This document shows positions 1-64,000 of a stretch of DNA of 64,000 nucleotides, one piece after another (the first letter of the stretch is position 1; each line of letters starts with the position of its first letter). Position numbers and translations under genes: made by a program. The stretch is taken from positions 1-64,000 of the forward strand of contig JACRDG010000020.1 in NCBI GenBank assembly GCA_016218715.1. The letters are read 5' to 3'. A model generated the notes under the pieces. The model worked only from the letters and a program-made list of their open reading frames with translations, was not told the DNA's origin and ran no database searches. The DNA comes from Desulfomonile tiedjei. GTDB taxonomy: Bacteria; Desulfobacterota; Desulfomonilia; Desulfomonilales; Desulfomonilaceae.

Positions 1-305
1 AGCACGGCTGCCTGGACGTTTTCGAAGACCGTCAGCCGGGGAAAGACATTCACAATCTGGAACGACAGGCTGATCCCTTTCCGGCAAATCCTGTGGGGCG
101 CCACTCCGGCGATGTCCTCTCCCTTGAAGAGGATCTTTCCCTTGTCGGGCTTCAAATGGCCGCTGATGAGTTTGAAAAGAGTGCTCTTCCCTGCCCCGTT
201 CGGGCCGATGACCGCGACGACCTGGCCCTTTCCGACTTCGAGATTGGCTTCATTGACCGCGATGAACCGGTCGAAGGTCTTCTCGACACCTTGGACGCTC
301 AGCAT
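1..305 (-). CDS. livG: Branched-chain amino acid-type ABC transporter ATPase (LivG-like), 3' end cut by window
   Basis: This is the cytoplasmic ATPase that powers uptake through the LivH/LivM permease pair. About 101 N-terminal residues are present; the rest lies beyond position 1. The Walker A motif GPNGAGKST is clear, followed by an ISGHLKPDKGKILF stretch and the Q-loop region (SFQIVNVFPRLT) typical of LivG. The start ATG at 305-303 directly abuts the stop of the upstream permease gene (306-308), so the two are translated together. LivG rather than LivF is suggested by position and by the RKGISLSFQ context; LivF would be expected further left, outside the window. Substrate is unknown: this family also carries urea, amides and aromatic acids. 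Confidence 0.9.
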   Translation of the reverse strand, partial: MLSVQGVEKTFDRFIAVNEANLEVGKGQVVAVIGPNGAGKSTLFKLISGHLKPDKGKILFKGEDIAGVAPHRICRKGISLSFQIVNVFPRLTVFENVQAAV

Positions 306-1265
306 CTATCGCTCCTCCCGCTGGCCGCGTGCGGGATGCGGTCGCACGGTCTCGATGATGTACCCGAGGACCCCCTGGGGTAGGAAAAAGATGAGGAACA
401 TGAGCACGATCGCAAGCACCAGGGTCCAATACTCCGTGTACACTCCCACGACCGTCCTGAGCGTGACCATAATGGCGGCCCCCAGCATCGGGCCCAGGAA
501 GGTAAACCAGCCCCCCAGAAGGCACATGATGAGGATCTCGAGCGAAAGGGTCCAGAACAAGAGATCCGGGAAAACGGATCCCTCGACCGTCACGAAAAGG
601 ACCCCTGCCACCCCCGCGAAGAAGCCGGCTATCGCCTGCCCCACCAGTTGATGGCGCGTGACGTTCACGCCGATGCCTTCACTGCGCTCCGGATTGTCAC
701 GGATCGCCTGGAAGATCCGCCCAAAGGGGGAGTTGATGATCATGAACATGACGAGAAGCGCCAGCCCCGTGACGATCGCCGTGACATAGTATGAACCCGT
801 GATCGACGACACGATCGAGGGGAGCGGGATGCCGTGGATTCCGTCGTCCCCTCCGGTAAAGGAATACCATCTGAAAACCAGGGCCCAGACCAACGAGCCC
901 AAAGAGAGCTGAAGCATTCCGAAATAAAGCTTTGATAGCCTTACACAGACCAATCCCATGAGGACTGCCAAAACCGATGCAACCACAGGGCCCAGCAGGT
1001 AACCGACAATGGGGGGTAGGTTCGTCTTCGTGATCGTCAGCGCCAAGGTGTACGCGCCTATTCCGTAGAACACCGCGTGGTGAAACTGATACATGCCGCC
1101 GAATCCGAGCACCATGTTCAGGCTCGTGGCCAACAGGCCTGTAACCAGGATCAGCGCGGCAAAGTAGATGTAGAACCGCGACAACACAAACGGGAGGCAG
1201 AAAAAGAGGACTATCGACCCCAGCGCGGCTGCAATCCATTTCCAATGGGTGGAATTGTCAGACAA
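306..1265 (-). CDS. livM: Branched-chain amino acid-type ABC transporter permease LivM
   Basis: 319-residue inner-membrane permease, normal length for LivM. The N-terminus is followed by a run of hydrophobic helices (about residues 11-30, 35-55, 60-85, 90-110, then pairs to the C-terminus). The LivM-type cytoplasmic loop is visible near residues 185-205 (SPFGRIFQAIRDNPERSEGIGV), which contacts the ATPase. The C-terminal glycine-rich GGWFTFLGPMLGA motif is also family-typical. It pairs with LivH encoded 12 bp upstream and LivG directly downstream. Substrate cannot be deduced from the sequence. Confidence 0.92.
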   Translation of the reverse strand: MSDNSTHWKWIAAALGSIVLFFCLPFVLSRFYIYFAALILVTGLLATSLNMVLGFGGMYQFHHAVFYGIGAYTLALTITKTNLPPIVGYLLGPVVASVLAVLMGLVCVRLSKLYFGMLQLSLGSLVWALVFRWYSFTGGDDGIHGIPLPSIVSSITGSYYVTAIVTGLALLVMFMIINSPFGRIFQAIRDNPERSEGIGVNVTRHQLVGQAIAGFFAGVAGVLFVTVEGSVFPDLLFWTLSLEILIMCLLGGWFTFLGPMLGAAIMVTLRTVVGVYTEYWTLVLAIVLMFLIFFLPQGVLGYIIETVRPHPARGQREER

Positions 1266-1277
1266 GCGCCGGCCTCC

Positions 1278-2174
1278 TCACCAGGTCGCCTTGAGAAGCC
1301 CTTTGGGGCGAAAGATCAAGACGATTACCACTGCGACGTACGGAAAAACGATGGCAAACTGGGGCCAGACGAGGATTCCGAGCGAGTCGGTCAATCCGAA
1401 AATCAGCGCTCCCAGAAGCGCTCCCCACATGTTGCCGAGGCCTCCAATGATAACAATCAGGAAAGCTTCCATGATGAGGCTATGATCCATGCCCTGGGTG
1501 ATGTTTTGGGTCGGGGCCACCAAAGCGCCACCGAGGCCCGCCAGAAAACATCCGATGACGAAGACGAAAGCAAAGACCCAGCTCACGTTGATCCCAACCG
1601 CAGCCACCATTTCCCGGTCGACGGCCGCTGCTCGGGAGATCTTACCTATCTTGGTCTTGTTGGTCAGGAACCAGAGACCCAGGGCGACCAGCGGTCCGAT
1701 GATCAACAAGAAGAGGTTGTAACGAGGAAACGGCATGCCGAGAACTGAAAATGACCCCTGCAGCATGCTTGGAGCCGACAGCGACCGGTAGTCCGAACCC
1801 CAGGCGAGCTTGACCAAGTCCCGTGCGAGCAGCATAAACGCGAAGGTGAACAGGAGCAGCATCAGATGCTCCCGGTCGTACAGGCGACAGAACAGACCCC
1901 GCTCGACCACGAGGCTTATGAGCGCAACGCAAAGAGGGGCCAGGACAAGTGCAAGCCAGAAGCCCGTAGATCCCCCGCCGAAAGCCGTCGCAATGGAGTA
2001 CGCTAGAAACGCGCCGAGCATGTACAACGACCCGTGGGCCACATTGGGAATTCTCAGCACCCCGAGTACGAGGCTCAGCCCGGAGGAAACAATGAACAGA
2101 ATCGTGGTCCTGCTCAGACCTACGAGAAATTGCTGGCAGAACGCGGAGAATGTGAGGTTGGTCGCGAATTCCAT
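1278..2174 (-). CDS. livH: Branched-chain amino acid-type ABC transporter permease LivH
   Basis: About 298-residue polytopic permease, the partner of LivM. The reading frame is open to 2234, but the ATG at 2174 gives the usual LivH length and N-terminus (MEFATNLTFSAFCQQFLVGL). The early motif NVAHGSLYMLGAFLAY corresponds to the conserved LivH motif NFAHGxxxMLGAY. Later motifs include AAAVDREMVAAVGIN, the coupling loop, and GGLGNMWGALLGALI near the C-terminus. No strong Shine-Dalgarno sequence precedes either candidate start, so the start carries some uncertainty. It sits between the substrate-binding protein gene and livM. Confidence 0.9.
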   Translation of the reverse strand: MEFATNLTFSAFCQQFLVGLSRTTILFIVSSGLSLVLGVLRIPNVAHGSLYMLGAFLAYSIATAFGGGSTGFWLALVLAPLCVALISLVVERGLFCRLYDREHLMLLLFTFAFMLLARDLVKLAWGSDYRSLSAPSMLQGSFSVLGMPFPRYNLFLLIIGPLVALGLWFLTNKTKIGKISRAAAVDREMVAAVGINVSWVFAFVFVIGCFLAGLGGALVAPTQNITQGMDHSLIMEAFLIVIIGGLGNMWGALLGALIFGLTDSLGILVWPQFAIVFPYVAVVIVLIFRPKGLLKATW

Positions 2175-2350
2175 GCTCGAAAACTTTCGGTCACGGTGTT
2201 GCCCTTGGTGGACGCTCCGATAGCCTGAGGGCACCAGTCCCTGTCGCGGGCATCGGCAGGAAGTGGGCCCGGAATTGCCCTCCGGACCTCCTCTGCCGCT
2301 GTCATTCCAGGTCGCTCATCTTCAAGAAAGAGCGCGCGGTACCGCCAGAC

Positions 2351-3568
2351 CTACTTTTCCCTCGCTTTCTTGATATCTTCAGCGGACGGCATGGTCTGCT
2401 CGCCGGGAATGGTCACAATGTCCGTAGCGATGAGGAAGTCGGAGTCGGGGGCTTTCTTGGTCTTCCCCATGAACAGGGGGAGCACGACCTGGTTGTCCAC
2501 TGCTCTCACCGTCAGTTTTCCAATGGGACTGTCGATGGTTAGCCCCGACAGGGCCTGGGCAAATTTCTCCGGGTCAACCTTACCGGCCTTCTCATAGGCC
2601 TTTGCGATGAAATCGGCGGTAAACCATCCGATCACGCTTCCGAAGGAGGGCTGCCGGCCGTAAGCCTTCTTAAATTCTTCGGCAAAGGCCTTATTTTCGG
2701 GGGTATCCGGGTAATAGAAGTAGTAGTTGGCGGTCCCCATGACACCTTCCGGAGCTTCCTGACCCAGCGGCCGCAGCGTGGACAATTCCGTGGCAGTATG
2801 CATGAAAAACGGCACGCGTTCGTTGAACCCGGTGGCTTTTGCCGCCTTCAGGAAAGGAACACAGCCGGCGCCGCCCGTGGCGACGATCACCGCGTCGGGT
2901 TTTGCAGCGAGAATCGAGGTGATGTACGGAGTGAAGTCCGGCTCACCGACCTTCCACCAGGATTCGCCCAGCAGTTTGACGTCGGGTTTCAGCTTTTTCA
3001 GATTGCTCCAAACTCCCTCGGCAATGGCGTGTCCGTACTCGTAGTCATCGCCGGCAATCCAATAATTGACGTAGGGGAGTTTCGCAAGCGCCGCTGCGGC
3101 CCCTTTGCCCACCATCTCAGTGTTTTCATTCATGGAAAAGACATATGGGTGGCCCTTGGCCCCTGTGATGTTCGCGCTCTTGGAATAGGTGACGAGGAAC
3201 GGTATCTTCTCTTTCTTCGCCAGATCGGAAACAGCAAGTGCGACGGCGCTGTTTATGGTCCCCACGAGAAGGTCGACCTTCTCGCGCATGATCAGCTCCT
3301 TGGCCGCGCTGAGTCCGAGATCGACCTTGAATTTGTCGTCGCGCGTTATGAAGGTGATTTGTCTGCCGAGCACGCCTCCTTTGGCATTGATCTTATCCAC
3401 AGCCAGTTTGAACCCATCCCGCACGTCGTTGGTATAGGTGCTCGGAGGGCCGGAGTACGAGTCGACGATACCGATCTTTATCGGATCGGCTGCCTGCACA
3501 TAAGTTCCGGTCATCGCAAGACCTGCGATCAGCACCGCACAAAGGACTACCCAGGACAACTTCTTCAT
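2351..3568 (-). CDS. Periplasmic substrate-binding protein of the LivJK / type I periplasmic binding family
   Basis: 405 residues. A Sec signal peptide is visible: MKK, a hydrophobic core to about residue 20, and an AxA-type cleavage before ADPIKIG. The mature protein begins with the type I periplasmic binding fold signature (IKIGIVDSYSGPPSTYTNDVRDGFKLAVDKINAKGGVLGR, read in parts). It captures ligand in the periplasm and delivers it to LivHM. It is first in the importer operon, 176 bp ahead of livH, a spacing normal for highly expressed binding proteins. The ligand is not determined; proteins of this branch in anaerobes often bind amino acids or aromatic acids. Confidence 0.9.
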   Translation of the reverse strand: MKKLSWVVLCAVLIAGLAMTGTYVQAADPIKIGIVDSYSGPPSTYTNDVRDGFKLAVDKINAKGGVLGRQITFITRDDKFKVDLGLSAAKELIMREKVDLLVGTINSAVALAVSDLAKKEKIPFLVTYSKSANITGAKGHPYVFSMNENTEMVGKGAAAALAKLPYVNYWIAGDDYEYGHAIAEGVWSNLKKLKPDVKLLGESWWKVGEPDFTPYITSILAAKPDAVIVATGGAGCVPFLKAAKATGFNERVPFFMHTATELSTLRPLGQEAPEGVMGTANYYFYYPDTPENKAFAEEFKKAYGRQPSFGSVIGWFTADFIAKAYEKAGKVDPEKFAQALSGLTIDSPIGKLTVRAVDNQVVLPLFMGKTKKAPDSDFLIATDIVTIPGEQTMPSAEDIKKAREK

Positions 3569-4232
3569 GAGTATGGCTCCTTATTCTTGAGACGTTTTCG
3601 GGGACCCCGCCCCTCGGACGGGCAGGCCGCCTTTACGGCGAGAGAAGCGGTTTCTATGGACCTCAACGCCCCTCGCGGGGGACTACGCCAACCTGTTCTG
3701 TCAGTAGAGCCGAGTCTGTGCAATCATAAAACGTCATCGGCATCGGTTGTCAAGGAATTCCTCCTCTGACCGTATGCCTCCGAAGCCGCCAGGGTTGATT
3801 GGCGCCCTGCCTGACAATACCACTGCAGACGCGGCGAAGCAATCGCGCGAAAACCGCGCAGGAGGTTCGCTCCGCGGAACGCGTAATCGTCTCCGCCTTC
3901 GCAAGGATACGCCTGAGGGAGTTGCAGAGCCAGCGAACGATTCCGGTGGTCCTGCAAAAGAAGTTGACCCGCGGCCCCCGTTCCACGTATGGTCTAGCAG
4001 GGTATCACTCCGTGGCGGGGTATCGTCCGACAATTGACATTTCCCATGCACGGGTCAAGGATCGTGGATTTGACCGGCGTATTCATTTGGTAATCTCTGA
4101 TCGCCCCGGACGCGTGTTGCACTCATGTCGCACCTCTGGGATTTCATGGAACTAAACGGTATTGAAGGCCAATCGCATGAGCCATCGGGGGGAATCCCCC
4201 TGATGAGTCTGGCTCACAGGCAGAGGAGATCC
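3569..4232. other. Intergenic region between divergent importer operon and sensor kinase
   Basis: 664 bp that must hold the promoters of two divergently transcribed units. Apart from the candidate minus-strand promoter at 3723-3753 and the kinase Shine-Dalgarno AGGAG just before 4233, nothing was recognised. The overlapping short frames on both strands (for example 3734-4051 and 3747-4037) have no family character. Confidence 0.6.
3723..3753 (-). promoter_or_regulatory. Candidate sigma70 promoter for the importer operon
   Basis: On the minus strand TTGACA (3753-3748) and TATGAT (3728-3723) lie 19 bp apart, longer than the ideal 17. It points at the binding-protein gene about 155 bp downstream. 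Visual match only. Confidence 0.35.
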
Positions 4233-5753
4233 ATGGACAACCCGCCTACGCCGAGCCCATCGGACCGTTCCCTGAAGTCCGAATCGGGAGAGACGGCCAT
4301 ACGCGCGGCACTCGTTCATCAACTCTATTCGCTGTCAACGGTAACCATCTATGGCGTCACCGTGGCTGGGATCGTCCTGACCGCATCTTTGTGGCATGGC
4401 GTCGGGCATGAACTCCTCCTGTCTTGGCTGCTTGTCTTGCTGCTCGCACAGGGTGCTCGCTTCGCAGTCGCCTCCGCGTTTGTCAGAGCTGCGCCCCAAG
4501 GCCCTGAGGCAATTCGGTGGGGTGCATGGTTCATCCTCGGAACCGCTTTGACTCAGCTCTGGTGCGGACTCGCGGGCATTCTTCTCTTTCCTCAGTCAAG
4601 CCTTCTGCTGCAGGTTCTGCTCGCTGCGTTTATCACCATCGTAGCAGCCACGGTCACCGTGGCCCACGCGGCAGTAACCCTATGTTACGTCTCCTCACTG
4701 CTCGTCACGGTGCTCCCCATCCTTGGCCGACTTTTTTACGAAGGCGGAGAGACTGACGCCGCACTCGGGATGGTCGGGGTCGTGTATACCGGTGCGCTCC
4801 TGGCTACCGGGCGGGCTGCGCATAAGATGATGTTCGATTCAATAAGATTGAGGCTCGAAAAGGATGACCTCGTCCAGGAACTGCAGCAGGCGGGGCAGAC
4901 CCTTGAACTCAGAATCAAGGAACGTACCGCCCAACTCCTGGAGGTGAACGAACAGCTACGGCGGGAGATCTTGGAGCGAGAACAGACGGAGGACAAGCTC
5001 GAGAAATCCCTGGTCACCGCGGTGCGTCTCCGAAGCGAGGCAGAGGCAGCGAATATGGCCAAAGGCCAATTCCTGGCCATGATGAGTCACGAAATCCGGA
5101 CCCCCCTCAACGCGGTCATAGGATTTTCGGAAATGATGCAGGATGGGCTCACAGGACCGCTGAACGATCAGCAGATGGAATTCGTGGGCTATGTGGTTGA
5201 AGGCGGGCGTCACCTTCTTCGGCTGCTGGATGACATCCTCGACCTGTCAAGCATAGATGCCGGAAGGCTCAGTTTGCAGACATCGGACGTCCACGTCCCG
5301 GCAGTGCTCTATGCGTGTGTATCAATGATAAAGGAACGGGCGCTGAGGCACCGCTTGTGCGTCGAAGTCCAGATCGGCCAAGATCTCGCCGATGCTCGAG
5401 TAAGCGCGGACGAGGTAAGACTTAAGCAGATCCTGATCAATCTACTCTCCAATGCGACGAAATTCACTCCGGACGGGGGAAAGATCGAACTCGAGGCCCG
5501 CAGAGACGGAGATGACTTGGTGATAAGCCTCAGAGACTCCGGGATCGGTCTTCTTCCCGAGGACCAACATCGCATTTTCGAGGCCTTTGAACAGGTGCAG
5601 TCGTCCTATTCACGACCTTATGGCGGTACCGGCCTCGGGCTCGCGCTCACGAGAAAGCTCGTCGAGTCGCACGGGGGACGGATCTGGGCTGAAAGCGCAG
5701 GGCCAGGGATGGGGAGCACGTTCCACTTCACCATCCCCTTCAAGCCAGTGTGA
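4233..5753 (+). CDS. Membrane-bound sensor histidine kinase
   Basis: 506 residues when started at the ATG at 4233, which has AGGAG four bases ahead; the frame opens at 4125 but those codons lack kinase character. Residues about 25-190 contain five or six hydrophobic helices, probably a membrane sensor domain. A coiled coil follows (about 200-270), then HisKA with the phospho-acceptor H286 in SHEIRTPLNAVIGFSEMM. The HATPase domain has the N box (QILINLLSNATKFTP), the G1 box DSGIGL and the G2 box GGTGLGLALTRKLVE. No receiver domain and no adjacent response regulator gene is seen, so it is an orphan here. The stimulus is unknown. Confidence 0.93.
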   Translation: MDNPPTPSPSDRSLKSESGETAIRAALVHQLYSLSTVTIYGVTVAGIVLTASLWHGVGHELLLSWLLVLLLAQGARFAVASAFVRAAPQGPEAIRWGAWFILGTALTQLWCGLAGILLFPQSSLLLQVLLAAFITIVAATVTVAHAAVTLCYVSSLLVTVLPILGRLFYEGGETDAALGMVGVVYTGALLATGRAAHKMMFDSIRLRLEKDDLVQELQQAGQTLELRIKERTAQLLEVNEQLRREILEREQTEDKLEKSLVTAVRLRSEAEAANMAKGQFLAMMSHEIRTPLNAVIGFSEMMQDGLTGPLNDQQMEFVGYVVEGGRHLLRLLDDILDLSSIDAGRLSLQTSDVHVPAVLYACVSMIKERALRHRLCVEVQIGQDLADARVSADEVRLKQILINLLSNATKFTPDGGKIELEARRDGDDLVISLRDSGIGLLPEDQHRIFEAFEQVQSSYSRPYGGTGLGLALTRKLVESHGGRIWAESAGPGMGSTFHFTIPFKPV

Positions 5754-6139
5754 CCACGACAGATGGGAAGCCTCATGCGCGAACGCGGGGTCCAATCCTT
5801 AGAAATCGCCCCACCATAACCGGTGCTTCGATCGTCAGGGGACGGCTGGATGAGCAAGTGCACTGCTGGCCCAGCCAGCAGGGGACCCGGTGTCAAACGC
5901 CACCTGTTTGGTGACAACCCCTTACTTAGTGCACCATTGCACAAATATGATCGCGTATTCCCGTGGCACGCGTTCTCGGTGCATCACCGCGGCGTCTGTG
6001 GCTGTATTGGTGGGACAGGCGTCCCGCCTGTCATTCCCTAATGGACAGGCAAGAAGCCTGTCCCACCTTGCAGCCCGCAATGCGTCACCGTATTTTCGCC
6101 ATGGGGTATAGCAGGACCTGTGCGCCACGTCCCTGGCAG
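5754..6139. other. Intergenic region with dispersed inverted repeat
   Basis: 386 bp between convergent genes. It contains the inverted-repeat element at 6009-6067, described separately. The short open frames here (5823-6041, 5890-6111) cross the repeat and have no support. Confidence 0.6.
6009..6067. repeat. Dispersed palindromic repeat, GGTGGGACAGGC family
   Basis: Outer 12-bp arms GGTGGGACAGGC (6009-6020) and GCCTGTCCCACC (6056-6067) are perfect inverted copies. Inside are a second GCCTGTC and a GGACAGGC, so two nested hairpins can form. A related element is at 58305-58363 in this window, which marks it as a dispersed family. It sits at the 3' ends of two convergent genes. Confidence 0.8.
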
Positions 6140-8071
6140 CTACTCCAGTACTCTAAATTGATTCTTCACATACGCCTGAATTCCTCCGATCACACCGAAG
6201 GCCTCCTTGAGGGTTTCGCGTTCCAGATCGGACAACTCTGCCGGGTCGATGTAGTTGTCGGGTGCCTGGTTGTTTTCGATTGCACGCAATTGGTGGACGA
6301 GTCTGAGCTGCATCTGGAATTCGTAGGCTTCTTTGGCGTCGAGATACAGTTCACGAGGGATGAACTCGTTCTGAATCAGCAGATCGAGCCTTGCCATGGT
6401 ATTGGTTTCTTTGACCCCGTTGGCTAGGGCCATCAAGCGGGCAAAGTTTACCAGCGGCGTGAGGCCCTGCTTCTTCAGATCCACGCGATCCTTGTACTTC
6501 CCGTCCTTCTCCACGACAAAGTTCTTGAAAAAGGTAAGCGGAGGCTTGGTCTCCGTGCAGTCTCTTGCCAGGTGCATGAGGAAAAAGGATTTTCTCGGCG
6601 CGAGGGAGGTAAGGAAATTCCGCAAGTCCTCGCCGAGTTGGGTCTGTCCATAGACAGGTCTGAAATCGAAAAATATTGTGCCGTTGAGGACTTCCTTGGG
6701 CTCGGGGTTGTTCAGCCATCTGCCGAAGTACCCTTCCCAGACTGAATACGGTTTGCGCCATCGCGGATTCGAGGCCATCATGTTCCCTTTGCACAGCTCA
6801 TAACCACAAGCCGCCAGGTGCTGGGTAGCCTCTCTCCCGAAAGTCCGAAAATGCGCGCGGGCAAGCTTCATCTGGGCTTCATCGTCCACTGGTGCATCGT
6901 AGATGATGGCGTTGTCTTGATCCGTCTTAAAAGTCTGCTCTCTGCGGCCTTCGCTCCCAAACGTTATCCAGCAGAAGGGGAAGCCGGCAGGTCCCATTTG
7001 CTGATCCAACATGGTGAGCAGCCGCTGCGCGATCTGCTCGTTCAGTTCCGAAATCACCTTCGTGATGTTGTTGGCTTTCGCTCCCTCTTCGACGAGGGCC
7101 CGCACGACTCGGGGGACTTTCCTGTACAGCGGGTAAAGACCTTCGATGGTCCGTTGATTAATGATCTCACGGTACAGATAGAGCGGCGAAGCGCCTTGCT
7201 GGACCATGATGTCGTGAACGCTGACCATTCCCGCAATCCGATCGCCGCGAGCCACGGCAAGGTGGTGCACGCGCTGGTTCATCATCTGCAGGAGGGCGTC
7301 AAAACACAATGCGTTCGAGGGTATGGTTTTCACAGGCGCAGTCATGACTTCTGCCACCGGACCAGAGCAGTCACGGCCTCTGGCGACCACTTTTCTCCGA
7401 AGATCTTTGTCGGTTACGATGCCGACAATTTCTCCACTCTGGTCTTGGACAAGCAAAGAGCCGATTTCCAAGTCGGACATACGTTTCGCGGCTTCTTGAA
7501 TGGTCTGGGACGCGTGGATGCACTCAGGGCTCCTGCTGATGACGTCACCGACTTGCACGTTGAATAGGTGGAACATCTCCTGGGGTCGCGGTTCAACCTT
7601 CCTCAGGCGCAGTTCCGAATAGGCCGTGGTTACGAGGTCGTCTGAAAACTTCCTGAGGTAGTATTGAGAGAATCTCGGATTGTTGTGAACAAGATCCGAG
7701 AAGGGCTCTTTGTCCAGCTCGAGGCACCAGGTATCCTCAACAGTCTCCACATTGAAGTTGGCCTTGGAACCCCGAATGAGCGCCAGGGCACCAAAGTAGC
7801 TTCCTTCCCCGCGGAAATCGAGAAGTGTTGCGAAATCGTCCTCGCTGCTCAGGTAAGTCTTTATGCCTCCGGAATAGATGAGATAGAAGTGATTGACCTC
7901 ATCCACATCCTGCCGGAATATGACGGTCTCTTTCGGAAAGAACTTCATGGTGAATTGTCGCGAAAGTTCCAGGCGCTTATCAGCGTCCAACTCGCTGAAG
8001 GGCAAGGTTTTCCCCAGGAACTCGTGAATCGCTGTTGGATCAACGCTGGGAATATCGGTAGCGTCGTTCAT
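6140..8071 (-). CDS. cNMP-binding / CBS pair / DUF294 nucleotidyltransferase signalling protein
   Basis: 643 residues with ATG at 8071 preceded by GGAGG. Residues about 15-140 form a cyclic-nucleotide-binding-like domain. Residues about 180-295 are two CBS domains (GIVTDKDLRRKVV and GMVSVHDIMV mark them). Near residues 370-395 the nucleotidyltransferase motif FGSEGRREQTFKTDQDNA is intact, as in the GlnD-related DUF294 family. The C-terminal all-helical DUF294_C domain follows to the end. Such proteins are thought to sense nucleotides through cNMP/CBS modules and transfer a nucleotidyl group to a partner; the target is unknown. Neighbours give no hint, and it appears to be a single-gene transcript. 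Confidence 0.9.
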   Translation of the reverse strand: MNDATDIPSVDPTAIHEFLGKTLPFSELDADKRLELSRQFTMKFFPKETVIFRQDVDEVNHFYLIYSGGIKTYLSSEDDFATLLDFRGEGSYFGALALIRGSKANFNVETVEDTWCLELDKEPFSDLVHNNPRFSQYYLRKFSDDLVTTAYSELRLRKVEPRPQEMFHLFNVQVGDVISRSPECIHASQTIQEAAKRMSDLEIGSLLVQDQSGEIVGIVTDKDLRRKVVARGRDCSGPVAEVMTAPVKTIPSNALCFDALLQMMNQRVHHLAVARGDRIAGMVSVHDIMVQQGASPLYLYREIINQRTIEGLYPLYRKVPRVVRALVEEGAKANNITKVISELNEQIAQRLLTMLDQQMGPAGFPFCWITFGSEGRREQTFKTDQDNAIIYDAPVDDEAQMKLARAHFRTFGREATQHLAACGYELCKGNMMASNPRWRKPYSVWEGYFGRWLNNPEPKEVLNGTIFFDFRPVYGQTQLGEDLRNFLTSLAPRKSFFLMHLARDCTETKPPLTFFKNFVVEKDGKYKDRVDLKKQGLTPLVNFARLMALANGVKETNTMARLDLLIQNEFIPRELYLDAKEAYEFQMQLRLVHQLRAIENNQAPDNYIDPAELSDLERETLKEAFGVIGGIQAYVKNQFRVLE

Positions 8072-8434
8072 GGACCTCCACGTAGCGGCTCGGGTTGAGT
8101 CGATCGATCACAACCCTTCGATTTTACTCTCTGTTGAGTCTGCTCTTGCGGCTGACGCAAAGTATTCTTCTCCGGGAGCTTGCGCTCCATCAGAGTTCGA
8201 AGCCATCAGCCTGCTTAACGTAACAAATTCCGGGGTTAGCCCCCGCATAGGCCCCAACTCAAGGGTGGGCCGTTCCGCCGTCCGTCATTCCGGCGCAGGG
8301 CAGAATCCAGTTCTTTTCAATGCCTTCTGGACCCCGGCCTCCGCGGGGGTGACGTCGCCCTCCTTGAGGCAACTTGCCGAATTCACAAAGCACTGTCCCA
8401 AGAGTTATCTCCTATGGGTAATCCCCGGGACCTT
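8072..8434. other. Intergenic region with an ATTCC-type inverted repeat
   Basis: 363 bp. It carries the inverted repeat at 8283-8354 described separately. No coding frame with family character was found. Confidence 0.6.
8283..8354. repeat. Dispersed inverted repeat of the CGTCATTCCGGCG...GAATCCAG type
   Basis: The left arm starts CGTCATTCCGGCG and ends GAATCCAG (8283-8310). The right arm (8327-8354) starts CTGGACCCCGG and ends GGGGGTGACG and is an imperfect reverse complement, so the 72-bp unit folds into a hairpin. Elements of this look are widely scattered in bacterial genomes between genes; only one copy was seen here. Confidence 0.7.
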
Positions 8435-9139
8435 CTATGCCTGGTTGCTGGCAGCGATCACGTAGACTTCACTGCGAGAAATCAAGGACTTCAAGGTCGT
8501 TTGAAGCTCAATGTGTTCCGACGAATCTATGAGACCGAGAATGGTATCTCTCGGAACGCAGTCAACGTTGAGACCCATGAGAAACAATCCGGAAGGTCGC
8601 AGGAATCGGTGTACATCCGTGAGTACCTTGCGCACTTGTGTCGTTCCACCACTGCCGCCATCCCAGACCTCCGGGTAGTCGTTCACGTGCCGGAGGAATT
8701 GGCGCCTGTCAGAGGGTACGTATGGAATATTGCCGACAATAAGGTCGAAGGTGCCCTCAACTCTTGAAAACCAGTCACTCTGGACGAAGTCAATATCCGG
8801 CACTTGGCTTGCTCGTGCCACGAGCCGGGCATTCTCCAGGAATTCCTGGTTGACGTCTACCGCCACAACTTGGGCTCCATGCGCGCGTGCGCAGTATACG
8901 GCGAGCAAGCCGACGTGGCCGGTGCCCAGATCCAGGACCCGATCGCCCTGTCGAGCATAGTGGCGGATACCTTTTCGGAGGATAAGGGATGTGTCGTCGA
9001 AGATGTGATTGTGCACGTAGCAAACTACGTCGCAGTGAAAGTGACAGCCCGCTAACACAAGCTTCAACCAGCACGGAAACCCAGAGAGGTGCAGCCAGGC
9101 CGAGAGCGATGGCATATGTCTATGCGCCACAGACATCAT
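8435..9139 (-). CDS. Class I SAM-dependent methyltransferase, HemK/PrmC-like
   Basis: 234 residues; AAGGAGG sits just ahead of the double ATG at 9139. The SAM-binding motif I is RVLDLGTGHVGLLAVYCA (about residues 66-83), followed by VVAVDVN (motif II). The NIPYVPS motif corresponds to the catalytic N-P-P-Y motif of N-methyltransferases that act on glutamine, adenine or similar amides, with the second residue Ile instead of Pro. The first 50 residues are hydrophobic with Cys and His and match nothing I recognise. It is shorter than true PrmC (about 280 residues) and is not next to prfA, so the substrate is open. Confidence 0.8.
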   Translation of the reverse strand: MMSVAHRHMPSLSAWLHLSGFPCWLKLVLAGCHFHCDVVCYVHNHIFDDTSLILRKGIRHYARQGDRVLDLGTGHVGLLAVYCARAHGAQVVAVDVNQEFLENARLVARASQVPDIDFVQSDWFSRVEGTFDLIVGNIPYVPSDRRQFLRHVNDYPEVWDGGSGGTTQVRKVLTDVHRFLRPSGLFLMGLNVDCVPRDTILGLIDSSEHIELQTTLKSLISRSEVYVIAASNQA

Positions 9140-9583
9140 CGAACCTCCTTTGATTCACACTGCCCAAACGGTTGAAGTGATTGGTGGGTGAAAACTACTT
9201 GAATAGCCGGTTGCGCTAGCCATCCAGGGCATTTTCCTTCAAGCGCGGCGATTTCACCATGACGACTCTCCGGCAGTTCCTCCCTACCCGCCGAGAGAAA
9301 TACTTTCCGATTCGGCCGACATGATAACCACTTCTCAACTCTGCTGCAAGAAAGATTGTAGCCTCTGCGTAGCCGGTTAGTCTCACGCCGGATTATTCTT
9401 GCCTCCGAAGATCGAAAGAGACTTCCTTCGGAAAAACTTGGTTCACAGTCTAGGTTTTTCATTCGGCCGGTGCCTAACAAGTGGGTGGGGCTTGCGAACA
9501 TCGACAATTCACGGAAGGAACTGGCCGGCGGTTCACCTTTCTGCAGGCCTTCTTATGGAGTTTTCTGGAATGGGCTTGGGAAG
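9140..9583. other. Intergenic region, nothing recognised
   Basis: 444 bp between two minus-strand methyltransferase genes. A 123-codon minus frame (9136-9507) overlaps it but lacks a Shine-Dalgarno site and any family character, so it is not called. No repeat or terminator was seen. Confidence 0.5.
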
Positions 9584-10366
9584 CTACGAACCGGTGGAAT
9601 CAGGCGATTTGATCACGAGGCCCTGCCCTGTGGGCAGGGACAGTACGTCTGCATCTTTGGTCTTCACCACAGCGTCAAGGGCTGACTTCTGGGTTTCATG
9701 CCCCTTGAAACAGTAGTCATCGAGCAAGACAAATGCACCGGGAACCAAGCGATCCCAGAAGAACTTGAAGGCCTCCACTTCAGGGAGCGAACAGTTCATA
9801 TCGAGATGCAGGTAAGCAATGCGCTCACTCTCCACGGAGTCCAAGCTCTCGGGGACAGGTCCTTGCATGATGCGCAAGTTCTTCCACCGAGAGAAGTTTG
9901 CCCGTACGGATTCCACGTCATTGATATATGTACCATTTTTCAGCCATGCGGCGGATCTTTCCAATACACCAGCCTTGACGTCTTCTTCCGTCACATAACG
10001 TGCGTCTACCCCACTAAAGGTGTCCAGAAGGTAAAAAGTCTTGCCGAGCGCGTCCCAGTCCAGGTATTCCATGATGGCGGAACTACGGAATCCGCGGTTG
10101 ACGCCACACTCCACAAAATCGCCATCGACTTTGCTGGCCGAACGAGCGACCCACAGGACCACGTGAATCCGCCAGTGTATACGGTAGTCGACTCCCTCGG
10201 CCGTTACCCCTCTTTCGTAGGCTCTGCAAAACGCAGGATCTAGCATGAAATCATGATGGTGAATGGATCGCAAACCGTCCTGGTCGTAAACATCTGGCAA
10301 TCTCCTGGAGACGGTGTATCCCGCCGCCTCAATGAGTCTTCTGACCAGCGCTTTGAGTGTTCTCAA
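9584..10366 (-). CDS. TylF/MycF-type O-methyltransferase family protein
   Basis: 260 residues. The start is TTG at 10366 with AAGGAG nine bases ahead; no ATG lies close by. The glycine motif DFVECGVNRGFRSSAIMEYL (about residues 80-100) is the SAM-binding motif I of the macrocin-O-methyltransferase (TylF) family. The later HLDMNCSLPEVEAFKFFWDRL and VLLDDYCFKGHE stretches hold the acidic metal-binding residues of that family. Family members methylate sugar hydroxyls in antibiotics and surface glycans. No glycosyltransferase adjoins it here, so a glycan substrate is only a guess. Confidence 0.85.
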   Translation of the reverse strand: MRTLKALVRRLIEAAGYTVSRRLPDVYDQDGLRSIHHHDFMLDPAFCRAYERGVTAEGVDYRIHWRIHVVLWVARSASKVDGDFVECGVNRGFRSSAIMEYLDWDALGKTFYLLDTFSGVDARYVTEEDVKAGVLERSAAWLKNGTYINDVESVRANFSRWKNLRIMQGPVPESLDSVESERIAYLHLDMNCSLPEVEAFKFFWDRLVPGAFVLLDDYCFKGHETQKSALDAVVKTKDADVLSLPTGQGLVIKSPDSTGS

Positions 10367-10872
10367 GCCCCTGTACTCCTTGTTGGAAGAAGCTCATTCG
10401 TGGTCGGCCGACATCATACGACCGTCTTGCCACTCAGCAGGTAAAACCGGCCCCGGCTATGGGAAGGATGCCCCTGACCTTGAAAGACACTTCAGGGGTT
10501 CTCACCAGGCCCGGAGCCGAGATCCTTGGCACGTTGTCCCAGAAACGCTGCGTTGTCTTGGTGTTGAGCGTACCTTACTGCTCGCCTCCCGGTCAAGGAT
10601 AATCGGCCACGCGGTCCTGCTGTGGACAGAAACGGGGGGCAAATCGTGCTATGCGCCGAAGTGCGGGCGTTTCTGCCAGCGGCAAGAAAGGAACTCCCCA
10701 AAAGGGCGAGGATCATATCGGCCAAAGCGCGAATTCTTTCGATGGAATGCCTCTCAGTCAATACGCTTTCGTATGGGGTAGCGTGGTGACCGTAGCTGAA
10801 TTCTTGTTGCCACGCATGGTTGGACGAGGTTATACTCATCGGAATCTCGAACCGAACCAAGGTGGACCGCTC
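10367..10872. other. Intergenic region, nothing recognised
   Basis: 506 bp between divergent genes. Overlapping short frames on both strands (10314-10781, 10492-10860) look like noise. Promoters for both sides must lie here but no convincing -35/-10 pair was found. Confidence 0.5.
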
Positions 10873-11157
10873 ATGAAACCTTTTATCATGCCGCTTTTAT
10901 TAGCCATGCTTCTGGGGCCGCTGGCCGCGTGGGATGCAACCGGGGCCTGGGCTCAGAGCCGCCACGAACCCCGAATCGAGGGAGTCAGTTTTTCCGAAAT
11001 GGCGCGATGGCAATCATGGTACGGTGGGGGGCCTTCTTACGGCCCGGCGGGGCTCCATGGTTGCGGAGTTGACTCCGTTCAGCCAGCGCCGGTTTATTGG
11101 GAGCCGGTATCGTTCGAAGTCAAGAAGGTTCGAAAGGGGAAAAAGGCCCGAAGATAG
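10873..11157 (+). CDS. Small secreted protein of unknown function
   Basis: 94 residues when started at ATG 10873, with AAGGTGG upstream. Residues 1-27 form a Sec signal peptide (MKPF, hydrophobic core, cleavage after AWA in TGAWAQS). The mature part is about 67 residues, rich in Gly, Pro and Trp in the middle, with a single Cys, and ends in a strongly basic KKVRKGKKARR tail. The open frame extends further upstream (10651), but those codons encode no signal peptide. I do not recognise a family. The basic tail may bind membrane, nucleic acid or cell-wall polymers. Confidence 0.6.
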   Translation: MKPFIMPLLLAMLLGPLAAWDATGAWAQSRHEPRIEGVSFSEMARWQSWYGGGPSYGPAGLHGCGVDSVQPAPVYWEPVSFEVKKVRKGKKARR

Positions 11158-11280
11158 CATTGGCCTCGCAACGTATCACTTCGCGCTTCCCCAGAGCGTT
11201 TGCTACGCGCCCAGACCATAACCCGTTTTTCTTACCTTGCAATATTGTGCCGAAATTAACCAACGGGTTGACTGTCGGTA

Positions 11281-11703
11281 TTACTCTCCCGAGAAACGGT
11301 GTTGCTCGCTCATGTATCGGTTGCACTGCTCACGGAATTCCAGGACTACCTCTCGAATCGGCCTCGCTCGCTCCTTGGACTCCTTACCGAGCATCTCCCA
11401 AAAGCTCTCAAGAAGAGGGTACTCGTCCTCCGTCAAGTCAATGCTCAGAGTGCTCCCACATCGACAATTCCGATATTGCATTGTGTGGAGCGCATCACCG
11501 GAATCCTTGTAGGGCTCCAGTCCGTGACCAACGGGCAAAGTATCCTGAATGTATTGAGGAAAATCGGCATATTCGTGGCCGCAGGTGCGGCATTTCTTGG
11601 GGAACAGTCTTGAATGTTTCCCAACGTCAGCAAAAGCCTTGATGTACTTCAAAAAGTTCGCGTTGTACTTCTGGCTCGCGTTTGCCTCTTCCACTCGTGT
11701 CAT
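11281..11703 (-). CDS. Small unknown protein with a zinc-ribbon cysteine pattern
   Basis: 140 residues started at ATG 11703, which has GGAGAG about eight bases ahead; the frame extends to 11886 without coding character. Residues about 34-75 hold CRTCG and then CRCG, spaced by roughly 40 residues, a likely four-cysteine zinc site. The C-terminal half is helical and charged (LTEDEYPLLESFWEMLGKE, KERARPIREVVLEFREQC). I do not recognise the family. It lies among other small Cys-containing unknown genes between 10.8 and 16.9 kb. Confidence 0.6.
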   Translation of the reverse strand: MTRVEEANASQKYNANFLKYIKAFADVGKHSRLFPKKCRTCGHEYADFPQYIQDTLPVGHGLEPYKDSGDALHTMQYRNCRCGSTLSIDLTEDEYPLLESFWEMLGKESKERARPIREVVLEFREQCNRYMSEQHRFSGE

Positions 11704-12156
11704 GATGTGTTCTCTCCGATGGGATCCATCCGCGGAATTCATCCCGGAACTCTGCAGCGGTGAAGCTGTTTCTCGGGTCTTTGGGTCTTTTATCGGTCTG
11801 AGGACTGTGCCAGCAGCCTCCACGGAGGTGGCGGCACGGGCCACCACAAAACACGACAGAGGCAAGACCGTGGTCAGGGTACCCAATGAGATTGACTTGT
11901 ATTGTCTTTCAGCGTACTACACGGCACGCCACCCGGTCAATTACGACCGTGCGCGAGTCACTGCACGGCAACAGACTGCGGCACCTTAACGGTAAAGATG
12001 GGATGACGACACCCCTCAGCCCCTCCATTGGTAAACTTGGATGACGGCCTGGGCTCTTCGCTTCCCGGAGTGTTGATATCTCTGAACCGCAGCAGCGCCT
12101 CCTTTCTCGGTGCGTCTATTCCCGATTTCGCGATCAAGAACTCTCCCAATACTCTG
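11704..12156. other. Intergenic region, nothing firm
   Basis: 453 bp between two minus-strand unknown genes. A 74-codon minus frame (11958-12182, GTG start) overlaps the end of the upstream gene; its AAAGGTG site is 13 bases from the start, too far to support it. Nothing else was seen. Confidence 0.45.
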
Positions 12157-12720
12157 TCAGACTGAAGCCGGATCGGGTTCACGGCCGTACTGGCACCTTT
12201 TGCAGAATTCGAGCTTCATCTTGGCCAGCATACGCGACGTGCGAACCGATGCCTGACGTTGCCATCCTTCGCAGGCTTTTCGGGAAATTTTGCTGAGCAT
12301 TCCGGGAAGGAGGCATTCTCGGAGATCCGCTCTCTCTTGAAAACGTCTGATCTGTTCCGCGACCGACTCGCCGTCGTTTAGTCGCAGTTGTCCGGACACG
12401 GACTCTTGGCGAGGAACGGACACGCTTCTGCTTTCAGATCGTTTGCATGTTCTCGGCGCGCTCGCTCCTGCCGCCCTGGGGGATCCGAGCCGTGAGGTCC
12501 TTTCTGCCGCGGGACGGTCAACTCTGGACGGGGGATTGCGAACGATCCGCTGCATCGAGCTGCGCCAGAGTTGACGGCAATCGGACTCACCAACAGTCTT
12601 GACATGATACCTCTTATCGGACCGTTCTTGAGTATCGGCTTCACACGGTTCGGCAACTGGCACGGCGGCTGTCGCGCAATCGTAGTCGTTATGGGAAAGG
12701 GCTTCCTGCATCCGAGACAT
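12157..12720 (-). CDS. Unknown protein with C-terminal cysteine pair
   Basis: 187 residues started at ATG 12720, which has AAAGGAGAG five bases ahead, a near-ideal ribosome binding site; the same AAGGAGAG motif precedes the small gene at 16727. The N-terminal 120 residues are Arg/Ser-rich and look disordered. The C-terminal 60 residues look folded (SVAEQIRRFQERADLRECL) and carry ACEGW and CKRCQYG, possibly a zinc site. No family is recognised. Reality of the gene rests on the ribosome binding site and the ordered C-terminus. Confidence 0.5.
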   Translation of the reverse strand: MSRMQEALSHNDYDCATAAVPVAEPCEADTQERSDKRYHVKTVGESDCRQLWRSSMQRIVRNPPSRVDRPAAERTSRLGSPRAAGASAPRTCKRSESRSVSVPRQESVSGQLRLNDGESVAEQIRRFQERADLRECLLPGMLSKISRKACEGWQRQASVRTSRMLAKMKLEFCKRCQYGREPDPASV

Positions 12721-13088
12721 GGGGCTCTCCTTTGCTATTCTCCGCAAATCTTCGTTATGAATGTTCCCTGGAGCCGGCCGGTTGGGAATCTTCGGCTGGG
12801 GCATATCTGACGCCTCAACCTTCACCCTATATGACGCACCATAAGATCAATTTGTTCCAAGATGTTACAAAAAAAACCTCTAGCATAGCATCTCTAAATT
12901 CCCATGATGTACCAACATGACAACATTAAAGCTACGGTTCCCTTTCGGCTTTCATGGGGTTCGCATGAACAGCGACAGGACGGTTGCCAAGGCAAGTTAA
13001 CCCACTAGGTTACCTTTCGTTTGTGTCACGAATTTTTCTGTGCTGCCAAGGACCGTGCGACGACACCTCAAATCACCCTCCACTGAGA

Positions 13089-13113
13089 AGCTCGGGTCAC
13101 GGCCCGGGCTTTT
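13089..13113 (+). terminator. Rho-independent terminator without an obvious upstream gene
   Basis: Stem AGCTCGGG (13089-13096) pairs with CCCGGGCT (13103-13110) with one G-T pair, loop of six, then TTTTCGTCTTT. Its orientation fits plus-strand transcription. Confidence 0.6.
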
Positions 13114-13155
13114 CGTCTTTCTGCCCCGTGTGACAACGCGAGATCCACCTCGGGT

Positions 13156-13184
13156 TTGACATCTGGGTGGTCCTGGAAGAGAAT
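13156..13184 (+). promoter_or_regulatory. Candidate sigma70 promoter
   Basis: TTGACA (13156-13161), 17-bp spacer, GAGAAT (13179-13184, four of six consensus bases). It lies about 80 bp before the gene at 13263. Confidence 0.45.
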
Positions 13185-13262
13185 CAAGCTCTGTCCGGCA
13201 GACGCATAAATCAGCCCGAGGAACGCACCCGAACCTCACGATTGAAGGAGGGAACAGACGCG

Positions 13263-13796
13263 ATGGGCACTTTAATCGCAATCTACGTTCACTGCTCAGA
13301 CCCGATGACTGCCTCCTCGTTTCCGGCCGATTACCCACACGCCTACACGGAGGATGGCTGCACATTCTACGCTGTCGAGAAGCCAATCGAAGAGTGGGAG
13401 CCCTCGCTTGAGGAGCTGGCGAGCATATCGGAGCGATTCAAAACCGATGTCATATGGCTCAGCTTCCAAAGCGCCGTCGAGGCATTCATGTTTCACCACT
13501 GGAGCGCGGGCGTCTATCTCCGAGGTTTGGTGTACGGGTGTTACGAAGAGGAACGCACGTGGGATCAGGTTTACGGTTCAACTGAGCCGTGGGAGAGCGA
13601 GGCTTTTTTTGATCCTGCTGAATTACAGCGGCTAGTCGATTACGCTGCAAGCGATACCGAGAAGAAAGAACTCCGAAGAATTTGGCGCGAGAACGACATC
13701 ACTCGGGGAAGATGGGATCCACCGGTCGACGCCCGTGAAGCAGCACGCAAGGTAGCCGAGTTCTATCGTCTTCCCGGTTGGGGCTTGAATGAGTAG
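13263..13796 (+). CDS. Conserved-looking protein of unknown function
   Basis: 177 residues started at ATG 13263 with AAGGAGGG upstream. It is soluble, acidic and rich in aromatic residues (repeated Trp, Tyr, Phe), with no signal peptide. It begins MGTLIAIYVHCSDP and ends with a compact REAARKVAEFYRLPGWG segment. The composition and clear ribosome site argue it is a real single-domain protein. I have a vague memory of similar proteins in other phyla but cannot name a family or a function. Confidence 0.7.
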   Translation: MGTLIAIYVHCSDPMTASSFPADYPHAYTEDGCTFYAVEKPIEEWEPSLEELASISERFKTDVIWLSFQSAVEAFMFHHWSAGVYLRGLVYGCYEEERTWDQVYGSTEPWESEAFFDPAELQRLVDYAASDTEKKELRRIWRENDITRGRWDPPVDAREAARKVAEFYRLPGWGLNE

Positions 13797-13865
13797 TACT
13801 TCGTGGGCTGCTGACCTGCATCGCAAGATCAGGAGTGCCGTTAGCTGGCAAGTCAGGCGTCTTCC

Positions 13866-14056
13866 CTATCGCGACCACTTTGCCGGCCTGACATCCTTGG
13901 ATTCCAGCAGCGCTCCGCAACGGGGGCAATGGTGATTTCTTGACGGTAGGTGGGGCTGTCTTTGTTTGCGTCGACCCATATCACCAGCTCGGTTCGATGC
14001 ATGGAGCGGGGGAGGATTCGGACGAGAGGGTGACCGCAGGAGTGGTGAAGGCTCAT
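13866..14056 (-). pseudogene. Frameshifted small zinc-ribbon protein gene
   Basis: From ATG 14056 the frame reads MSLHHSCGHPLVRILPRS and onward to EITI at about 13930. One base off, the same strand continues with CPRCGALLESKDVRPAKWSR and a stop at 13866-13868. Joined, this makes a 60-odd residue protein with CGH at the start and CPRCG near the end, a typical zinc-ribbon layout. In the unshifted frame the second cysteine pair is lost and translation runs on to 13853. A single missing T in the ATTGCCCCC stretch would explain it. Either a true mutation or an assembly error. Confidence 0.55.
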
Positions 14057-14150
14057 GAGATTTCTCGTGGGAGAATGTCTCCCCGGCAACCAGCGGCCAC
14101 AGGGAGGTTCGGCAAAGGCAGCGTGGGGTTACCTGTCGATCCGGTACGAG

Positions 14151-15782
14151 TCACCCGGGAACATCGGAGTGGTCACCCGGTAGTCCTCGCCCCTCGGTCC
14201 ACAAGCGGCTCACATTCTTCTCTTTGGCTGAGTCGGTTCGCTGGAGTTCCAAGGCTCTCAGCATGAACAAGTTTTCGCCCATCAACAAAGCGAGGAGATA
14301 GAAACGGAGGCGGCTGGGGTTGTTTCTATAGATGCCAACAAGCTGTCGCCAGAACTGAATCCGCGTTGACCGCAACAGCCCCTGTCGCCAAATCAGTCTT
14401 AACAAAGCGACAAAGTCGTACACATGGTCCTTCAGCGGTCGTTCATCACGCTCGTCACCCTTGCCGTCTTTCTCGGTGACCAGTCCGAGCTCCTTCCGAG
14501 TGGGCCTCATGGTCAGATAGTAATGATAGACTCGCTGCAGAAATGCCGACGGCTCGTACAAGCGGTTTATGAGATCGCAGTATTCCTCGATGATCTCTCC
14601 TGCCGGGCGGGCAGGAACGAAATTTAGGGTCCATGCAGTAAGCAGCAAGTCATGAGAAACGCCTTCCAGCAGGCGGCCTTCGCGTTCCAGACGGTGCCAC
14701 AGAGCAGTGTTCGGGGGAGCGCCGAGAATATTTATCATGACAATCGGCAGGTTAGTGCGTTCGACCAGCCTTCGTATGCGTTCCCCAGCTCCAGCCTCTT
14801 CATTGTCGAATCCGATAATGAAACTCCCCATGATGAAGAGGCCGTTTGTATTGATAGTCTGGATTGACTCGGCTACCGGATTCCTGAGGTTCTGTTTTTT
14901 GCCTGTGAACTCAAGCACTTTCTCGTCCGGGGACTCAATCCCAATGAAGACGGTGCTGAAGTTTGCCAAGGTCATCAAGTCGATCAATTCCTTATCTTGT
15001 CCCAGATTCAGAGATGCTTGGGTCCAAAAGCCAAACGGATGCCGGTGTACCCGCAGCCAGCTGCTCAATTCTCCAAGAAGCTCCCGTGCATAGGCCTTGC
15101 TCCCAATAAAATTGTCATCCGCAAAAAAGATTTCACGCCTCCAACCTAAGGAGTGGAGATATTCGAGTTCGGCAATCACCTGGTTGGTTGCTTTGTGCCG
15201 GAGTCTGCGTCCGTACAGGGTTACGATGTCGCAGAATTCACAGTCAAACGGGCAACCTCTCGTCGTTTGAACGCTCATCAACATGTAGGCATCTAGGTCG
15301 AGGAGATCGAAACGAGGTAATGGAGAGCTGGTCAAATCCGGCTTGGACGGTTCCTCGATGATGCAGCGTTCGTGCCCGGAAGCCAAGGCTTCGAAGAATG
15401 GGCTCAAAGAGCTTTCTGCCTCACCCTTGACCACAAAATCAGCGCCCATCCCAAACACTTCTTCCGGAACCGACGTGGGATACGGCCCTCCCACAACCAC
15501 TGTCTTCCCGCGACGCTTCCCTTCGCGAATGAGATGCCGCACGTCATCCGCTTGTTCGATCAGAGCCGATATCATTACCATTTCAGCCCAGTTCCAGAGA
15601 TCCTGGGTGATTTCCTGGAACACGCGATCAACGAGACGCAGGGACCACGCCGCGGGCAGAAGAGCAGCCATTGTTATCAATCCGAGTGGTGGTAGCGTAC
15701 TCTTTTTTCCGGCAAGCTTTAGCACCTCGTCCGATGACCAAAACGTGTACTTCGACTTGGGATTTACCAGAAGGACTCTCAC
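14151..15782 (-). CDS. B12-binding-domain radical SAM protein with DUF4070-like C-terminus
   Basis: 543 residues from GTG 15782 (AGAGGATCA ahead); the frame extends to 15839. Residues 1-140 form a cobalamin-binding-like Rossmann domain (VRVLLVNPKS, VVVGGPYPTSVPEEV). The radical SAM cluster motif is CPFDCEFCD (about residue 180), followed by FFADDNFIGSKAYARELL and FIGIESPDEKVL, typical of the BchE/HpnJ-like group. The C-terminal 170 residues resemble DUF4070. Members methylate or rearrange unactivated carbons, for example in hopanoids or chlorophylls. No hopanoid or tetrapyrrole gene is nearby, so the substrate is unknown. It appears as a lone gene. Confidence 0.88.
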   Translation of the reverse strand: MRVLLVNPKSKYTFWSSDEVLKLAGKKSTLPPLGLITMAALLPAAWSLRLVDRVFQEITQDLWNWAEMVMISALIEQADDVRHLIREGKRRGKTVVVGGPYPTSVPEEVFGMGADFVVKGEAESSLSPFFEALASGHERCIIEEPSKPDLTSSPLPRFDLLDLDAYMLMSVQTTRGCPFDCEFCDIVTLYGRRLRHKATNQVIAELEYLHSLGWRREIFFADDNFIGSKAYARELLGELSSWLRVHRHPFGFWTQASLNLGQDKELIDLMTLANFSTVFIGIESPDEKVLEFTGKKQNLRNPVAESIQTINTNGLFIMGSFIIGFDNEEAGAGERIRRLVERTNLPIVMINILGAPPNTALWHRLEREGRLLEGVSHDLLLTAWTLNFVPARPAGEIIEEYCDLINRLYEPSAFLQRVYHYYLTMRPTRKELGLVTEKDGKGDERDERPLKDHVYDFVALLRLIWRQGLLRSTRIQFWRQLVGIYRNNPSRLRFYLLALLMGENLFMLRALELQRTDSAKEKNVSRLWTEGRGLPGDHSDVPG

Positions 15783-16283
15783 TGATCCTCTCTTATGCCC
15801 ACTGGCCTCCTTTGCCAAAAGGGAAGCTGCCACCTGCACGCGCTCCGCAACTATGCAGCGGCGCTATATGCCTTGGGCCTTAGATTTCAAGGCGCTCTGC
15901 CGAGGTTCTCCCGGGCGTTAAGAACCAAGATTATGACGCCGTCTTGCCATTTCGCTCGTCTTGGTACCGGTGAACGGCCAGGGGAAGGTTCCCGTGACCC
16001 CGAGAAGGCCCCCCTATCTCCTCCTAAAAGACCAGACAGATGCAAGACCGTCGTCACATTGCTGGAAGAACCTGCACCTTCATGCTTCCCAAAGTACCTC
16101 GACGCACGCTTGCCGGTCAAGCACAACATGGAGAAGGCCAGCGAGAGGAGGGAAAACGAGCGCAATCACCGAGAAGCGGAGGGGGTCCCGCCGGGAGGTA
16201 TGAGCGCATGGCGGTTGGGCAAGAAGGGTGCCAAATGGAATCGCGCTCGGACTTCGAGGTGTCCTCAGCCCCGATCTGCCAAA

Positions 16284-16336
16284 AATTATCTGATTGCTAG
16301 GCGATCCCAATACGTTAGCTTACCGAACAGATAATT
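16284..16336. repeat. 9-bp perfect inverted repeat beside tRNA-Gly
   Basis: AATTATCTG (16284-16292) and CAGATAATT (16328-16336) are exact inverted copies with a 35-bp interval. The interval and flanks both contain GGCGATC. Confidence 0.7.
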
Positions 16337-16360
16337 ACATGAAAGGACAGGCGATCTGGA

Positions 16361-16393
16361 ATTTACTGACGATCTACTGACGATTTACTGACG
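16361..16393. repeat. Three tandem 11-bp repeats 40 bp beyond the tRNA-Gly 3' end
   Basis: Units ATTTACTGACG, ATCTACTGACG, ATTTACTGACG abut without spacing. An 11-bp period places each unit on the same face of the helix, as in protein-binding arrays such as integrase arm sites or iterons. Confidence 0.85.
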
Positions 16394-16433
16394 CGTTTTT
16401 GAGGGGTGGGTCTGAATGATTTCATGGGGTTGG

Positions 16434-16508
<75 letters not shown>

Positions 16509-16672
16509 GTCGAAGATCTGTATACCGCACGGGACAGGATCCTGTCAACCCCCAATTCTCGGATGACCTCAGGGTATGGCCGGAAGTCTCCTGTGACATC
16601 GAAATGCCTTGTACCTGCAGGCCACAAAGCTTGTGTGGAGCGGCTGCAACGTCGGGCGGAAGAGAGAACGCG

Positions 16673-16696
16673 AAAACCCCTTTCCGAAGAAAGGGG
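16673..16696 (-). terminator. Rho-independent terminator with TTCG tetraloop
   Basis: On the minus strand CCCCTTTC-TTCG-GAAAGGGG is followed by TTTTCG. The eight-base-pair stem with a UUCG loop is exceptionally stable. It lies 31 bp past the stop of the small gene at 16727-16921 and separates it from tRNA-Gly. Confidence 0.85.
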
Positions 16697-16726
16697 CTCG
16701 ATGAAACAACTCCGGAATTGAACCGC

Positions 16727-16921
16727 CTAGGAAGTTGGTAGAGTTAGGAAACCGCGCTCCTGTAAACGCCGAGCTATGTCGGATATCATGGCGTACCTCA
16801 GGCCCGTCCTTGCATGGATCTTGTCAAGGCTTCTGATCATTTTCCGGCCGTTGGTGTCCATTTCCTTCAATAACACGCTCTCGATCATCTTGACCTGCTC
16901 AGGATCGTAGTACCAGGACAT
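16727..16921 (-). CDS. Small unknown protein, possibly winged-helix
   Basis: 64 residues, ATG at 16921 with AAGGAGAGCTC directly ahead, and a strong terminator just after the stop; both support a real gene. The protein is charged and helical. The C-terminal segment (AMISDIARRLQERGFLTL) looks like the recognition helix and wing of a small winged-helix DNA-binding fold. It contains no Cys and no membrane segment. No family is recognised, and the DNA-binding idea is a guess from local sequence pattern. Confidence 0.6.
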   Translation of the reverse strand: MSWYYDPEQVKMIESVLLKEMDTNGRKMIRSLDKIHARTGLRYAMISDIARRLQERGFLTLPTS

Positions 16922-17180
16922 GAGCTCTCCTTTCGAGCGACATGTCTCCTCAGAACTGCTTGCCGTTGTGATGGAGCAGGCATGGCGACCTCATTCAAGA
17001 TGATAATAACCATTGCGGCTCCCGGCCAGAAATGTCGGAAAGAATTCCTCAACCGCGCCATCTTTGTCGGGCAGGGGTCACAATTCGGCACGCAACGCCT
17101 TAAGCGCTGCGGTTCGTGAATGAACCGATGAGAATAACAGGAAGTCAGAGTATGCCCGCGAGGCGCTATCCTTCGCGGGG

Positions 17181-17618
17181 TCAGGCGAAATCGATGAGGT
17201 CTCCGTTCTTGACCGAGCCGCCCTGAATCACTACTGCGAAGACACCCTTTTCCGGCATGATGCACTCGCCTATCTTGTGGTAGATGGCGCAGCGGGTGTG
17301 GCACTCCTTGCCGATCTGGGTCACTTCAAGGACAGCGGATTCACCGACCCGGAGCCGATCTCCCGGCTTAACCGATCCGAGGTCAAAGCCCTGCGTGGTC
17401 AGGTTCTCGGCGAAGCTGCCAGGTTTTACTTCCAGCCCTTTGGCAGCCATGGTGCCGATCTCCTCGCTGGAGAGGAGCGAAACCTGGCGATGCCAGTCAC
17501 CACCGTGCGCGTCTCCGGCCAGACCAAAGCCGACTTCCAGCAGTCCCGAGCCCACGTCGGTCTTTGGGGTGCCCTTCCTCTTGCTTACGCACACTGCAAT
17601 GACGGTTCCAGCACTCAT
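17181..17618 (-). CDS. MOSC domain protein
   Basis: 145 residues, the size of a stand-alone MOSC (molybdenum cofactor sulfurase C-terminal) domain; GGAG precedes the ATG at 17618. Family marks are GLAGDAHGGDWHRQVSLLSSEEI, read in parts, the GSFAENLTTQG motif, and the Cys in GKECHTRCAIY that is thought to carry sulfur or bind the cofactor. Small MOSC proteins like this sit near moa genes in many anaerobes; here moaC is 45 kb away. The exact reaction is unknown. Confidence 0.9.
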   Translation of the reverse strand: MSAGTVIAVCVSKRKGTPKTDVGSGLLEVGFGLAGDAHGGDWHRQVSLLSSEEIGTMAAKGLEVKPGSFAENLTTQGFDLGSVKPGDRLRVGESAVLEVTQIGKECHTRCAIYHKIGECIMPEKGVFAVVIQGGSVKNGDLIDFA

Positions 17619-17730
17619 ATCAAGACTCCAGTACCCTTGCTCTCCAGGGAAATGTTGTTCGCAGACGGGTTACGGCTGAAGCCCTGGTCGTGGAAAGGCT
17701 CTTCCGCAACCCCATACCGGCAAATCTGTA

Positions 17731-19815
17731 CTAGTCTTCTTCTTCGACCTTCTTGCCGGAGGCCTCGATGATCTTTTCGGCAAGGTTGGCCGGCACTTCT
17801 TCGTAATGGGAGAACTCCATGGTAAAGATGCCGCGGCCGGACGTCATACTGGTCAAATCCGAAGCGTACTTGAGGACCTCGGCCATGGGCACCTGGGCCT
17901 TGACCGCCTGACTCCCTGCCTTGGCGTCCATGCCCATGATCCGCCCTCGTCGAGAGTTCAAGTCTCCCATGACGTCACCCATGCAGTCTTCGGGTACGGT
18001 TACCTCCAGGTTCATGATCGGTTCAAGGAGCACGGGGTTTGCCTGGAGCATCCCCTTCTTGAACCCTTTGGATGCGGCTATCTTGAAGGCCTGCTCCGAG
18101 GAGTCCACCTCGTGGTATTTCCCGTCAACGACTGTCACCCGCACATCGATCACCGGGTGGCCAGCCAGCGATCCCGACGTCATCGACTCCATGACGCCTT
18201 TCTCCACCGCAGGAATATACTGCCTCGGGATAACGCCTCCGACGATCTTGTCCACGAACTCGAACCCCGCGCCGCGTTCCCTCGGCTCAAGCTCCAGCCA
18301 CGCGACGGCAAACTGACCGCGACCGCCGGTCTGCTTCTTGAGCTTTCCTTCCACCCTGGCCTTGCCTTTTATGGTTTCCATGTAGGGGACTTTCGGCGTC
18401 TTGAGGTTCACGTCCACCCCGAATTTCCTCTTGAGCTTGTCCACGGTGACTTCGATGTGAACCTGCCCCATACCGGAAATGAGGAATTCGTTCGTTTGCT
18501 GATCTCTGCTGACACTGAGGGTCGGGTCTTCCTCTGCAAGTTTGGCGAGGCTCTGAGTGATCTTCTCCTCGTCCCCTTTGGCTTTGGGCTCGATAGCAAA
18601 TGATATGACCGCTTGGGGAATCGAAGCCGGCGAGACCATTATGGAAGCCTTCTCGTCACAGAGCGTGTCTCCGGTGAGCGTTTCTTTGAGTTTCGCCACT
18701 GCCACGATGTCGCCGGCCTGCGCAGACTCCAGCGCCTTCTGGTGCTTGCCTTGAATGGCCAGGAGTTGCCCGAAGCGTTCTTTGATCCCTCGGTTTGCAT
18801 TGGAGACCGTGGAATCCGGGGCAAGCTTACCGGACAGTATCCTGAAGAGCGTCAAGCGGCCGGCGTACGGATCTGCGAGCGTCTTGAACACGTACCCGGC
18901 GAACGGCTGGTCCGGCGCGGGAACGCGCGAGACTTCATCGCCGGAGGGAGTGCGCCCGGTGACCGCGGGAAGATCGCCCGGCGAAGGACATGCGTCCGCG
19001 ATGAGATCGAGCAACGGCTGTATGCCTCGGTTAAGCGTAGCCGAACAGAGGACGACCGGCACGAACACTTTGTTCAGTATCCCCCGCTTCAACGCGCCCG
19101 CCAGTTCGTCCGGGCCCAGTGCGTCCCCTTCCAGGTAGCGTTCCATCAGTGCGTCATCGACTTCAGCGAGATCCTCGATGAGGACTTCTCGTCGGGATTC
19201 AGCATCGTCGGTCAGTTCAGCGGGGATGTCGGCCCTGGAAGTGTTCCTGCCATCTCCATCGAAGAGAATCGCCTTCATGGAGAAGAGATCCACGACCCCC
19301 TTGAACGCGGCTTCCTTGCCGATGGGGATTTGGAGGACCAGCGGCTTGACCTCCAGTATCTCTTTCACATCGGACACTACCTTCTCGAAGTCAGCCCTTT
19401 CCCGATCCATCTTGGTGACGACCAACAGCCGAGGGCACCCTCTCGCTTCAATGCCCGCCCAGACCTTTTGGGTGAGCGGCTTCAGTGAATCGACCGCATC
19501 GACGGCCAGGACGGCTATGTCCGCGGCCTGCAAACCCGCGGACACTTCCGCGGCGAAGTTGGGGTCGCCCGGAGTGTCCAGTATATTGATTTTCTTCTTC
19601 TTCCACTCGATGGTGAAGAGCGAGGTACCGATCGTGATCCCTCGTTTTACTTCTTCGGGCTCAAAATCAAAATTTGAAGTCCCGTCCGTGACCTTGCCCA
19701 GACGGTCAACGGCCCCGGAATCGAAGAGCATCGCCTCGCACAAAGTCGTTTTTCCCGACCCTGCGTGGGAAACGACCGCCACATTTCGTACGTCCTCAGT
19801 CTTGTACTGCTTCAT
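17731..19815 (-). CDS. Elongation factor G-like translational GTPase (EF-G paralogue)
   Basis: 694 residues from ATG 19815, preceded by AAAGGGG; the frame extends to 19890. All EF-G domains are present in order: GTPase (about 1-270), domain II, III, IV (RGQFAVAWLELEPRERG) and V (MNLEVTVPEDCMGDVMGDLNSRRG). G1 is SHAGSGKTT instead of the EF-G AHIDAGKTT, G2 is RGITI, G4 is TKMDR. G3 reads DTPGDPNF, where canonical EF-G has DTPGHVDF, so the catalytic His is replaced by Asp. This matches the EF-G-like paralogue group, whose role is poorly known and which does not replace the main factor. No ribosomal protein genes are nearby. Confidence 0.9.
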   Translation of the reverse strand: MKQYKTEDVRNVAVVSHAGSGKTTLCEAMLFDSGAVDRLGKVTDGTSNFDFEPEEVKRGITIGTSLFTIEWKKKKINILDTPGDPNFAAEVSAGLQAADIAVLAVDAVDSLKPLTQKVWAGIEARGCPRLLVVTKMDRERADFEKVVSDVKEILEVKPLVLQIPIGKEAAFKGVVDLFSMKAILFDGDGRNTSRADIPAELTDDAESRREVLIEDLAEVDDALMERYLEGDALGPDELAGALKRGILNKVFVPVVLCSATLNRGIQPLLDLIADACPSPGDLPAVTGRTPSGDEVSRVPAPDQPFAGYVFKTLADPYAGRLTLFRILSGKLAPDSTVSNANRGIKERFGQLLAIQGKHQKALESAQAGDIVAVAKLKETLTGDTLCDEKASIMVSPASIPQAVISFAIEPKAKGDEEKITQSLAKLAEEDPTLSVSRDQQTNEFLISGMGQVHIEVTVDKLKRKFGVDVNLKTPKVPYMETIKGKARVEGKLKKQTGGRGQFAVAWLELEPRERGAGFEFVDKIVGGVIPRQYIPAVEKGVMESMTSGSLAGHPVIDVRVTVVDGKYHEVDSSEQAFKIAASKGFKKGMLQANPVLLEPIMNLEVTVPEDCMGDVMGDLNSRRGRIMGMDAKAGSQAVKAQVPMAEVLKYASDLTSMTSGRGIFTMEFSHYEEVPANLAEKIIEASGKKVEEED

Positions 19816-20139
19816 TGGCACCCCTTTGGAACTTTGACACCGGGGACTTCCGATGCCCGAACTGGCACTGATCGCGTGACCGCTCGGCACGGGGGATTAC
19901 GAGGCCTGAGGGGATTCAACCGCATGGGCATCCCATTCTGGTCGGACCTCGTGGCCGGTATCCGGCCGCCCCGACGGATACCTTTACGGACACAGTAAAT
20001 TAGTTAATAAATCACATCGCCGCCCCTGGAGTCAAGCAAGCAATTGCCGAACCACCAAGCTTTCCATCTTCCCGGTCCACCCATGCCTCCGCAGATCAGC
20101 GGGGCGAATCGGTCAGAAACTGTGGCAACCATTACTAGT
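19816..20139. other. Intergenic region upstream of the EF-G-like gene
   Basis: 324 bp. An A+T-rich patch lies at 19994-20014, and on the minus strand TTGACT (20035-20030) precedes it; with 17- or 20-bp spacing to ATTTAT or TATTAA this may be the promoter. Nothing else was seen. Confidence 0.4.
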
Positions 20140-21540
20140 TCAGGCCGCACTGCTCGCCAGAGCCGCCTTCGCAACAGCCTCGGCTACCGTCCGACTGACA
20201 GCCCGGTTGAATATTCCGGGAAGGATGTTCTGCGCTGCAAGTTCCTCTGGCGGAATCATTTCTGCAATTGCCGTCGCCGCGGCCATTTTCATCGTCCAGT
20301 TGATCTTTCTCGCCCGAACATCCAGCGCGCCCCTGAATATGCCGGGAAAAACGAGCGCGTTGTTGATCTGGTTCGGGAAATCGCTCCTACCGGTAGCAAC
20401 GATCTCCGCGTAATCCAGGGCCGCCCACGGATCGACCTCGGGTATCGGGTTGGCAAGTGCGAACACGATCGGGTCATCCGCCATTCGCTTGAGATCTGGT
20501 GGGTCCAACAGGTTCCCCGCAGACACGCCGATGAAGACATCCGCGCCATCGAGGCTCTCTCTGAGCGTCCCACGCCTTCCCTGGGGGTTGGTGAGCATCG
20601 CCAGTTCGCTCTTCACCGGATTCATTCCCTCGGATCTGTCGGCAAAGAGCGCTCCCTGCCGGTCGCAGCAGAGTACGTCGCGAGCCCCGGCTTCCAGCAG
20701 AATTCTGACGCAGGCCACACCCGCCGCGCCGGTGCCTGAAACCACGATTTTGATCTGGCTCAGCTCTTTTCCCACATGGATCAACGCGTTCTTCAGCGCA
20801 GCGAGAACGGCGATGGATGTGCCGTGCTGATCGTCGTGAAGGACCGGAATATCCAGCTCGTCGTACAATCGTCGCTCCACTTCAAAACAACGTGGCGCAG
20901 AAATGTCTTCCAGGTTGATGCCCGCGAAACCGGGACTCACTGCCTTCACCACGTCGACAATACGGTCTACGTCGGTGACGTCGAGACAAAGCGGAAAGGC
21001 ATAGATGTCGCCAAATTCCCTGAAGATCATGGCTTTCCCCTCCATGACCGGCAACGCGGCCAGCGGGCCGATGTCACCCAAACCGAGCACTGCCGTGCCG
21101 TCGGTGACGATCGCCACGGTGTTGCCCTTCATCGTGTAGACGTACCCGGCTTCCTTGTCTTTGGCTATGGCGGTACTGATTCGGCCGACTCCAGGGGTGT
21201 ACGCCATGGAGAGGTCCTCACGGCGAACCAATTCGCGACGACCTCGTACCTCGATCTTTCCCCCCTCGTGGTACGCGAAAGTACGATCCGTCACGAAGAG
21301 CACCTCCGCGTCCGGAAGGCTCTGCAAGGCGTTCACGATTTGTTGCTCGTGGGCTTCATCCCGCGCGTAAACGTCGAGATCCCTGACTACGTAATCCTTG
21401 CCGACCTTTACCACCGGAATGGACCCGACGAGTGCCTCCTGTTCTCCTATTGTAGTGGCCACTCGCGCCAAAGCGCCTGGCCTTCGCATGATGCGTACTC
21501 TCACCGTAATGCTGTAGCTCGGACCCGCGGGGTAAACCAT
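20140..21540 (-). CDS. Malic enzyme with N-terminal ACT domain
   Basis: 466 residues from ATG 21540, with AGGAGAAGTT just ahead; the open frame to 21651 is not needed. Residues about 5-80 are an ACT domain (SITVRVRIMRRPGALARVATTI), a ligand sensor usually for amino acids. The malic enzyme part has YTPGVGRIS, VTDGTAVLGLGDIG and LPVMEGKAMIF, then the Rossmann motif VVSGTGAAGVACVRILLEAGA. It converts malate to pyruvate and CO2 with reduction of NAD(P). It lacks the C-terminal phosphotransacetylase domain found in long MaeB enzymes. The ACT fusion suggests allosteric control by an amino acid. It appears to be a single-gene unit. Confidence 0.92.
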   Translation of the reverse strand: MVYPAGPSYSITVRVRIMRRPGALARVATTIGEQEALVGSIPVVKVGKDYVVRDLDVYARDEAHEQQIVNALQSLPDAEVLFVTDRTFAYHEGGKIEVRGRRELVRREDLSMAYTPGVGRISTAIAKDKEAGYVYTMKGNTVAIVTDGTAVLGLGDIGPLAALPVMEGKAMIFREFGDIYAFPLCLDVTDVDRIVDVVKAVSPGFAGINLEDISAPRCFEVERRLYDELDIPVLHDDQHGTSIAVLAALKNALIHVGKELSQIKIVVSGTGAAGVACVRILLEAGARDVLCCDRQGALFADRSEGMNPVKSELAMLTNPQGRRGTLRESLDGADVFIGVSAGNLLDPPDLKRMADDPIVFALANPIPEVDPWAALDYAEIVATGRSDFPNQINNALVFPGIFRGALDVRARKINWTMKMAAATAIAEMIPPEELAAQNILPGIFNRAVSRTVAEAVAKAALASSAA

Positions 21541-21906
21541 AACTTCTCCTATGCTCGTTGTACGAGAAGGGACTGCCCTGGACAGAAGATCGTACGAAGC
21601 CGATACGGCCCCGCATCGTTTCTTGATGCACCAATGGACCCAGCGATGCAAGTAGAATCTCAGGGTCGGAAACCTGCCTCTGACGGTCGTTGCTGGTCGC
21701 AGGTCCGGAGGACGGTCCGACTGCAGCGGAGACCCTTACTTCCTGCTTTGGGCATAGATTGAGTAATAATGCCTGTATAATCGCATTGATACAATAAATA
21801 ATCACCAGACATATTAATCAATATTGACAACATTCCGACATAATTGATAGAATAAGAAAAACCGATTCTGCCCCCCGCATCGCGCGGAATTCTGGAGGCC
21901 TGGCAT
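21541..21906. other. Divergent intergenic region with A+T-rich promoter
   Basis: 366 bp between the malic enzyme and the proline-rich gene. 21765-21865 is strongly A+T-rich and carries the plus-strand promoter at 21824-21853. No coding frame was seen. Confidence 0.55.
21824..21853 (+). promoter_or_regulatory. Candidate sigma70 promoter
   Basis: TTGACA (21824-21829), 18-bp spacer, TAGAAT (21848-21853), inside an A+T-rich block. It lies 54 bp before the proline-rich protein gene. Confidence 0.6.
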
Positions 21907-22827
21907 ATGAATACCCACAAAGCGGCTCTCGTCCTCGTCCTGATAGCGGTAATCGCAGCCTTCCCCGCTGCATCGAGCGCAGAGCAAAGATTCGGCCCCT
22001 GGGCGTATTACGCGCCGTACTACTTCCCGCCGGGCCTTGCCTGCATCGGACACTGCTTCACTCCGCTCGATTTGCTTCCGCGCTACGAGTCTCCGAATCC
22101 AGAACCGCCGAGTAGCGCGGTCCCCCCGTGCACAGCCGGGCCGCCTGCACGACCTGCCAAGGTGGCGGCACGCGCGGTTCCGGGCGAAACGTTTTCCATG
22201 CCTCGTGCTGCCGTCCGGCAACCCGCCGTGCTGCGTCCGCACAAGGCGCCTGCCAAGCCGATGACCAGCTACGAAACGCGGCCTGGGCGTTCCGCGGAAC
22301 GTTACCAGCCTCCGGAAAGATCGGCGAGCCGTTACCCCGCTGGCGAGCGCCCGATCACTCGTGCCAATACGGGCCACAGGACTTCGTCACAGCCTAGGCT
22401 CTCGGAACAGTCACCCGGCTCGTCTTACGCCCCGCGTCCGGGAAGCACTGCCGCCCATAATGCGCCGGCAAACCCGACCCCGCAGTACCGATCGCCTTCC
22501 GAACCCGAACCGGTGAAGACCCCGCCCACTCAGGTAAGATCGGCGCCTGAAGAGAGTAAGCCTATGACCCGGGAGCAGCCTTCTTACCCGTTGCAGGAAC
22601 GCGCCGCAGTCCGCTCTGCTCCACCTGCCGAAGCAGCCTATGAATACGAGGCACCGAAACGGCCAGCTCCAACCCAGGATCAAACAATGAGCGAGAAAAC
22701 CTCGGAAACCGGCACGAACGGAACCAAACGCACCTGGACCTGGGGCCGACCGTCCCAGGCAGGGTTCGGCAGGCCAAGCAACATGGCTCCCGCGCGGCCC
22801 AAGTACTTCGGTACCGCTCTGTACTGA
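21907..22827 (+). CDS. Secreted proline-rich low-complexity protein
   Basis: 306 residues, ATG at 21907 with CTGGAGG ahead. A Sec signal peptide covers residues 1-26 (hydrophobic core, cleavage near SSA-EQ). The next 35 residues are aromatic with two Cys (GLACIGHCF). From about residue 65 to the end the chain is rich in Pro, Arg, Ser, Glu and Ala and predicted disordered, with many PxxP pieces and no strict repeat. Such proteins are periplasmic spacers or envelope scaffolds, but no family is recognised. A good promoter before it and a strong hairpin after it make it a single-gene transcript. Confidence 0.75.
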   Translation: MNTHKAALVLVLIAVIAAFPAASSAEQRFGPWAYYAPYYFPPGLACIGHCFTPLDLLPRYESPNPEPPSSAVPPCTAGPPARPAKVAARAVPGETFSMPRAAVRQPAVLRPHKAPAKPMTSYETRPGRSAERYQPPERSASRYPAGERPITRANTGHRTSSQPRLSEQSPGSSYAPRPGSTAAHNAPANPTPQYRSPSEPEPVKTPPTQVRSAPEESKPMTREQPSYPLQERAAVRSAPPAEAAYEYEAPKRPAPTQDQTMSEKTSETGTNGTKRTWTWGRPSQAGFGRPSNMAPARPKYFGTALY

Positions 22828-22854
22828 TATCAAGTCGCAATACCGTGAGTGACT

Positions 22855-22890
22855 CCGGGGTGAACTTCTTTGCAAAGAGGTTCTCCCCGG
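22855..22890 (+). terminator. Long hairpin terminator after the proline-rich gene
   Basis: CCGGGG (22855-22860) pairs with CCCCGG (22885-22890). The inner GAACTTCTTTGC pairs with GCAAAGAGGTTC with one mismatch. The trailing sequence AATAGTTTCG is only weakly T-rich, so it may also act on the minus strand. Confidence 0.6.
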
Positions 22891-23005
22891 AATAGTTTCG
22901 AATGTGAATAGATATGATCGAGTTACGTTGGTTTCCATCACTCCATGTTCGTCAAATGGAGCGGCCTCGTTGCTGATCTTCCGGTCAATCCAGCGGAACG
23001 CGGGA

Positions 23006-24088
23006 CTACCGAACAGGCTCCCATCCTAGTAATCGTGTAATTTCGTCGAAGACGGTCCTCGCGGTCAGGCCTTCGAGACACCGTCTGTCGCGACACGATC
23101 GTTTGCGGCAGCCGAGGCATTCGAGGTCCGAACGGCGTATGACCTTGTGCCCTTCGCCGTACGGGCCGACCCTCGCCGGGTCTGTCGGGCCGAACAGGGC
23201 GACCACCTTGGTTCCGGCAAGCGCGGCGATATGCATGGGCCCGGAGTCGACCCCCACATACACGTCACAGAGTGCGGCCAAAGCCACCGCTTCTGCCAGA
23301 TTTAGTTGTCCGGCTGCGACGACGGGGGCGTGGCGCATGCGACCGGCTATTTGACGCATGTGCGGTAGATCCGCGGTACTTCCACAGAGAATTACCGTGG
23401 CTTTCGCCTTTTCGATGAGCAGGTCGGCCAGCTCGGCCCATGCCTCACTCTTCCAAAATTTCGTTTCCCAGCGCGCTGCCGGATTAGCGTAGACCAAGCG
23501 TGAAGCAGCAGCAATCCCACTGTCCTTCAGGAACGTCAGGACTCTCTCTCTCGCAACTTGACCCGGATGAATGCGGAAGTCTTCCGTTACTGCCGGACAT
23601 CCGAGTGCATCGCCGAATGCCAGATTCTCATCCACAGCATGGATCTTCCCTTCCCCGGGGGTAATGTGCCGGTGCTGGAACCGTGTGTTCAGTTCCTTGG
23701 CAGCAGCAAAGCCGATCCTGAGGCCACCGGGGTTGGCCAGCCCCATGAGACCGCTCCGAAAAGAGGCATGGAGATCGAGAACCAGGTCGTATGGCGCGCT
23801 GCGGAAGCGCTTCCGTAGCGCCCGAAGCACCCGGATCGTCTCGAGGGAGGCCCGGACGAATGCGCCGCGAGAAGCTTGAGGGTCGCTGGTGGAAGGAATG
23901 AAGATGGGGATGATCTCGTCTATCGCGGGATCGTTCTCCAGGATGGGAACGAAAGTCTGCTGGACGACCCAGCCGATGAAGCAGGACGGGTAGCAGCGCT
24001 TCATGGCGTGGACGACCGGGAGCGTGTGCACCACGTCGCCGAGCGAACTGGGCTTGACAATGAGGATTCTTTTGCGGTTCAGGTCCAT
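23006..24088 (-). CDS. waaC: Lipopolysaccharide heptosyltransferase I-like glycosyltransferase (family 9)
   Basis: 360 residues. It transfers a heptose (or related sugar) onto Kdo of the inner lipopolysaccharide core at the cytoplasmic face of the inner membrane. The N-terminus ILIVKPSSLGDVVHTLPVVHAMK is the family 9 signature, seen in pieces. The donor-site region DVYVGVDSGPMHIAALAGTKVVALFGPTDPARVGPYG is equally typical. The C-terminus carries a Cys cluster (LECLGCRKRSC, RRCLEG), common in deltaproteobacterial members. It is the last gene of the envelope operon, 21 bp after lpxK. WaaF-like activity cannot be excluded. Confidence 0.88.
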   Translation of the reverse strand: MDLNRKRILIVKPSSLGDVVHTLPVVHAMKRCYPSCFIGWVVQQTFVPILENDPAIDEIIPIFIPSTSDPQASRGAFVRASLETIRVLRALRKRFRSAPYDLVLDLHASFRSGLMGLANPGGLRIGFAAAKELNTRFQHRHITPGEGKIHAVDENLAFGDALGCPAVTEDFRIHPGQVARERVLTFLKDSGIAAASRLVYANPAARWETKFWKSEAWAELADLLIEKAKATVILCGSTADLPHMRQIAGRMRHAPVVAAGQLNLAEAVALAALCDVYVGVDSGPMHIAALAGTKVVALFGPTDPARVGPYGEGHKVIRRSDLECLGCRKRSCRDRRCLEGLTARTVFDEITRLLGWEPVR

Positions 24089-24109
24089 GGTTCCATCGAT
24101 GCGCTTCGC

Positions 24110-25144
24110 TCAAGCACCTCGCAAATTCAGCCGACTTGCCAGCGCCTGCATAAAGCCCGCTTCGTCGTCCAGACGGATGTCGATTGCGAGTGCGGCAAGG
24201 TTTTCGTGCCTCTTGAACCGGTCGGGGATCTTCACCCAATCCTTTTCGGTGACGACTACCGGCAGGTCTGAAGAGGCCTCAAGGATCTTCTCCATATCTC
24301 GGTCGGTGAAGCGGTGGTGATCCGGGAAGCATTGCTGCTGTGCGACAATCCAGCCCAGTTTCTCCACGGTCGTGCGAAACCGATCAGGGTCGGCAATAGC
24401 TGAGGCCAAGACCACCTCTCTGCCTGCATACACGTCCGGAGCAAGGGTTGTCTCACCGTTCGTACCGGTTCGGAGTGAGAGCGCCACCGGGCTGGATCGA
24501 AAAACCGGAATTCGGGTTAGGTACGCCTCGGCCGCGGGATGAACGGCGGCGTCCGGTGAGGTGAGTACCGCGATGTCAGCCCTAGCGAGGGCTGAAAATG
24601 GTTCACGGAGGCGTCCCATCGGGAACATGCTGTCTTCCGTGCCGCTCAAGAGCACGATATCCACATCCCGCTGCAGTTCCAGATGTTGAAAACCGTCGTC
24701 AAGGACGGCCACGTCGCATCCGAACAGCCGGGCTGCCGCTTCGACCGGGTGTATCCTCTTTCGCCCGATTACGACAGGTACGTCGCCCAGCCGTTGGGCC
24801 ATGAGGTACGGTTCGTCGCCCGCGACAGAACACCTCACGAGGGGTGGGCCGGCACGGCCGTCAGAAACGACGAGGTACGGCTCGCGGCTGGAACCTCGAT
24901 ATCCTCGGCTGATGACCGCAGGCCTCATACCTCTGGAGCGGAGCATCTCGGCAAGAAATATGACCATGGGTGTCTTGCCGCTCCCGCCCATGAGGAGGTT
25001 CCCCACTGATATGACCGGTACCGAGGCTCGCTTAGCGGTTGCGATCCCCCACGCAAAGGACTGGGCCCAGATTCTCTGGACAGCATAGTAACAGGCTGCG
25101 GGAAAGAAGAGTAAGCCTCTGATCGGAGATGAACGGCGGCCCAT
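24110..25144 (-). CDS. lpxK: Tetraacyldisaccharide 4'-kinase LpxK
   Basis: 344 residues from ATG 25144, one base from the msbA stop; the open frame inside msbA to 25345 is not used. LpxK phosphorylates the lipid A disaccharide at the 4' position at the inner membrane. The N-terminus is hydrophobic (LFFPAACYYAVQRIWAQ). The P-loop is GNLLMGGSGKTP, followed by VISRGYRG and VAVLDDGFQHLELQRDVDIVLL in parts, where the DDGFQH motif holds catalytic residues. It overlaps the operon logic of msbA-lpxK found in many Gram-negatives. Confidence 0.95.
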   Translation of the reverse strand: MGRRSSPIRGLLFFPAACYYAVQRIWAQSFAWGIATAKRASVPVISVGNLLMGGSGKTPMVIFLAEMLRSRGMRPAVISRGYRGSSREPYLVVSDGRAGPPLVRCSVAGDEPYLMAQRLGDVPVVIGRKRIHPVEAAARLFGCDVAVLDDGFQHLELQRDVDIVLLSGTEDSMFPMGRLREPFSALARADIAVLTSPDAAVHPAAEAYLTRIPVFRSSPVALSLRTGTNGETTLAPDVYAGREVVLASAIADPDRFRTTVEKLGWIVAQQQCFPDHHRFTDRDMEKILEASSDLPVVVTEKDWVKIPDRFKRHENLAALAIDIRLDDEAGFMQALASRLNLRGA

Positions 25145-25145
25145 G

Positions 25146-26963
25146 TCAGATCGGGACTGGTGAGGCTGTCTGCTCCGTGTCCGGAGAGGCCTCCTCCGAT
25201 GTGAACTGCATGCTGTAGAGCCTCGCGAACACCCCGTTCTTCGCGAGGAGTTCATCGTGGCTCCCTTCTTCAGCCACCGTGCCTTCGACCAGGACGTAGA
25301 TGCGATCGACGTTCCTGATGGTGGAAAGGCGGTGGGCAACCACAAGGGTGGTTCGTCCCTTCATGAGTTTCTCGAGGGCCCGCTGCACGGCCTGTTCCGA
25401 ATCCGTGTCCAGGTTGGATGTGGCCTCGTCCAGAACGAGTATGGGCGGGTTCTTGAGGAGCGCCCGTGCGATGGCGATCCGCTGGCGTTCGCCTCCGGAG
25501 AGCTTGATCCCGTCCTCGCCGATGACCGTATCGTACCCCTGAGGCAAGGCGGAAATGAAATCATGCGCATCAGCGGCTCCGGCTGCTTCGACCACCTTCT
25601 CCAAGGGCATATCAGGCCTTCCATACGCAATATTGTTGCGGATGGTGTCGTCGAAGAGGATCGTCTGCTGCGTCACGATGCCGATCTTGTCACGAAGGGA
25701 TTGCTGGGTGAAATCCCGAATGTCCACTCCATCGATGCGGACCGCTCCGGATGTGACGTCGTAGAATCGCGGGAGGAGATCGAGAAGGGTACTCTTCCCT
25801 ACCCCACTCTCTCCGACGATGGCCACCGCTTCGCCGATCTTGACCCGAAGCGTCACGTCTCGGAAAACAGGATTGTCGCCGTAGGTGAATCCCACTCGGT
25901 CGAAGAGAATCTCGCCGCCGACGTGGTCGAGTTCAACTGCGGCCGGCCGATCCTCGATCTCCGGCTCCGTATCAAGAAGTCCGAAGATCCGTTCCGCTGC
26001 TGCCATTCCTTCCTGAACGGTGATGTTGACCTCGTTGATGCGCTTGATGGGCTCGTAGAGCATGAACAGAGCGGCCATAAACGAGAAGAACGTTCCAGGA
26101 GTCGAAGCACCGGTGATGACCTGGTACCCGCCATAGAACACAATGGCGCTTACCCCCAGCCCACCAAGCGTTTCCATTACCGGATTCGAGAAGGCTCTGA
26201 CTTTGAACCTTCTCATGAATGCCCTGAAAAGCGCCTGGTTCACTTCGTCGAATCTTGCCTGCTCGTAGGCTTCCATGCCGAAGGCCTTCACGATCCGGAT
26301 CCCCGTGATGGTCTCGTTGAGGCGCGCGGTAATGTCCTCCATAGAGACGAGCATACGCCGGGAGTACTTCTTGAGTTTCCTCCCGAACAGAAGCAGCGGA
26401 TAGATCGCGACGGGGAAGACGATAAGAGCAATCGCCGCGAGCTTAAAGTCGCGGTAAAAGACCACGGAGACCAGACCTAAGACCGTGACCACATCTCGGA
26501 CGATCCCCGTCACCGCTCGGGTGAGCGCTCCTTCGACGAGCGAGACGTCGTTGTTCATGCGGGACAGAAGGACGCCGGTCGAGTGCCGCACGAAGAAACT
26601 CACGGGCATCTCTTCGAGCTTCGCGAACATCCGGGCCCGCAGATCTCGTACGATGCTCTGGCCCACATAGGACATCAGATAGTACTGACCGAAATCACAG
26701 AACCCCTTCAGCACGTACACCAACGCTACCACCAGCGGGATAAAGACGAGCATGCGGTCGTTTCTCTCGAAGAAGATCTGATCCAGTGCGGGTTTCACCA
26801 GGTACGCGAGAGCGGCGGTCAGCAGACCGACCCCGATCATGGCAATGCCGGCAACGACCAGTTTGCCCTTATAGGGTCCCAGATATGTCAGAAGCCTTCG
26901 GTAGACGTGCACGGTGTCTCTCCGCTTCCCGGATCTCGCGTCGCGGTCGCGGCGGGCCGCCAA
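25146..26963 (-). CDS. msbA: Lipid A export ABC transporter MsbA
   Basis: 605 residues, a half-transporter that flips lipid A-core across the inner membrane as a homodimer. Residues about 20-320 hold six transmembrane helices. The ATPase domain has Walker A GESGVGKST, signature LSGGERQRIAIARAL, Walker B ILVLDEATSNLD and the H-loop in VVAHRLSTIRN. Length and motif order are normal. It lies 22 bp after lpxI and one base before lpxK. Confidence 0.95.
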   Translation of the reverse strand: MAARRDRDARSGKRRDTVHVYRRLLTYLGPYKGKLVVAGIAMIGVGLLTAALAYLVKPALDQIFFERNDRMLVFIPLVVALVYVLKGFCDFGQYYLMSYVGQSIVRDLRARMFAKLEEMPVSFFVRHSTGVLLSRMNNDVSLVEGALTRAVTGIVRDVVTVLGLVSVVFYRDFKLAAIALIVFPVAIYPLLLFGRKLKKYSRRMLVSMEDITARLNETITGIRIVKAFGMEAYEQARFDEVNQALFRAFMRRFKVRAFSNPVMETLGGLGVSAIVFYGGYQVITGASTPGTFFSFMAALFMLYEPIKRINEVNITVQEGMAAAERIFGLLDTEPEIEDRPAAVELDHVGGEILFDRVGFTYGDNPVFRDVTLRVKIGEAVAIVGESGVGKSTLLDLLPRFYDVTSGAVRIDGVDIRDFTQQSLRDKIGIVTQQTILFDDTIRNNIAYGRPDMPLEKVVEAAGAADAHDFISALPQGYDTVIGEDGIKLSGGERQRIAIARALLKNPPILVLDEATSNLDTDSEQAVQRALEKLMKGRTTLVVAHRLSTIRNVDRIYVLVEGTVAEEGSHDELLAKNGVFARLYSMQFTSEEASPDTEQTASPVPI

Positions 26964-26985
26964 ATGGTTTCGCGGTAATCGCGGT

Positions 26986-27813
26986 TCAAATGACAGGGCC
27001 GGTCGCAGGAATGCCGACCACAGACATTTTCGCGCCGTTGGCTTTGCGGAGCATTTCCTCGGAATTGGTGATCAAGGTCCTCCCTGCTTCAATGGCCAGG
27101 ACGCGTGCCTGGGCTGCGATCATGCTGTCGATGGTGGACGGGCCTACACCGGGAACATCGAACCGCATGTCCTGGCCCGGTTTGGCCATCTTGACCACCA
27201 CGGTGTCGTGGATATCCATCTCTCCCGCACGTCGGATAGCTCTGTCGGTCCCTTCGATGGCTTCCACGACGACGACCGCGGCATTGCGGACAACGACGGT
27301 TTGCCCGATATCCAGGGCTCCGATCCCTAAAGCCATAGTGCGTCCGAACGCGATGTCCTTCCACTGACGCTTGTTTGGTGTCTTGCGCGTCAGCACCCCC
27401 GCCGGGGCCATAAGTTTTCCCGCCCACATGGTGATCTCGTCAACGACAATGCCAACCTTCAGAAGCTCGGCTGCTATGGCTGCCAGGATGGTGTCGTCTC
27501 GCCAGTCTTCGAGGGCCAGGACCAGTCTAAGCGCTCGGCGGTCCGGCCTGATGCTCCACAGGCGCATCAAGTTGGCTTTCTCGATCTTGCCGGCCATCAC
27601 CACGCGGGTGATGCCACGTGATTGGAATGCCGAAATAGCCTTTTGGATCTGACCGAGCCTCAGCCAAACCAGCTCGTTGACGCGTGAGTCGAGGTTCGGA
27701 TCGGTAAAACCCGGGAATCCGAGGGCAACCACTTCATGACCTTTGCTCGATGCCTCATCGGCCACCAGAAGGGGCAGCTCGCCGGACCCGGCTATGAGAC
27801 CCAATCGTTCCAC
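26986..27813 (-). CDS. lpxI: UDP-2,3-diacylglucosamine pyrophosphatase LpxI
   Basis: 275 residues, the usual length of LpxI (DUF1009). It hydrolyses UDP-2,3-diacylglucosamine to lipid X, replacing the unrelated LpxH of enterobacteria. Marks are the N-terminal LGLIAGSGELPLLVADEA, the KIEKANLMRLWSIRPDRRAL stretch, and the C-terminal FDVPGVGPSTIDSM and TLITNSEEM motifs, the last near catalytic Asp/Thr positions. The start is GTG at 27813, two bases after the lpxA stop. lpxA-lpxI adjacency is typical outside gamma-proteobacteria. Confidence 0.95.
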   Translation of the reverse strand: MERLGLIAGSGELPLLVADEASSKGHEVVALGFPGFTDPNLDSRVNELVWLRLGQIQKAISAFQSRGITRVVMAGKIEKANLMRLWSIRPDRRALRLVLALEDWRDDTILAAIAAELLKVGIVVDEITMWAGKLMAPAGVLTRKTPNKRQWKDIAFGRTMALGIGALDIGQTVVVRNAAVVVVEAIEGTDRAIRRAGEMDIHDTVVVKMAKPGQDMRFDVPGVGPSTIDSMIAAQARVLAIEAGRTLITNSEEMLRKANGAKMSVVGIPATGPVI

Positions 27814-27815
27814 AG

Positions 27816-28619
27816 CTATGAGACCTTGAATGCGTGCCTGCTCAAAGATACTCTGGCCATCCCACGCCGGGACGTCACCAGGAACTCTGCAAACTTGAGG
27901 GCTTCGGGGGTATCCGCCATCTCCTGGCGAATCCTCGCTGCCGCGTCTTCCATCCTGAGGTGCGACCGGAAGGCGAGCTTAAACGCTCTTTTGAGTTGGA
28001 GGATCGTCTCGCGCGAAAACCCGTTTCGTCTCAAACCCACCTCATTGAGACCGTACACGTAGATCCGAGCCCCCGAAGCAAGGGTGTAGGGAGGGACGTC
28101 CTTGGCTACCCCGGAAACCCCGCCCACCAGAGCATAGTCGCCGACTCTCACAAACTGGTGTACCGCTACGATCCCGCCAAGGATCGCGCGGGTACCGATT
28201 TCGATATGGCCGCCCAAGTGGGCTGAATTGGCCATGATCACCCCCGGTCCGAGGATGCAGTCGTGCGCGACGTGGCAGTAAGCCATCAGGTAGGAATCAT
28301 CCCCGATTACCGTCATCCCCTTACCGCGCACCGTTCCTCGATGGACGGTGACGTACTCCCGAATCGCCACGCGAGCGCCGATTTCCACTCTAGTGGGTTC
28401 GCCCCGGTAGGACAAATCTTGCGGCGGCCCTCCGATACAGGCAAACTGACCAATTCGAGTTTCCGGGCCGATCGTGGTCTCCCCCTCGATGTGAACATGC
28501 CCGGCGATCATGCACCCGTCGCCGATGGTGACTCCGGCTTCTACTACCGTGTACGGGCCGATGGAGACGTCACTGCCAATGGTGGCCCGTGGATGGACAA
28601 GTGCGGTTGGATGGATCAT
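27816..28619 (-). CDS. lpxA: UDP-N-acetylglucosamine O-acyltransferase LpxA
   Basis: 267 residues, first committed step of lipid A synthesis in the cytoplasm. The left-handed beta helix shows as hexapeptide repeats (IGPYTVVEAGVTIGDGCMIAGHV in parts). The catalytic His lies in AYCHVAHDCILG. The C-terminal helical domain (GFSRETILQLKRAFKLAFRS) is present. Its ATG overlaps the lpxD stop by four bases (ATGA), showing translational coupling. fabZ, often found between lpxD and lpxA, is absent. Confidence 0.97.
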   Translation of the reverse strand: MIHPTALVHPRATIGSDVSIGPYTVVEAGVTIGDGCMIAGHVHIEGETTIGPETRIGQFACIGGPPQDLSYRGEPTRVEIGARVAIREYVTVHRGTVRGKGMTVIGDDSYLMAYCHVAHDCILGPGVIMANSAHLGGHIEIGTRAILGGIVAVHQFVRVGDYALVGGVSGVAKDVPPYTLASGARIYVYGLNEVGLRRNGFSRETILQLKRAFKLAFRSHLRMEDAAARIRQEMADTPEALKFAEFLVTSRRGMARVSLSRHAFKVS

Positions 28620-29659
28620 TCCTTTTCCTTGCCTTGGGACTTCAGCATACGTTCAAGCTTTCGGATCCTGTCCAGAAGCTCAGGCAGCCGCTTGTACGCA
28701 CTCTGGACACGCAGGAAGTGCTGGTGGGGCATCGCAGGGATGCCTGAAACCGCGGAGTGGTCCGGCACGTTTCGGTAAATCCCGGCCTTCGTGGCGAGCA
28801 TGGCACCATGCCCCACTGTCACGTGGTCTTTGATGCCAGTTTGTCCGCCAACCATGCAAAATTCACCGAGCGTCGAACTGCCCGCTATGCCCGATTGGGC
28901 CGCCATCACCGTCCCGGAACCGATCGTCACGTTATGAGCTATCTGGACGAGATTGTCGATCTTGGCCCCCTTGCCGACGGTCGTGACTCCAGCCAGAGCC
29001 CGGTCCACCGCGCACAAAGCGCCGATCTCGACGTCATCGCCGATCTCCACGGTTCCGCTGTGATATTTCTTAACGGCCACGGGCATACCGCGCTCGTCCA
29101 CATCTCTCGCGAATCCAAAGCCGTCGGCGCCTATCACGGTACCGGAATGGACGATCACGCGATCCCCTATCGTCACGCGAGGATAAATCGTGACGTGCGG
29201 AAGGATGCGGGTATTTTTCCCGATTCGGACGTCCTCTCCAATAACCGAATGAGCCCCGATCACCGAGCCGTCGCCGATCGACGCGCCTCTGTCCACTACC
29301 GCGAACGGTCCCACCGAGACCCCTTGGCCTATGACCGCTTCAGGGTGGACTTCGGCTCGGGGAGAAATCCCGGGTGGGGCGTCGGGGTGGGGGTAATAGA
29401 GCGCCGTCAACCTGGCAAAGGCTGCTTCAGGGTTATTCGACCGTATGTGGGGGAGTCCACCGGGATCGAGGTCGGGCAGGATTATCACCGCGGCCGCTGC
29501 ACCCTCCCGGAGTTTGGCCACAAAGGGCGCTGCGGCAACGTATGTGATGTCCTGTGCACCGGCGAACTCGACAGGTCTCGCTCCCGCGATCGAAGGCCCA
29601 GGCCTTTCCGAGGGCTCTGCGCCAAGATGCCGCGCCAGTTCTTCCAGCGTAAGGATCAT
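28616..29659 (-). CDS. lpxD: UDP-3-O-acylglucosamine N-acyltransferase LpxD
   Basis: 347 residues. It adds the N-linked acyl chain to UDP-3-O-acyl-glucosamine. The N-terminal uridine-binding domain (about 1-100) is followed by hexapeptide repeats and the catalytic His motif LVQIAHNVTIGSG. The C-terminal helix (RLPELLDRIRKLERMLKSQ) is as expected. It follows ompH by 21 bp and overlaps lpxA by four bases. Confidence 0.97.
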   Translation of the reverse strand: MILTLEELARHLGAEPSERPGPSIAGARPVEFAGAQDITYVAAAPFVAKLREGAAAAVIILPDLDPGGLPHIRSNNPEAAFARLTALYYPHPDAPPGISPRAEVHPEAVIGQGVSVGPFAVVDRGASIGDGSVIGAHSVIGEDVRIGKNTRILPHVTIYPRVTIGDRVIVHSGTVIGADGFGFARDVDERGMPVAVKKYHSGTVEIGDDVEIGALCAVDRALAGVTTVGKGAKIDNLVQIAHNVTIGSGTVMAAQSGIAGSSTLGEFCMVGGQTGIKDHVTVGHGAMLATKAGIYRNVPDHSAVSGIPAMPHQHFLRVQSAYKRLPELLDRIRKLERMLKSQGKEKE

Positions 29660-29680
29660 AGACTCTCGGGTCCTTTGGGA

Positions 29681-30271
29681 CTATCTCTTGGCCGGGCCCG
29701 CCGGACCAGGCTTAGCGGGAGGTGCAGGCTTCGGCTTCGCCGCACCAGCGGACGCCGCGCCAGCGTCGTAAAGCTTGATCACGTCATCGGTAACGTCCAT
29801 GGCGTCATCTGCGGCAAAGAGGGCCATCGAGTTGAGAACCAGGGACAACTTCTTCTGAGCCCGTATCTCTTTTACAATGTTGACAAGGTCTTTCTTGAAG
29901 ACCTCGTCGAGATCGCGCTGCTCGGTCTGCAGTTGGCTCTGGGCTTCCTTCTCCGCCATCTTGTATTCCATCTCTTTGAGGCCCAATTCTTTTATCTTGG
30001 CATTCCTGGTCTCTTCCTTAAGCATAGGACCCTGTTTCTGGAGCTGTTCCTGGAGGTCCTGCAGCTCCTTTCTCTTGTTTTCCAGGCCCCTCTGCTTCTC
30101 TTCGACCCACTTGGACAGTTTGGCCTGTTGCGCCTGAGCCCTAGAAGATTTGGACACCAGCTTCTGGAGATCGACGAAGCCGATCTTCAGATCCTGGGCC
30201 CAACCGGTCGTCCCAAAGACGAAGAGCACTCCGACGGCTATACACGCCACAACCAGCTTTTTCCTCATCAT
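29681..30271 (-). CDS. ompH: OmpH/Skp family periplasmic chaperone
   Basis: 196 residues; AAAGGAG precedes the double ATG at 30271. A signal peptide covers residues 1-25 (VGVLFVFGTTGWAQ). The mature protein starts DLKIGFVDLQKLVSKS, the Skp motif, then a long charged coiled coil (about 45-125) forms the tentacle arms that hold unfolded outer-membrane proteins. The C-terminus ends in an Ala/Pro/Lys-rich tail (AAKPKPAPPAKPGPAG), longer than in E. coli Skp. It sits between bamA and lpxD, the usual place. Confidence 0.92.
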   Translation of the reverse strand: MMRKKLVVACIAVGVLFVFGTTGWAQDLKIGFVDLQKLVSKSSRAQAQQAKLSKWVEEKQRGLENKRKELQDLQEQLQKQGPMLKEETRNAKIKELGLKEMEYKMAEKEAQSQLQTEQRDLDEVFKKDLVNIVKEIRAQKKLSLVLNSMALFAADDAMDVTDDVIKLYDAGAASAGAAKPKPAPPAKPGPAGPAKR

Positions 30272-30339
30272 TCCACTCCTTTGTCATTTTACTCGGCTTT
30301 CGCTCGAGGTCTCTCATAATCAGAAAACTCGGGAAACTC

Positions 30340-33024
30340 TCAAAAGAGCTGTCCCATCGACATGCCGAAGGCACCCCGTTCCTCTCCTGGTAGAGGCTGC
30401 ACCTTCCATCCGTATTCGAGACGGAGCGGCCCCATCGGGGAGATCCAGCGGACGCCGGCTCCCACGCCGCCCTTGATGTCCGTCAAGAACGGGCTCTTGG
30501 ATGCGTTCCACGCATTGCCTGCATCGCCGAATACGACACCGTTCATCTTCAATTTCTCGCTGAGGCCAAAGGGGAGATGGAACATGCATTCGACACTCCC
30601 GATGAGGGATCTGTCGCCTCCCATGATGTTGCCGTATCGATCTCTGGGCCCTATGTCGCCGTACTGGTAACCTCTGATCGTCCCCATCCCGCCCAACAAT
30701 ATCCGGCGGTCGAACGGTATGGGATCGCTCCCGACCTCTTGAAGCATCGCTGCCTGGGTTCTGAGTTTCACCACTAGCCCGGGGACGATTGGGAGTGCCT
30801 GATAGTAGATCCCTTCCGCAGAGTATCGGTTGTAGGATACGTCTGCTCCCAAACCGGCAAAGCGGCCGGACAGCGTTATGCGGCTGCCGCCGCTCGGCAG
30901 AAAGCTGCTGTTCCGGGTGTCCTTCGCCAGGTTGACGCTAAGAGAGTTCTCGGCAAAACTCATGAACTTCTGGGCAGTTGCACCGTAACTCTGGTAATAC
31001 TCCGCAACCGACCTCCCGAACGGCCGCGCGAATCCACTATATCGGGTGGACTGGCGTGAAAACGATCCCGAGACTCCCCATCCCCAGTAGAGCGGGTACC
31101 CCAAGGAGGCGCTGAAACCTTCTCCCTCTCTGAGGTAGTGCGTTTCTTTTTGAATCGCCTTGGTACCCTGGAGGCTGGCCGTTAACGGGATGTCAAATAG
31201 CCACGGGTAGGTCAACGAACCCTCGTAGTTGGTCGTGCGTCCCGAAATGTTGGACTTCACATTGGCCAGGATGCCCAATCCGAACAGATTCATCTCCTTG
31301 ATGTTCACGTTGCCCATGGCGCCTTCTTGCGAGGAAAACCCCAGTCCCGCAACGACCGAGCCCGTCTTCTTCTCCATGACCTCCACGGTAAGATTCATCA
31401 GATCCGGACGAGAACTGGGAGCGGTCTTGAGCCGAACCGCTTCGAAAAACTCCATGCTTTCCAGCGACTTCTTGGTCGCGTCAAGCTTGTCTGCGTTGTA
31501 CAGCTCGCCTTCTCCCATGACCACATTCCTGCGGATCACCTTATCGCGCGTGCGCTGGTTGCCGACGATCTCCACGCGGTCGACGTGGACGCGCTCTCCC
31601 TTACTGATCTTGTACGCCACATCGACAAAGTGATGCTGATCGTTGATAAGCGGCTTAAACTCAACGTCCGCGTAGGCATACCCAAGGTTGTTGTAGAGTT
31701 TGGTCAATTCCTTGATATCTTCCATGGCAAGATCGCGATTGAACCAGGTTCGCGGCTTGAGCTTAAGTACTTCCTGGAGCTTGTCCTGCGGTACGACCAG
31801 GTCCCCCTCCACACTGACCTTGCGCACCTGGAACCGTTGGCCTTCGCGGATGGGATAGGTTACCTTCACGTGATCTTTCTCGAGATCGATCTTTGGTGGG
31901 GCGACTTGAGCCTGAATGAACCCCTCCGCCATGTACTTACGGAGAAGAAGCATCCGCGACTGCTCCAGTTTCTCGCTGGTGAACGACCCCGATTCGTCGA
32001 TAAACCACAACCAACCCTTTGGTTTTACAAGCAGAACGCTCTGCAATTCCTTATCGGAAATCTTGTCCCTGCCATCCAGGACAACTTCCGTCAGGTAATT
32101 CTTTGGGCCCTCTTCGATCTTGAACTGGAGCGTAGCCTCATTGCGAGACAGTTCCTTGAGCTCGTAATCTATCTTGGGCTGGTAATACCCTTGTTTTTCG
32201 TAAAGCTTCTTGAGGATGTTGATGTCCTCATGGATCTTTTCCGTACTGGCCACCGCATAGGACTTGGTCGTGATGGCGTCCAAAATCTGGTTATTTGTCA
32301 GAACCTTGTTGCCGGTTATTTCTATCGATTTGATCGAGGGGCGCTCTTTCAAGATGATATGCAAATCGATTTCGCCGCTAGGCGTCTGATCGGCTTTGAC
32401 CTGCACGTCCTCGAAATAACCCATGGCGTAGAGATGTTTGATTTCGTCGCCCAAGATGGATTTGTAAAAAGGCTTCCCAGGCCTTACCGTTAGCTTGTTG
32501 AGAATGGCGTCCTTTTGAATCCTGTGATTCCCCTCCAGCTTTATGTCCCGTATCAAGGGCCTCTTGAACACCACCGTGCCGAGTTCCAGAGCCAAGTCCT
32601 TCAACCGTAGGTTAAGGTCGGCCCTGTCCTTGCCTTCTACCGAGAACTGACGCGGCTTTTCGCGCTCGTTCTTGCCTGAGACGGAAACCGAGAGGGACAG
32701 CCCGTCCTCCAGTTTCGAGACCGTTCCCCAGACCACGGCGTCAAAATTGTTCCGAGCCGCAATACGCGCCATTCTGAGAGCATCTATTCTGCTCCCTTCA
32801 GTTATATCGGCAAGACCTCCCGTACTGGGGATAATCTCCAGATCGCCCTCTTTGGCGAGCTCGCCACCCAGCAGGCCTGCCAGTTCTCTCCCATACGTGT
32901 CCTGAACGCGAAGGCCAGACACCTGGAAGGGGAACACCATCACCTTCTTGAGTTTGGACTCCTGGCCGAACAACAGCACCGGGAGCACCAGAAAGATCGC
33001 TGTCAAACCGAGAAGCCTTTTCAT
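30340..33024 (-). CDS. bamA: Outer membrane protein assembly factor BamA with an extra N-terminal domain
   Basis: 894 residues, about 90 more than E. coli BamA. After the signal peptide (1-20) residues about 24-155 form a domain not present in the E. coli protein (KKVMVFPFQVSGLRVQDTYG, ... FDAVVWGTVSKLEDGLSLSV) that resembles TolB N-terminal/FlgO-like folds. Five POTRA domains follow (about 160-560), then the 16-strand beta barrel with the conserved loop motif in RRILLGGMGTIRGY and the C-terminal signal ending SMGQLF. It inserts outer-membrane proteins. Its ATG overlaps the lolD stop by four bases. Confidence 0.95.
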   Translation of the reverse strand: MKRLLGLTAIFLVLPVLLFGQESKLKKVMVFPFQVSGLRVQDTYGRELAGLLGGELAKEGDLEIIPSTGGLADITEGSRIDALRMARIAARNNFDAVVWGTVSKLEDGLSLSVSVSGKNEREKPRQFSVEGKDRADLNLRLKDLALELGTVVFKRPLIRDIKLEGNHRIQKDAILNKLTVRPGKPFYKSILGDEIKHLYAMGYFEDVQVKADQTPSGEIDLHIILKERPSIKSIEITGNKVLTNNQILDAITTKSYAVASTEKIHEDINILKKLYEKQGYYQPKIDYELKELSRNEATLQFKIEEGPKNYLTEVVLDGRDKISDKELQSVLLVKPKGWLWFIDESGSFTSEKLEQSRMLLLRKYMAEGFIQAQVAPPKIDLEKDHVKVTYPIREGQRFQVRKVSVEGDLVVPQDKLQEVLKLKPRTWFNRDLAMEDIKELTKLYNNLGYAYADVEFKPLINDQHHFVDVAYKISKGERVHVDRVEIVGNQRTRDKVIRRNVVMGEGELYNADKLDATKKSLESMEFFEAVRLKTAPSSRPDLMNLTVEVMEKKTGSVVAGLGFSSQEGAMGNVNIKEMNLFGLGILANVKSNISGRTTNYEGSLTYPWLFDIPLTASLQGTKAIQKETHYLREGEGFSASLGYPLYWGWGVSGSFSRQSTRYSGFARPFGRSVAEYYQSYGATAQKFMSFAENSLSVNLAKDTRNSSFLPSGGSRITLSGRFAGLGADVSYNRYSAEGIYYQALPIVPGLVVKLRTQAAMLQEVGSDPIPFDRRILLGGMGTIRGYQYGDIGPRDRYGNIMGGDRSLIGSVECMFHLPFGLSEKLKMNGVVFGDAGNAWNASKSPFLTDIKGGVGAGVRWISPMGPLRLEYGWKVQPLPGEERGAFGMSMGQLF

Positions 33025-33707
33025 TCCAGTTCCTCGAGTTTTCCTTCGATCAGTCCGACTCGCCTGTCCATTGATTTCGCTAGCGCCTCTTTGTGCGTGA
33101 CGACCACCATGGTTGTGCGTCGGGAGACGTTAAGATCCTTCAGGAGATGCTCGATCTCCGCGCCGGTATTGGGATCGAGATTTCCCGTCGGCTCATCCGC
33201 GAGGAGGATGTCCGGATCCATAATGAGGGCTCGCGCGATGGCGACTCTCTGTTGTTCGCCACCAGACAGTTCTCCGGGCCGATGCGTGGCTCGGTCGGCC
33301 AGACCGACCTCGGCCAGAAGCTTCATGGCCTTCTTCCTCAGGGCGCGTTCTGGTTCACCCGCGATAAGACCAGGCATCATAACGTTTTCCAAAGCCGAAA
33401 ACTCCGGGAGGAGCTGAAAGAACTGGAAGACGAAGCCGATGCGACGATTCCTGATCCGAGCCCTATCGGTGTCGCTCAGCGTCATCACGTCCATCCCGTC
33501 CAGCATGAGCTCGCCGCGTCCCGGCCGATCGAGGAGACCTATCAGGTGCAACAAGGTGCTCTTGCCTACTCCCGAGGGACCGGTCACAGCGACCCCTTCG
33601 CCGCTGTGGACGGTGAGATTCACCCCTTTCAAAACCTGGACGTCCCGGATTCCGTTCGAGTAGCTTTTCCAGAGGTCTGTTACTTGATACAGCACCGGCT
33701 CACTCAT
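33021..33707 (-). CDS. lolD: Lipoprotein-releasing ABC transporter ATPase LolD
   Basis: 228 residues. The ATPase of the LolCDE complex that extracts lipoproteins from the inner membrane. Walker A GPSGVGKST, signature LSGGEQQRVAIARAL and Walker B LLADEPTGNLD are intact, and the RNRRIGFVFQFFQLLPEFSALENV region is typical of LolD/MacB-type ATPases. It overlaps the lolC stop by eight bases and bamA by four. Confidence 0.94.
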   Translation of the reverse strand: MSEPVLYQVTDLWKSYSNGIRDVQVLKGVNLTVHSGEGVAVTGPSGVGKSTLLHLIGLLDRPGRGELMLDGMDVMTLSDTDRARIRNRRIGFVFQFFQLLPEFSALENVMMPGLIAGEPERALRKKAMKLLAEVGLADRATHRPGELSGGEQQRVAIARALIMDPDILLADEPTGNLDPNTGAEIEHLLKDLNVSRRTTMVVVTHKEALAKSMDRRVGLIEGKLEELE

Positions 33708-34935
33708 AACGGAGCGCCTCCACAGGTTCCAGGCGGGCTGCTCGCAAGGAAGGGTAAATGGTCGCGAGGAAGCAGATCGTGAGGGCCACCGCGCAAATGG
33801 TCACAACATCCCACGCCGATATCGCGACGGGCAAGGTGGAAATTGTGTAGATATCCGGCGGCAGTTCAACGATCGGATACCGTGCCAGCAAGGTTCCACC
33901 TACAAGGCCGGCAATAGCTCCCAGAAAGGTACCGACGACGCCGACGACCATGCCTTGCACGACGAAAATCCGCATGATCCGGTCCGACGTGGCACCCAAA
34001 GCCTTTAACACGGCGATATCTCGACTCTTTTCCATTACCAACATGATCAGCGAAATCACGATGTTGAACGCAGCGACCAGAACGATGAAGGTCAGGATGA
34101 TGAACATCGCGATCTTTTCCAATTTCAGGGCGCTGAACAGATTCCTGTACATGTCCTGCCAGGTTCGGGTCCAGAAGTTGGTGCCGAGGGACGCTTCAAT
34201 TCTCTTGCCCAGCTTGGGTGCGATGTATATGTCGCTCAGGGCCACTTCGATCCCCGTGACCCCGTCACTCATCTCGAAGAAAGCTTGGGCCTGAGGAAGC
34301 CCCATATAAACAAGGTTCGCATCGAACTCGAACATCCCCGACTTGAAAATCCCCGCCACCCGGAAATTCTGCACTTTCGGTATGGCCCCGATGGGAGTCC
34401 TCTTGCCCTGGGGGGAGATGAGTTGGACCACATCCCCGACCCGCAGTGAGTTGGAGACCGCCAGTTCTTTGCCGATGATGATCGCGTCCTGCCCATCCGA
34501 GGTCATGGCCAGATCCGCCAGGGTCCCTTCCAGCAAGTACCGTGGTAGGGAGATCACGGTACCGGCTGACCCAGGGTCTACCCCGCGCACTACAACGCCG
34601 CGCACCTTTCCGCGAGTGGAAAGCATCGCTTGCCCGTATACGTAGGGGGTGGTGGCCCGGACTCCGTCGAACACTCGTATTTGCTCCATCAACTTCTCCC
34701 ATCCCGAGACGGACCTGCCGGAATGGCTCAACACCACGAGATGGGAAACCGTGCCCAAGATCTTTTCCTTCAGATCTCTCTCAAATCCGTTCATGACGCC
34801 CAGCACGATGATCAAGGTCATCACCCCGAGCATCACTCCGAAGACGCTGAAGGCGCTGATGACTGAGATGAATGCCTGCTTGCGCTTGGCCTTCAGGTAG
34901 CGAAGGCCGACGACGATCTCAAAGGGTACGTTCAT
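33700..34935 (-). CDS. lolC: Lipoprotein-releasing ABC transporter permease LolC/LolE
   Basis: 411 residues with the LolC/E layout: one N-terminal helix (SVISAFSVFGVMLGVMTLIIVLGVMNGFE, in parts), a large periplasmic domain (about 50-270), then three C-terminal helices. The hook-region context NPFER of E. coli is less evident. A single LolC/E gene implies a homodimeric (LolF-like) complex with LolD. The ATG overlaps the lysS stop (ATGA), linking lipoprotein sorting to the lysS-led operon. Confidence 0.93.
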   Translation of the reverse strand: MNVPFEIVVGLRYLKAKRKQAFISVISAFSVFGVMLGVMTLIIVLGVMNGFERDLKEKILGTVSHLVVLSHSGRSVSGWEKLMEQIRVFDGVRATTPYVYGQAMLSTRGKVRGVVVRGVDPGSAGTVISLPRYLLEGTLADLAMTSDGQDAIIIGKELAVSNSLRVGDVVQLISPQGKRTPIGAIPKVQNFRVAGIFKSGMFEFDANLVYMGLPQAQAFFEMSDGVTGIEVALSDIYIAPKLGKRIEASLGTNFWTRTWQDMYRNLFSALKLEKIAMFIILTFIVLVAAFNIVISLIMLVMEKSRDIAVLKALGATSDRIMRIFVVQGMVVGVVGTFLGAIAGLVGGTLLARYPIVELPPDIYTISTLPVAISAWDVVTICAVALTICFLATIYPSLRAARLEPVEALRYE

Positions 34936-36449
34936 CCGATCCCTTTTTCGGGCCTCATGTGCGGAAAGAGAATGACGTCTCGAATCGAGGGGGAGTTCGT
35001 CAGCAACATGACGAGCCTGTCGATTCCAATCCCTTCACCTGCGGCTGGAGGCATCCCGTATTCGAGCGCCCTCAAGAAATCCTCGTCGAGGAAATGCGCC
35101 TCCTCATCACCCGCTGCCCGGGCCTCGGCCTGCTCCTCGAAGCGGATCCGCTGGTCCAACGGATCGGTGAGTTCCGTGAAAGCGTTGGCCGTCTCTCTGC
35201 CGCAAATGTAGAGTTCAAACCGGTCGGTCACGGTTGGATCCTCGTCGTTTCGCCGAGCCAAGGGTGAGACTTCGACCGGATACTTGATGACAAACGTCGG
35301 TCCCCAGAGCTTCTTCTCCACGAATTCGTCGAATAGCCCCATCCGCAGACGGCCTGGCGAATCATCCGGCCGCACATCCAGACCGCTCTCCACGGCCTTG
35401 ATGAACAGTGCGTTGCGGTCGTCGAGCTGCTCTTCGGTGAGCCCGGAATGCTTAATCAGCGCTTCTCTGACCGTCAGCCGCGGCCAAGGCGGAGTGAGGT
35501 TCACTTCATGATCCCCATAGACGAACTTGTAGCTCCCGGTTACATGCTTGGCGAGGCCGGAGAGCATCTCTTCGGTCAGGATCATGAGATCCTCGAATGT
35601 GGCAAAGGCCTGATAAAACTCCAACATGGTGAACTCGGGGTTATGCTGCGTCGAGATCCCTTCGTTCCGGAAGTTGCGATTGATTTCGAAAACCCGATGG
35701 AAGCCCCCGACGAGCAGGCGTTTGAGATAGAGTTCCGGTGCAATTCTCAAATAGAGCTTGCGGTTCAATGCATGGTGAAACGTCTCGAACGGAGCGGCCG
35801 TTGCGCCACCGGGGACGGCCTGCATCATGGGAGTCTCGACTTCGAGGAATTCGCGGCAGGCCAGGAAATCTCTGAGATAAGAAACGATCTTGGTTCTTGC
35901 CAGCGCAGTTTCCCGCGCCGACGGATTAACCATAAGATCCAGATATCGCTGACGGTAACGCGTCTCGATGTCGGAAAGACCGTGCCACTTCTCAGGCAGC
36001 GGTCTGAACGCCTTGGTCAACAGTCTGAACTCTTCGACCAAAATACTGAGCTCGCCGGTGCGGGTCCGGAACGGACGTCCAGTACCTCCTATGATATCAC
36101 CCACATCCAGTTTTTTTATTAAGTTGTACTTGTCAACTCCCAACCCATCCCTGCTCAGGTAGAGTTGAAAATCGCCGGTCCCGTCTCTCACTTTGAGAAA
36201 CGACGCCTTGCCCAGAATCCGCATGGCCATGATCCGACCGGCCATGCTCACCGGGGGCTCTGATCCGTCAAAGACAGCATCGGCAAAACGGTGATGAAGG
36301 GCGGCGGCCGTCAGGTCGGGAGTGAATCCCGTGGCAAACGGCGGAATGCCCATTCGTTCCAGTTCTTGCGCCTTGGTAAGACGCACCTCGGTAAGGCTTG
36401 ACGCCTGAGCCTTTTTCGTCTTTGGAGAAGGATCTTGCAAGGTGTACAC
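34932..36449 (-). CDS. lysS: Lysyl-tRNA synthetase, class II
   Basis: 505 residues. The anticodon-binding OB domain occupies about 60-160 and the class II catalytic domain the rest. Motif 1 region YRQRYLDLMVNPSARE, motif 2 FRNEGISTQHNPEFTMLEFYQA (in parts) and motif 3 GEGIGIDRLVML are intact. The start is uncertain: the frame begins at GTG 36449, where AGGAG is only one base away; the conserved part begins near SSLTEVRLTKAQELERMG. lysS ahead of lolC-lolD is a common arrangement in deltaproteobacteria. It heads the envelope operon. Confidence 0.95.
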   Translation of the reverse strand: MYTLQDPSPKTKKAQASSLTEVRLTKAQELERMGIPPFATGFTPDLTAAALHHRFADAVFDGSEPPVSMAGRIMAMRILGKASFLKVRDGTGDFQLYLSRDGLGVDKYNLIKKLDVGDIIGGTGRPFRTRTGELSILVEEFRLLTKAFRPLPEKWHGLSDIETRYRQRYLDLMVNPSARETALARTKIVSYLRDFLACREFLEVETPMMQAVPGGATAAPFETFHHALNRKLYLRIAPELYLKRLLVGGFHRVFEINRNFRNEGISTQHNPEFTMLEFYQAFATFEDLMILTEEMLSGLAKHVTGSYKFVYGDHEVNLTPPWPRLTVREALIKHSGLTEEQLDDRNALFIKAVESGLDVRPDDSPGRLRMGLFDEFVEKKLWGPTFVIKYPVEVSPLARRNDEDPTVTDRFELYICGRETANAFTELTDPLDQRIRFEEQAEARAAGDEEAHFLDEDFLRALEYGMPPAAGEGIGIDRLVMLLTNSPSIRDVILFPHMRPEKGIG

Positions 36450-36900
36450 ACTCCTGAGGTCCTGCCCAGAATCAGACCGGGGTTCTAACCTTTCGCCTCT
36501 AAAAAGTCAAGCGAATCGCCGTCCGCAGGGGGTACGGTAAGCCCAGAGTACCGCGCCTATCCAGCGATGACTCGTGTTGTGAGTTCCCCGCGGCAGCTCC
36601 CGCGGGATGAACTCCCGAGACCCTCGATGCAACCGGTGATGCCGAACGGAATCCCGGGCGATGGGTGCCTGTCCGTACGAGGAACCGAAGGCAGATCCGC
36701 TATGGCTTCGAACGGCCCTGCTGGGACCCCTTGAGACCTTCAGCGAAGCTTCGCCGGCTCCAGATCCAGTCGACCGCACCCCAGGGCCCGTGCCCCGGCA
36801 AACGCAAAAAGAGAGGCAACAGAGGCCTCTCTTGGATTCGCGATTGCGGCGGGGGCGTTCCGCGTTGATGGTCGTACGTTACACTCTCGTCTCCCGAAAC
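36450..36900. other. Intergenic region between lysS promoter side and pilC terminator
   Basis: 451 bp. It holds the pil-operon terminator (36806-36833) and must hold the lysS promoter. No clear -35/-10 pair and no coding frame with family character was found; the frames at 36507-36779 and 36661 onward are composition-driven. Confidence 0.5.
36806..36833 (-). terminator. Rho-independent terminator of the pilB-pilT-pilC operon
   Basis: On the minus strand AGAGAGGC and GCCTCTCT pair perfectly around a seven-base loop, followed by TTTTTGCG. It lies 68 bp past the pilC stop. Confidence 0.85.
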
Positions 36901-38118
36901 CTAATCCCCTGTGGTAACAGCACCGGCCATTCCGAAGACCGGCAGGTACATCGCTATAACCATTCCGCCACAGACGCCACCCAGAAACACGATCATGATC
37001 GGTTCCATCAATTGCGTCAAGGCTTCCACCGCAGCGTCCACCTCTTCGTCGTAGAATTCAGCAATTTTCGCCAGCATCGCATCGAGAGCACCTGTGGCTT
37101 CACCGACCGCAATCATGCGGACGACCATACCGGGGAAGACGCCTGTTTCCATAAGGGGTTCCGCGATGGTGCGCCCTTCAGCAATGGCTGCCCGAGTGTT
37201 CATGATCGCGCGTTCGAGAACCACGTTCCCTGCCGTCCTGGCAGTGATCTCCAAGGCGTCAAGGATCGGAACACCGCTGGCTATCATCGTCCCGAGAGTG
37301 GAACAGAAGCGCGCGACTGCGACTTTCCTCAGCAGAGGGCCAAATACCGGGGACTTCAACGCCACATTGTCCACAACGAAGCGCCCTTTCGGCCACCTGT
37401 AAAACCGGCGGAGCGCCATGACCAGAAGAACAATCATCACGGCAATGTGAATGAAGTATTTTTGCGAGAACTCGCTCATGGCGAGAACCAGGAGCGTTGG
37501 AGCCGGAAGTTTTTGGCCCGCGCCGTCAAACATTTCTTTGAATACAGGGATAACAAAAACGAGCAGGATCCCGACAACAGCCACAGCAATGATGAGAACC
37601 ACAAGCGGGTAAACCAATGCGCCTTTGACTTTTCGCTTCAGGGCTTCCGACTTTTCCATGAAGACCGAGAGACGCCGAAGAATGGTATCCAGGATTCCTC
37701 CCATCTCCCCGGCATGCACGAGATTGCAGAACAGGTCGTCGAAAACCTTCGGGTGTTGCTTCAGCGCTTCGGCAAAGGTGCTGCCGCCTTCCACGCTTGT
37801 CTTGACCGAGTTGAGCACCTTCTTGAACGTCGTGTTTTCCTGCTGACTCGCGAGGATCTCAAGGCACTGCACCAGCGGCAGACCAGCGTCGATCATGGTT
37901 GCGAATTGCCGCGTGAAAATGACCACGTCTTTCGTAGTGACTTTGGGCTGAAAGAATTCGATCCCTGCCAGCAGATCCTTGGGTTTCTTCTTCACCTTTA
38001 TGCCGGTGTAGCTCATCTTGCGAAGTTTGGTCTCTACAACCGACTCGTTGACCTCATTCATCTCCCCTTTTATAGTGTTTCCGGCTGGGGTTGTAGCTTT
38101 CCATATGAATTCGGGCAT
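36901..38118 (-). CDS. pilC: Type IV pilus inner-membrane platform protein PilC
   Basis: 405 residues with two GspF domains and three transmembrane helices (about residues 170-190, 220-240, 375-395). Motifs include FTRQFATMIDAGLPLVQCLEIL at the first cytoplasmic domain and the repeat counterpart FCSTLGTMIASGVPILDALEI. It anchors the pilus motor and couples PilB/PilT to pilin movement. AAGGAG precedes ATG 38118. It is the last gene of the pilB-pilT-pilC unit. Confidence 0.95.
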   Translation of the reverse strand: MPEFIWKATTPAGNTIKGEMNEVNESVVETKLRKMSYTGIKVKKKPKDLLAGIEFFQPKVTTKDVVIFTRQFATMIDAGLPLVQCLEILASQQENTTFKKVLNSVKTSVEGGSTFAEALKQHPKVFDDLFCNLVHAGEMGGILDTILRRLSVFMEKSEALKRKVKGALVYPLVVLIIAVAVVGILLVFVIPVFKEMFDGAGQKLPAPTLLVLAMSEFSQKYFIHIAVMIVLLVMALRRFYRWPKGRFVVDNVALKSPVFGPLLRKVAVARFCSTLGTMIASGVPILDALEITARTAGNVVLERAIMNTRAAIAEGRTIAEPLMETGVFPGMVVRMIAVGEATGALDAMLAKIAEFYDEEVDAAVEALTQLMEPIMIVFLGGVCGGMVIAMYLPVFGMAGAVTTGD

Positions 38119-38330
38119 TGCTGTTCTCCTTCACATTATCCTGAGTACCCTGCTCGGTGCGCTGCTGTCAGGAATGTCCGTGAGAAACGATCACGTCCTA
38201 GCACGGCACAGTCCTCTCGGGGAGTTCATCTCGAACGCGGGCGGCAGCCCGCACAGCCTGGCGCCGATCACGAACTATCGGACGTGAAATGGTCCGGTCC
38301 GCTCGGTGCATCTCCGTGGCAAACGAGGCC

Positions 38331-39428
38331 TCAAACCCTGGTGACCGGTTTCTTGATCCCCTTCTGGTATCCGGCCATCATCTGTTTGAGTTCTTCCGGG
38401 TCGCCGGACCGGGCCATCGCGTCATCGAAGGATATTATGCGCCTCTGCCACAACATGAGCAACGATTGGTTCATGGTCTGCATACCTGACTTGGACTGCC
38501 CCACCTGAATCTGTGAATAGATCTGATGGACCTTATCCTCACGGACCAGGTTTCTGATTGCGGCATTGGGCACCATGATCTCCAAACAAAGCGCTCGGCC
38601 TTTTCCGTCAAGCGTGGGGATCAAGGCCTGGCATAAGACACCCTCGAGCACGAAACTGAGCTGCGCCCTTATCTGAGGCTGCTGGTGCGCAGGAAAGACG
38701 TCAATGATTCGGTTGATTGTTTGGACGCAAGAGTTCGTGTGCAAGGTGCCGAAGGTCAGGTGTCCCGTTTCGGCGACGGTCAATGCCGCTTCAACGGTTT
38801 CCAGATCGCGCATTTCGCCGATGAGGACTACGTCCGGGTCCTGGCGGAGAATGCTCCGCAACGCGGTGTGGAAGCCCTTGGTGTCCTGGTGGACTTCTCG
38901 TTGGTTGACGATGCAGGATTTGTGCTGGTGGGTAAACTCAATGGGATCTTCTATGGTCACGATGTGCTCTCGGCGGTCGGTATTGATCTTATCGATCATC
39001 GCAGCCAACGTCGTCGATTTGCCTGACCCGGTCGGTCCGGTGACCAGCACGAGACCCCGCGGTTTCGCGCAGAGTTCATTGACCACTCCCGGGAGCCCCA
39101 GCTCCTGGAAGGTCTTGATCTGATAGGGTATGAGTCGAAACGCCCCGGCCAGGGCACCCCGCTGCATAAAGATGTTCGACCTGAATCTGCTCAGCCCTTT
39201 GACCCCGAATGAAAGGTCCAGTTCCAGGTTTTCTTCAAACCGATGTTTCTGAGCGTCGGTCAGAATACTGTAGCAGAGCTGCCGGGTCTCTTGCGGCTTC
39301 AACGGCGGGTAGTCAAGCGGAGCCAGTTCGCCCCGGACCCGTATCATGGGGGGTGAGCCCGGCGTCACGTGAAGGTCGGAGGCCCCGCGCTCTACCATCT
39401 CTCTCAAGAAGTCGTGTAGGCTTGCCAA
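38331..39428 (-). CDS. pilT: Type IV pilus retraction ATPase PilT
   Basis: 365 residues. Hexameric ATPase that drives pilus retraction and twitching motility. Walker A GPTGSGKSTT, Asp box and Walker B (QDPDVVLIGEMRD), and the His box are all present. The C-terminal AIRNLVRE matches the PilT hallmark AIRNLIRE needed for retraction. The start is TTG at 39428 with AAAGGAA ahead. It lies between pilB and pilC. Confidence 0.96.
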   Translation of the reverse strand: MASLHDFLREMVERGASDLHVTPGSPPMIRVRGELAPLDYPPLKPQETRQLCYSILTDAQKHRFEENLELDLSFGVKGLSRFRSNIFMQRGALAGAFRLIPYQIKTFQELGLPGVVNELCAKPRGLVLVTGPTGSGKSTTLAAMIDKINTDRREHIVTIEDPIEFTHQHKSCIVNQREVHQDTKGFHTALRSILRQDPDVVLIGEMRDLETVEAALTVAETGHLTFGTLHTNSCVQTINRIIDVFPAHQQPQIRAQLSFVLEGVLCQALIPTLDGKGRALCLEIMVPNAAIRNLVREDKVHQIYSQIQVGQSKSGMQTMNQSLLMLWQRRIISFDDAMARSGDPEELKQMMAGYQKGIKKPVTRV

Positions 39429-39621
39429 GGTCGATTCCTTTCGGTTCTGGGCAGTCTAGTCTGAACCGGATATCCGGCGCATGATTCTTAGGTTAGCTCA
39501 AACAAATGTGCGCGAGCAATCACTTGTTTCCTTTCAAGGACAGAAAAAAACCTTCCGGCAGCTCGGAAGCTTCGAAGCCGGCGCTCTCAAGGGGCACAAA
39601 CGTGCGATCCCCGGGATTCCC

Positions 39622-41319
39622 CTAATCGGCCATGGTGCTTCTGGCCACTTCCGTTATGGTGCTCATTCCCTCTTTGAGCTTGTTGATGCCCGCCATGCGC
39701 AGGGTGTCCATGCCCAGCCGAATGGCTTCTCGCTTGATTTCCATGGCCGACGCCCCTGCGAGGACCAGTTCCTTGATCTCGTCGAAGATCGGCATACATT
39801 CGTACAGCGCCACCCTCCCCTTGAAGCCGGTGCCGCTGCAGAAGTTGCACCCGGTCCCCTCGTACACTGGGAACGTCCCGACATCCTCCATCTTGACACC
39901 CAGATCACGCAAAGCCTCCACTGGCGGGTCGATCTCCACCTTGCACTGGGGACAGACCTTTCTGGCGAGCCTCTGCGCGACCACCATGTTAACGGAGCTC
40001 GCGACGAGGAACGGCTCGATACCCATATTCAGGAGGCGGTTAATGGTTTGTGGGGCGTCGTTGGTATGCAGGGTAGACAGGACCATGTGACCTGTCAAGG
40101 CAGCCTTGACCCCGATCTCGGCCGTCTCGAAGTCTCGAATCTCACCGACCATGATGATATCCGGGTCTTGTCTGAGGAAGGATCGCAGAGCAGATGCGAA
40201 GGTCAATCCGATCTCCTCGTGCATCTGCACCTGGTTGATCCCGTGAAGGTTGAACTCGACCGGGTCTTCTGCCGTGGAAATGTTCACTTCAGTGGTATTC
40301 AACTCGGAAAGGGCGCTGTAAAGCGTCGTGGTCTTGCCGGATCCGGTGGGACCGGTAACCAGCACCATGCCGAACGGTTTGTGGATGGCTTCTTTGAACC
40401 ACGAAAGCGGCTTTTCCTCGAACCCCAGTTTGGTCATGTCGAGCTGAAGGTTGGACTTGTCCAACAGGCGCATGACGACCTTTTCACCGAAGAGGGTCGG
40501 CAAGACCGAGACCCGAAAATCCATGTCCCGTCCCTTCCCTAATTTCAGCTTGATACGGCCGTCTTGGGGAAGGCGTCGTTCCGCGATGTCGAGCTTCGAC
40601 ATGATCTTCAAGCGGCTGATCACCGGGTTTCTCAGCTTCATAGGAGGTTTCAGCACCTCGTACAACGCGCCGTCAATGCGGAACCTCACACGGAAAATCT
40701 TCTCGTACGGTTCAACATGGATATCGCTGGCCTTCTTTTGAATTGCCTCTTTGAGGACATAGTTGACGAGCTTGACGACCGGAGCCTCCTCGGCCATTTT
40801 GGCAGCGTCCTGGACTTCCAGTTCGGAAATGTCTGAATCGAGTGCCTCCAGGTCGTCATCCTGGAAGTCGTCGAGGACGTCGTCCACCGCCATGCCTGTA
40901 TCGTAATAGGTGTCGAGCGCCTTGCGAATCTGAGACTCTGACGATATGCTCACTTCGACCGCGAGACCGGTCCTGAACTTGATGTCGTCGATAGCATTGA
41001 GGTCTGTGGGGTCCGCCATGGCCACGTGAAGGGTGGAGTCGACACGGCTGTACGGGATGGCCATGTGCTTCTGCGCCATCTCCGGCGGCATCACTCTGAC
41101 CGCGTCAGGATCTACGTCGATCTCATCCAGCGAGACCGTGGGCAGTCCAAGCTGCCTGGCCAGAAACTCAACCAGATCGTCTTCATTCAGGTGATCGAGT
41201 TTGACCAGAGCCCCGTATACTTTACCACCCTGGTTGCGCTGGTAATCTAAAGCCTGCTCGAGCTTGCTTTCATCAATCATTCCTGCTTTGAGGAGCATTT
41301 CTCCAATTCGGTCTCTCAT
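39622..41319 (-). CDS. pilB: Type IV pilus assembly ATPase PilB
   Basis: 565 residues. Extension ATPase that powers pilus assembly. The N-terminal GspE-N domain (about 1-150) begins MRDRIGEMLLKAGMIDE. Walker A is GPTGSGKTTTLYSAL, Walker B DPDIIMVGEIRD. The four-cysteine zinc site of PilB/GspE is present as CPQCK and CNFCSG. It heads the operon, and pilA and pilM-Q genes are not in this window. Confidence 0.96.
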   Translation of the reverse strand: MRDRIGEMLLKAGMIDESKLEQALDYQRNQGGKVYGALVKLDHLNEDDLVEFLARQLGLPTVSLDEIDVDPDAVRVMPPEMAQKHMAIPYSRVDSTLHVAMADPTDLNAIDDIKFRTGLAVEVSISSESQIRKALDTYYDTGMAVDDVLDDFQDDDLEALDSDISELEVQDAAKMAEEAPVVKLVNYVLKEAIQKKASDIHVEPYEKIFRVRFRIDGALYEVLKPPMKLRNPVISRLKIMSKLDIAERRLPQDGRIKLKLGKGRDMDFRVSVLPTLFGEKVVMRLLDKSNLQLDMTKLGFEEKPLSWFKEAIHKPFGMVLVTGPTGSGKTTTLYSALSELNTTEVNISTAEDPVEFNLHGINQVQMHEEIGLTFASALRSFLRQDPDIIMVGEIRDFETAEIGVKAALTGHMVLSTLHTNDAPQTINRLLNMGIEPFLVASSVNMVVAQRLARKVCPQCKVEIDPPVEALRDLGVKMEDVGTFPVYEGTGCNFCSGTGFKGRVALYECMPIFDEIKELVLAGASAMEIKREAIRLGMDTLRMAGINKLKEGMSTITEVARSTMAD

Positions 41320-41498
41320 AGTCGCCCACTCATTCCGTAGATTTTGTTTCCCCCGTCAGGCACGCGTGTATATCGCAAATCTATTTGAATGCCCGATCAT
41401 ATATTACCGCGGACAGGGCTTTTTTTCAAAAAAAATCTTCTTGTAATTTCGGAGGCGCTGCCCGATAATTGCCTGAAAACACTGAAGGAGAAAGGACC

Positions 41499-42617
41499 TT
41501 GGGATCCACTGTCTATTTGGCGGACCTGTCGGAAGATCGGAACAAAAATATTTTCCATAAGCTGTCGGCACTTATTCAAGTCTTCCAACCTGCCCAAATC
41601 TTCAAGCCGAAAGATCTGATAGCGGTGAAGCTCCATTTCGGAGAGGCCGGAAACACGTCACACGTCAGACCGCAGTACGTGCGGAGGGTTGTCGATCATC
41701 TCAAGGACCTCGGCGCTAGACCCTTCCTCACCGACACGAATACGCTGTACGTCGGCACCCGAACGGAAGCCCACTCCCACCTGGCCACCGCCTTTGACCA
41801 CGGATTTACGCGAGAGGTCACCGGGGCGCCGGTCATCATTGCGGACGGCCTCAGGGGCAATAGTAACGTGGACGTACCCGTCTGCGGACGAAACGTGAAA
41901 GACGCCCATATTGCCGCGGACATTCACAATGCCGACGGTTTGGTGGTGCTCACTCATTTCAAAGGGCATGAACTTGCGGGATTCGGCGGCGCCTTGAAGA
42001 ACGTCGGAATGGGATGCGCGTCCCGCCAAGGAAAGTTGGATCAGCACTCGAATATCTCACCGCGTGTCGGCAAGAAGAAGTGTGTGGGATGCGGAGAATG
42101 CCAGGTCTGGTGTCGTGGCAATGCAATCACCTACCAAGGCGAAGGCAAATCGCGAAAGGCCCAGATCAATCCGGAGAACTGCGTCGGCTGTGCGGAGTGC
42201 ATCCTGGCCTGTCCCCAGGGAGCCATTCAGGTGCAATGGAACGAATCGATTCCAGTCTTCATGGAAAAGCTGGTGGAATACGCTGGAGCCGTGCTCGATC
42301 ACAAAAAAGGAAAAACGCTATTTGTAACTTTTGTGACGGACGTCTCCCCGCTTTGTGACTGCTATCCCTTCTCGGATCAGGCCATCATACCCGACGTAGG
42401 GGTATTGGCTTCGGTGGATCCTGTGGCGATCGACCAGGCCGCCGTGGATCTTGTCAATGGAGCACCCGGTAATCCTTTGTCTAAACTGGGAGCGGCGGTG
42501 GGTCCTGGCAAAGATAAGTTCAGAGCACTTTTCCCTCACATCGATTGGGAACATCAATTGGCGTACGCCCAAGAACTGGGACTGGGAACCACGGAATACG
42601 AACTCGTGCATATTTAA
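41499..42617 (+). CDS. DUF362 protein with two [4Fe-4S] ferredoxin motifs
   Basis: 372 residues. TTG at 41499 with AAGGAG eight bases ahead is the best start; the frame opens at TTG 41469. The DUF362 domain (about 30-190) has LIAVKLHFGEAGNTSHVRP in parts and GHELAGFGGALKNVGMGCASR, a motif shared across the family. Residues about 195-250 bear two ferredoxin motifs, CVGCGECQVWC and CVGCAECILACP. DUF362 domain returns in the last 100 residues. It is soluble and common in anaerobes, often with unknown redox partners. It appears alone. Confidence 0.92.
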   Translation: MGSTVYLADLSEDRNKNIFHKLSALIQVFQPAQIFKPKDLIAVKLHFGEAGNTSHVRPQYVRRVVDHLKDLGARPFLTDTNTLYVGTRTEAHSHLATAFDHGFTREVTGAPVIIADGLRGNSNVDVPVCGRNVKDAHIAADIHNADGLVVLTHFKGHELAGFGGALKNVGMGCASRQGKLDQHSNISPRVGKKKCVGCGECQVWCRGNAITYQGEGKSRKAQINPENCVGCAECILACPQGAIQVQWNESIPVFMEKLVEYAGAVLDHKKGKTLFVTFVTDVSPLCDCYPFSDQAIIPDVGVLASVDPVAIDQAAVDLVNGAPGNPLSKLGAAVGPGKDKFRALFPHIDWEHQLAYAQELGLGTTEYELVHI

Positions 42618-42731
42618 AGGCCGACCGACCCTGCATCGCCCAGAGATATCCCATTGTGCGTGTGGAGCTCTCTGGCCCTCGGCATTGTCCAGAGCACCCG
42701 ATAGCTTGGAGAAGGAATCTGAACCATTTCC

Positions 42732-42760
42732 TTGACAGAATTGCTCGCGTCCTGTAGACT
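42732..42760 (+). promoter_or_regulatory. Strong sigma70-type promoter
   Basis: TTGACA (42732-42737), exactly 17 bp, TAGACT (42755-42760). It lies 82 bp before the secreted repeat protein at 42843. Confidence 0.65.
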
Positions 42761-42842
42761 CGTTCAAGACGCATTGTGTGTACATGCACCCACTAGAACA
42801 TAACTGAGATGCCTCAGCCCGTCGAACGGCAAGGAGAAGAAA

Positions 42843-43778
42843 ATGTTGCGGCTATTCATTATTATCATGGCACTTCTTTGTGTTTCTCTTCCAGGAGAGG
42901 CAGGGGCGCAGGGAGTGCTCGACTCCATATTCGGCTCTGGCGGCATCGGTATTTGGGGCGGTGGAGGGCAGGAGCAGTTCAACTCGCAACAGTATTACGG
43001 TGGCACTCAACAAGGCACCGCACCGGAAACTCAATTTTATGGCCAAAACCAGGCAGGAGCCCAGATGAGTTACCCGCCTCCGGGTTACGGACAGCAGCCT
43101 TACGGACCACAGGGTTACAATAGCCCGTATTCTCAGCCCGGCGTGTACTCGGACTGGCATACGCAGCAGCCGGCAATCCTGGGGCAACAGGGCGACCAGC
43201 AGTACGCTGCGCCTCCGCAGCAGCAGTACGCCGCCCCACCGCAACAGCAACAATATGGCGCTCCGCCTCAGCAACAACAATATCCGGCTCCACCACAGCA
43301 GCAGTACGCTCCGCCTCCCACCGCGAGTCGCACCCCCGCTGCACAACGGGGACCGGCTCCAACGGCACCGCTGAGACCTGGACAGTATTCTTCCCAGCAG
43401 GCGCCTCCGCCACCGGTACAGCAGCCTGCCCAGGTGGACCCGAACAGTGCTGACGGCCTTCCTCCAGGGGCCGTGCGCATGACGACCACGACGCCAGAGG
43501 GGACGACGGTGCATTTTTACGCGCCTGGCGGTTCGCAGGATCAGAGCGAGGCCGTAGGGGCGCCGGCCCGTGCGCAACGGACCAGGACTCAGCGTACCCG
43601 GAAGCCCCAAGCCCAGCAACAGCAACAGCCGCAAGCCCAGGAATCTACCGGAAGTGAGGGCGCTGCGGTCTCTTCGATAGCAATGCCCAAGCCGGTAGAG
43701 ATCCCAAAGACCCAGGACCCGCGCGCCGGATGGGATGGAGCGGTGAACCGCGGGGGCAGCGGACCACGTGCGAGGTAA
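42843..43778 (+). CDS. Secreted Gln/Tyr/Pro-rich protein with tandem QQYxAPP repeats
   Basis: 311 residues; AAGGAGAAG precedes ATG 42843. A signal peptide covers residues 1-22 (IIIMALLCVSLPGEAGAQ). Residues about 30-115 are rich in Gly, Gln, Tyr and Pro (YGQQPYGPQGYNSPYSQPG). Residues about 118-160 hold five imperfect copies of QQYAAPPQ. The remainder is disordered except for about 198-225 (GLPPGAVRMTTTTPEGTTVHFYAP), which could fold as a short beta unit. Cys is nearly absent. Composition resembles prion-like or adhesive low-complexity proteins. No family is recognised. It has its own promoter. Confidence 0.75.
   Translation: MLRLFIIIMALLCVSLPGEAGAQGVLDSIFGSGGIGIWGGGGQEQFNSQQYYGGTQQGTAPETQFYGQNQAGAQMSYPPPGYGQQPYGPQGYNSPYSQPGVYSDWHTQQPAILGQQGDQQYAAPPQQQYAAPPQQQQYGAPPQQQQYPAPPQQQYAPPPTASRTPAAQRGPAPTAPLRPGQYSSQQAPPPPVQQPAQVDPNSADGLPPGAVRMTTTTPEGTTVHFYAPGGSQDQSEAVGAPARAQRTRTQRTRKPQAQQQQQPQAQESTGSEGAAVSSIAMPKPVEIPKTQDPRAGWDGAVNRGGSGPRAR
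43197..43319 (+). repeat. In-frame tandem repeat encoding QQY-APP units
   Basis: Five degenerate copies of a 24-30 bp unit, each with the pattern CAGCAGTAC-GC-CCNCC. Synonymous differences between copies show the peptide, not the DNA, is conserved. Confidence 0.75.
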
Positions 43779-43952
43779 CATTGGATCATAGGTAACGTAA
43801 GGTCATAGCTAGATCTCCAGAACAGCTCGGCCGCGGAGCCGGATCGCCGCTCTCCGCGGTCGAACAGACTGGAGTAACCGGATTTGTTGGTTCAAGGTCG
43901 GCCCGGTTGCAGTACGCAACCGTCAGACATACTCCCCATCGCATCTGCCCCC

Positions 43953-43981
43953 TTGACTACATTGATCGCGTGAAATAGTTT
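43953..43981 (+). promoter_or_regulatory. Weak candidate promoter for purF
   Basis: TTGACT (43953-43958), 17 bp, TAGTTT (43976-43981). The -10 match is poor. Confidence 0.3.
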
Positions 43982-44027
43982 GATGTCGTATGGTGCTGAG
44001 AAGGTCCGCAGCACCAGGAGGGCGTTA

Positions 44028-45452
44028 ATGTTTGATTCTCCGAGCAAGAAAGAGGAATGCGGGATTGTCGGCATCTACGGCACAGATGACCCGGCGCACC
44101 TCATTCACCTGGGCTTATACGCATTACAGCATCGCGGACAAGAATCGGCCGGCATCGTGATTAGCGACGGGGAGAACGTCGCTTCACACAAGGGCATGGG
44201 TCTCATTTCCGACGTTTTCAAAGAGGAAACCCTGGATAAACTCAAGGGGACGATGGGGATCGGTCACGTCCGCTATTCCACAACCGGCAGTTCTATGCTT
44301 AGGAACGCTCAACCGTTCCTTGTGGAGCAGATCGACCGGATGTTCGCCCTCGGCCACAACGGGAATATCGTCAACGTGGCATCCTTGCGGAGAAAGCTCG
44401 AATCAAAAGGAGCCATCTTCCAGACTTCCACGGATTCCGAACTCATCGCACATCTCATATTGCACAAGAAGGGCGCTCTCGAGGAGCGTCTCGTTAAGAT
44501 CGCGGACGAACTCAAGGGCGCTTGGTCACTCGTGTTTTTGACCTTGGACAGTGTCATAGCGACGCGCGACCCGTACGGCTTCAGGCCTTTGTGCATAGGA
44601 CGCAAAGGGGACGCGATCATCTTCGCGTCGGAGACCTGCGCACTCGATATCATCGAAGCCGATTACGTGCGTGATGTCGAGCCCGGTGAGATCGTCATAG
44701 CCGACCGCAACGGCCTGCGATCGGTCCAGGGACCCCGGAAACCGCATCGTGCCATGTGCATCTTCGAGTATATCTACTTCGCCCGGCCAGATTCGATGAT
44801 CTTCGGTCATGGAGTGTATAAGGTCCGCAAGCAACTCGGTCTTCAGGCAGCGCTGGAGAGTCCCGTGGAGGGTGCGGACATGGTGGTCCCCATGCCTGCC
44901 TCGGGCAACTATGCGGCCCTGGGTTTTTCGCAGGGAAGCGGGCTCCCGCTTGAATACGGAGTAATCCGCAACCATTACGTGGGGAGGACCTTTATCCAGC
45001 CCTCAGCGTCGATCAGGAACCTGGGGGTTCGTCTCAAGCTCAACCCGGTGCGCGAAGTGCTCGAAGGCAAGAAGGTGGTGGTGGTGGACGACTCCATCGT
45101 CAGGGGCACCACGAGCAAGCTGAGGACAAAGACCTTGAGAGAAGCGGGGGCCAAAGAAATTCACATGCGGATAAGCTGTCCCCCGATTCGCTACCCGTGC
45201 TTCTACGGAATAGATTTCTCGAGTAAGGGAGAACTGATCGCCTGCTCCAAGACGGTTGAGGAGGTCTGCCAGTTCATTGGTGCTGACTCGTTGGCTTACC
45301 TCAGCCTCGACGGTATGTTTCGCGCGATGCCCTACCCCGAGGCTCATTTTTGCACGGCTTGCTTCACCGGCAAGTACCCCGTCAAGATCACGGAGGACGG
45401 CGGCAAGACCTGCCTTGAATGCGGCCCGACAGACTCCTTGCGGTGGCCCTAA
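44028..45452 (+). CDS. purF: Amidophosphoribosyltransferase PurF
   Basis: 474 residues from ATG 44028 with AGGAGGGC ahead; the frame opens at TTG 43980. It catalyses the first step of purine synthesis, PRPP plus glutamine to phosphoribosylamine. After a ten-residue propeptide the catalytic Cys is residue 11 (EECGIVGIYG), as in Bacillus PurF. The PRPP loop VVVVDDSIVRGTTS is intact. Cysteines at MCIFEYIYFARPDS, IRYPCFYGID and FCTACFTGKYP match the ligands of the regulatory [4Fe-4S] cluster of Bacillus-type enzymes. No other pur gene is adjacent. Confidence 0.97.
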   Translation: MFDSPSKKEECGIVGIYGTDDPAHLIHLGLYALQHRGQESAGIVISDGENVASHKGMGLISDVFKEETLDKLKGTMGIGHVRYSTTGSSMLRNAQPFLVEQIDRMFALGHNGNIVNVASLRRKLESKGAIFQTSTDSELIAHLILHKKGALEERLVKIADELKGAWSLVFLTLDSVIATRDPYGFRPLCIGRKGDAIIFASETCALDIIEADYVRDVEPGEIVIADRNGLRSVQGPRKPHRAMCIFEYIYFARPDSMIFGHGVYKVRKQLGLQAALESPVEGADMVVPMPASGNYAALGFSQGSGLPLEYGVIRNHYVGRTFIQPSASIRNLGVRLKLNPVREVLEGKKVVVVDDSIVRGTTSKLRTKTLREAGAKEIHMRISCPPIRYPCFYGIDFSSKGELIACSKTVEEVCQFIGADSLAYLSLDGMFRAMPYPEAHFCTACFTGKYPVKITEDGGKTCLECGPTDSLRWP

Positions 45453-45714
45453 AGCGAGCGGCAGGCAATGCCAAGGCGTCGAAGAGCGACCGGAACAGTC
45501 GGCGTAAGGGATCTCCCCACACGACCGTGGCACTCCCTGGGAGAAGACGGGGCGATAGACCGGAATCGTCTCGGGGAAGCCTGCGGTGATACCACGTTTC
45601 GTGGTGTCACTTTTCTGGAGACAATCCGTAAGACGGACCTGCACTTCTGGTTCTCCGGCTTGACCTGTCCCCAACGGTGGGATACAGGTAGTTTCTTCTG
45701 AATCCCTGGTATGG

Positions 45715-46875
45715 GTGGCCGCGTTGAAGATTCTGCACATCTGCTATGAGTATCCCCCCGTGGGCGGCGGAGGCGGCGAAGCGTGCCGGCGGATTGCCGA
45801 GCAGACGGCGCAGCGGGATGTCTCTGCGGTGGTTCTGACCTCCTGGTTTCGCGGGCTTCCGAAGGTCGAGCGGCAGGCGAACCTTGAAGTCCGTCGCCTG
45901 TTTTGCTTTCGAAGCCGCGACTATCAGAGCACGATCTTCGAGATGTTCCTGTACCTGATTATTGCTCTCCCTGTCGCCGTCTATCTCCAGGCCAGCCGAA
46001 GCTTTGACCTCGTTCACGTCCACTTCGCGGTCCCGTGCGGCCCAATCGGTTTCGTGCTCCACAAACTGTTCGGTGTGAAGTATATCATGACTCTGCAAGG
46101 TGGGGATGTGCCCTCCTTCGTGCCCGCTCAGACCGGAGGAGCCTTCTCCGTGATCAAACCACTGACCGTTCCCATCTGGCGCAATGCCTCGCGGATCTTC
46201 GCCGTGAGCGCAGGTTTGGCGCACATGGCGGAAAGAGACTATCCCGGGGTCACGGTCGACGTGATACCCAACGGAGTGGATGACGTCTTCTTCTTGGGCC
46301 GTTTCCGAGACGAGCGTTGTGACACGGGGATAGCCTTCGTCGGAAGGCTTGCCGATCAGAAACAGGTGGACGTGCTCCTCTTGGCCCTGGCGAAGCTGAT
46401 CGACAGAAACGAATGGGAGGCTCATGTTGCCGGCGACGGCCCCCTTGCTGCGCAACTCGAGGAACTCGCTCGCTCGCAGCGGCTTACTTCGCGGGTCACC
46501 TTTCACGGATGGCTGAAACAAGAGCAGCTGCTGGATGTTCTCGCGAGAGCTGACATCTTTGTGCTCCCTTCGAGCGCGGAAGGTCTCCCGTTGGCAGCGC
46601 TCCAAGCCATGGCCGCCGGACTCCTGGTCGTCGGGTCAGACGTGACCGGTATCAGGGATCTGATCGATCACGGGAAGACCGGTTACCTCTTTCCGAATCG
46701 TGACGTGGCAGCGCTCGCGGGGTTGCTTGGCGACCTCCTGTCGGACCGGGCGACACTGCGTACGATGCAGGAACGGGCAGCTTCTGAGGCCGATCGGTAT
46801 CGCTGGTCGCGGATTGCCGACGGATACCTCATTGCGTACAACAGTCTTGTTCCATCGGTAGAGGCGAGCTGCTAG
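45715..46875 (+). CDS. GT4-type glycosyltransferase
   Basis: 386 residues (GTG 45715; TTG 45724 is possible with GGGTGG ahead). Two Rossmann domains are evident. The acceptor side starts KILHICYEYPPVGGGGGEAC with a long Gly loop, and the donor side has the EX7E-like SSAEGLPLAALQAMAAGLLVV. It transfers a nucleotide-activated sugar, probably to a surface glycan or lipid, on the cytosolic side. Its neighbours are two methyltransferases and a large membrane protein, so a small glycan or glycolipid locus is likely. Confidence 0.9.
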   Translation: MAALKILHICYEYPPVGGGGGEACRRIAEQTAQRDVSAVVLTSWFRGLPKVERQANLEVRRLFCFRSRDYQSTIFEMFLYLIIALPVAVYLQASRSFDLVHVHFAVPCGPIGFVLHKLFGVKYIMTLQGGDVPSFVPAQTGGAFSVIKPLTVPIWRNASRIFAVSAGLAHMAERDYPGVTVDVIPNGVDDVFFLGRFRDERCDTGIAFVGRLADQKQVDVLLLALAKLIDRNEWEAHVAGDGPLAAQLEELARSQRLTSRVTFHGWLKQEQLLDVLARADIFVLPSSAEGLPLAALQAMAAGLLVVGSDVTGIRDLIDHGKTGYLFPNRDVAALAGLLGDLLSDRATLRTMQERAASEADRYRWSRIADGYLIAYNSLVPSVEASC

Positions 46876-46985
46876 ACCGGCATGTAACTATTTGCCGGGA
46901 CAAACGCAGTCCCGCGCAATGACCGTGGGGGAGGTTACCCGCCGCGGAGTCTCCGCGACAGAAATGCCAGCCGCAGGACTAGGTG

Positions 46986-47882
46986 ATGAACCGAGAAAGC
47001 ATCCTGCCCGAGACCGAGAGGCAAGAACTTCTCAACGACATCGTCGAGCAGGTGCAGGACTTCTGCACGAGATGTCGTAAAGGCGGTGCAGAAGATCTGG
47101 CGGCAGAGTTCCTCAGCGAGGAACGGGCGCGAGAGCATCTCCAAATGCTTGAGACCCTTGTGGGGAGGCCCCTCAAGGGTTCCTCTCTCCTCGAGATCGG
47201 TTCGGGGTACGGCATGTTCCTGGCTGCGGCAAGACGTTGCACCGGAGCAGAATCGTTCGGTATCGAGCCGGGTGTGGACGACTACGTCTCGCGGTCGGTG
47301 GCACGACGTTTGCTCCGCGCAGCGAACATCCGTGACACGGTCATCGTCTATGCGGAGGGCGAGAACCTTCCTTTTCGAGACGAGAGTTTTGACTTCGTGT
47401 ACTCGAGCAATGTCCTGGAACATGTCCGAGACCCGGAAGCGGTGATTCATGAGGGGTTTCGCGCCGTGAAACCCGGCGGCCGCGTCGTGTTCGTCGTTCC
47501 TAACTATCGCTCCTTCTGGGAAGGGCACTACCGTCTGCCCTGGCTGCCCATTTTCAACCGGCTGTGGCTTGGCAAGGCGTATGTAACGCTCTGGGGTCGT
47601 GATCCCGCGTTTCTCGACACGCTCCACTTCGTCACTCCGTCGATGGTTCGGAAATGGCTTTCGACGCTGCCGGCCAACCACCGACTCGTCACCATGGGTG
47701 AGGAGATCTGCGCGAAACGTCTGAAGGACCTGTCTTTCGGGTCATGGGGAGGACTTGACGGAGTCCGGCGTGCCGTTGGAGTGCTTCAGCGCTGGGGGCT
47801 ATCGCAAGTGGCGATCAAGCTCCTCAGCGTCTTGGAGGCTTACACGCCACTTATTCTGGTTGTCGAGAAGACGTGCCCGTGA
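46986..47882 (+). CDS. Class I SAM-dependent methyltransferase
   Basis: 298 residues from ATG 46986 (GTG 46983 is three bases upstream). Motif I LLEIGSGYGMFLAAARR is at about residue 63. The later VLEHVRDPEAVIHEGFRAVKPGGRVVFVVPN block, seen in parts, defines the Methyltransf_11 family. The C-terminal 100 residues contain Trp-rich LPWLPIFNRLWLG, unlike generic members. Position after a glycosyltransferase suggests a sugar or lipid acceptor. Confidence 0.87.
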   Translation: MNRESILPETERQELLNDIVEQVQDFCTRCRKGGAEDLAAEFLSEERAREHLQMLETLVGRPLKGSSLLEIGSGYGMFLAAARRCTGAESFGIEPGVDDYVSRSVARRLLRAANIRDTVIVYAEGENLPFRDESFDFVYSSNVLEHVRDPEAVIHEGFRAVKPGGRVVFVVPNYRSFWEGHYRLPWLPIFNRLWLGKAYVTLWGRDPAFLDTLHFVTPSMVRKWLSTLPANHRLVTMGEEICAKRLKDLSFGSWGGLDGVRRAVGVLQRWGLSQVAIKLLSVLEAYTPLILVVEKTCP

Positions 47883-47934
47883 CCGCCCGCGGGATTCGGG
47901 GGGCTGCTTCTGGTCTCTTGTAGAGAGGTCTGAT

Positions 47935-48648
47935 TTGTCCGAGGAAGCCACACGTTACGATCGGATTTGGTCCCAGTGCTGGGGCGATGTGCAGCGATAC
48001 GGCCCATCCCACAGGATCCACCGTGACATTCTCCTCAAGATACTGAGCCAACTGCAGTTTGAAACGCTCCTCGAAGTAGGCTGCGGGAACGGGGTAAACC
48101 TCTTTACCGTCCGCCAAGCCTTCCCGGGTGTTCGCTTGACCGGCACGGACATCTCCGGGACCGCGCTCGATCAGGCACGTCGATTCCTGCCCGACATCCC
48201 GCTCCACCAGCTCGACGCAACGCAAGACATGGTCCCGGGACAGTATGACGTGGTGCTCTCCTTGGACGTCCTCGAGCACATTGAGGATGACGTGGCTCAC
48301 ATGCGCAACCTGTACCGAGGGAGCAAGAAATATGTGGTGATTTCAACGTTGCAGGGACGCATGCGCGATTTTGAGGTCGGTATCGGACACGTGCGCAACT
48401 ATCGCCCGGGGGAGCTTCAAGCAAAACTGGCTTCGGTCGGTTTCGGAATCGAGCAAACGATCCAGTGGGGTTGGCCTCTGTTCTCCCCGCTCTTTCGAGA
48501 CTATCTCTCCCGCTGTGGAGGCCAAGAGCACACCTTCGGCCCCTACGGTCCTGCCAAGATCCTGGCCTGCCAACTGATCTACTGGCTGTTTCGCCTCAAT
48601 AGCTCTCAGAGGGGGGACATGCTCTTCGTGGTTGGGTCCAAGAAGTGA
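47935..48648 (+). CDS. Class I SAM-dependent methyltransferase
   Basis: 237 residues started at TTG 47935, which has AGAGAGG six bases ahead; the longer frame from 47755 overlaps the previous gene and has no family character. Motif I is LLEVGCGNGVNLFTVRQ and motif II LTGTDISG, then LSLDVLEHIEDDVAHMRN. The C-terminus has a hydrophobic patch (WGWPLFSPLFRDYL). It is 52 bp after the preceding methyltransferase, likely one operon with the glycosyltransferase. Confidence 0.85.
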   Translation: MSEEATRYDRIWSQCWGDVQRYGPSHRIHRDILLKILSQLQFETLLEVGCGNGVNLFTVRQAFPGVRLTGTDISGTALDQARRFLPDIPLHQLDATQDMVPGQYDVVLSLDVLEHIEDDVAHMRNLYRGSKKYVVISTLQGRMRDFEVGIGHVRNYRPGELQAKLASVGFGIEQTIQWGWPLFSPLFRDYLSRCGGQEHTFGPYGPAKILACQLIYWLFRLNSSQRGDMLFVVGSKK

Positions 48649-48691
48649 TACAGTGCGAGGGAACAGCGACCACGCGTCATCGCCCTGCTCA

Positions 48692-50860
48692 TCACTCGAC
48701 CTTCATCAAGACGGAAGAGCCGTGATCGTCCAGCACGGTTACATGTCTGGAGTTCAAGGGAAAGGGGAGCATACGGGACGCATCGAAACGGACCGTCACC
48801 GCTTTGCCGTCACCGCTTTTCTGCGCGACAGCCAGTTCCGCTTTCTGTGCCCACGGCCACAGCAGTCTGTCACGGCCGAAGGTTATTCCGCCGATACCGA
48901 ACTTGCGTGAACCGCGGGCACGGACAATTCTGAATCTTGTCGCTTCACGAGCGGCGCTGATATCGAAATCAAGCCACCCTGACGAACCGGCGGGAACAGT
49001 GGCGGTACGAGAATCACCACGAAGGAATCTGCCCCACTGGTCGATAGGAACAACCTCTACCTCCGCGGGACCGCCCTCGCTCTTCACGAAAAGTCTCAGC
49101 ACCCGCGGGAAGTCTCCTGCCCGGGGCTCAATCTCTATCCAGTCAAAGGTCGAGGCAGGAATGTACCCCTCATACGCGAGCGGCTGGTGCGTTTTCCGCG
49201 TGGACAGCGGCGAGAACCGAAAGTCAGGCTGCGTGGTCCACCAGTCCGGTTCCGGAACGCCCTCGAAATCGGGGTGGTAGACGGTCGGATTGTACAAAGC
49301 TGCGAACCGGATATCGGGCCGCTCCCACCACTGAGCGGCCGGAGTGCGGCTCAACGTCGGATGGTAGTATACGGCCCCGACCCGCATGGCCCCCTCGATG
49401 AAGTAATACGGCATGACGATTATGCTGGAATACAGGACGCGGTCTCCCGGCTTGGCCTCAGCCAGCAGCAACTTGACCTGCGCGGAATCGAAAGCCAGCG
49501 GTTCGCGTGTCCGAACATGCTCCGTGGTCGCCACAACCTGCTCCACGCCATTGGCTCCCATATTGAAAACATAGCCGCACAGCACGGCGAAGGCGACGAG
49601 CGGCCAAGCCCTCGCAAGCGTGAAATGTTCCGCAGCTCCAGGACTTCTGGCATAGGATACGAGCCAGCGCCAGGCCGATTCGATCACGTACCACAGGCTC
49701 TGTGCAACTGCACCGTACAGGATCACCACCAGCGGTATCCATACCCTGAGGATGACGTCGCCCGGATGGTACGCACGGTACAACATCAGCCCTAAGAGAA
49801 ACAGAAGGCACAAGGCTACGACGTTGAGTATCGCGGGCCGTCGCTCGTTGGGGACCACGATGAAGCCAAATACCACAAGCCCGCAAAAGAAGGTCATCGC
49901 CCCGAACAGCCCTCCTTCGAGCCGCACCACCTGGAGCAAGAGGGCCGCGAGATGCTGTGCTGCGCCTTCCAATACCCAGACGAGCATATTCACGTCTCGG
50001 GGAGCGATTTCCGGATTGAAGAGCGTCGGGCGTTCTACCACTGCAGGCAAAACAAAGGCAATCGCTATTGCAGCGACGGTGGCCACGACCGGCAGCCACC
50101 TTCTCGGGCGTCGATCCACACCGGCAAGCGATACCGAAAGCAGCACCGACATCAGGGCATAGAGCCGCCCCACCGGATGCATCGCCATCAGCAAGATTCC
50201 GCCGATGACCAGGCACCACGGTGCGTCCCCCCGGCGTGAGACGATGCGAGCCCATACGATCAAGGCCATGCCCATGGCTGTGTTGGACGGCACCACATGA
50301 TGCAGCCCGGTGTCCGGAAAGACCTTCAGGCTCAGGAGCACTAGGGCGATCCCGGCTACCGGAGCGCCCCACAGCGTGGAGAGCACATAGGCAAAGGCAA
50401 TACCGAAAAAGAGCGGGCCGAAACTCCACACTATCTTGTACGAGGTCAGCGCATCGAAGCCAAGGCTTTGAACCCCCAGAAGTATGACTGAAAACAACGG
50501 ATGATAGACCGGGAACACCCGCTTCGCGAGAAGTGCCTCATGGGCCGCATCAGCATCGGAAGTGCGGAACGAGAGCTGTTGGCGAAGATCCTCCAGGGCC
50601 GGGCAGTTCTGAAAGAAACACTCATTCATCTGCACGGTCTTCAGCACATACGTGACCGAATCGTCGACCTCCGGCAGCATCGGACGAGACCACAGCGGCC
50701 ACCCAGCGAGGAAGGTCTGTATCCCGACAAAGAGCACGAACCCCAGTGACAGCAGAAACCAGGAAACGACGCGAGGGCTTCGTGGAGATTCGTCCGCAGA
50801 AATAAGGAGGTGCGAGAGGGCATCACGGAATCGATGCCATGAAAGGATGGGGTTATCCAG
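48692..50860 (-). CDS. Polytopic membrane protein, possibly a GT-C type glycosyltransferase, CTG start
   Basis: 722 residues if started at CTG 50860, which has GGAGAGGT six bases ahead. The first GTG in frame (50737) would cut into the first membrane helix (VVSWFLLSLGFVLFVGI). Then come about ten hydrophobic segments to residue 420 and a soluble C-terminal domain of about 300 residues with a beta-sandwich look (SGWLDFDISAAREATRFRIVRARG). An acidic pair in the first loop (PEVDDSVTYV) is where GT-C enzymes carry catalytic Asp/Glu. No family name can be assigned. It converges on the methyltransferases at 46.9-48.6 kb. Confidence 0.8.
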   Translation of the reverse strand: MDNPILSWHRFRDALSHLLISADESPRSPRVVSWFLLSLGFVLFVGIQTFLAGWPLWSRPMLPEVDDSVTYVLKTVQMNECFFQNCPALEDLRQQLSFRTSDADAAHEALLAKRVFPVYHPLFSVILLGVQSLGFDALTSYKIVWSFGPLFFGIAFAYVLSTLWGAPVAGIALVLLSLKVFPDTGLHHVVPSNTAMGMALIVWARIVSRRGDAPWCLVIGGILLMAMHPVGRLYALMSVLLSVSLAGVDRRPRRWLPVVATVAAIAIAFVLPAVVERPTLFNPEIAPRDVNMLVWVLEGAAQHLAALLLQVVRLEGGLFGAMTFFCGLVVFGFIVVPNERRPAILNVVALCLLFLLGLMLYRAYHPGDVILRVWIPLVVILYGAVAQSLWYVIESAWRWLVSYARSPGAAEHFTLARAWPLVAFAVLCGYVFNMGANGVEQVVATTEHVRTREPLAFDSAQVKLLLAEAKPGDRVLYSSIIVMPYYFIEGAMRVGAVYYHPTLSRTPAAQWWERPDIRFAALYNPTVYHPDFEGVPEPDWWTTQPDFRFSPLSTRKTHQPLAYEGYIPASTFDWIEIEPRAGDFPRVLRLFVKSEGGPAEVEVVPIDQWGRFLRGDSRTATVPAGSSGWLDFDISAAREATRFRIVRARGSRKFGIGGITFGRDRLLWPWAQKAELAVAQKSGDGKAVTVRFDASRMLPFPLNSRHVTVLDDHGSSVLMKVE

Positions 50861-50964
50861 GGTAGTACCTCTCCGGCCTCAGCTCGATCAGGCCCGTGAA
50901 GACCGCATGCGGTCGGAAGCCTACCTGCCGGCAAGCAGCCTCCCGCATGCGTCGCGACTCGTGA

Positions 50965-53016
50965 CTAGATGCTGAAAAAGACTTTCTGAAGCACTTTGGG
51001 CGTGTAACCGACCACATCCAAGTAGAGCGTGATGCCGCCATTGAAGAATGGCCACCCTGCGCCCATTATCATTGCAGTATCAATGTCTTTGGGATCTGCA
51101 ACGACCTTCTCCTTGAGGATCAGATCGATCTCCACGGTAAGGTTGGTCAGCAGGCGGTCGAGGATTTCTTCTTTGACGAACTCTTTGTCCCCTTTGTCTT
51201 TCCAGATTTCCTCGACTTTGGGATGCAGCTTCTTGCCGGGTCCCATCCCCTGGTAGATCGAGGGGACCTTTTCCTCCACCAGTTGCTTGAGGTGCTCGTT
51301 AACTGGGAATCGGTCCGGCCAAGCCTTGTTGCAGGTTTCCAGCACATGGAACGCAACGGCAGGACCGACGAGCGTCAGCAGGTCGATGGGCGCCATGGGG
51401 AGGCCCAGCATCAGAGCCGCGTCGTCGACCTGGGTGAAGTCCGCGCCCTCGTCCACGATCTCGAAGCAGTCGCTCAACAGCTTGGTCAGCAGCCTATTGA
51501 CGAGAAATGCCGGAGAATCCTTCACCAGGATCGCGGTCTTGTAGATTTTCTTTGCACACTCGAACGCGGTTGCGAGGGTCACGTCGTCGGTCTTCTCTCC
51601 CTTGATGATCTCGAGGAGCGGGAGCACTGCCACCGGATTGAAGAAGTGAAATCCCACCACTCGCTCCGGATTCTTGAGCTTTGACGCCATCTCCGTGACC
51701 GAGAGACTCGACGTATTGGTCGCGAGCAGGCACGTAGGAGAAACCACCGCCTCAGCCTGAGCGAAGACGTCCTGCTTGATCGGCATCTGTTCGAAAACCG
51801 CCTCGATGACGAAGTCGCAGTCCGCGAACTGTTCCCAGTCGAGCGTGCCGATGAGGATGTGGTACAGGTGGTCTGCCTTTGCTTGGGTGAGTCGTCCTTT
51901 ACTTACGAGCGCCGAAAGCTCCCCTTTGACGTATCCCAACCCTTTGTCAAGGAACTCCTGCTTGATGTCCTTCATCACCACGGGGACTCCGTAGCGCCTC
52001 AGGAAGAGCAGCGCCAACTGCGATGCCATCAGACCCGCGCCTATGATTCCGATTTTCTTTATCGGCCGCGCTTTGACGTCCTTAGGTACCCCCACCGGCT
52101 TCTTGGCCCGGCGTTGAACGAGGTCGAAGCTGTACACACCGGCCTTGCACTGCCGGGTCTTGATCAGATCGCCCAGAGCCTTATCCTCCTGGGCAAAACA
52201 CTCGTCGATGGTATGGCTCGGATCGCACGCGAACTCGATCAAGTCGATAGCCCGGTACGGCGCGGGTGCGGCCCCGTGGACTCGCATGTCCACATACGCG
52301 CGTGCCCCGTCGAGCAGGGGCTTGAGCTTCGAGGTATCCGGCGGCTTTCGCTCGATCTTCTCTTTACCTTCGATAATGTCTTCGAGGAGTTGGAGCGATT
52401 CGTCGAAGAACTCCACGGACGGAAACAGTCGATCCGCGATGCCGAGCGAAAACGCGGTGGAGCCGTCTATCATCCGGTTCTGGTTGAGCGGGTTGTACAC
52501 GACGAGTTCCAGCGCCTTTTCCGGGCCGATGAGCCGGGGCACGAGCGACGACCCGCCCCAGCCCGGAATCAGGCCCAGGAAGCATTCGGGGAACGCAATT
52601 GCGGTAACCGCCTTCGAAACGGTGCGGTAGTCGCAATAGAGGGAGATCTCCAGGCCTCCGCCCAGTGCAGCTCCGTTGATCGCTGCCAGGGTGGGGATCT
52701 TCAGATCCATAATCCGCTTCATCGCCGCGTGACCTGCAGCGCCAATGCTGCGGCCCTGCTCGAAGGTGTTGACGAAGGGGACCTGCATGAGGTCCGCTCC
52801 TGCAGCAAAGATGTAGTGCTTGCCGCAGAGCATCATCCCCTTCACGTCTTTGGTCGCCTCAATCTGGTCCACGGCCTTTTGGAGAGACGCGAGGGCCTTT
52901 TCGTCGAAGGTGTTCGGCGTTCGGTAGTCCGCTCCGTTGTCCATGGTGACTATGGCGATCTTGCCGACGCGGGAATCAAAATTCTTTATATGGAAGAGAG
53001 TCGATGTATCAGCCAT
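50965..53016 (-). CDS. Fatty acid oxidation complex alpha subunit (enoyl-CoA hydratase / 3-hydroxyacyl-CoA dehydrogenase)
   Basis: 683 residues from ATG 53016, AAAGGAA ahead; the frame extends to 53154. The N-terminal crotonase domain (about 1-230) has the oxyanion-hole region FAAGADLM and the active-site segment PECFLGLIPGWGGSSLVPRLIG, in parts. The dehydrogenase domains (about 330-680) carry the NAD motif GIIGAGLMASQLALLF, where the common GxGxMG reads GAGLMA. It hydrates and then oxidises enoyl-CoA in beta-oxidation. The next gene upstream is the thiolase. The sequence resembles actinobacterial-type FadB more than the E. coli one. Confidence 0.93.
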   Translation of the reverse strand: MADTSTLFHIKNFDSRVGKIAIVTMDNGADYRTPNTFDEKALASLQKAVDQIEATKDVKGMMLCGKHYIFAAGADLMQVPFVNTFEQGRSIGAAGHAAMKRIMDLKIPTLAAINGAALGGGLEISLYCDYRTVSKAVTAIAFPECFLGLIPGWGGSSLVPRLIGPEKALELVVYNPLNQNRMIDGSTAFSLGIADRLFPSVEFFDESLQLLEDIIEGKEKIERKPPDTSKLKPLLDGARAYVDMRVHGAAPAPYRAIDLIEFACDPSHTIDECFAQEDKALGDLIKTRQCKAGVYSFDLVQRRAKKPVGVPKDVKARPIKKIGIIGAGLMASQLALLFLRRYGVPVVMKDIKQEFLDKGLGYVKGELSALVSKGRLTQAKADHLYHILIGTLDWEQFADCDFVIEAVFEQMPIKQDVFAQAEAVVSPTCLLATNTSSLSVTEMASKLKNPERVVGFHFFNPVAVLPLLEIIKGEKTDDVTLATAFECAKKIYKTAILVKDSPAFLVNRLLTKLLSDCFEIVDEGADFTQVDDAALMLGLPMAPIDLLTLVGPAVAFHVLETCNKAWPDRFPVNEHLKQLVEEKVPSIYQGMGPGKKLHPKVEEIWKDKGDKEFVKEEILDRLLTNLTVEIDLILKEKVVADPKDIDTAMIMGAGWPFFNGGITLYLDVVGYTPKVLQKVFFSI

Positions 53017-53158
53017 GGCGGTTCCTTTCCGTTCAGGATTCCTTTCAGAATTACCGGTCGATCGGTTCTGCAAGCCGGGAGTGGGCCTGGTACGGCACAC
53101 GGCGCCCAGGAAGAACTCCCCGGCCTGAACCGTCCGGCCTCGGGGTGACGGCAACAGC

Positions 53159-54424
53159 TCAGTCTTTGTGTTTCTTCTTCTTTTCCTTGCCTTCTTTTTC
53201 CTCTACTTGTTCTTTCACTTCCTTCTCGTCTTTCTTGCCGTTCCGCTGAAGGTTTTTCCAGATGACGGTTCCTCCCTGACCGAGGCCCACGCACATGGTC
53301 GTCAGGCCGTACTTCGCGTCCGGATGCTCCGCGAACCCGTGCATCAAGTGGCATGACAGCCGGATGCCCGAAGAAGCTAGGGGATGACCGAAGGCAATGG
53401 CGCCACCATAGATATTCATCCGAGGATCTGCGGGATATTCGAGACCGAATTCGCGCATGAACGCGATGGCCTGTACCGCAAAGGCTTCGTTCAGCTCGAC
53501 CAGGCCGATGTCGTCCATGGTGAGGCCCGCGACGGTCAGGGCTTTATGCGTCGCGGGGATCGGGCCGATTCCCATTATTTCGGGCTTCACCCCGGCGTAG
53601 GCAAAGGATACGAGCTGCATCTTGGGCTGAATTCCCAGTTCCTCGGCCACATCTTTTGCCATGAGGATGCAACCAGCGGCCCCGTCGTTTAGCCCCGAGG
53701 AATTGCCAGCGGTGACCCTTCCCATGACCCTGAAAGGGGTCTTGAGTTTGGCAAGGCCTTCCAAGGTGGTTTCCGGTCGGGGTTGCTCATCTTTGTCCGC
53801 GACCGTCCACCCCTCTTTGGTGTACACAGTCATGGGGACAATCATCTCCCCGATCTTGCCCGAGTCGATGGCCGCCGCGGCCTTTTTCTGACACAGCAGG
53901 GAGTACTCGTCGGTCATGTCCTTCGTGACTTCCGGGAACATGTCGTGGAGATTCTCTGCCGTCTCTCCCATGGACATGGCGCTGGAATCCACCAGTTTGT
54001 CGGTGAGGAATCTGGGATTGGGATCGGCAGTGGCGCCCATGGGGTGATGTCCCATATGCTCCACCCCGCCGGCTATGGCCACATCACACGACCCCAGAGC
54101 GATGGCGCTGGCCGCTGAGGTGAGTGCGCTCATGCCGCCCGCGCACATGCGGTCGATGGAGTACCCCGCAACCGTTTCCGGCAATCCAGCCAGGATGACC
54201 GAAGTCCGACCCAGGGTCAGTCCCTGGTCCTTTTCCTGGCAGAACACGCCCCAGGCGTTCTCTCCGATCATTTCCGGCTTCACCTTCGGATTGCGCCTCA
54301 TGAGTTCCCGGATGACCTTCACGACCATGTCGTCCGCCCTGGTGTTCCAGAACACTCCCTTTTCTCCGGCCCTTCCGAAGGCGGTCCTTATCGCGTCGAC
54401 CAAAACAACTTTTCTTGCTTTCAT
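53159..54424 (-). CDS. Acetyl-CoA acyltransferase (thiolase) with charged C-terminal tail
   Basis: 421 residues from ATG 54424 (CGGAG eight bases ahead; GTG 54430 is alternative). It cleaves 3-ketoacyl-CoA to acetyl-CoA. Catalytic Cys lies in DRMCAGGMSALTSAA, the His in GGAIAFGHPLASSG, the second Cys in TTMCVGLGQGG. The normal thiolase fold ends at about residue 395. The last 30 residues are almost only Lys, Glu and Asp (ending KEKKKKHKD), which is unusual for the family. It lies between the acyl-CoA dehydrogenase and the FadB-like gene. Confidence 0.92.
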   Translation of the reverse strand: MKARKVVLVDAIRTAFGRAGEKGVFWNTRADDMVVKVIRELMRRNPKVKPEMIGENAWGVFCQEKDQGLTLGRTSVILAGLPETVAGYSIDRMCAGGMSALTSAASAIALGSCDVAIAGGVEHMGHHPMGATADPNPRFLTDKLVDSSAMSMGETAENLHDMFPEVTKDMTDEYSLLCQKKAAAAIDSGKIGEMIVPMTVYTKEGWTVADKDEQPRPETTLEGLAKLKTPFRVMGRVTAGNSSGLNDGAAGCILMAKDVAEELGIQPKMQLVSFAYAGVKPEIMGIGPIPATHKALTVAGLTMDDIGLVELNEAFAVQAIAFMREFGLEYPADPRMNIYGGAIAFGHPLASSGIRLSCHLMHGFAEHPDAKYGLTTMCVGLGQGGTVIWKNLQRNGKKDEKEVKEQVEEKEGKEKKKKHKD

Positions 54425-54444
54425 ATTCACGACTCCGATCGAGA

Positions 54445-56304
54445 TTAGAATAGTGCGAACGACTCTTCGGGAAGGTCAATCGCGGATCTCTCGCCACTCA
54501 TGATCGCACGTGCTTTTCCCTTGGCCAAAGAGAGGAAGGTGTTGGCGAAGAACTCGGCCGAAGCGATCTTGCCTCGGTAGAACGCCGCGCTCCGGTTGGT
54601 TGTGAGCATTTCGGCCTTCTTCTCGGCCGTGTCCGCCTTCGCGTCACTGTACAGTTCCTGCAAGCGGCGGTCGGCCAGGACGGCCTGCCACAGGAGCATG
54701 AACCCGACAGCCACGTCACCGAAGAGTTCCAGGTACGGCGATGCGTACAGGACCGGAATCATGAAGTCTTCGGTAATGCTCTTGAGTCCGAAATATCTCG
54801 TCACCTCAATTAGTTGCCTTCTAGCTGAATCAAAAGGCTCAACGATATCCTTCAACCTATAGTTCTTCTTTGCTAGTTTCAACAGATTGCCGGTCTCGGC
54901 CACAATGCTCTTGAACAGCGCGCCCTGATGGACCGCCAGTTTGCGGCCCACGAGGTCCAGGGCCTGGATTCCATTGGTCCCTTCGTAAATGGACGCGATC
55001 TTCGAATCGCGCATAAACTGTTCCACCGGGTACTCTCGGCAGTACCCGTATCCACCATGCACCTGGATGGCCAGCTCGGTCACCCTGAATCCCATGTCGG
55101 TGCTCCATGCCTTGCACACCGGGATGAGGATGTCGAGAAAACCCTCATACTTGGCTGCTTCGGCTTCGGTCGCCGCGGTGAGCACCCTATCCTGACAGTA
55201 TCCTGCATAGTAGATCAGAGACCGGATACCTTCAGTCACGGTCTTCATCCACATGAGCATGCGGCGCACGTCAGGATGCTGAATAATCGGAACTTTGGGC
55301 GCCTTCGCGTCTTTCATTGCAGAAATTTCGGGGCCCTGGTAGCGCTCCTTGGCATATTTGAGCGCGTGGAGGTACGCGGTGCTGGCCTGAGCAAGTCCCT
55401 GAATCCCCACGGCCAAACGTGCCTCATTCATCATGTTGAACATGATCCTCATGCCTTGGTTCTCTACACCCAGCAGGTAACCGATGCAGTTGTTCTTCTC
55501 GCCGAAGTTCAGCGCGCATGTGGAGGAACCGTGAATGCCCATCTTCTTTTCGATGGCCGCGGTTATCACGTCGTTGTCCACCAGACCGTCCCCTTCGATT
55601 CTCTTCTTGGGGACGATGAATATGCTGATCCCCTTCGTGCCGGCAGGACCGCCCTCGACGCGTGCCAGGACCATATGAATGATGTTCTCGGTGAGATCGT
55701 GGTCACCCGAAGAGATGAAGATCTTCCCGCCGGTGATGGAATAGGTGCCGTCAGGGTTCTTGATCGCCTTGGTCCGCAACGCTCCCACGTCGCTGCCGGC
55801 CTGCGGCTCCGTCAGACACATGGTCCCGCCCCACTCTCCGGAGTACATCCTGTCCATGTAGGTCCGCTGCTGGTCTTCGGATCCGTACTTCTCGATCAGG
55901 CGGGCTGCGCCAACCGTCAGGCCGGAATACATCGCCAAGGCCTGGTTGGCCGCGATGAAAAGCTCCATGGCAGCACAGTTCAGCGAACTGGGAAAGCCTT
56001 GCCCCCCCATCTCCTGGGATATGGGCAGCAAGTTCCATCCACCCTCACAGACGTGACGCCACGCGTCATGGAAACAGGCTGGAACCTTCACCTGTCCCTT
56101 GTCGAGAACAACTCCTTCCACGTCTCCGGGAACATTGGTCGGAGCCAGTTCTTTCTCGGCCAGCTTTTGGGCCGCGTCGAGAACCATGTCAAACATCTCT
56201 CGGGAGAATTCCGTGTATTTTTCGGCTTGACAGAGTTCTTCAATGTTGAGTTGTTCATAAAGGACGAACTTGACATCCCGCTCATCAACGAGAAGATTGG
56301 CCAT
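54445..56304 (-). CDS. Acyl-CoA dehydrogenase (long, AcdH-type with C-terminal extension)
   Basis: 619 residues. GGAGGAGAAAGAAT precedes ATG 56304. It is longer than the 380-residue classical enzymes and has the extra C-terminal helical domain of the FadE/AcdA long-chain group. FAD-binding marks are MCLTEPQAGSDVGALRTKA and GKIFISSGDHD, and the substrate-binding part includes YGYCREYPVEQFMRDSKIASIYEGTNGIQ in parts, where Arg/Tyr/Glu active-site residues lie. It performs the first beta-oxidation step. It is first among the confident genes of the fad operon. Confidence 0.95.
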   Translation of the reverse strand: MANLLVDERDVKFVLYEQLNIEELCQAEKYTEFSREMFDMVLDAAQKLAEKELAPTNVPGDVEGVVLDKGQVKVPACFHDAWRHVCEGGWNLLPISQEMGGQGFPSSLNCAAMELFIAANQALAMYSGLTVGAARLIEKYGSEDQQRTYMDRMYSGEWGGTMCLTEPQAGSDVGALRTKAIKNPDGTYSITGGKIFISSGDHDLTENIIHMVLARVEGGPAGTKGISIFIVPKKRIEGDGLVDNDVITAAIEKKMGIHGSSTCALNFGEKNNCIGYLLGVENQGMRIMFNMMNEARLAVGIQGLAQASTAYLHALKYAKERYQGPEISAMKDAKAPKVPIIQHPDVRRMLMWMKTVTEGIRSLIYYAGYCQDRVLTAATEAEAAKYEGFLDILIPVCKAWSTDMGFRVTELAIQVHGGYGYCREYPVEQFMRDSKIASIYEGTNGIQALDLVGRKLAVHQGALFKSIVAETGNLLKLAKKNYRLKDIVEPFDSARRQLIEVTRYFGLKSITEDFMIPVLYASPYLELFGDVAVGFMLLWQAVLADRRLQELYSDAKADTAEKKAEMLTTNRSAAFYRGKIASAEFFANTFLSLAKGKARAIMSGERSAIDLPEESFALF

Positions 56305-56669
56305 TATTCTTTCTCCTCCTTGGCTCTTGCAGCGAACTGCGCTTGCACGCTCACCTGATGTGGATCTCCGGGCTTGCCGCGTTGTTGCTCAGAGAATCCT
56401 GCTCTCCCTGAAGTGGTCTCCCCGTGTTTCCCGTGACTGGAACCTCTCTGTTCGCGGATACATTTCTCGGCAGCGCTCGAAGTCCTGAATGGTGTTTGGA
56501 CATGCGATCCCGGGTGCGCACGATCCTCGCAGCGCGTTGCGGATGTCTCCGCCTCATGCCGTAATACACCACTCAGTCTTGACGAGAACTGCGTAGTCTT
56601 GTAGTTGCCGGTCAAATAACCCGACGAGGCCCCGCCCATTTCCGATAAACCCTGACCATTACTAGCCAT
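56304..56669 (-). CDS. Doubtful small frame ahead of the acyl-CoA dehydrogenase
   Basis: 121 codons from ATG 56669 to a stop overlapping the dehydrogenase start (TAATG). The sequence is Ser/Gly/Arg-rich with no recognisable domain. No good Shine-Dalgarno site precedes it. It is listed because a promoter about 160 bp upstream leaves a long leader otherwise, and because the stop/start overlap would fit coupling. It may be noise. Confidence 0.25.
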   Translation of the reverse strand: MASNGQGLSEMGGASSGYLTGNYKTTQFSSRLSGVLRHEAETSATRCEDRAHPGSHVQTPFRTSSAAEKCIREQRGSSHGKHGETTSGRAGFSEQQRGKPGDPHQVSVQAQFAARAKEEKE

Positions 56670-56829
56670 GATCTGGTTGCTGTTCCGCTTCCACCTTCGA
56701 AGTTGCTTCAAGGACCTTGCGCCCCCCATCCTGTGAGGCGGTCCGGATAGAATCATACTGGGCAACCGCAGGAGCATCCCGGCTCATCGAGCTTTTTCGT
56801 GAAAGGGATCGGTCGCGGATAGTCTCATC

Positions 56830-56858
56830 ATTTAACACCCTCTGAAGGCAAGTCTCAA
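56830..56858 (-). promoter_or_regulatory. Promoter of the beta-oxidation operon
   Basis: On the minus strand TTGAGA (56858-56853), exactly 17 bp, TTAAAT (56835-56830). It reads toward the acyl-CoA dehydrogenase gene. Confidence 0.6.
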
Positions 56859-56866
56859 GAAAAAAA

Positions 56867-56890
56867 TTTCCTTACGTAATCAGTAGGAAA
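56867..56890. promoter_or_regulatory. Inverted repeat upstream of the -35 box, possible operator
   Basis: TTTCCT (56867-56872) and AGGAAA (56885-56890) are exact inverted copies with a 12-bp centre, ending eight bases upstream of the -35 box. The position suits an activator or a TetR/FadR-type regulator site. No regulator gene is adjacent. Confidence 0.45.
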
Positions 56891-57305
56891 TCACTGCCGT
56901 TTCTGTAACCACTTGTTATTATCTAAGTAGCTCTCCCGCCCCCCCATCGCGTTCTTGTCGTTTCGCCGTCATTTTCCGCGTGCCCCGATTTTTCAACGCG
57001 TTCGTTGCTTCGCACAATCAGGTTTGACACCGCCGCCGGTTCTGCATATAGGAGTTGGCAAGAACCTTATCCGATTGGATCGCCGACGGCTGGGGGAACC
57101 CCTAAGCGAAGGGATGGCGGCCCTTTGTTGCTCGAAGGAAAGGGACACCCGGACCGCTACACGGATGGAGTTCGAAAAACAGGCATCCACCCTAACCTCG
57201 AGGCTTGACAGGGAACCATCCGGTGCACAGCCTGAGTGACGAAACGGGCGGAAACCGGCATGCCCCAAACCCTGCCGAGAGCGGAGTAGGCCAAAGGAGT
57301 TGACT

Positions 57306-58157
57306 ATGTCTGAAGATCTCGAAAAGAAGGTCGTGGAACTTTGCCGACTCGGCTCGTTCTCCGAGGCGCTGGACCTGGCAAAGCGACTGCTGAGCGAAGC
57401 CGAGGAATCGTACGGCCCCGAAGATCCCAAAGTGGCAACCTGTCTCAGTAACATGGCCGAGATTTATCGCGCCCAGGCAAACTACGCTGAAGCGGAGCCG
57501 CTCTGGCAAAGGGCTATCCACATACGCAAGAAGGCCTTCGGGAACAGCCATCCTGCCGTGGCCCACGGCTTGAACAATCTCGGGGGCGCCTACTTCGAGC
57601 AAGGAAAATATGAAGACGCGGAGAAGTGTTTTCTCGGGGCTTCCCGGATACTGGAAGAAACCGTGGGGAGGGACCACCTGGAGGTCGCGACCGCGCTCAA
57701 TAATCTCGCGGCCGTGTACCGGGCTCAAGACAAGATGCCCGGTGCCAAGGCCATGTACGACAAGGTCCTGGCAATCCAGGAGGAAAAACTCGGGCCGTAT
57801 CACGTGGAAGTAGGGATGTCGCTGAATAACCTCGCTGGGATCATGGAATCACAGCACCGCTTTCAGGAGGCGGCCCATTACTACGAGCGGGCCGCGAAAG
57901 TTGCCGAACTGGTTTTCGGTGCGGAACATCCTCATGTAGCCACCTCATTGATCAACCTGGCAGGAGTCCTGATCGCCCAGGAAAAGTACCTGGAAGCGGA
58001 ACCGCTCGTGGAAAAGGCTCTGGGAATCTGGGAGAAACATCCCGGCCTGGGGCATCCGTCTCTTGCTTCGGCTCTGGAAGGGATCGCTGAATTCTATGAG
58101 GTCCTGGGGAAGCCCGCCAGGGGTGAAGAGCTGCGCAAGCTGGTTGGCGGGGGCTGA
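57306..58157 (+). CDS. Tetratricopeptide repeat protein of kinesin light chain type
   Basis: 283 residues from ATG 57306 (AAAGGAG eight bases ahead). It consists of about six 42-residue TPR units, each with the NxAxxYxxQxxYxEAExLxxRAL pattern; NMAEIYRAQ, NLGGAYFEQ, NLAAVYRAQ, NLAGIMESQ and NLAGVLIAQ start successive units. The 42-residue spacing, not 34, is that of kinesin-light-chain-like repeats. No other domain or signal peptide is present, so it is a cytosolic protein-protein scaffold. Partners are unknown. Its last segment (GKPARGEELRKL) closes the final helix. Confidence 0.88.
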   Translation: MSEDLEKKVVELCRLGSFSEALDLAKRLLSEAEESYGPEDPKVATCLSNMAEIYRAQANYAEAEPLWQRAIHIRKKAFGNSHPAVAHGLNNLGGAYFEQGKYEDAEKCFLGASRILEETVGRDHLEVATALNNLAAVYRAQDKMPGAKAMYDKVLAIQEEKLGPYHVEVGMSLNNLAGIMESQHRFQEAAHYYERAAKVAELVFGAEHPHVATSLINLAGVLIAQEKYLEAEPLVEKALGIWEKHPGLGHPSLASALEGIAEFYEVLGKPARGEELRKLVGGG

Positions 58158-58304
58158 CGCGCTGATCGGGATTTGGCCGCAAACCGGATGGGGATTGGCT
58201 AACTCGAGTTGGAGGAGCGTCAGGCGACTCGGAGTTTCGGCGGAGGCTGCTCAGCACTCCTTAGTACTCCTTTTCACAAGTTCGTCGCGCTCTTCCGGGG
58301 CCAT

Positions 58305-58363
58305 GGTGGGACCGGCATCCTGCCTGTCCCACAAGAAATGACGGGCGGGACGTTTGTCCCACC
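58305..58363. repeat. Second copy of the GGTGGGAC...GTCCCACC repeat family
   Basis: GGTGGGACCGGCATCCTGCC begins the element and GTTTGTCCCACC ends it. The inner GCCTGTCCCAC pairs with the left arm. The layout (two hairpins in 59 bp) matches the copy at 6009-6067. It lies between convergent genes. Confidence 0.75.
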
Positions 58364-58404
58364 GAACAACCAGTGAGACACCCGCCGAGAAGTGTGCAGA
58401 ACCG

Positions 58405-59487
58405 TCAGTGTCCTGCAAGCCAGCAGCCCGGGTCAGACTTGAAGGGATCGTTGCTCATGGCATAGGAAAGGCACCTGAGTCCGCCCCTGCACAACCCGAC
58501 ATAGCTACAACCTTCGCATCCCTCGCTGCATGTGCTTCGGTCGCGCAGAGCACGCAGGAACTCGCTCTTGCGATACAGCTCCTCTAGCGAAATCTCACCA
58601 AGGTTGCCAACACGGACGGGCATACGCCGGCATGGGTAGACGTCTCCATTGGGCATGACCGTGATGAGGGTATCACCTGCAGTGCAGTGATAGGGCGTGC
58701 CTCCTGCCAGCAGGAACTGGAGAGCGCGATGCATGGCGATCTCGGTCCGACCGAACCAGCGCCTCGATGAATCGTTGCGAGCCTTATGAACGATTTGGAG
58801 AAACTCAAGCGTTTCTTCGGGCGTCAAGCTTTGCTCCCTGAGACTTGAGCCTGAACCCATGGGAATCAGTCGATCGGCCCAGACGCGGGCGACTCGCAGA
58901 TGCCGCCCCAGCCGGGCGACCTCGGCAAATTCCCTGAAATTGCCTCGATGCGCAGTAAACGAGATGAAAGTCCGGATGTGTCGTCGTACGAGATGTCCGA
59001 TGGCCCTGATCGTTCGTGCGAAGCTCCCTGCTCCCCGTATCTTGTCGTGAGACTCCTGTGAGCCCTCTATACTGACCTGCACAAATGCCGGAGCCAGGCC
59101 TTTCAGATGACGCGCCACGGAGTCGTCAACCGAGTGTCCGTTGGTAAGAATGGCGAAACTAAAGCGAGTTCTGTGGGCGGCAAGAACCTCCAGAAGATCC
59201 GGGAAGTCCTCCCGGGTAAACGGCTCGCCGCCGGTCACCGTGATGTGACCTCGCACAGGCCGCGAAGTCTCATCCTGCCATCGGTTCAGTAAGTCCGCGA
59301 ACTGATCCAATATGCCGAGTAGGTCACGGAATCCGAGTTCTGACCCGGCGTACGAGTCCTGGTAGCAGTGGGCGCATCGGAGGTTACAACGCTCCGTGAT
59401 ATGCCACTGAAGCAGCAGGCCACGTGGGACATGTTCCTTTCGACGACATGCATGGCCAATTCTCTTGCCGGATGGAATCACTCTCAC
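58405..59487 (-). CDS. Radical SAM/SPASM enzyme, candidate peptide maturase
   Basis: 360 residues. GTG 59487 overlaps the stop of the upstream gene (GTGA), giving the start; reading further upstream only translates the shifted Gly/Cys repeat into Trp/Arg. The radical SAM cluster motif is C34-x3-C38-x2-C41 (ERCNLRCAHCYQ), with TGGEPF and VSIEGSQESHD following. The C-terminal SPASM-type cysteines are CTAG, CRRM, then CSEGCEGCSYVGLC and CRGGLRC and a final PGCW, ligands for auxiliary Fe-S clusters. This enzyme class makes thioether, C-C or epimer changes in ribosomal peptides. The obvious candidate substrate is the Gly/Cys tail encoded directly before it; that link is inference. Confidence 0.9.
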   Translation of the reverse strand: MRVIPSGKRIGHACRRKEHVPRGLLLQWHITERCNLRCAHCYQDSYAGSELGFRDLLGILDQFADLLNRWQDETSRPVRGHITVTGGEPFTREDFPDLLEVLAAHRTRFSFAILTNGHSVDDSVARHLKGLAPAFVQVSIEGSQESHDKIRGAGSFARTIRAIGHLVRRHIRTFISFTAHRGNFREFAEVARLGRHLRVARVWADRLIPMGSGSSLREQSLTPEETLEFLQIVHKARNDSSRRWFGRTEIAMHRALQFLLAGGTPYHCTAGDTLITVMPNGDVYPCRRMPVRVGNLGEISLEELYRKSEFLRALRDRSTCSEGCEGCSYVGLCRGGLRCLSYAMSNDPFKSDPGCWLAGH

Positions 59488-60440
59488 CCGCCTCCACAGC
59501 CGCCACAGCCTCCGCCGCCACAACCACCACCGCCGCCACCACAACCACCGCCACCGCCACAACCTCCACCACAACCTCCACCCCAACCACCAGGATTTGC
59601 CGCGGACTGTCTGAACATCTTACTCAAGTAAGCGTAAGACGTGTCGGTGAGCACGCTCACCCCGAAGAGCGATACCAGAAGCAGGAGCGTTGTGTCCGTA
59701 ACACCGGACATGGCAGCCTTCGGCTTGAGTTCTTCGAAGACACCCTGAATCCTTTTCAGGTAATCTCGCCCCAGATGGCTCAGCCGTGGCGGCCGACATG
59801 CGAACACGAGAAAGAGAAGCGAGATGATGCCCATCAAGACAAGAAACATCACATTATGTCGCCCTTTTGCCAGGGCTACTATCAGTTTGTACGCTCCCAG
59901 GAACAGGATGATGAGCGCGCCTACCGAGCCGACGCGCCACGCAGCCTCCTTCACTTCAGTGGGACAGAGTATTTGTTGCCCTTGAAGCTTGCTCTCATAA
60001 TCCCCACAGAGCTTTTTCATGTTTGAAGACAGCGATTCGTCTTGAAAGATCTCGGCTGCGAAACGTGGGGAAGAGAAGAACCCGTACACCTTCCGTTCCA
60101 TGGTCGCTAAATGTCGCGGGTCAGGATGGTCCGACTTCCGCTTCAGTCGCTCCTCAGTCAATCCCCACCACCACTTCTTCTCATCGAATTCCAAATAGCC
60201 TCGTTGGATCAAATTGAAGATCGCAACGCGGGTGACTTCATTTTCCCCGCCACGTAAGTACGCGATTTCGTAGGGGTCAGGGTCCGCGCCGAGAGGCGGC
60301 GGTGGCAGGGCCGCGGTTGGGTCGCTGGAGCGTATTCTCCACCAGCAGCCTGCCAATGTTGCCACGATAACGCATCCGTACAGGAGCAGGAACTGCGGAC
60401 CGTACATATCTGCGATGAAGTTGTGCGTCCACCAGGACAT
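59484..60440 (-). CDS. Membrane protein with TIGR04222-like domain and Gly/Cys-rich C-terminal tail
   Basis: 318 residues, ATG at 60440 with AGGGA ahead. One hydrophobic helix lies at about 14-34. A cytosolic or periplasmic domain follows with DPYEIAYLRGGENEV and LIQRGYLEF, which fits the TIGR04222 family from memory. Two helices at about 172-215 and a hydrophobic segment near 255-275 complete the membrane part. Residues 284-318 are Gly except for one Trp and six Cys, spaced 4, 6, 7, 5 and 3 residues apart. The tail is at the extreme C-terminus, as in precursor peptides or metal-binding extensions. The downstream radical SAM gene is translationally coupled. Confidence 0.85.
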   Translation of the reverse strand: MSWWTHNFIADMYGPQFLLLYGCVIVATLAGCWWRIRSSDPTAALPPPPLGADPDPYEIAYLRGGENEVTRVAIFNLIQRGYLEFDEKKWWWGLTEERLKRKSDHPDPRHLATMERKVYGFFSSPRFAAEIFQDESLSSNMKKLCGDYESKLQGQQILCPTEVKEAAWRVGSVGALIILFLGAYKLIVALAKGRHNVMFLVLMGIISLLFLVFACRPPRLSHLGRDYLKRIQGVFEELKPKAAMSGVTDTTLLLLVSLFGVSVLTDTSYAYLSKMFRQSAANPGGWGGGCGGGCGGGGGCGGGGGGCGGGGCGGCGGG

Positions 60441-60450
60441 GACGCTGTCC

Positions 60451-61194
60451 CTACACCGTGTCCACGAGCGCTGCAGCTTGTTGCACCGTCATCATGAAGC
60501 GACCGTAGAGTTGCTTCAATTCCTCGGTGTCCGGTTTCACCCGGCCGCTCTTTAGAGCGTACACGTCCCGAAGCGGCTGAGCGTCGAGCCCTATTCTTTC
60601 GGCCGCCTCGATGATTTCGGGCTTGGTAGTTACGGCTTGTCCGGTCTTGAGTTCCGCCAGAGTGTTGAGGCTCGTGAGAAAAGACGAGATGGCTCGCGCT
60701 AGCGTGCTCTCGATCAGTTCAGGACGGTGAACCCGTTGCAGGTAGAATTGCCGCAGACGCAGTAGCAAGTTAGTGATTTCCTGAGCGCACCGAAGCTTGA
60801 CATGGTCACGGGCAATAGTCAGACCAGCCAGCACATCCTTTCCCCAGACCACGTAGTGATGGCGCTGCATGTCAAGGAATTTGACTGGAAATACCTCGGC
60901 AGAGAGGGGGAGGTCTCTTTCGCAGAGCAGCAGCGGCGCCAAAGACCAGTCGCGGACGGCTCCCCGAATAATCGGGGCAGCTTTGTCCAATACAGCGACA
61001 GTGGCCTCATCCAGCACTATCAGCAGGTTGACGTTAGAAGTGTCAGGGATGTACTCCCCCTTTGCCAGTCCCCCGTAGAGAATGACCGACACGAGCCGGT
61101 CGCCCAGGGCCTCGACGAGTTGTGCGCACAAACGTGCCTGCCCCTCTTGCACGATCGCCGGCAATACTGGTGCCGTCGTCTCACTGGATGCCAT
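60451..61194 (-). CDS. Degenerate nucleotidyltransferase-fold protein
   Basis: 247 residues, ATG 61194 with GAGGAGGTG ahead. Residues about 38-61 follow the minimal nucleotidyltransferase motif but with changes: LYGGLAKGEY instead of GSxARGE, and TSNVNLLIVL where active enzymes have the metal-binding DxD (S-D-I-D-L). Both Asp positions read Asn (N54, N56), so catalysis is unlikely. The C-terminal 110 residues are helical (about 140-245) and may form a HEPN-like or substrate-binding domain. It ends 10 bp before the Gly/Cys protein gene, so it is first in that three-gene unit. Function is unknown; an adaptor or sensor role is a guess. Confidence 0.8.
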   Translation of the reverse strand: MASSETTAPVLPAIVQEGQARLCAQLVEALGDRLVSVILYGGLAKGEYIPDTSNVNLLIVLDEATVAVLDKAAPIIRGAVRDWSLAPLLLCERDLPLSAEVFPVKFLDMQRHHYVVWGKDVLAGLTIARDHVKLRCAQEITNLLLRLRQFYLQRVHRPELIESTLARAISSFLTSLNTLAELKTGQAVTTKPEIIEAAERIGLDAQPLRDVYALKSGRVKPDTEELKQLYGRFMMTVQQAAALVDTV

Positions 61195-61309
61195 GGCTCT
61201 TCACCTCCTCTACGGTCTGGGAACCGAACTGTACAACCCTGCGCCTTGTCCGTTCGCTCAGCTCGAACGCTTCGCGTTCATGAACACTCCAGTGATGAAT
61301 AGCTGACGG

Positions 61310-62074
61310 TCAGGCACTCTCTTTCATTTTGAAGCGCCACATGCAGAACTGCTCGTCAGGGACTCGATCCGGCGGGCACCATACGCATTCGGTTTCGATC
61401 CGGGGATCGATGGCCCGGGTAAAGTTTGAGTACTCGACGATCCCGGCGGACTTGCACGGGTAGTCGTCCATCTGTTTACGCCGCCGGGCCGATTGCACGC
61501 GGCATTCGGTCATGCGGAACAGGAGCGACCCGTCTTCGTCCCAAGAGGACTCATGAGCGTTGATCGTGGCATAGATCCTCAGCTTGAGTGCCCTTTCCAG
61601 GGCCGGCAGGCCCTCTCTCACGCCGATGCCGAGATGCATGCGGATCTTGAACGCCTCCATCTGAGCGAAATGGGACCAGCAGCTGTCGTTGACCGCCTTG
61701 GCCGTGTCCATGCCTGAAACAGATTCCACCGCCTGAAACCAGAGGCCGTCGCTCGTCACCCAGGTCTTCGCAATATCCGCGATGAGGAGCAGGAGGTCTT
61801 CCCGCGATTTTTCCAGGAGCGCTCTCGGGATTCCGTCTTCCAACTCGATGCCGAAGTGAGGCGCGAGCCGGTTGAGTGCCAACGGAGCATAGACGTTCAG
61901 GACTTCCCGATCCCGTTTTAGCGCTTCTTCCGAGCCCAGTGTGTGCAGGGTTTCCGTGAACCACATTCCGTAATGCACGAGCACATCACCGAGAAAGACC
62001 CCCACGAGCCGGAGAAGCTCGTCCCTGGGAAGCTCGGTGATGTCCATCGCCTTCTTCGATCCCTCGTTCGGCAT
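61310..62074 (-). CDS. DUF6125-like protein, related to L-2-amino-thiazoline-4-carboxylate hydrolase family
   Basis: 254 residues from ATG 62074 (GGAGGG ahead). The N-terminal half is helical (LPRDELLRLVGVFLGDVLVHYGMWF, in parts). The C-terminal half has Cys residues in FRMTECRVQSARRRKQMDDYPCKSAG and ECVWCPPD, the layout I associate with DUF6125/ATC-hydrolase-like proteins. Catalytic residues are not established. It is followed by no close gene; moaC lies 24 bp upstream, so it may share the hisD-moaC transcript. Confidence 0.7.
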   Translation of the reverse strand: MPNEGSKKAMDITELPRDELLRLVGVFLGDVLVHYGMWFTETLHTLGSEEALKRDREVLNVYAPLALNRLAPHFGIELEDGIPRALLEKSREDLLLLIADIAKTWVTSDGLWFQAVESVSGMDTAKAVNDSCWSHFAQMEAFKIRMHLGIGVREGLPALERALKLRIYATINAHESSWDEDGSLLFRMTECRVQSARRRKQMDDYPCKSAGIVEYSNFTRAIDPRIETECVWCPPDRVPDEQFCMWRFKMKESA

Positions 62075-62098
62075 AGCTACCCTCCGCATCGAGGCAAA

Positions 62099-62587
62099 CT
62101 ACCCTCTCGTATTCGTCCTCCGGAAATGTCCTGAACGGCCGCCGCTCTTTTCCATGAGGCGGATATCGGTGATGACCATCTCCCGGTCGACCGCCTTGCA
62201 CATGTCGTAGATCGTCAGGCCTGCCGCCGCGACCGCGGTGAGGGCTTCCATCTCGACACCCGTTCTGGCAGTCACTTTTACTCTTACTTCGATCTCAACC
62301 AGGGACCGATCCCGGTTCGGAAAGAATTCTACTCGCACTGAGCTCAGAGGGAGCGGATGGGCGAGCGGGATCAATTCCGGGGTTCGTTTCGCAGCCATGA
62401 TTGCGGCAATACGGGCGACTCCGAGGACGTCCCCTTTCTTGGCTTTCCCCTCGATAATCAGGTCGAGCGTTTCGGGCTTCATCCGGATCTCACCGCGGGC
62501 CACGGCCTCGCGCATGGTTACGTCCTTTTCGCCGACATCCACCATCAGCGCCTGCCCTTTTTCGTCGAAATGCGTGAAGTCGCTCAT
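62099..62587 (-). CDS. moaC: Cyclic pyranopterin monophosphate synthase MoaC
   Basis: 162 residues, the standard MoaC length. It converts the MoaA product to cyclic pyranopterin monophosphate in molybdenum cofactor synthesis. Marks are [20 protein letters not shown], the [13 protein letters not shown] region with the conserved His, [11 protein letters not shown] and the [10 protein letters not shown] motif with the catalytic Lys. The final motif reads SGGRSG, with Arg where E. coli has Lys. The gene is 30 bp after hisD. Confidence 0.97.
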
Positions 62588-62617
62588 AGAAGTTGCTCCG
62601 GTGAAGGCGCGCAGCGG

Positions 62618-63925
62618 TCACGACTTTTCGAGCCGGTGTACCAGTGCGGCCGCGTGGGCTGCGAATCCTTCGTAGCGTGCCAGCACGAGAGTTTTCGGCG
62701 CGAGGTCCCGGAATCCGCTCTCGGTCACGCGTGAGAAGGACATTCTCCGGGTGAAGTCCCTGACCGATAGGGCTGACGCGGTCCTGGCAAACCCGGAAGT
62801 CGGCAGAATCGCGTTGGGACCGATGGAATAGTTTGCGAGGGTGCCCGGGGTGTACGGGCCCAGGAGCACCTCACCCGCGAACTTGACCTGCTCCAGGAGT
62901 TCGAGCGGGTTCTCGGTCAGGATCTGCAGATGTTCCGGCGCGAATTGGTTGATGAACGCGAGAGCGTCCGCGATCCCATCGGCGAGGACGACCCCCCCAT
63001 TGCTCTGCAGGACAGTTTCGCAAAAAGACCTCCGCTCCGCAGGCAATGTCCTCACGAGCCGGGGGATGATCTCCAGCGCTTTCGAGGCCATCGACCGGTC
63101 GGTCGTGACGAGGTACGCGGCGGAATCGGGGCCGTGCTCGGCTTCAATGAGGAGATCCGTCACCGCGGTAAGCGGGTCCGCGGACGAATCGGCCAGGACG
63201 ATTGCTTCGCTGGGTCCCGCCGGAAGGCCGGTGTCGAGTTCCGTGGAGAGGAGCTGCTTGGCTGCGAGGACATAGCCTGAACCCGGTCCGACGATCTTGT
63301 CTACCCGCTGGATCGCATTCGTCCCCAGGGCGAGTGCTGCGACCGCCTGAACCCCACCTATGGCATAGATCTCGTCGAGACCGATCATGGACGCGGCCGC
63401 GAGCGTGGCAGGATCGGCCCTACCATTGACATCGGGCGGCGTGACCACTGCTATTCGCCGCACACCCGCCACCTTCGCGGGGACCCCGGCCATCATCATC
63501 ATGGACGGGAACGATCCCTTTCCGCGCGGTATGTACAGACCCGCTGATTCAAGGGGAATAACTTTTTCCCCGGCGAATATTCCGGGGCTCACTTCGATTT
63601 CCCAGATGGGGGGTTCAAGCTGTCGCTCGTGGAAGGTGCGAATGTTGGCAATGGATACCTGCATGGCTTCCAGCAGGTCAGCAGGGAGCGACGATCCCGC
63701 GCGATCGATGTCCTCCTGGGATACGCGGAACGCGGAGGGTTCCAGGTCCGCGCCGTCGAACTTCCTGGTGAATTCTCGGACTGCGTCGTCCCCGCGATGC
63801 CGCACTTCCTCTATAATAGGTTCGACCTGGCCGATGAGGTCCCGGAGGTTCACGCCTCCTCGTCGGCAAAGCCTCTCGCGCTCGCGGCTCTCCATGCCCG
63901 CAAGCTCGAAGTAGTTGACCTTCAT
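62618..63925 (-). CDS. hisD: Histidinol dehydrogenase HisD
   Basis: 435 residues. It oxidises histidinol to histidine in two NAD-dependent steps. The RGKGSFPSMMMMAGVPAKVAGV, VGPGSGYVLAAKQLLS and AGPSEAIVLADSSADP motifs and the C-terminal YSIGPNAILPTSGFAR region (zinc and base residues) are intact. The active-site Glu-His pair appears in NQFAPEHLQI. No other his gene adjoins it within the window; the window ends 75 bp upstream of its start. Confidence 0.97.
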   Translation of the reverse strand: MKVNYFELAGMESRERERLCRRGGVNLRDLIGQVEPIIEEVRHRGDDAVREFTRKFDGADLEPSAFRVSQEDIDRAGSSLPADLLEAMQVSIANIRTFHERQLEPPIWEIEVSPGIFAGEKVIPLESAGLYIPRGKGSFPSMMMMAGVPAKVAGVRRIAVVTPPDVNGRADPATLAAASMIGLDEIYAIGGVQAVAALALGTNAIQRVDKIVGPGSGYVLAAKQLLSTELDTGLPAGPSEAIVLADSSADPLTAVTDLLIEAEHGPDSAAYLVTTDRSMASKALEIIPRLVRTLPAERRSFCETVLQSNGGVVLADGIADALAFINQFAPEHLQILTENPLELLEQVKFAGEVLLGPYTPGTLANYSIGPNAILPTSGFARTASALSVRDFTRRMSFSRVTESGFRDLAPKTLVLARYEGFAAHAAALVHRLEKS

Positions 63926-64000
63926 GAGTTACCCCTGCTGCAAACGCTATTCTCGGGGAGAAGACCCTCAGGATGCACGGGCATCCTGACACGGAACCCC

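Follow-up and report, generated by a model that had tools for sequence, protein, structure and literature searches.

A radical SAM/SPASM enzyme paired with the Gly/Cys tail of a TIGR04222 membrane protein: a candidate maturase-substrate system

Introduction

TIGR04222 proteins were proposed in 2025 to be membrane-bound, protein-sized precursors for MNIO enzymes (Antoine et al., PMC12452194). Many TIGR04222 clusters lack an MNIO gene, the published reading places the tails of these proteins in the periplasm, and a radical SAM partner is not mentioned (PMC12452194). For radical SAM chemistry on peptides, sactipeptide thioethers are known to form on Gly, and a related enzyme, the anaerobic sulfatase maturase (anSME), oxidizes Cys at C-beta (PMC8326336).

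The locus considered here lies in a 64,000-nucleotide stretch of Desulfomonile tiedjei DNA, analysed as a whole (the window). It shares with the TIGR04222-MNIO systems the family of the tail-bearing protein (the carrier) and a low-complexity, Cys-containing C-terminus; it differs in its modifier, which here would be a radical SAM/SPASM enzyme, and in the side of the membrane occupied by the tail, inferred to be cytosolic here and periplasmic there. The enzyme and the carrier are probably, at roughly two chances in three as judged from sequence comparison, a maturase-substrate pair in which the enzyme modifies the Gly/Cys tail while the tail stays fused to its carrier. A sequence-only reading of the window had regarded a membrane-fused substrate as new, a view superseded by the proposal for MNIO enzymes (PMC12452194); the pairing of TIGR04222 with a radical SAM enzyme was not found in a literature search, confined largely to papers outside subscription, that turned up two papers naming TIGR04222. 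Modification of the tail, if it occurs, would mean that radical SAM chemistry reaches the terminus of a whole membrane protein and not a free peptide, a little-explored route to modified peptides held at the membrane. The pair is also a way to test what TIGR04222 proteins do, a question left by the MNIO work.

Organization of the locus

Three genes lie head to tail on the minus strand. The first encodes a 247-residue protein with a nucleotidyltransferase (NTase) fold (60451-61194, minus strand); 10 bp (60441-60450) separate it from the gene for the 318-residue TIGR04222 carrier (59484-60440, minus strand), which overlaps by the four bases GTGA (59484-59487) the gene for the 360-residue radical SAM/SPASM enzyme (58405-59487, minus strand; GTG start at 59487). 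These coordinates confirm the order, the gap and the stop/start overlap first described by the sequence-only reading. No promoter-like site was found for the three-gene unit, and the terminator-like hairpin directly past the stop codon of the radical SAM gene (58344-58363) is a weak candidate, the number of such sites being at chance level. A DUF6125 protein (230 bits) is encoded on the same strand 115 bp upstream of the trio (61310-62089, minus strand).

The radical SAM/SPASM enzyme

The enzyme scores 72.3 bits against the Radical_SAM domain (cut-off 29.5) and 38.2 bits against the SPASM domain (cut-off 21.5). Motif positions and these profile scores agree with the cysteine set expected for such an enzyme from the first inspection of the gene: the CX3CX2C motif of the radical SAM domain (C34, C38, and C41; 59365-59388, minus strand) is kept in all 28 homologues compared, and the seven Cys of the SPASM region (C268, C286, C324, C327, C333, C339, and C355; 58423-58686, minus strand) are kept in 26 or 27 of them. 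The third Cys pair of SPASM domains is usually spaced CX3C; that of the window enzyme is spaced CX5C.

The best-scoring named profiles are SbtM (TIGR04082; 153.8 bits) and the ACGX-system protein (TIGR04340; 136.5 bits); both scores fall short of the curated cut-offs (350 and 400 bits, respectively), so the enzyme belongs to neither family, and no small peptide of the SbtM or ACGX type was seen beside the window gene. Membership of the mycofactocin maturases (117.9 bits; cut-off 265) and of PqqE (83.7 bits; cut-off 381) was rejected on the same grounds. Among solved structures, the closest in sequence are SkfB (the best), PqqE, 5wgg (listed just as a radical SAM domain protein, and presumably CteB), and anSME. 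The enzyme resembles the maturases of sactipeptides and ranthipeptides (SkfB, AlbA, CteB/SCIFF) in joining a radical SAM domain to a SPASM domain and in the Cys-rich nature of its putative substrate, but its scores are far under the cut-offs of these families, and the proposed substrate is nearly pure Gly/Cys and fused to a membrane protein.

The carrier and its Gly/Cys tail

The carrier scores 107.1 bits against TIGR04222 over residues 21-264 (cut-off 43), which makes it a member of the family to which the sequence-only reading had pointed. It fits the family trait of a low-complexity C-terminal region, here a tail formed by the last 35 residues (59487-59591, minus strand); the count of 28 Gly, six Cys, and one Trp, the Trp standing at the start of the tail, bears out the earlier description. 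Across readable carrier tails the number of Cys ranges from one to seven, Gly or Ser comes after each Cys, and a GC-GGCG motif near the end of the tail is nearly invariant. A chance low-complexity repeat in the DNA is ruled out as the origin of the tail: it recurs in frame among homologues of 25-51% identity, it uses a mixture of Gly and of Cys codons, and synonymous changes are seen. In three pairs of close relatives, synonymous and nonsynonymous codon differences within the tail number 8 and 4, 11 and 5, and 5 and 9 (the last from an ungapped comparison). Sactipeptide precursors are free leader-core peptides, whereas this tail is part of a 318-residue membrane protein; free small peptides bearing such a tail were seen only in a Rhodospirillales locus (L055).

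In the predicted structure of the carrier (mean pLDDT 76; below 50 in the tail), a helix at residues 14-38 is followed by a winged-helix-like soluble domain (residues ~56-155; 59976-60275, minus strand) lying between the first and second transmembrane (TM) segments, by membrane helices at residues 161-191 and 198-214, and then by the tail. A structure search returned only middling matches, mostly to long helices; Golgi phosphoprotein 3, the one that covers the soluble domain (Z 8.3, rmsd 5.8, 155 aligned), is too weak a match to be of use.

An alignment of 17 carrier homologues gives a mean Lys+Arg number of 7.9 after TM3 and of 1.3 in the loop between TM2 and TM3, a pattern that by the positive-inside rule indicates a cytosolic tail; a cytosolic tail is also indicated by the carrier of a Gemmatimonadetes locus (L075), in which a single TM helix follows an exported domain. 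From sequence and model together, the tail probably faces the cytosol, where the enzyme could reach it, and the idea of a surface-bound product is doubtful, as charge distribution, predicted fold, and variant carriers all point to the cytosolic side. Residues 246-264, a weakly hydrophobic stretch where the predicted helix has just 11 residues, would still allow a periplasmic tail.

Conservation of the enzyme-tail pair

Within a sample of 297 genomes from the window's phylum, only two, the window genome and G157, encode a TIGR04222 protein. The best match to the enzyme elsewhere in the phylum (58%; next 38%) adjoins the TIGR04222 gene of G157; the two G157 genes have the same 4-bp overlap, and the G157 carrier has six Cys in its tail, as does the window carrier. 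Identity between the two genomes is 56% for the enzyme over the full alignment and 33% for the carrier.

Searching a genome collection with the window and G157 enzymes as queries yields 27 close relatives of 48-64% identity (mostly 50-64%), among them the G157 enzyme itself (locus L060), followed by a drop to 39% or less. Together with the window enzyme these form a single clade of 28 (SH-aLRT support 100) that spans about ten phyla, with members in Thiotrichaceae, Rhodospirillales, Clostridia, Nitrospinota, Verrucomicrobia, Myxococcota, Thermodesulfobacteriota, Gemmatimonadota, Armatimonadota, and a Methanophagales archaeon. A TIGR04222 gene is adjacent in 21 of the 28 clade loci and in no locus of a set of 53 more distant radical SAM genes; for a Gly-Cys tail on any carrier the counts are 24 of 28 and one of 53. 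Clade homologues of the enzyme thus mostly have a Gly/Cys-tailed partner, and the outcome that would have refuted the sequence-only reading, homologues mostly lacking such a partner, is not what is seen. Because enzyme and tail form a conserved pair, the tail is best read as the substrate; in the clade loci, nothing else that could be a substrate recurs next to the enzyme gene.

The clade loci share ancestry and are not independent, so Fisher p-values for the 28 and 53 loci overstate the association, and the NTase gene is missing from most loci. Both points would suit an account in which the three genes adjoin by common descent and do not act together. That account is nonetheless very improbable: the clade spans about ten phyla, the flanking genes are unrelated between loci, gene orders differ, and carriers have changed, whereas neutral linkage would decay.

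Changed carriers and MNIO

At the Gemmatimonadetes locus (L075), a DUF2207-like protein takes the place of the TIGR04222 carrier; its start resembles a signal peptide, its N-terminal domain is DUF2207-like (21.0 bits, just under the cut-off), and it has one TM helix and a tail ending in FGGGGCGGGCGGGCGGGCGG. At the Rhodospirillales locus (L055), the tails are borne by two small peptides encoded in tandem, which have a Tat-like leader (ARREFLK...AHA); one ends in TYHGCGCGG and the other in TYHGCGCGGGSIL. Retention of the tail on such different carriers suggests that the enzyme needs the tail and not the carrier. In a distant Njordarchaeota locus (L121; 866-3363), a 493-residue TM protein with a Gly/Cys tail ending in GCFGCGGCGSCGGCGGCGGCGG is encoded directly before a distant radical SAM/SPASM gene, and this may be an independent origin of the enzyme-tail pairing.

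The Rhodospirillales locus also encodes an MNIO-PqqD-HprK-like fusion with the GCGCGG peptides (1660-4649, minus strand), divergent from the radical SAM gene of the clade; fusion, peptides, and radical SAM enzyme together are a possible two-enzyme RiPP cluster. This arrangement, and the described MNIO-TIGR04222 systems (PMC12452194), would accord with modification of the tail by MNIO or another enzyme, the radical SAM enzyme adding a secondary change or acting on the product. As a general explanation this is improbable, since MNIO (PF05114) has no match in the whole window genome, in a search that finds MNIO in control genomes, and among eight other clade genomes checked it is absent from seven and partially matched in the eighth. 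With MNIO rejected as the tail modifier in the window genome, the radical SAM enzyme seems to stand in as the modifier, which fits a radical SAM branch of the MNIO-TIGR04222 idea, one absent from PMC12452194.

Tails without the enzyme

Among 289 Verrucomicrobia genomes, eight besides G340 encode a TIGR04222 protein; seven of the eight proteins have a Gly/Cys tail of this type, and no genome of the eight encodes the radical SAM enzyme of the clade. The MNIO search gave matches in three of the seven genomes with a Gly/Cys-tailed carrier. The tail therefore does not need the enzyme everywhere, and the link is not obligatory: it is strong from the enzyme's side and, from the tail's side, one of several partnerships.

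The tails of these enzyme-free genomes, and a Cys number varying as widely as from one to seven, speak for a tail that works unmodified as a thiol-rich metal or redox tether, the enzyme docking on the carrier and acting on some other substrate. Such a tether is unlikely, though less so than either alternative above; it leaves unexplained why the tail is retained when the carrier becomes an unrelated protein (L075, L055), and no alternative substrate candidate recurs beside the enzyme.

At Verrucomicrobia loci (L162-L169), the Gly/Cys-tailed TIGR04222 proteins follow, or are fused to, a domain of ~170 residues with no Pfam match; a plant-type glycine-rich-domain identity, considered for the gene upstream of these carriers, received no support from Pfam.

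Proposed modification of the tail

In the preferred reading, that of a maturase and its carrier-fused substrate, the radical SAM/SPASM enzyme would act on the carrier-attached tail at the cytosolic face of the membrane, and the winged-helix-like domain of the carrier could serve as a built-in leader. Since the window tail is essentially Gly and Cys, hydrogen abstraction would be limited to backbone alpha-carbons or the Cys beta-carbon, and this simplicity of composition narrows the possible chemistry to few outcomes. The alpha-carbon route on Gly would give thioether bridges from Cys sulfur to Gly C-alpha, as in sactipeptides; the beta-carbon route would give oxidized Cys, as in anaerobic sulfatase maturation. 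Thioether bridges are mildly favoured over Cys oxidation. The tails of some carriers (L066 and L068) fit several bridges poorly because they hold only one or two Cys. The product would be a membrane-anchored tail, either bridged or metal-binding.

The nucleotidyltransferase-like protein

The structural model of the window NTase (mean pLDDT 91) can be aligned along its full length with adenylyltransferases of the AadA/ANT type (for AadA, Foldseek E 5.8e-7, TM-score 0.57), and its sequence scores 17.6 bits against NTP_transf_2 (Pfam), under the cut-off of 21. It shares its fold with the AadA/ANT aminoglycoside nucleotidyltransferases and differs from them in having N-V-N at the position of the catalytic D-x-D; its relatives have D-x-N or D-x-T there. 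Loss of the second Asp is common to the whole family, and the first is lost only in the window protein. By these motifs the NTase is a probable pseudoenzyme. Its earlier description as an inactive nucleotidyltransferase agrees with the fold and the missing D-x-D and needs amending in one respect, as loss of the second Asp is family-wide and not peculiar to the window; a recently killed enzyme is rejected for that Asp on the same ground.

The NTase gene is adjacent in eight of the 28 loci of the radical SAM clade and was not found in G157, and it is therefore rejected as a core member of the unit. Joint action of the trio, assumed by the sequence-only reading from gene packing, thus finds support in conservation for the pair of enzyme and tail, the NTase being an optional member. 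Genes of the NTase family, in contrast to AadA/ANT, are linked mostly to TPM-domain and LemA genes: a TPM-domain protein with a Gly-rich tail adjoins the NTase homologue in 18 of 22 loci from related genomes (L003-L024), and LemA is also present in several of these loci. NTase and TPM, often with LemA, apparently form a conserved gene set of their own. The TPM-domain (YgcG-like) proteins resemble the carrier in being Gly-rich-tailed membrane proteins beside the same NTase family; they differ in their domain and in tails devoid of Cys, and no radical SAM gene lies beside the TPM genes in the loci read.

Binding of Gly-rich tails by a helper protein would be a plausible common denominator of these contexts. 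In the proposed mechanism the NTase-fold pseudoenzyme would be an optional helper that recognizes such tails, the weakest of the steps put forward here; the link would provide a starting point for studying the Gly-rich tails of TPM proteins. Extended to all these loci, the scheme becomes a bacterial and archaeal family of systems: enzymes of a single radical SAM clade would modify Gly-Cys tails on varied carriers (TIGR04222, DUF2207-type, and small Tat-like peptides) at the cytosolic face, and a pseudo-NTase would recognize Gly-rich tails in the TPM/LemA sets as well as here. A generalization this broad is less likely than not.

Tailless and rearranged loci

At one clade locus (L073) the tail survives as an orphan fragment; elsewhere in that genome an NTase-carrier pair is intact. 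Four clade members (L051, L057, L069, and L078) have no Gly-Cys tail beside the radical SAM gene, which counts against the maturase-substrate reading. A genome-wide search for a TIGR04222 carrier found none in three of these four genomes; the L057 genome has a carrier elsewhere, with one Cys in its tail. Searching the DNA of the four genomes for a Gly-Cys pattern gave no hit for L051, L057, and L078 and, for L069, hits no commoner than with the reversed control. At L078, from the Methanophagales archaeon, the start of a carrier gene is seemingly joined to the end of an NTase gene by a deletion (4682-4977), and the radical SAM gene is intact.

Two further loci are disrupted by decay or by assembly errors: at L052 (4028-6029) the carrier and radical SAM genes are split into several frames, as is the carrier gene at L070 (3963-4947). 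A Nealsonbacteria locus (L079; 3561-7852) has two radical SAM genes and encodes a His/Ser/Cys-repeat protein that resembles HxsA3 (42.2 bits; cut-off 65).
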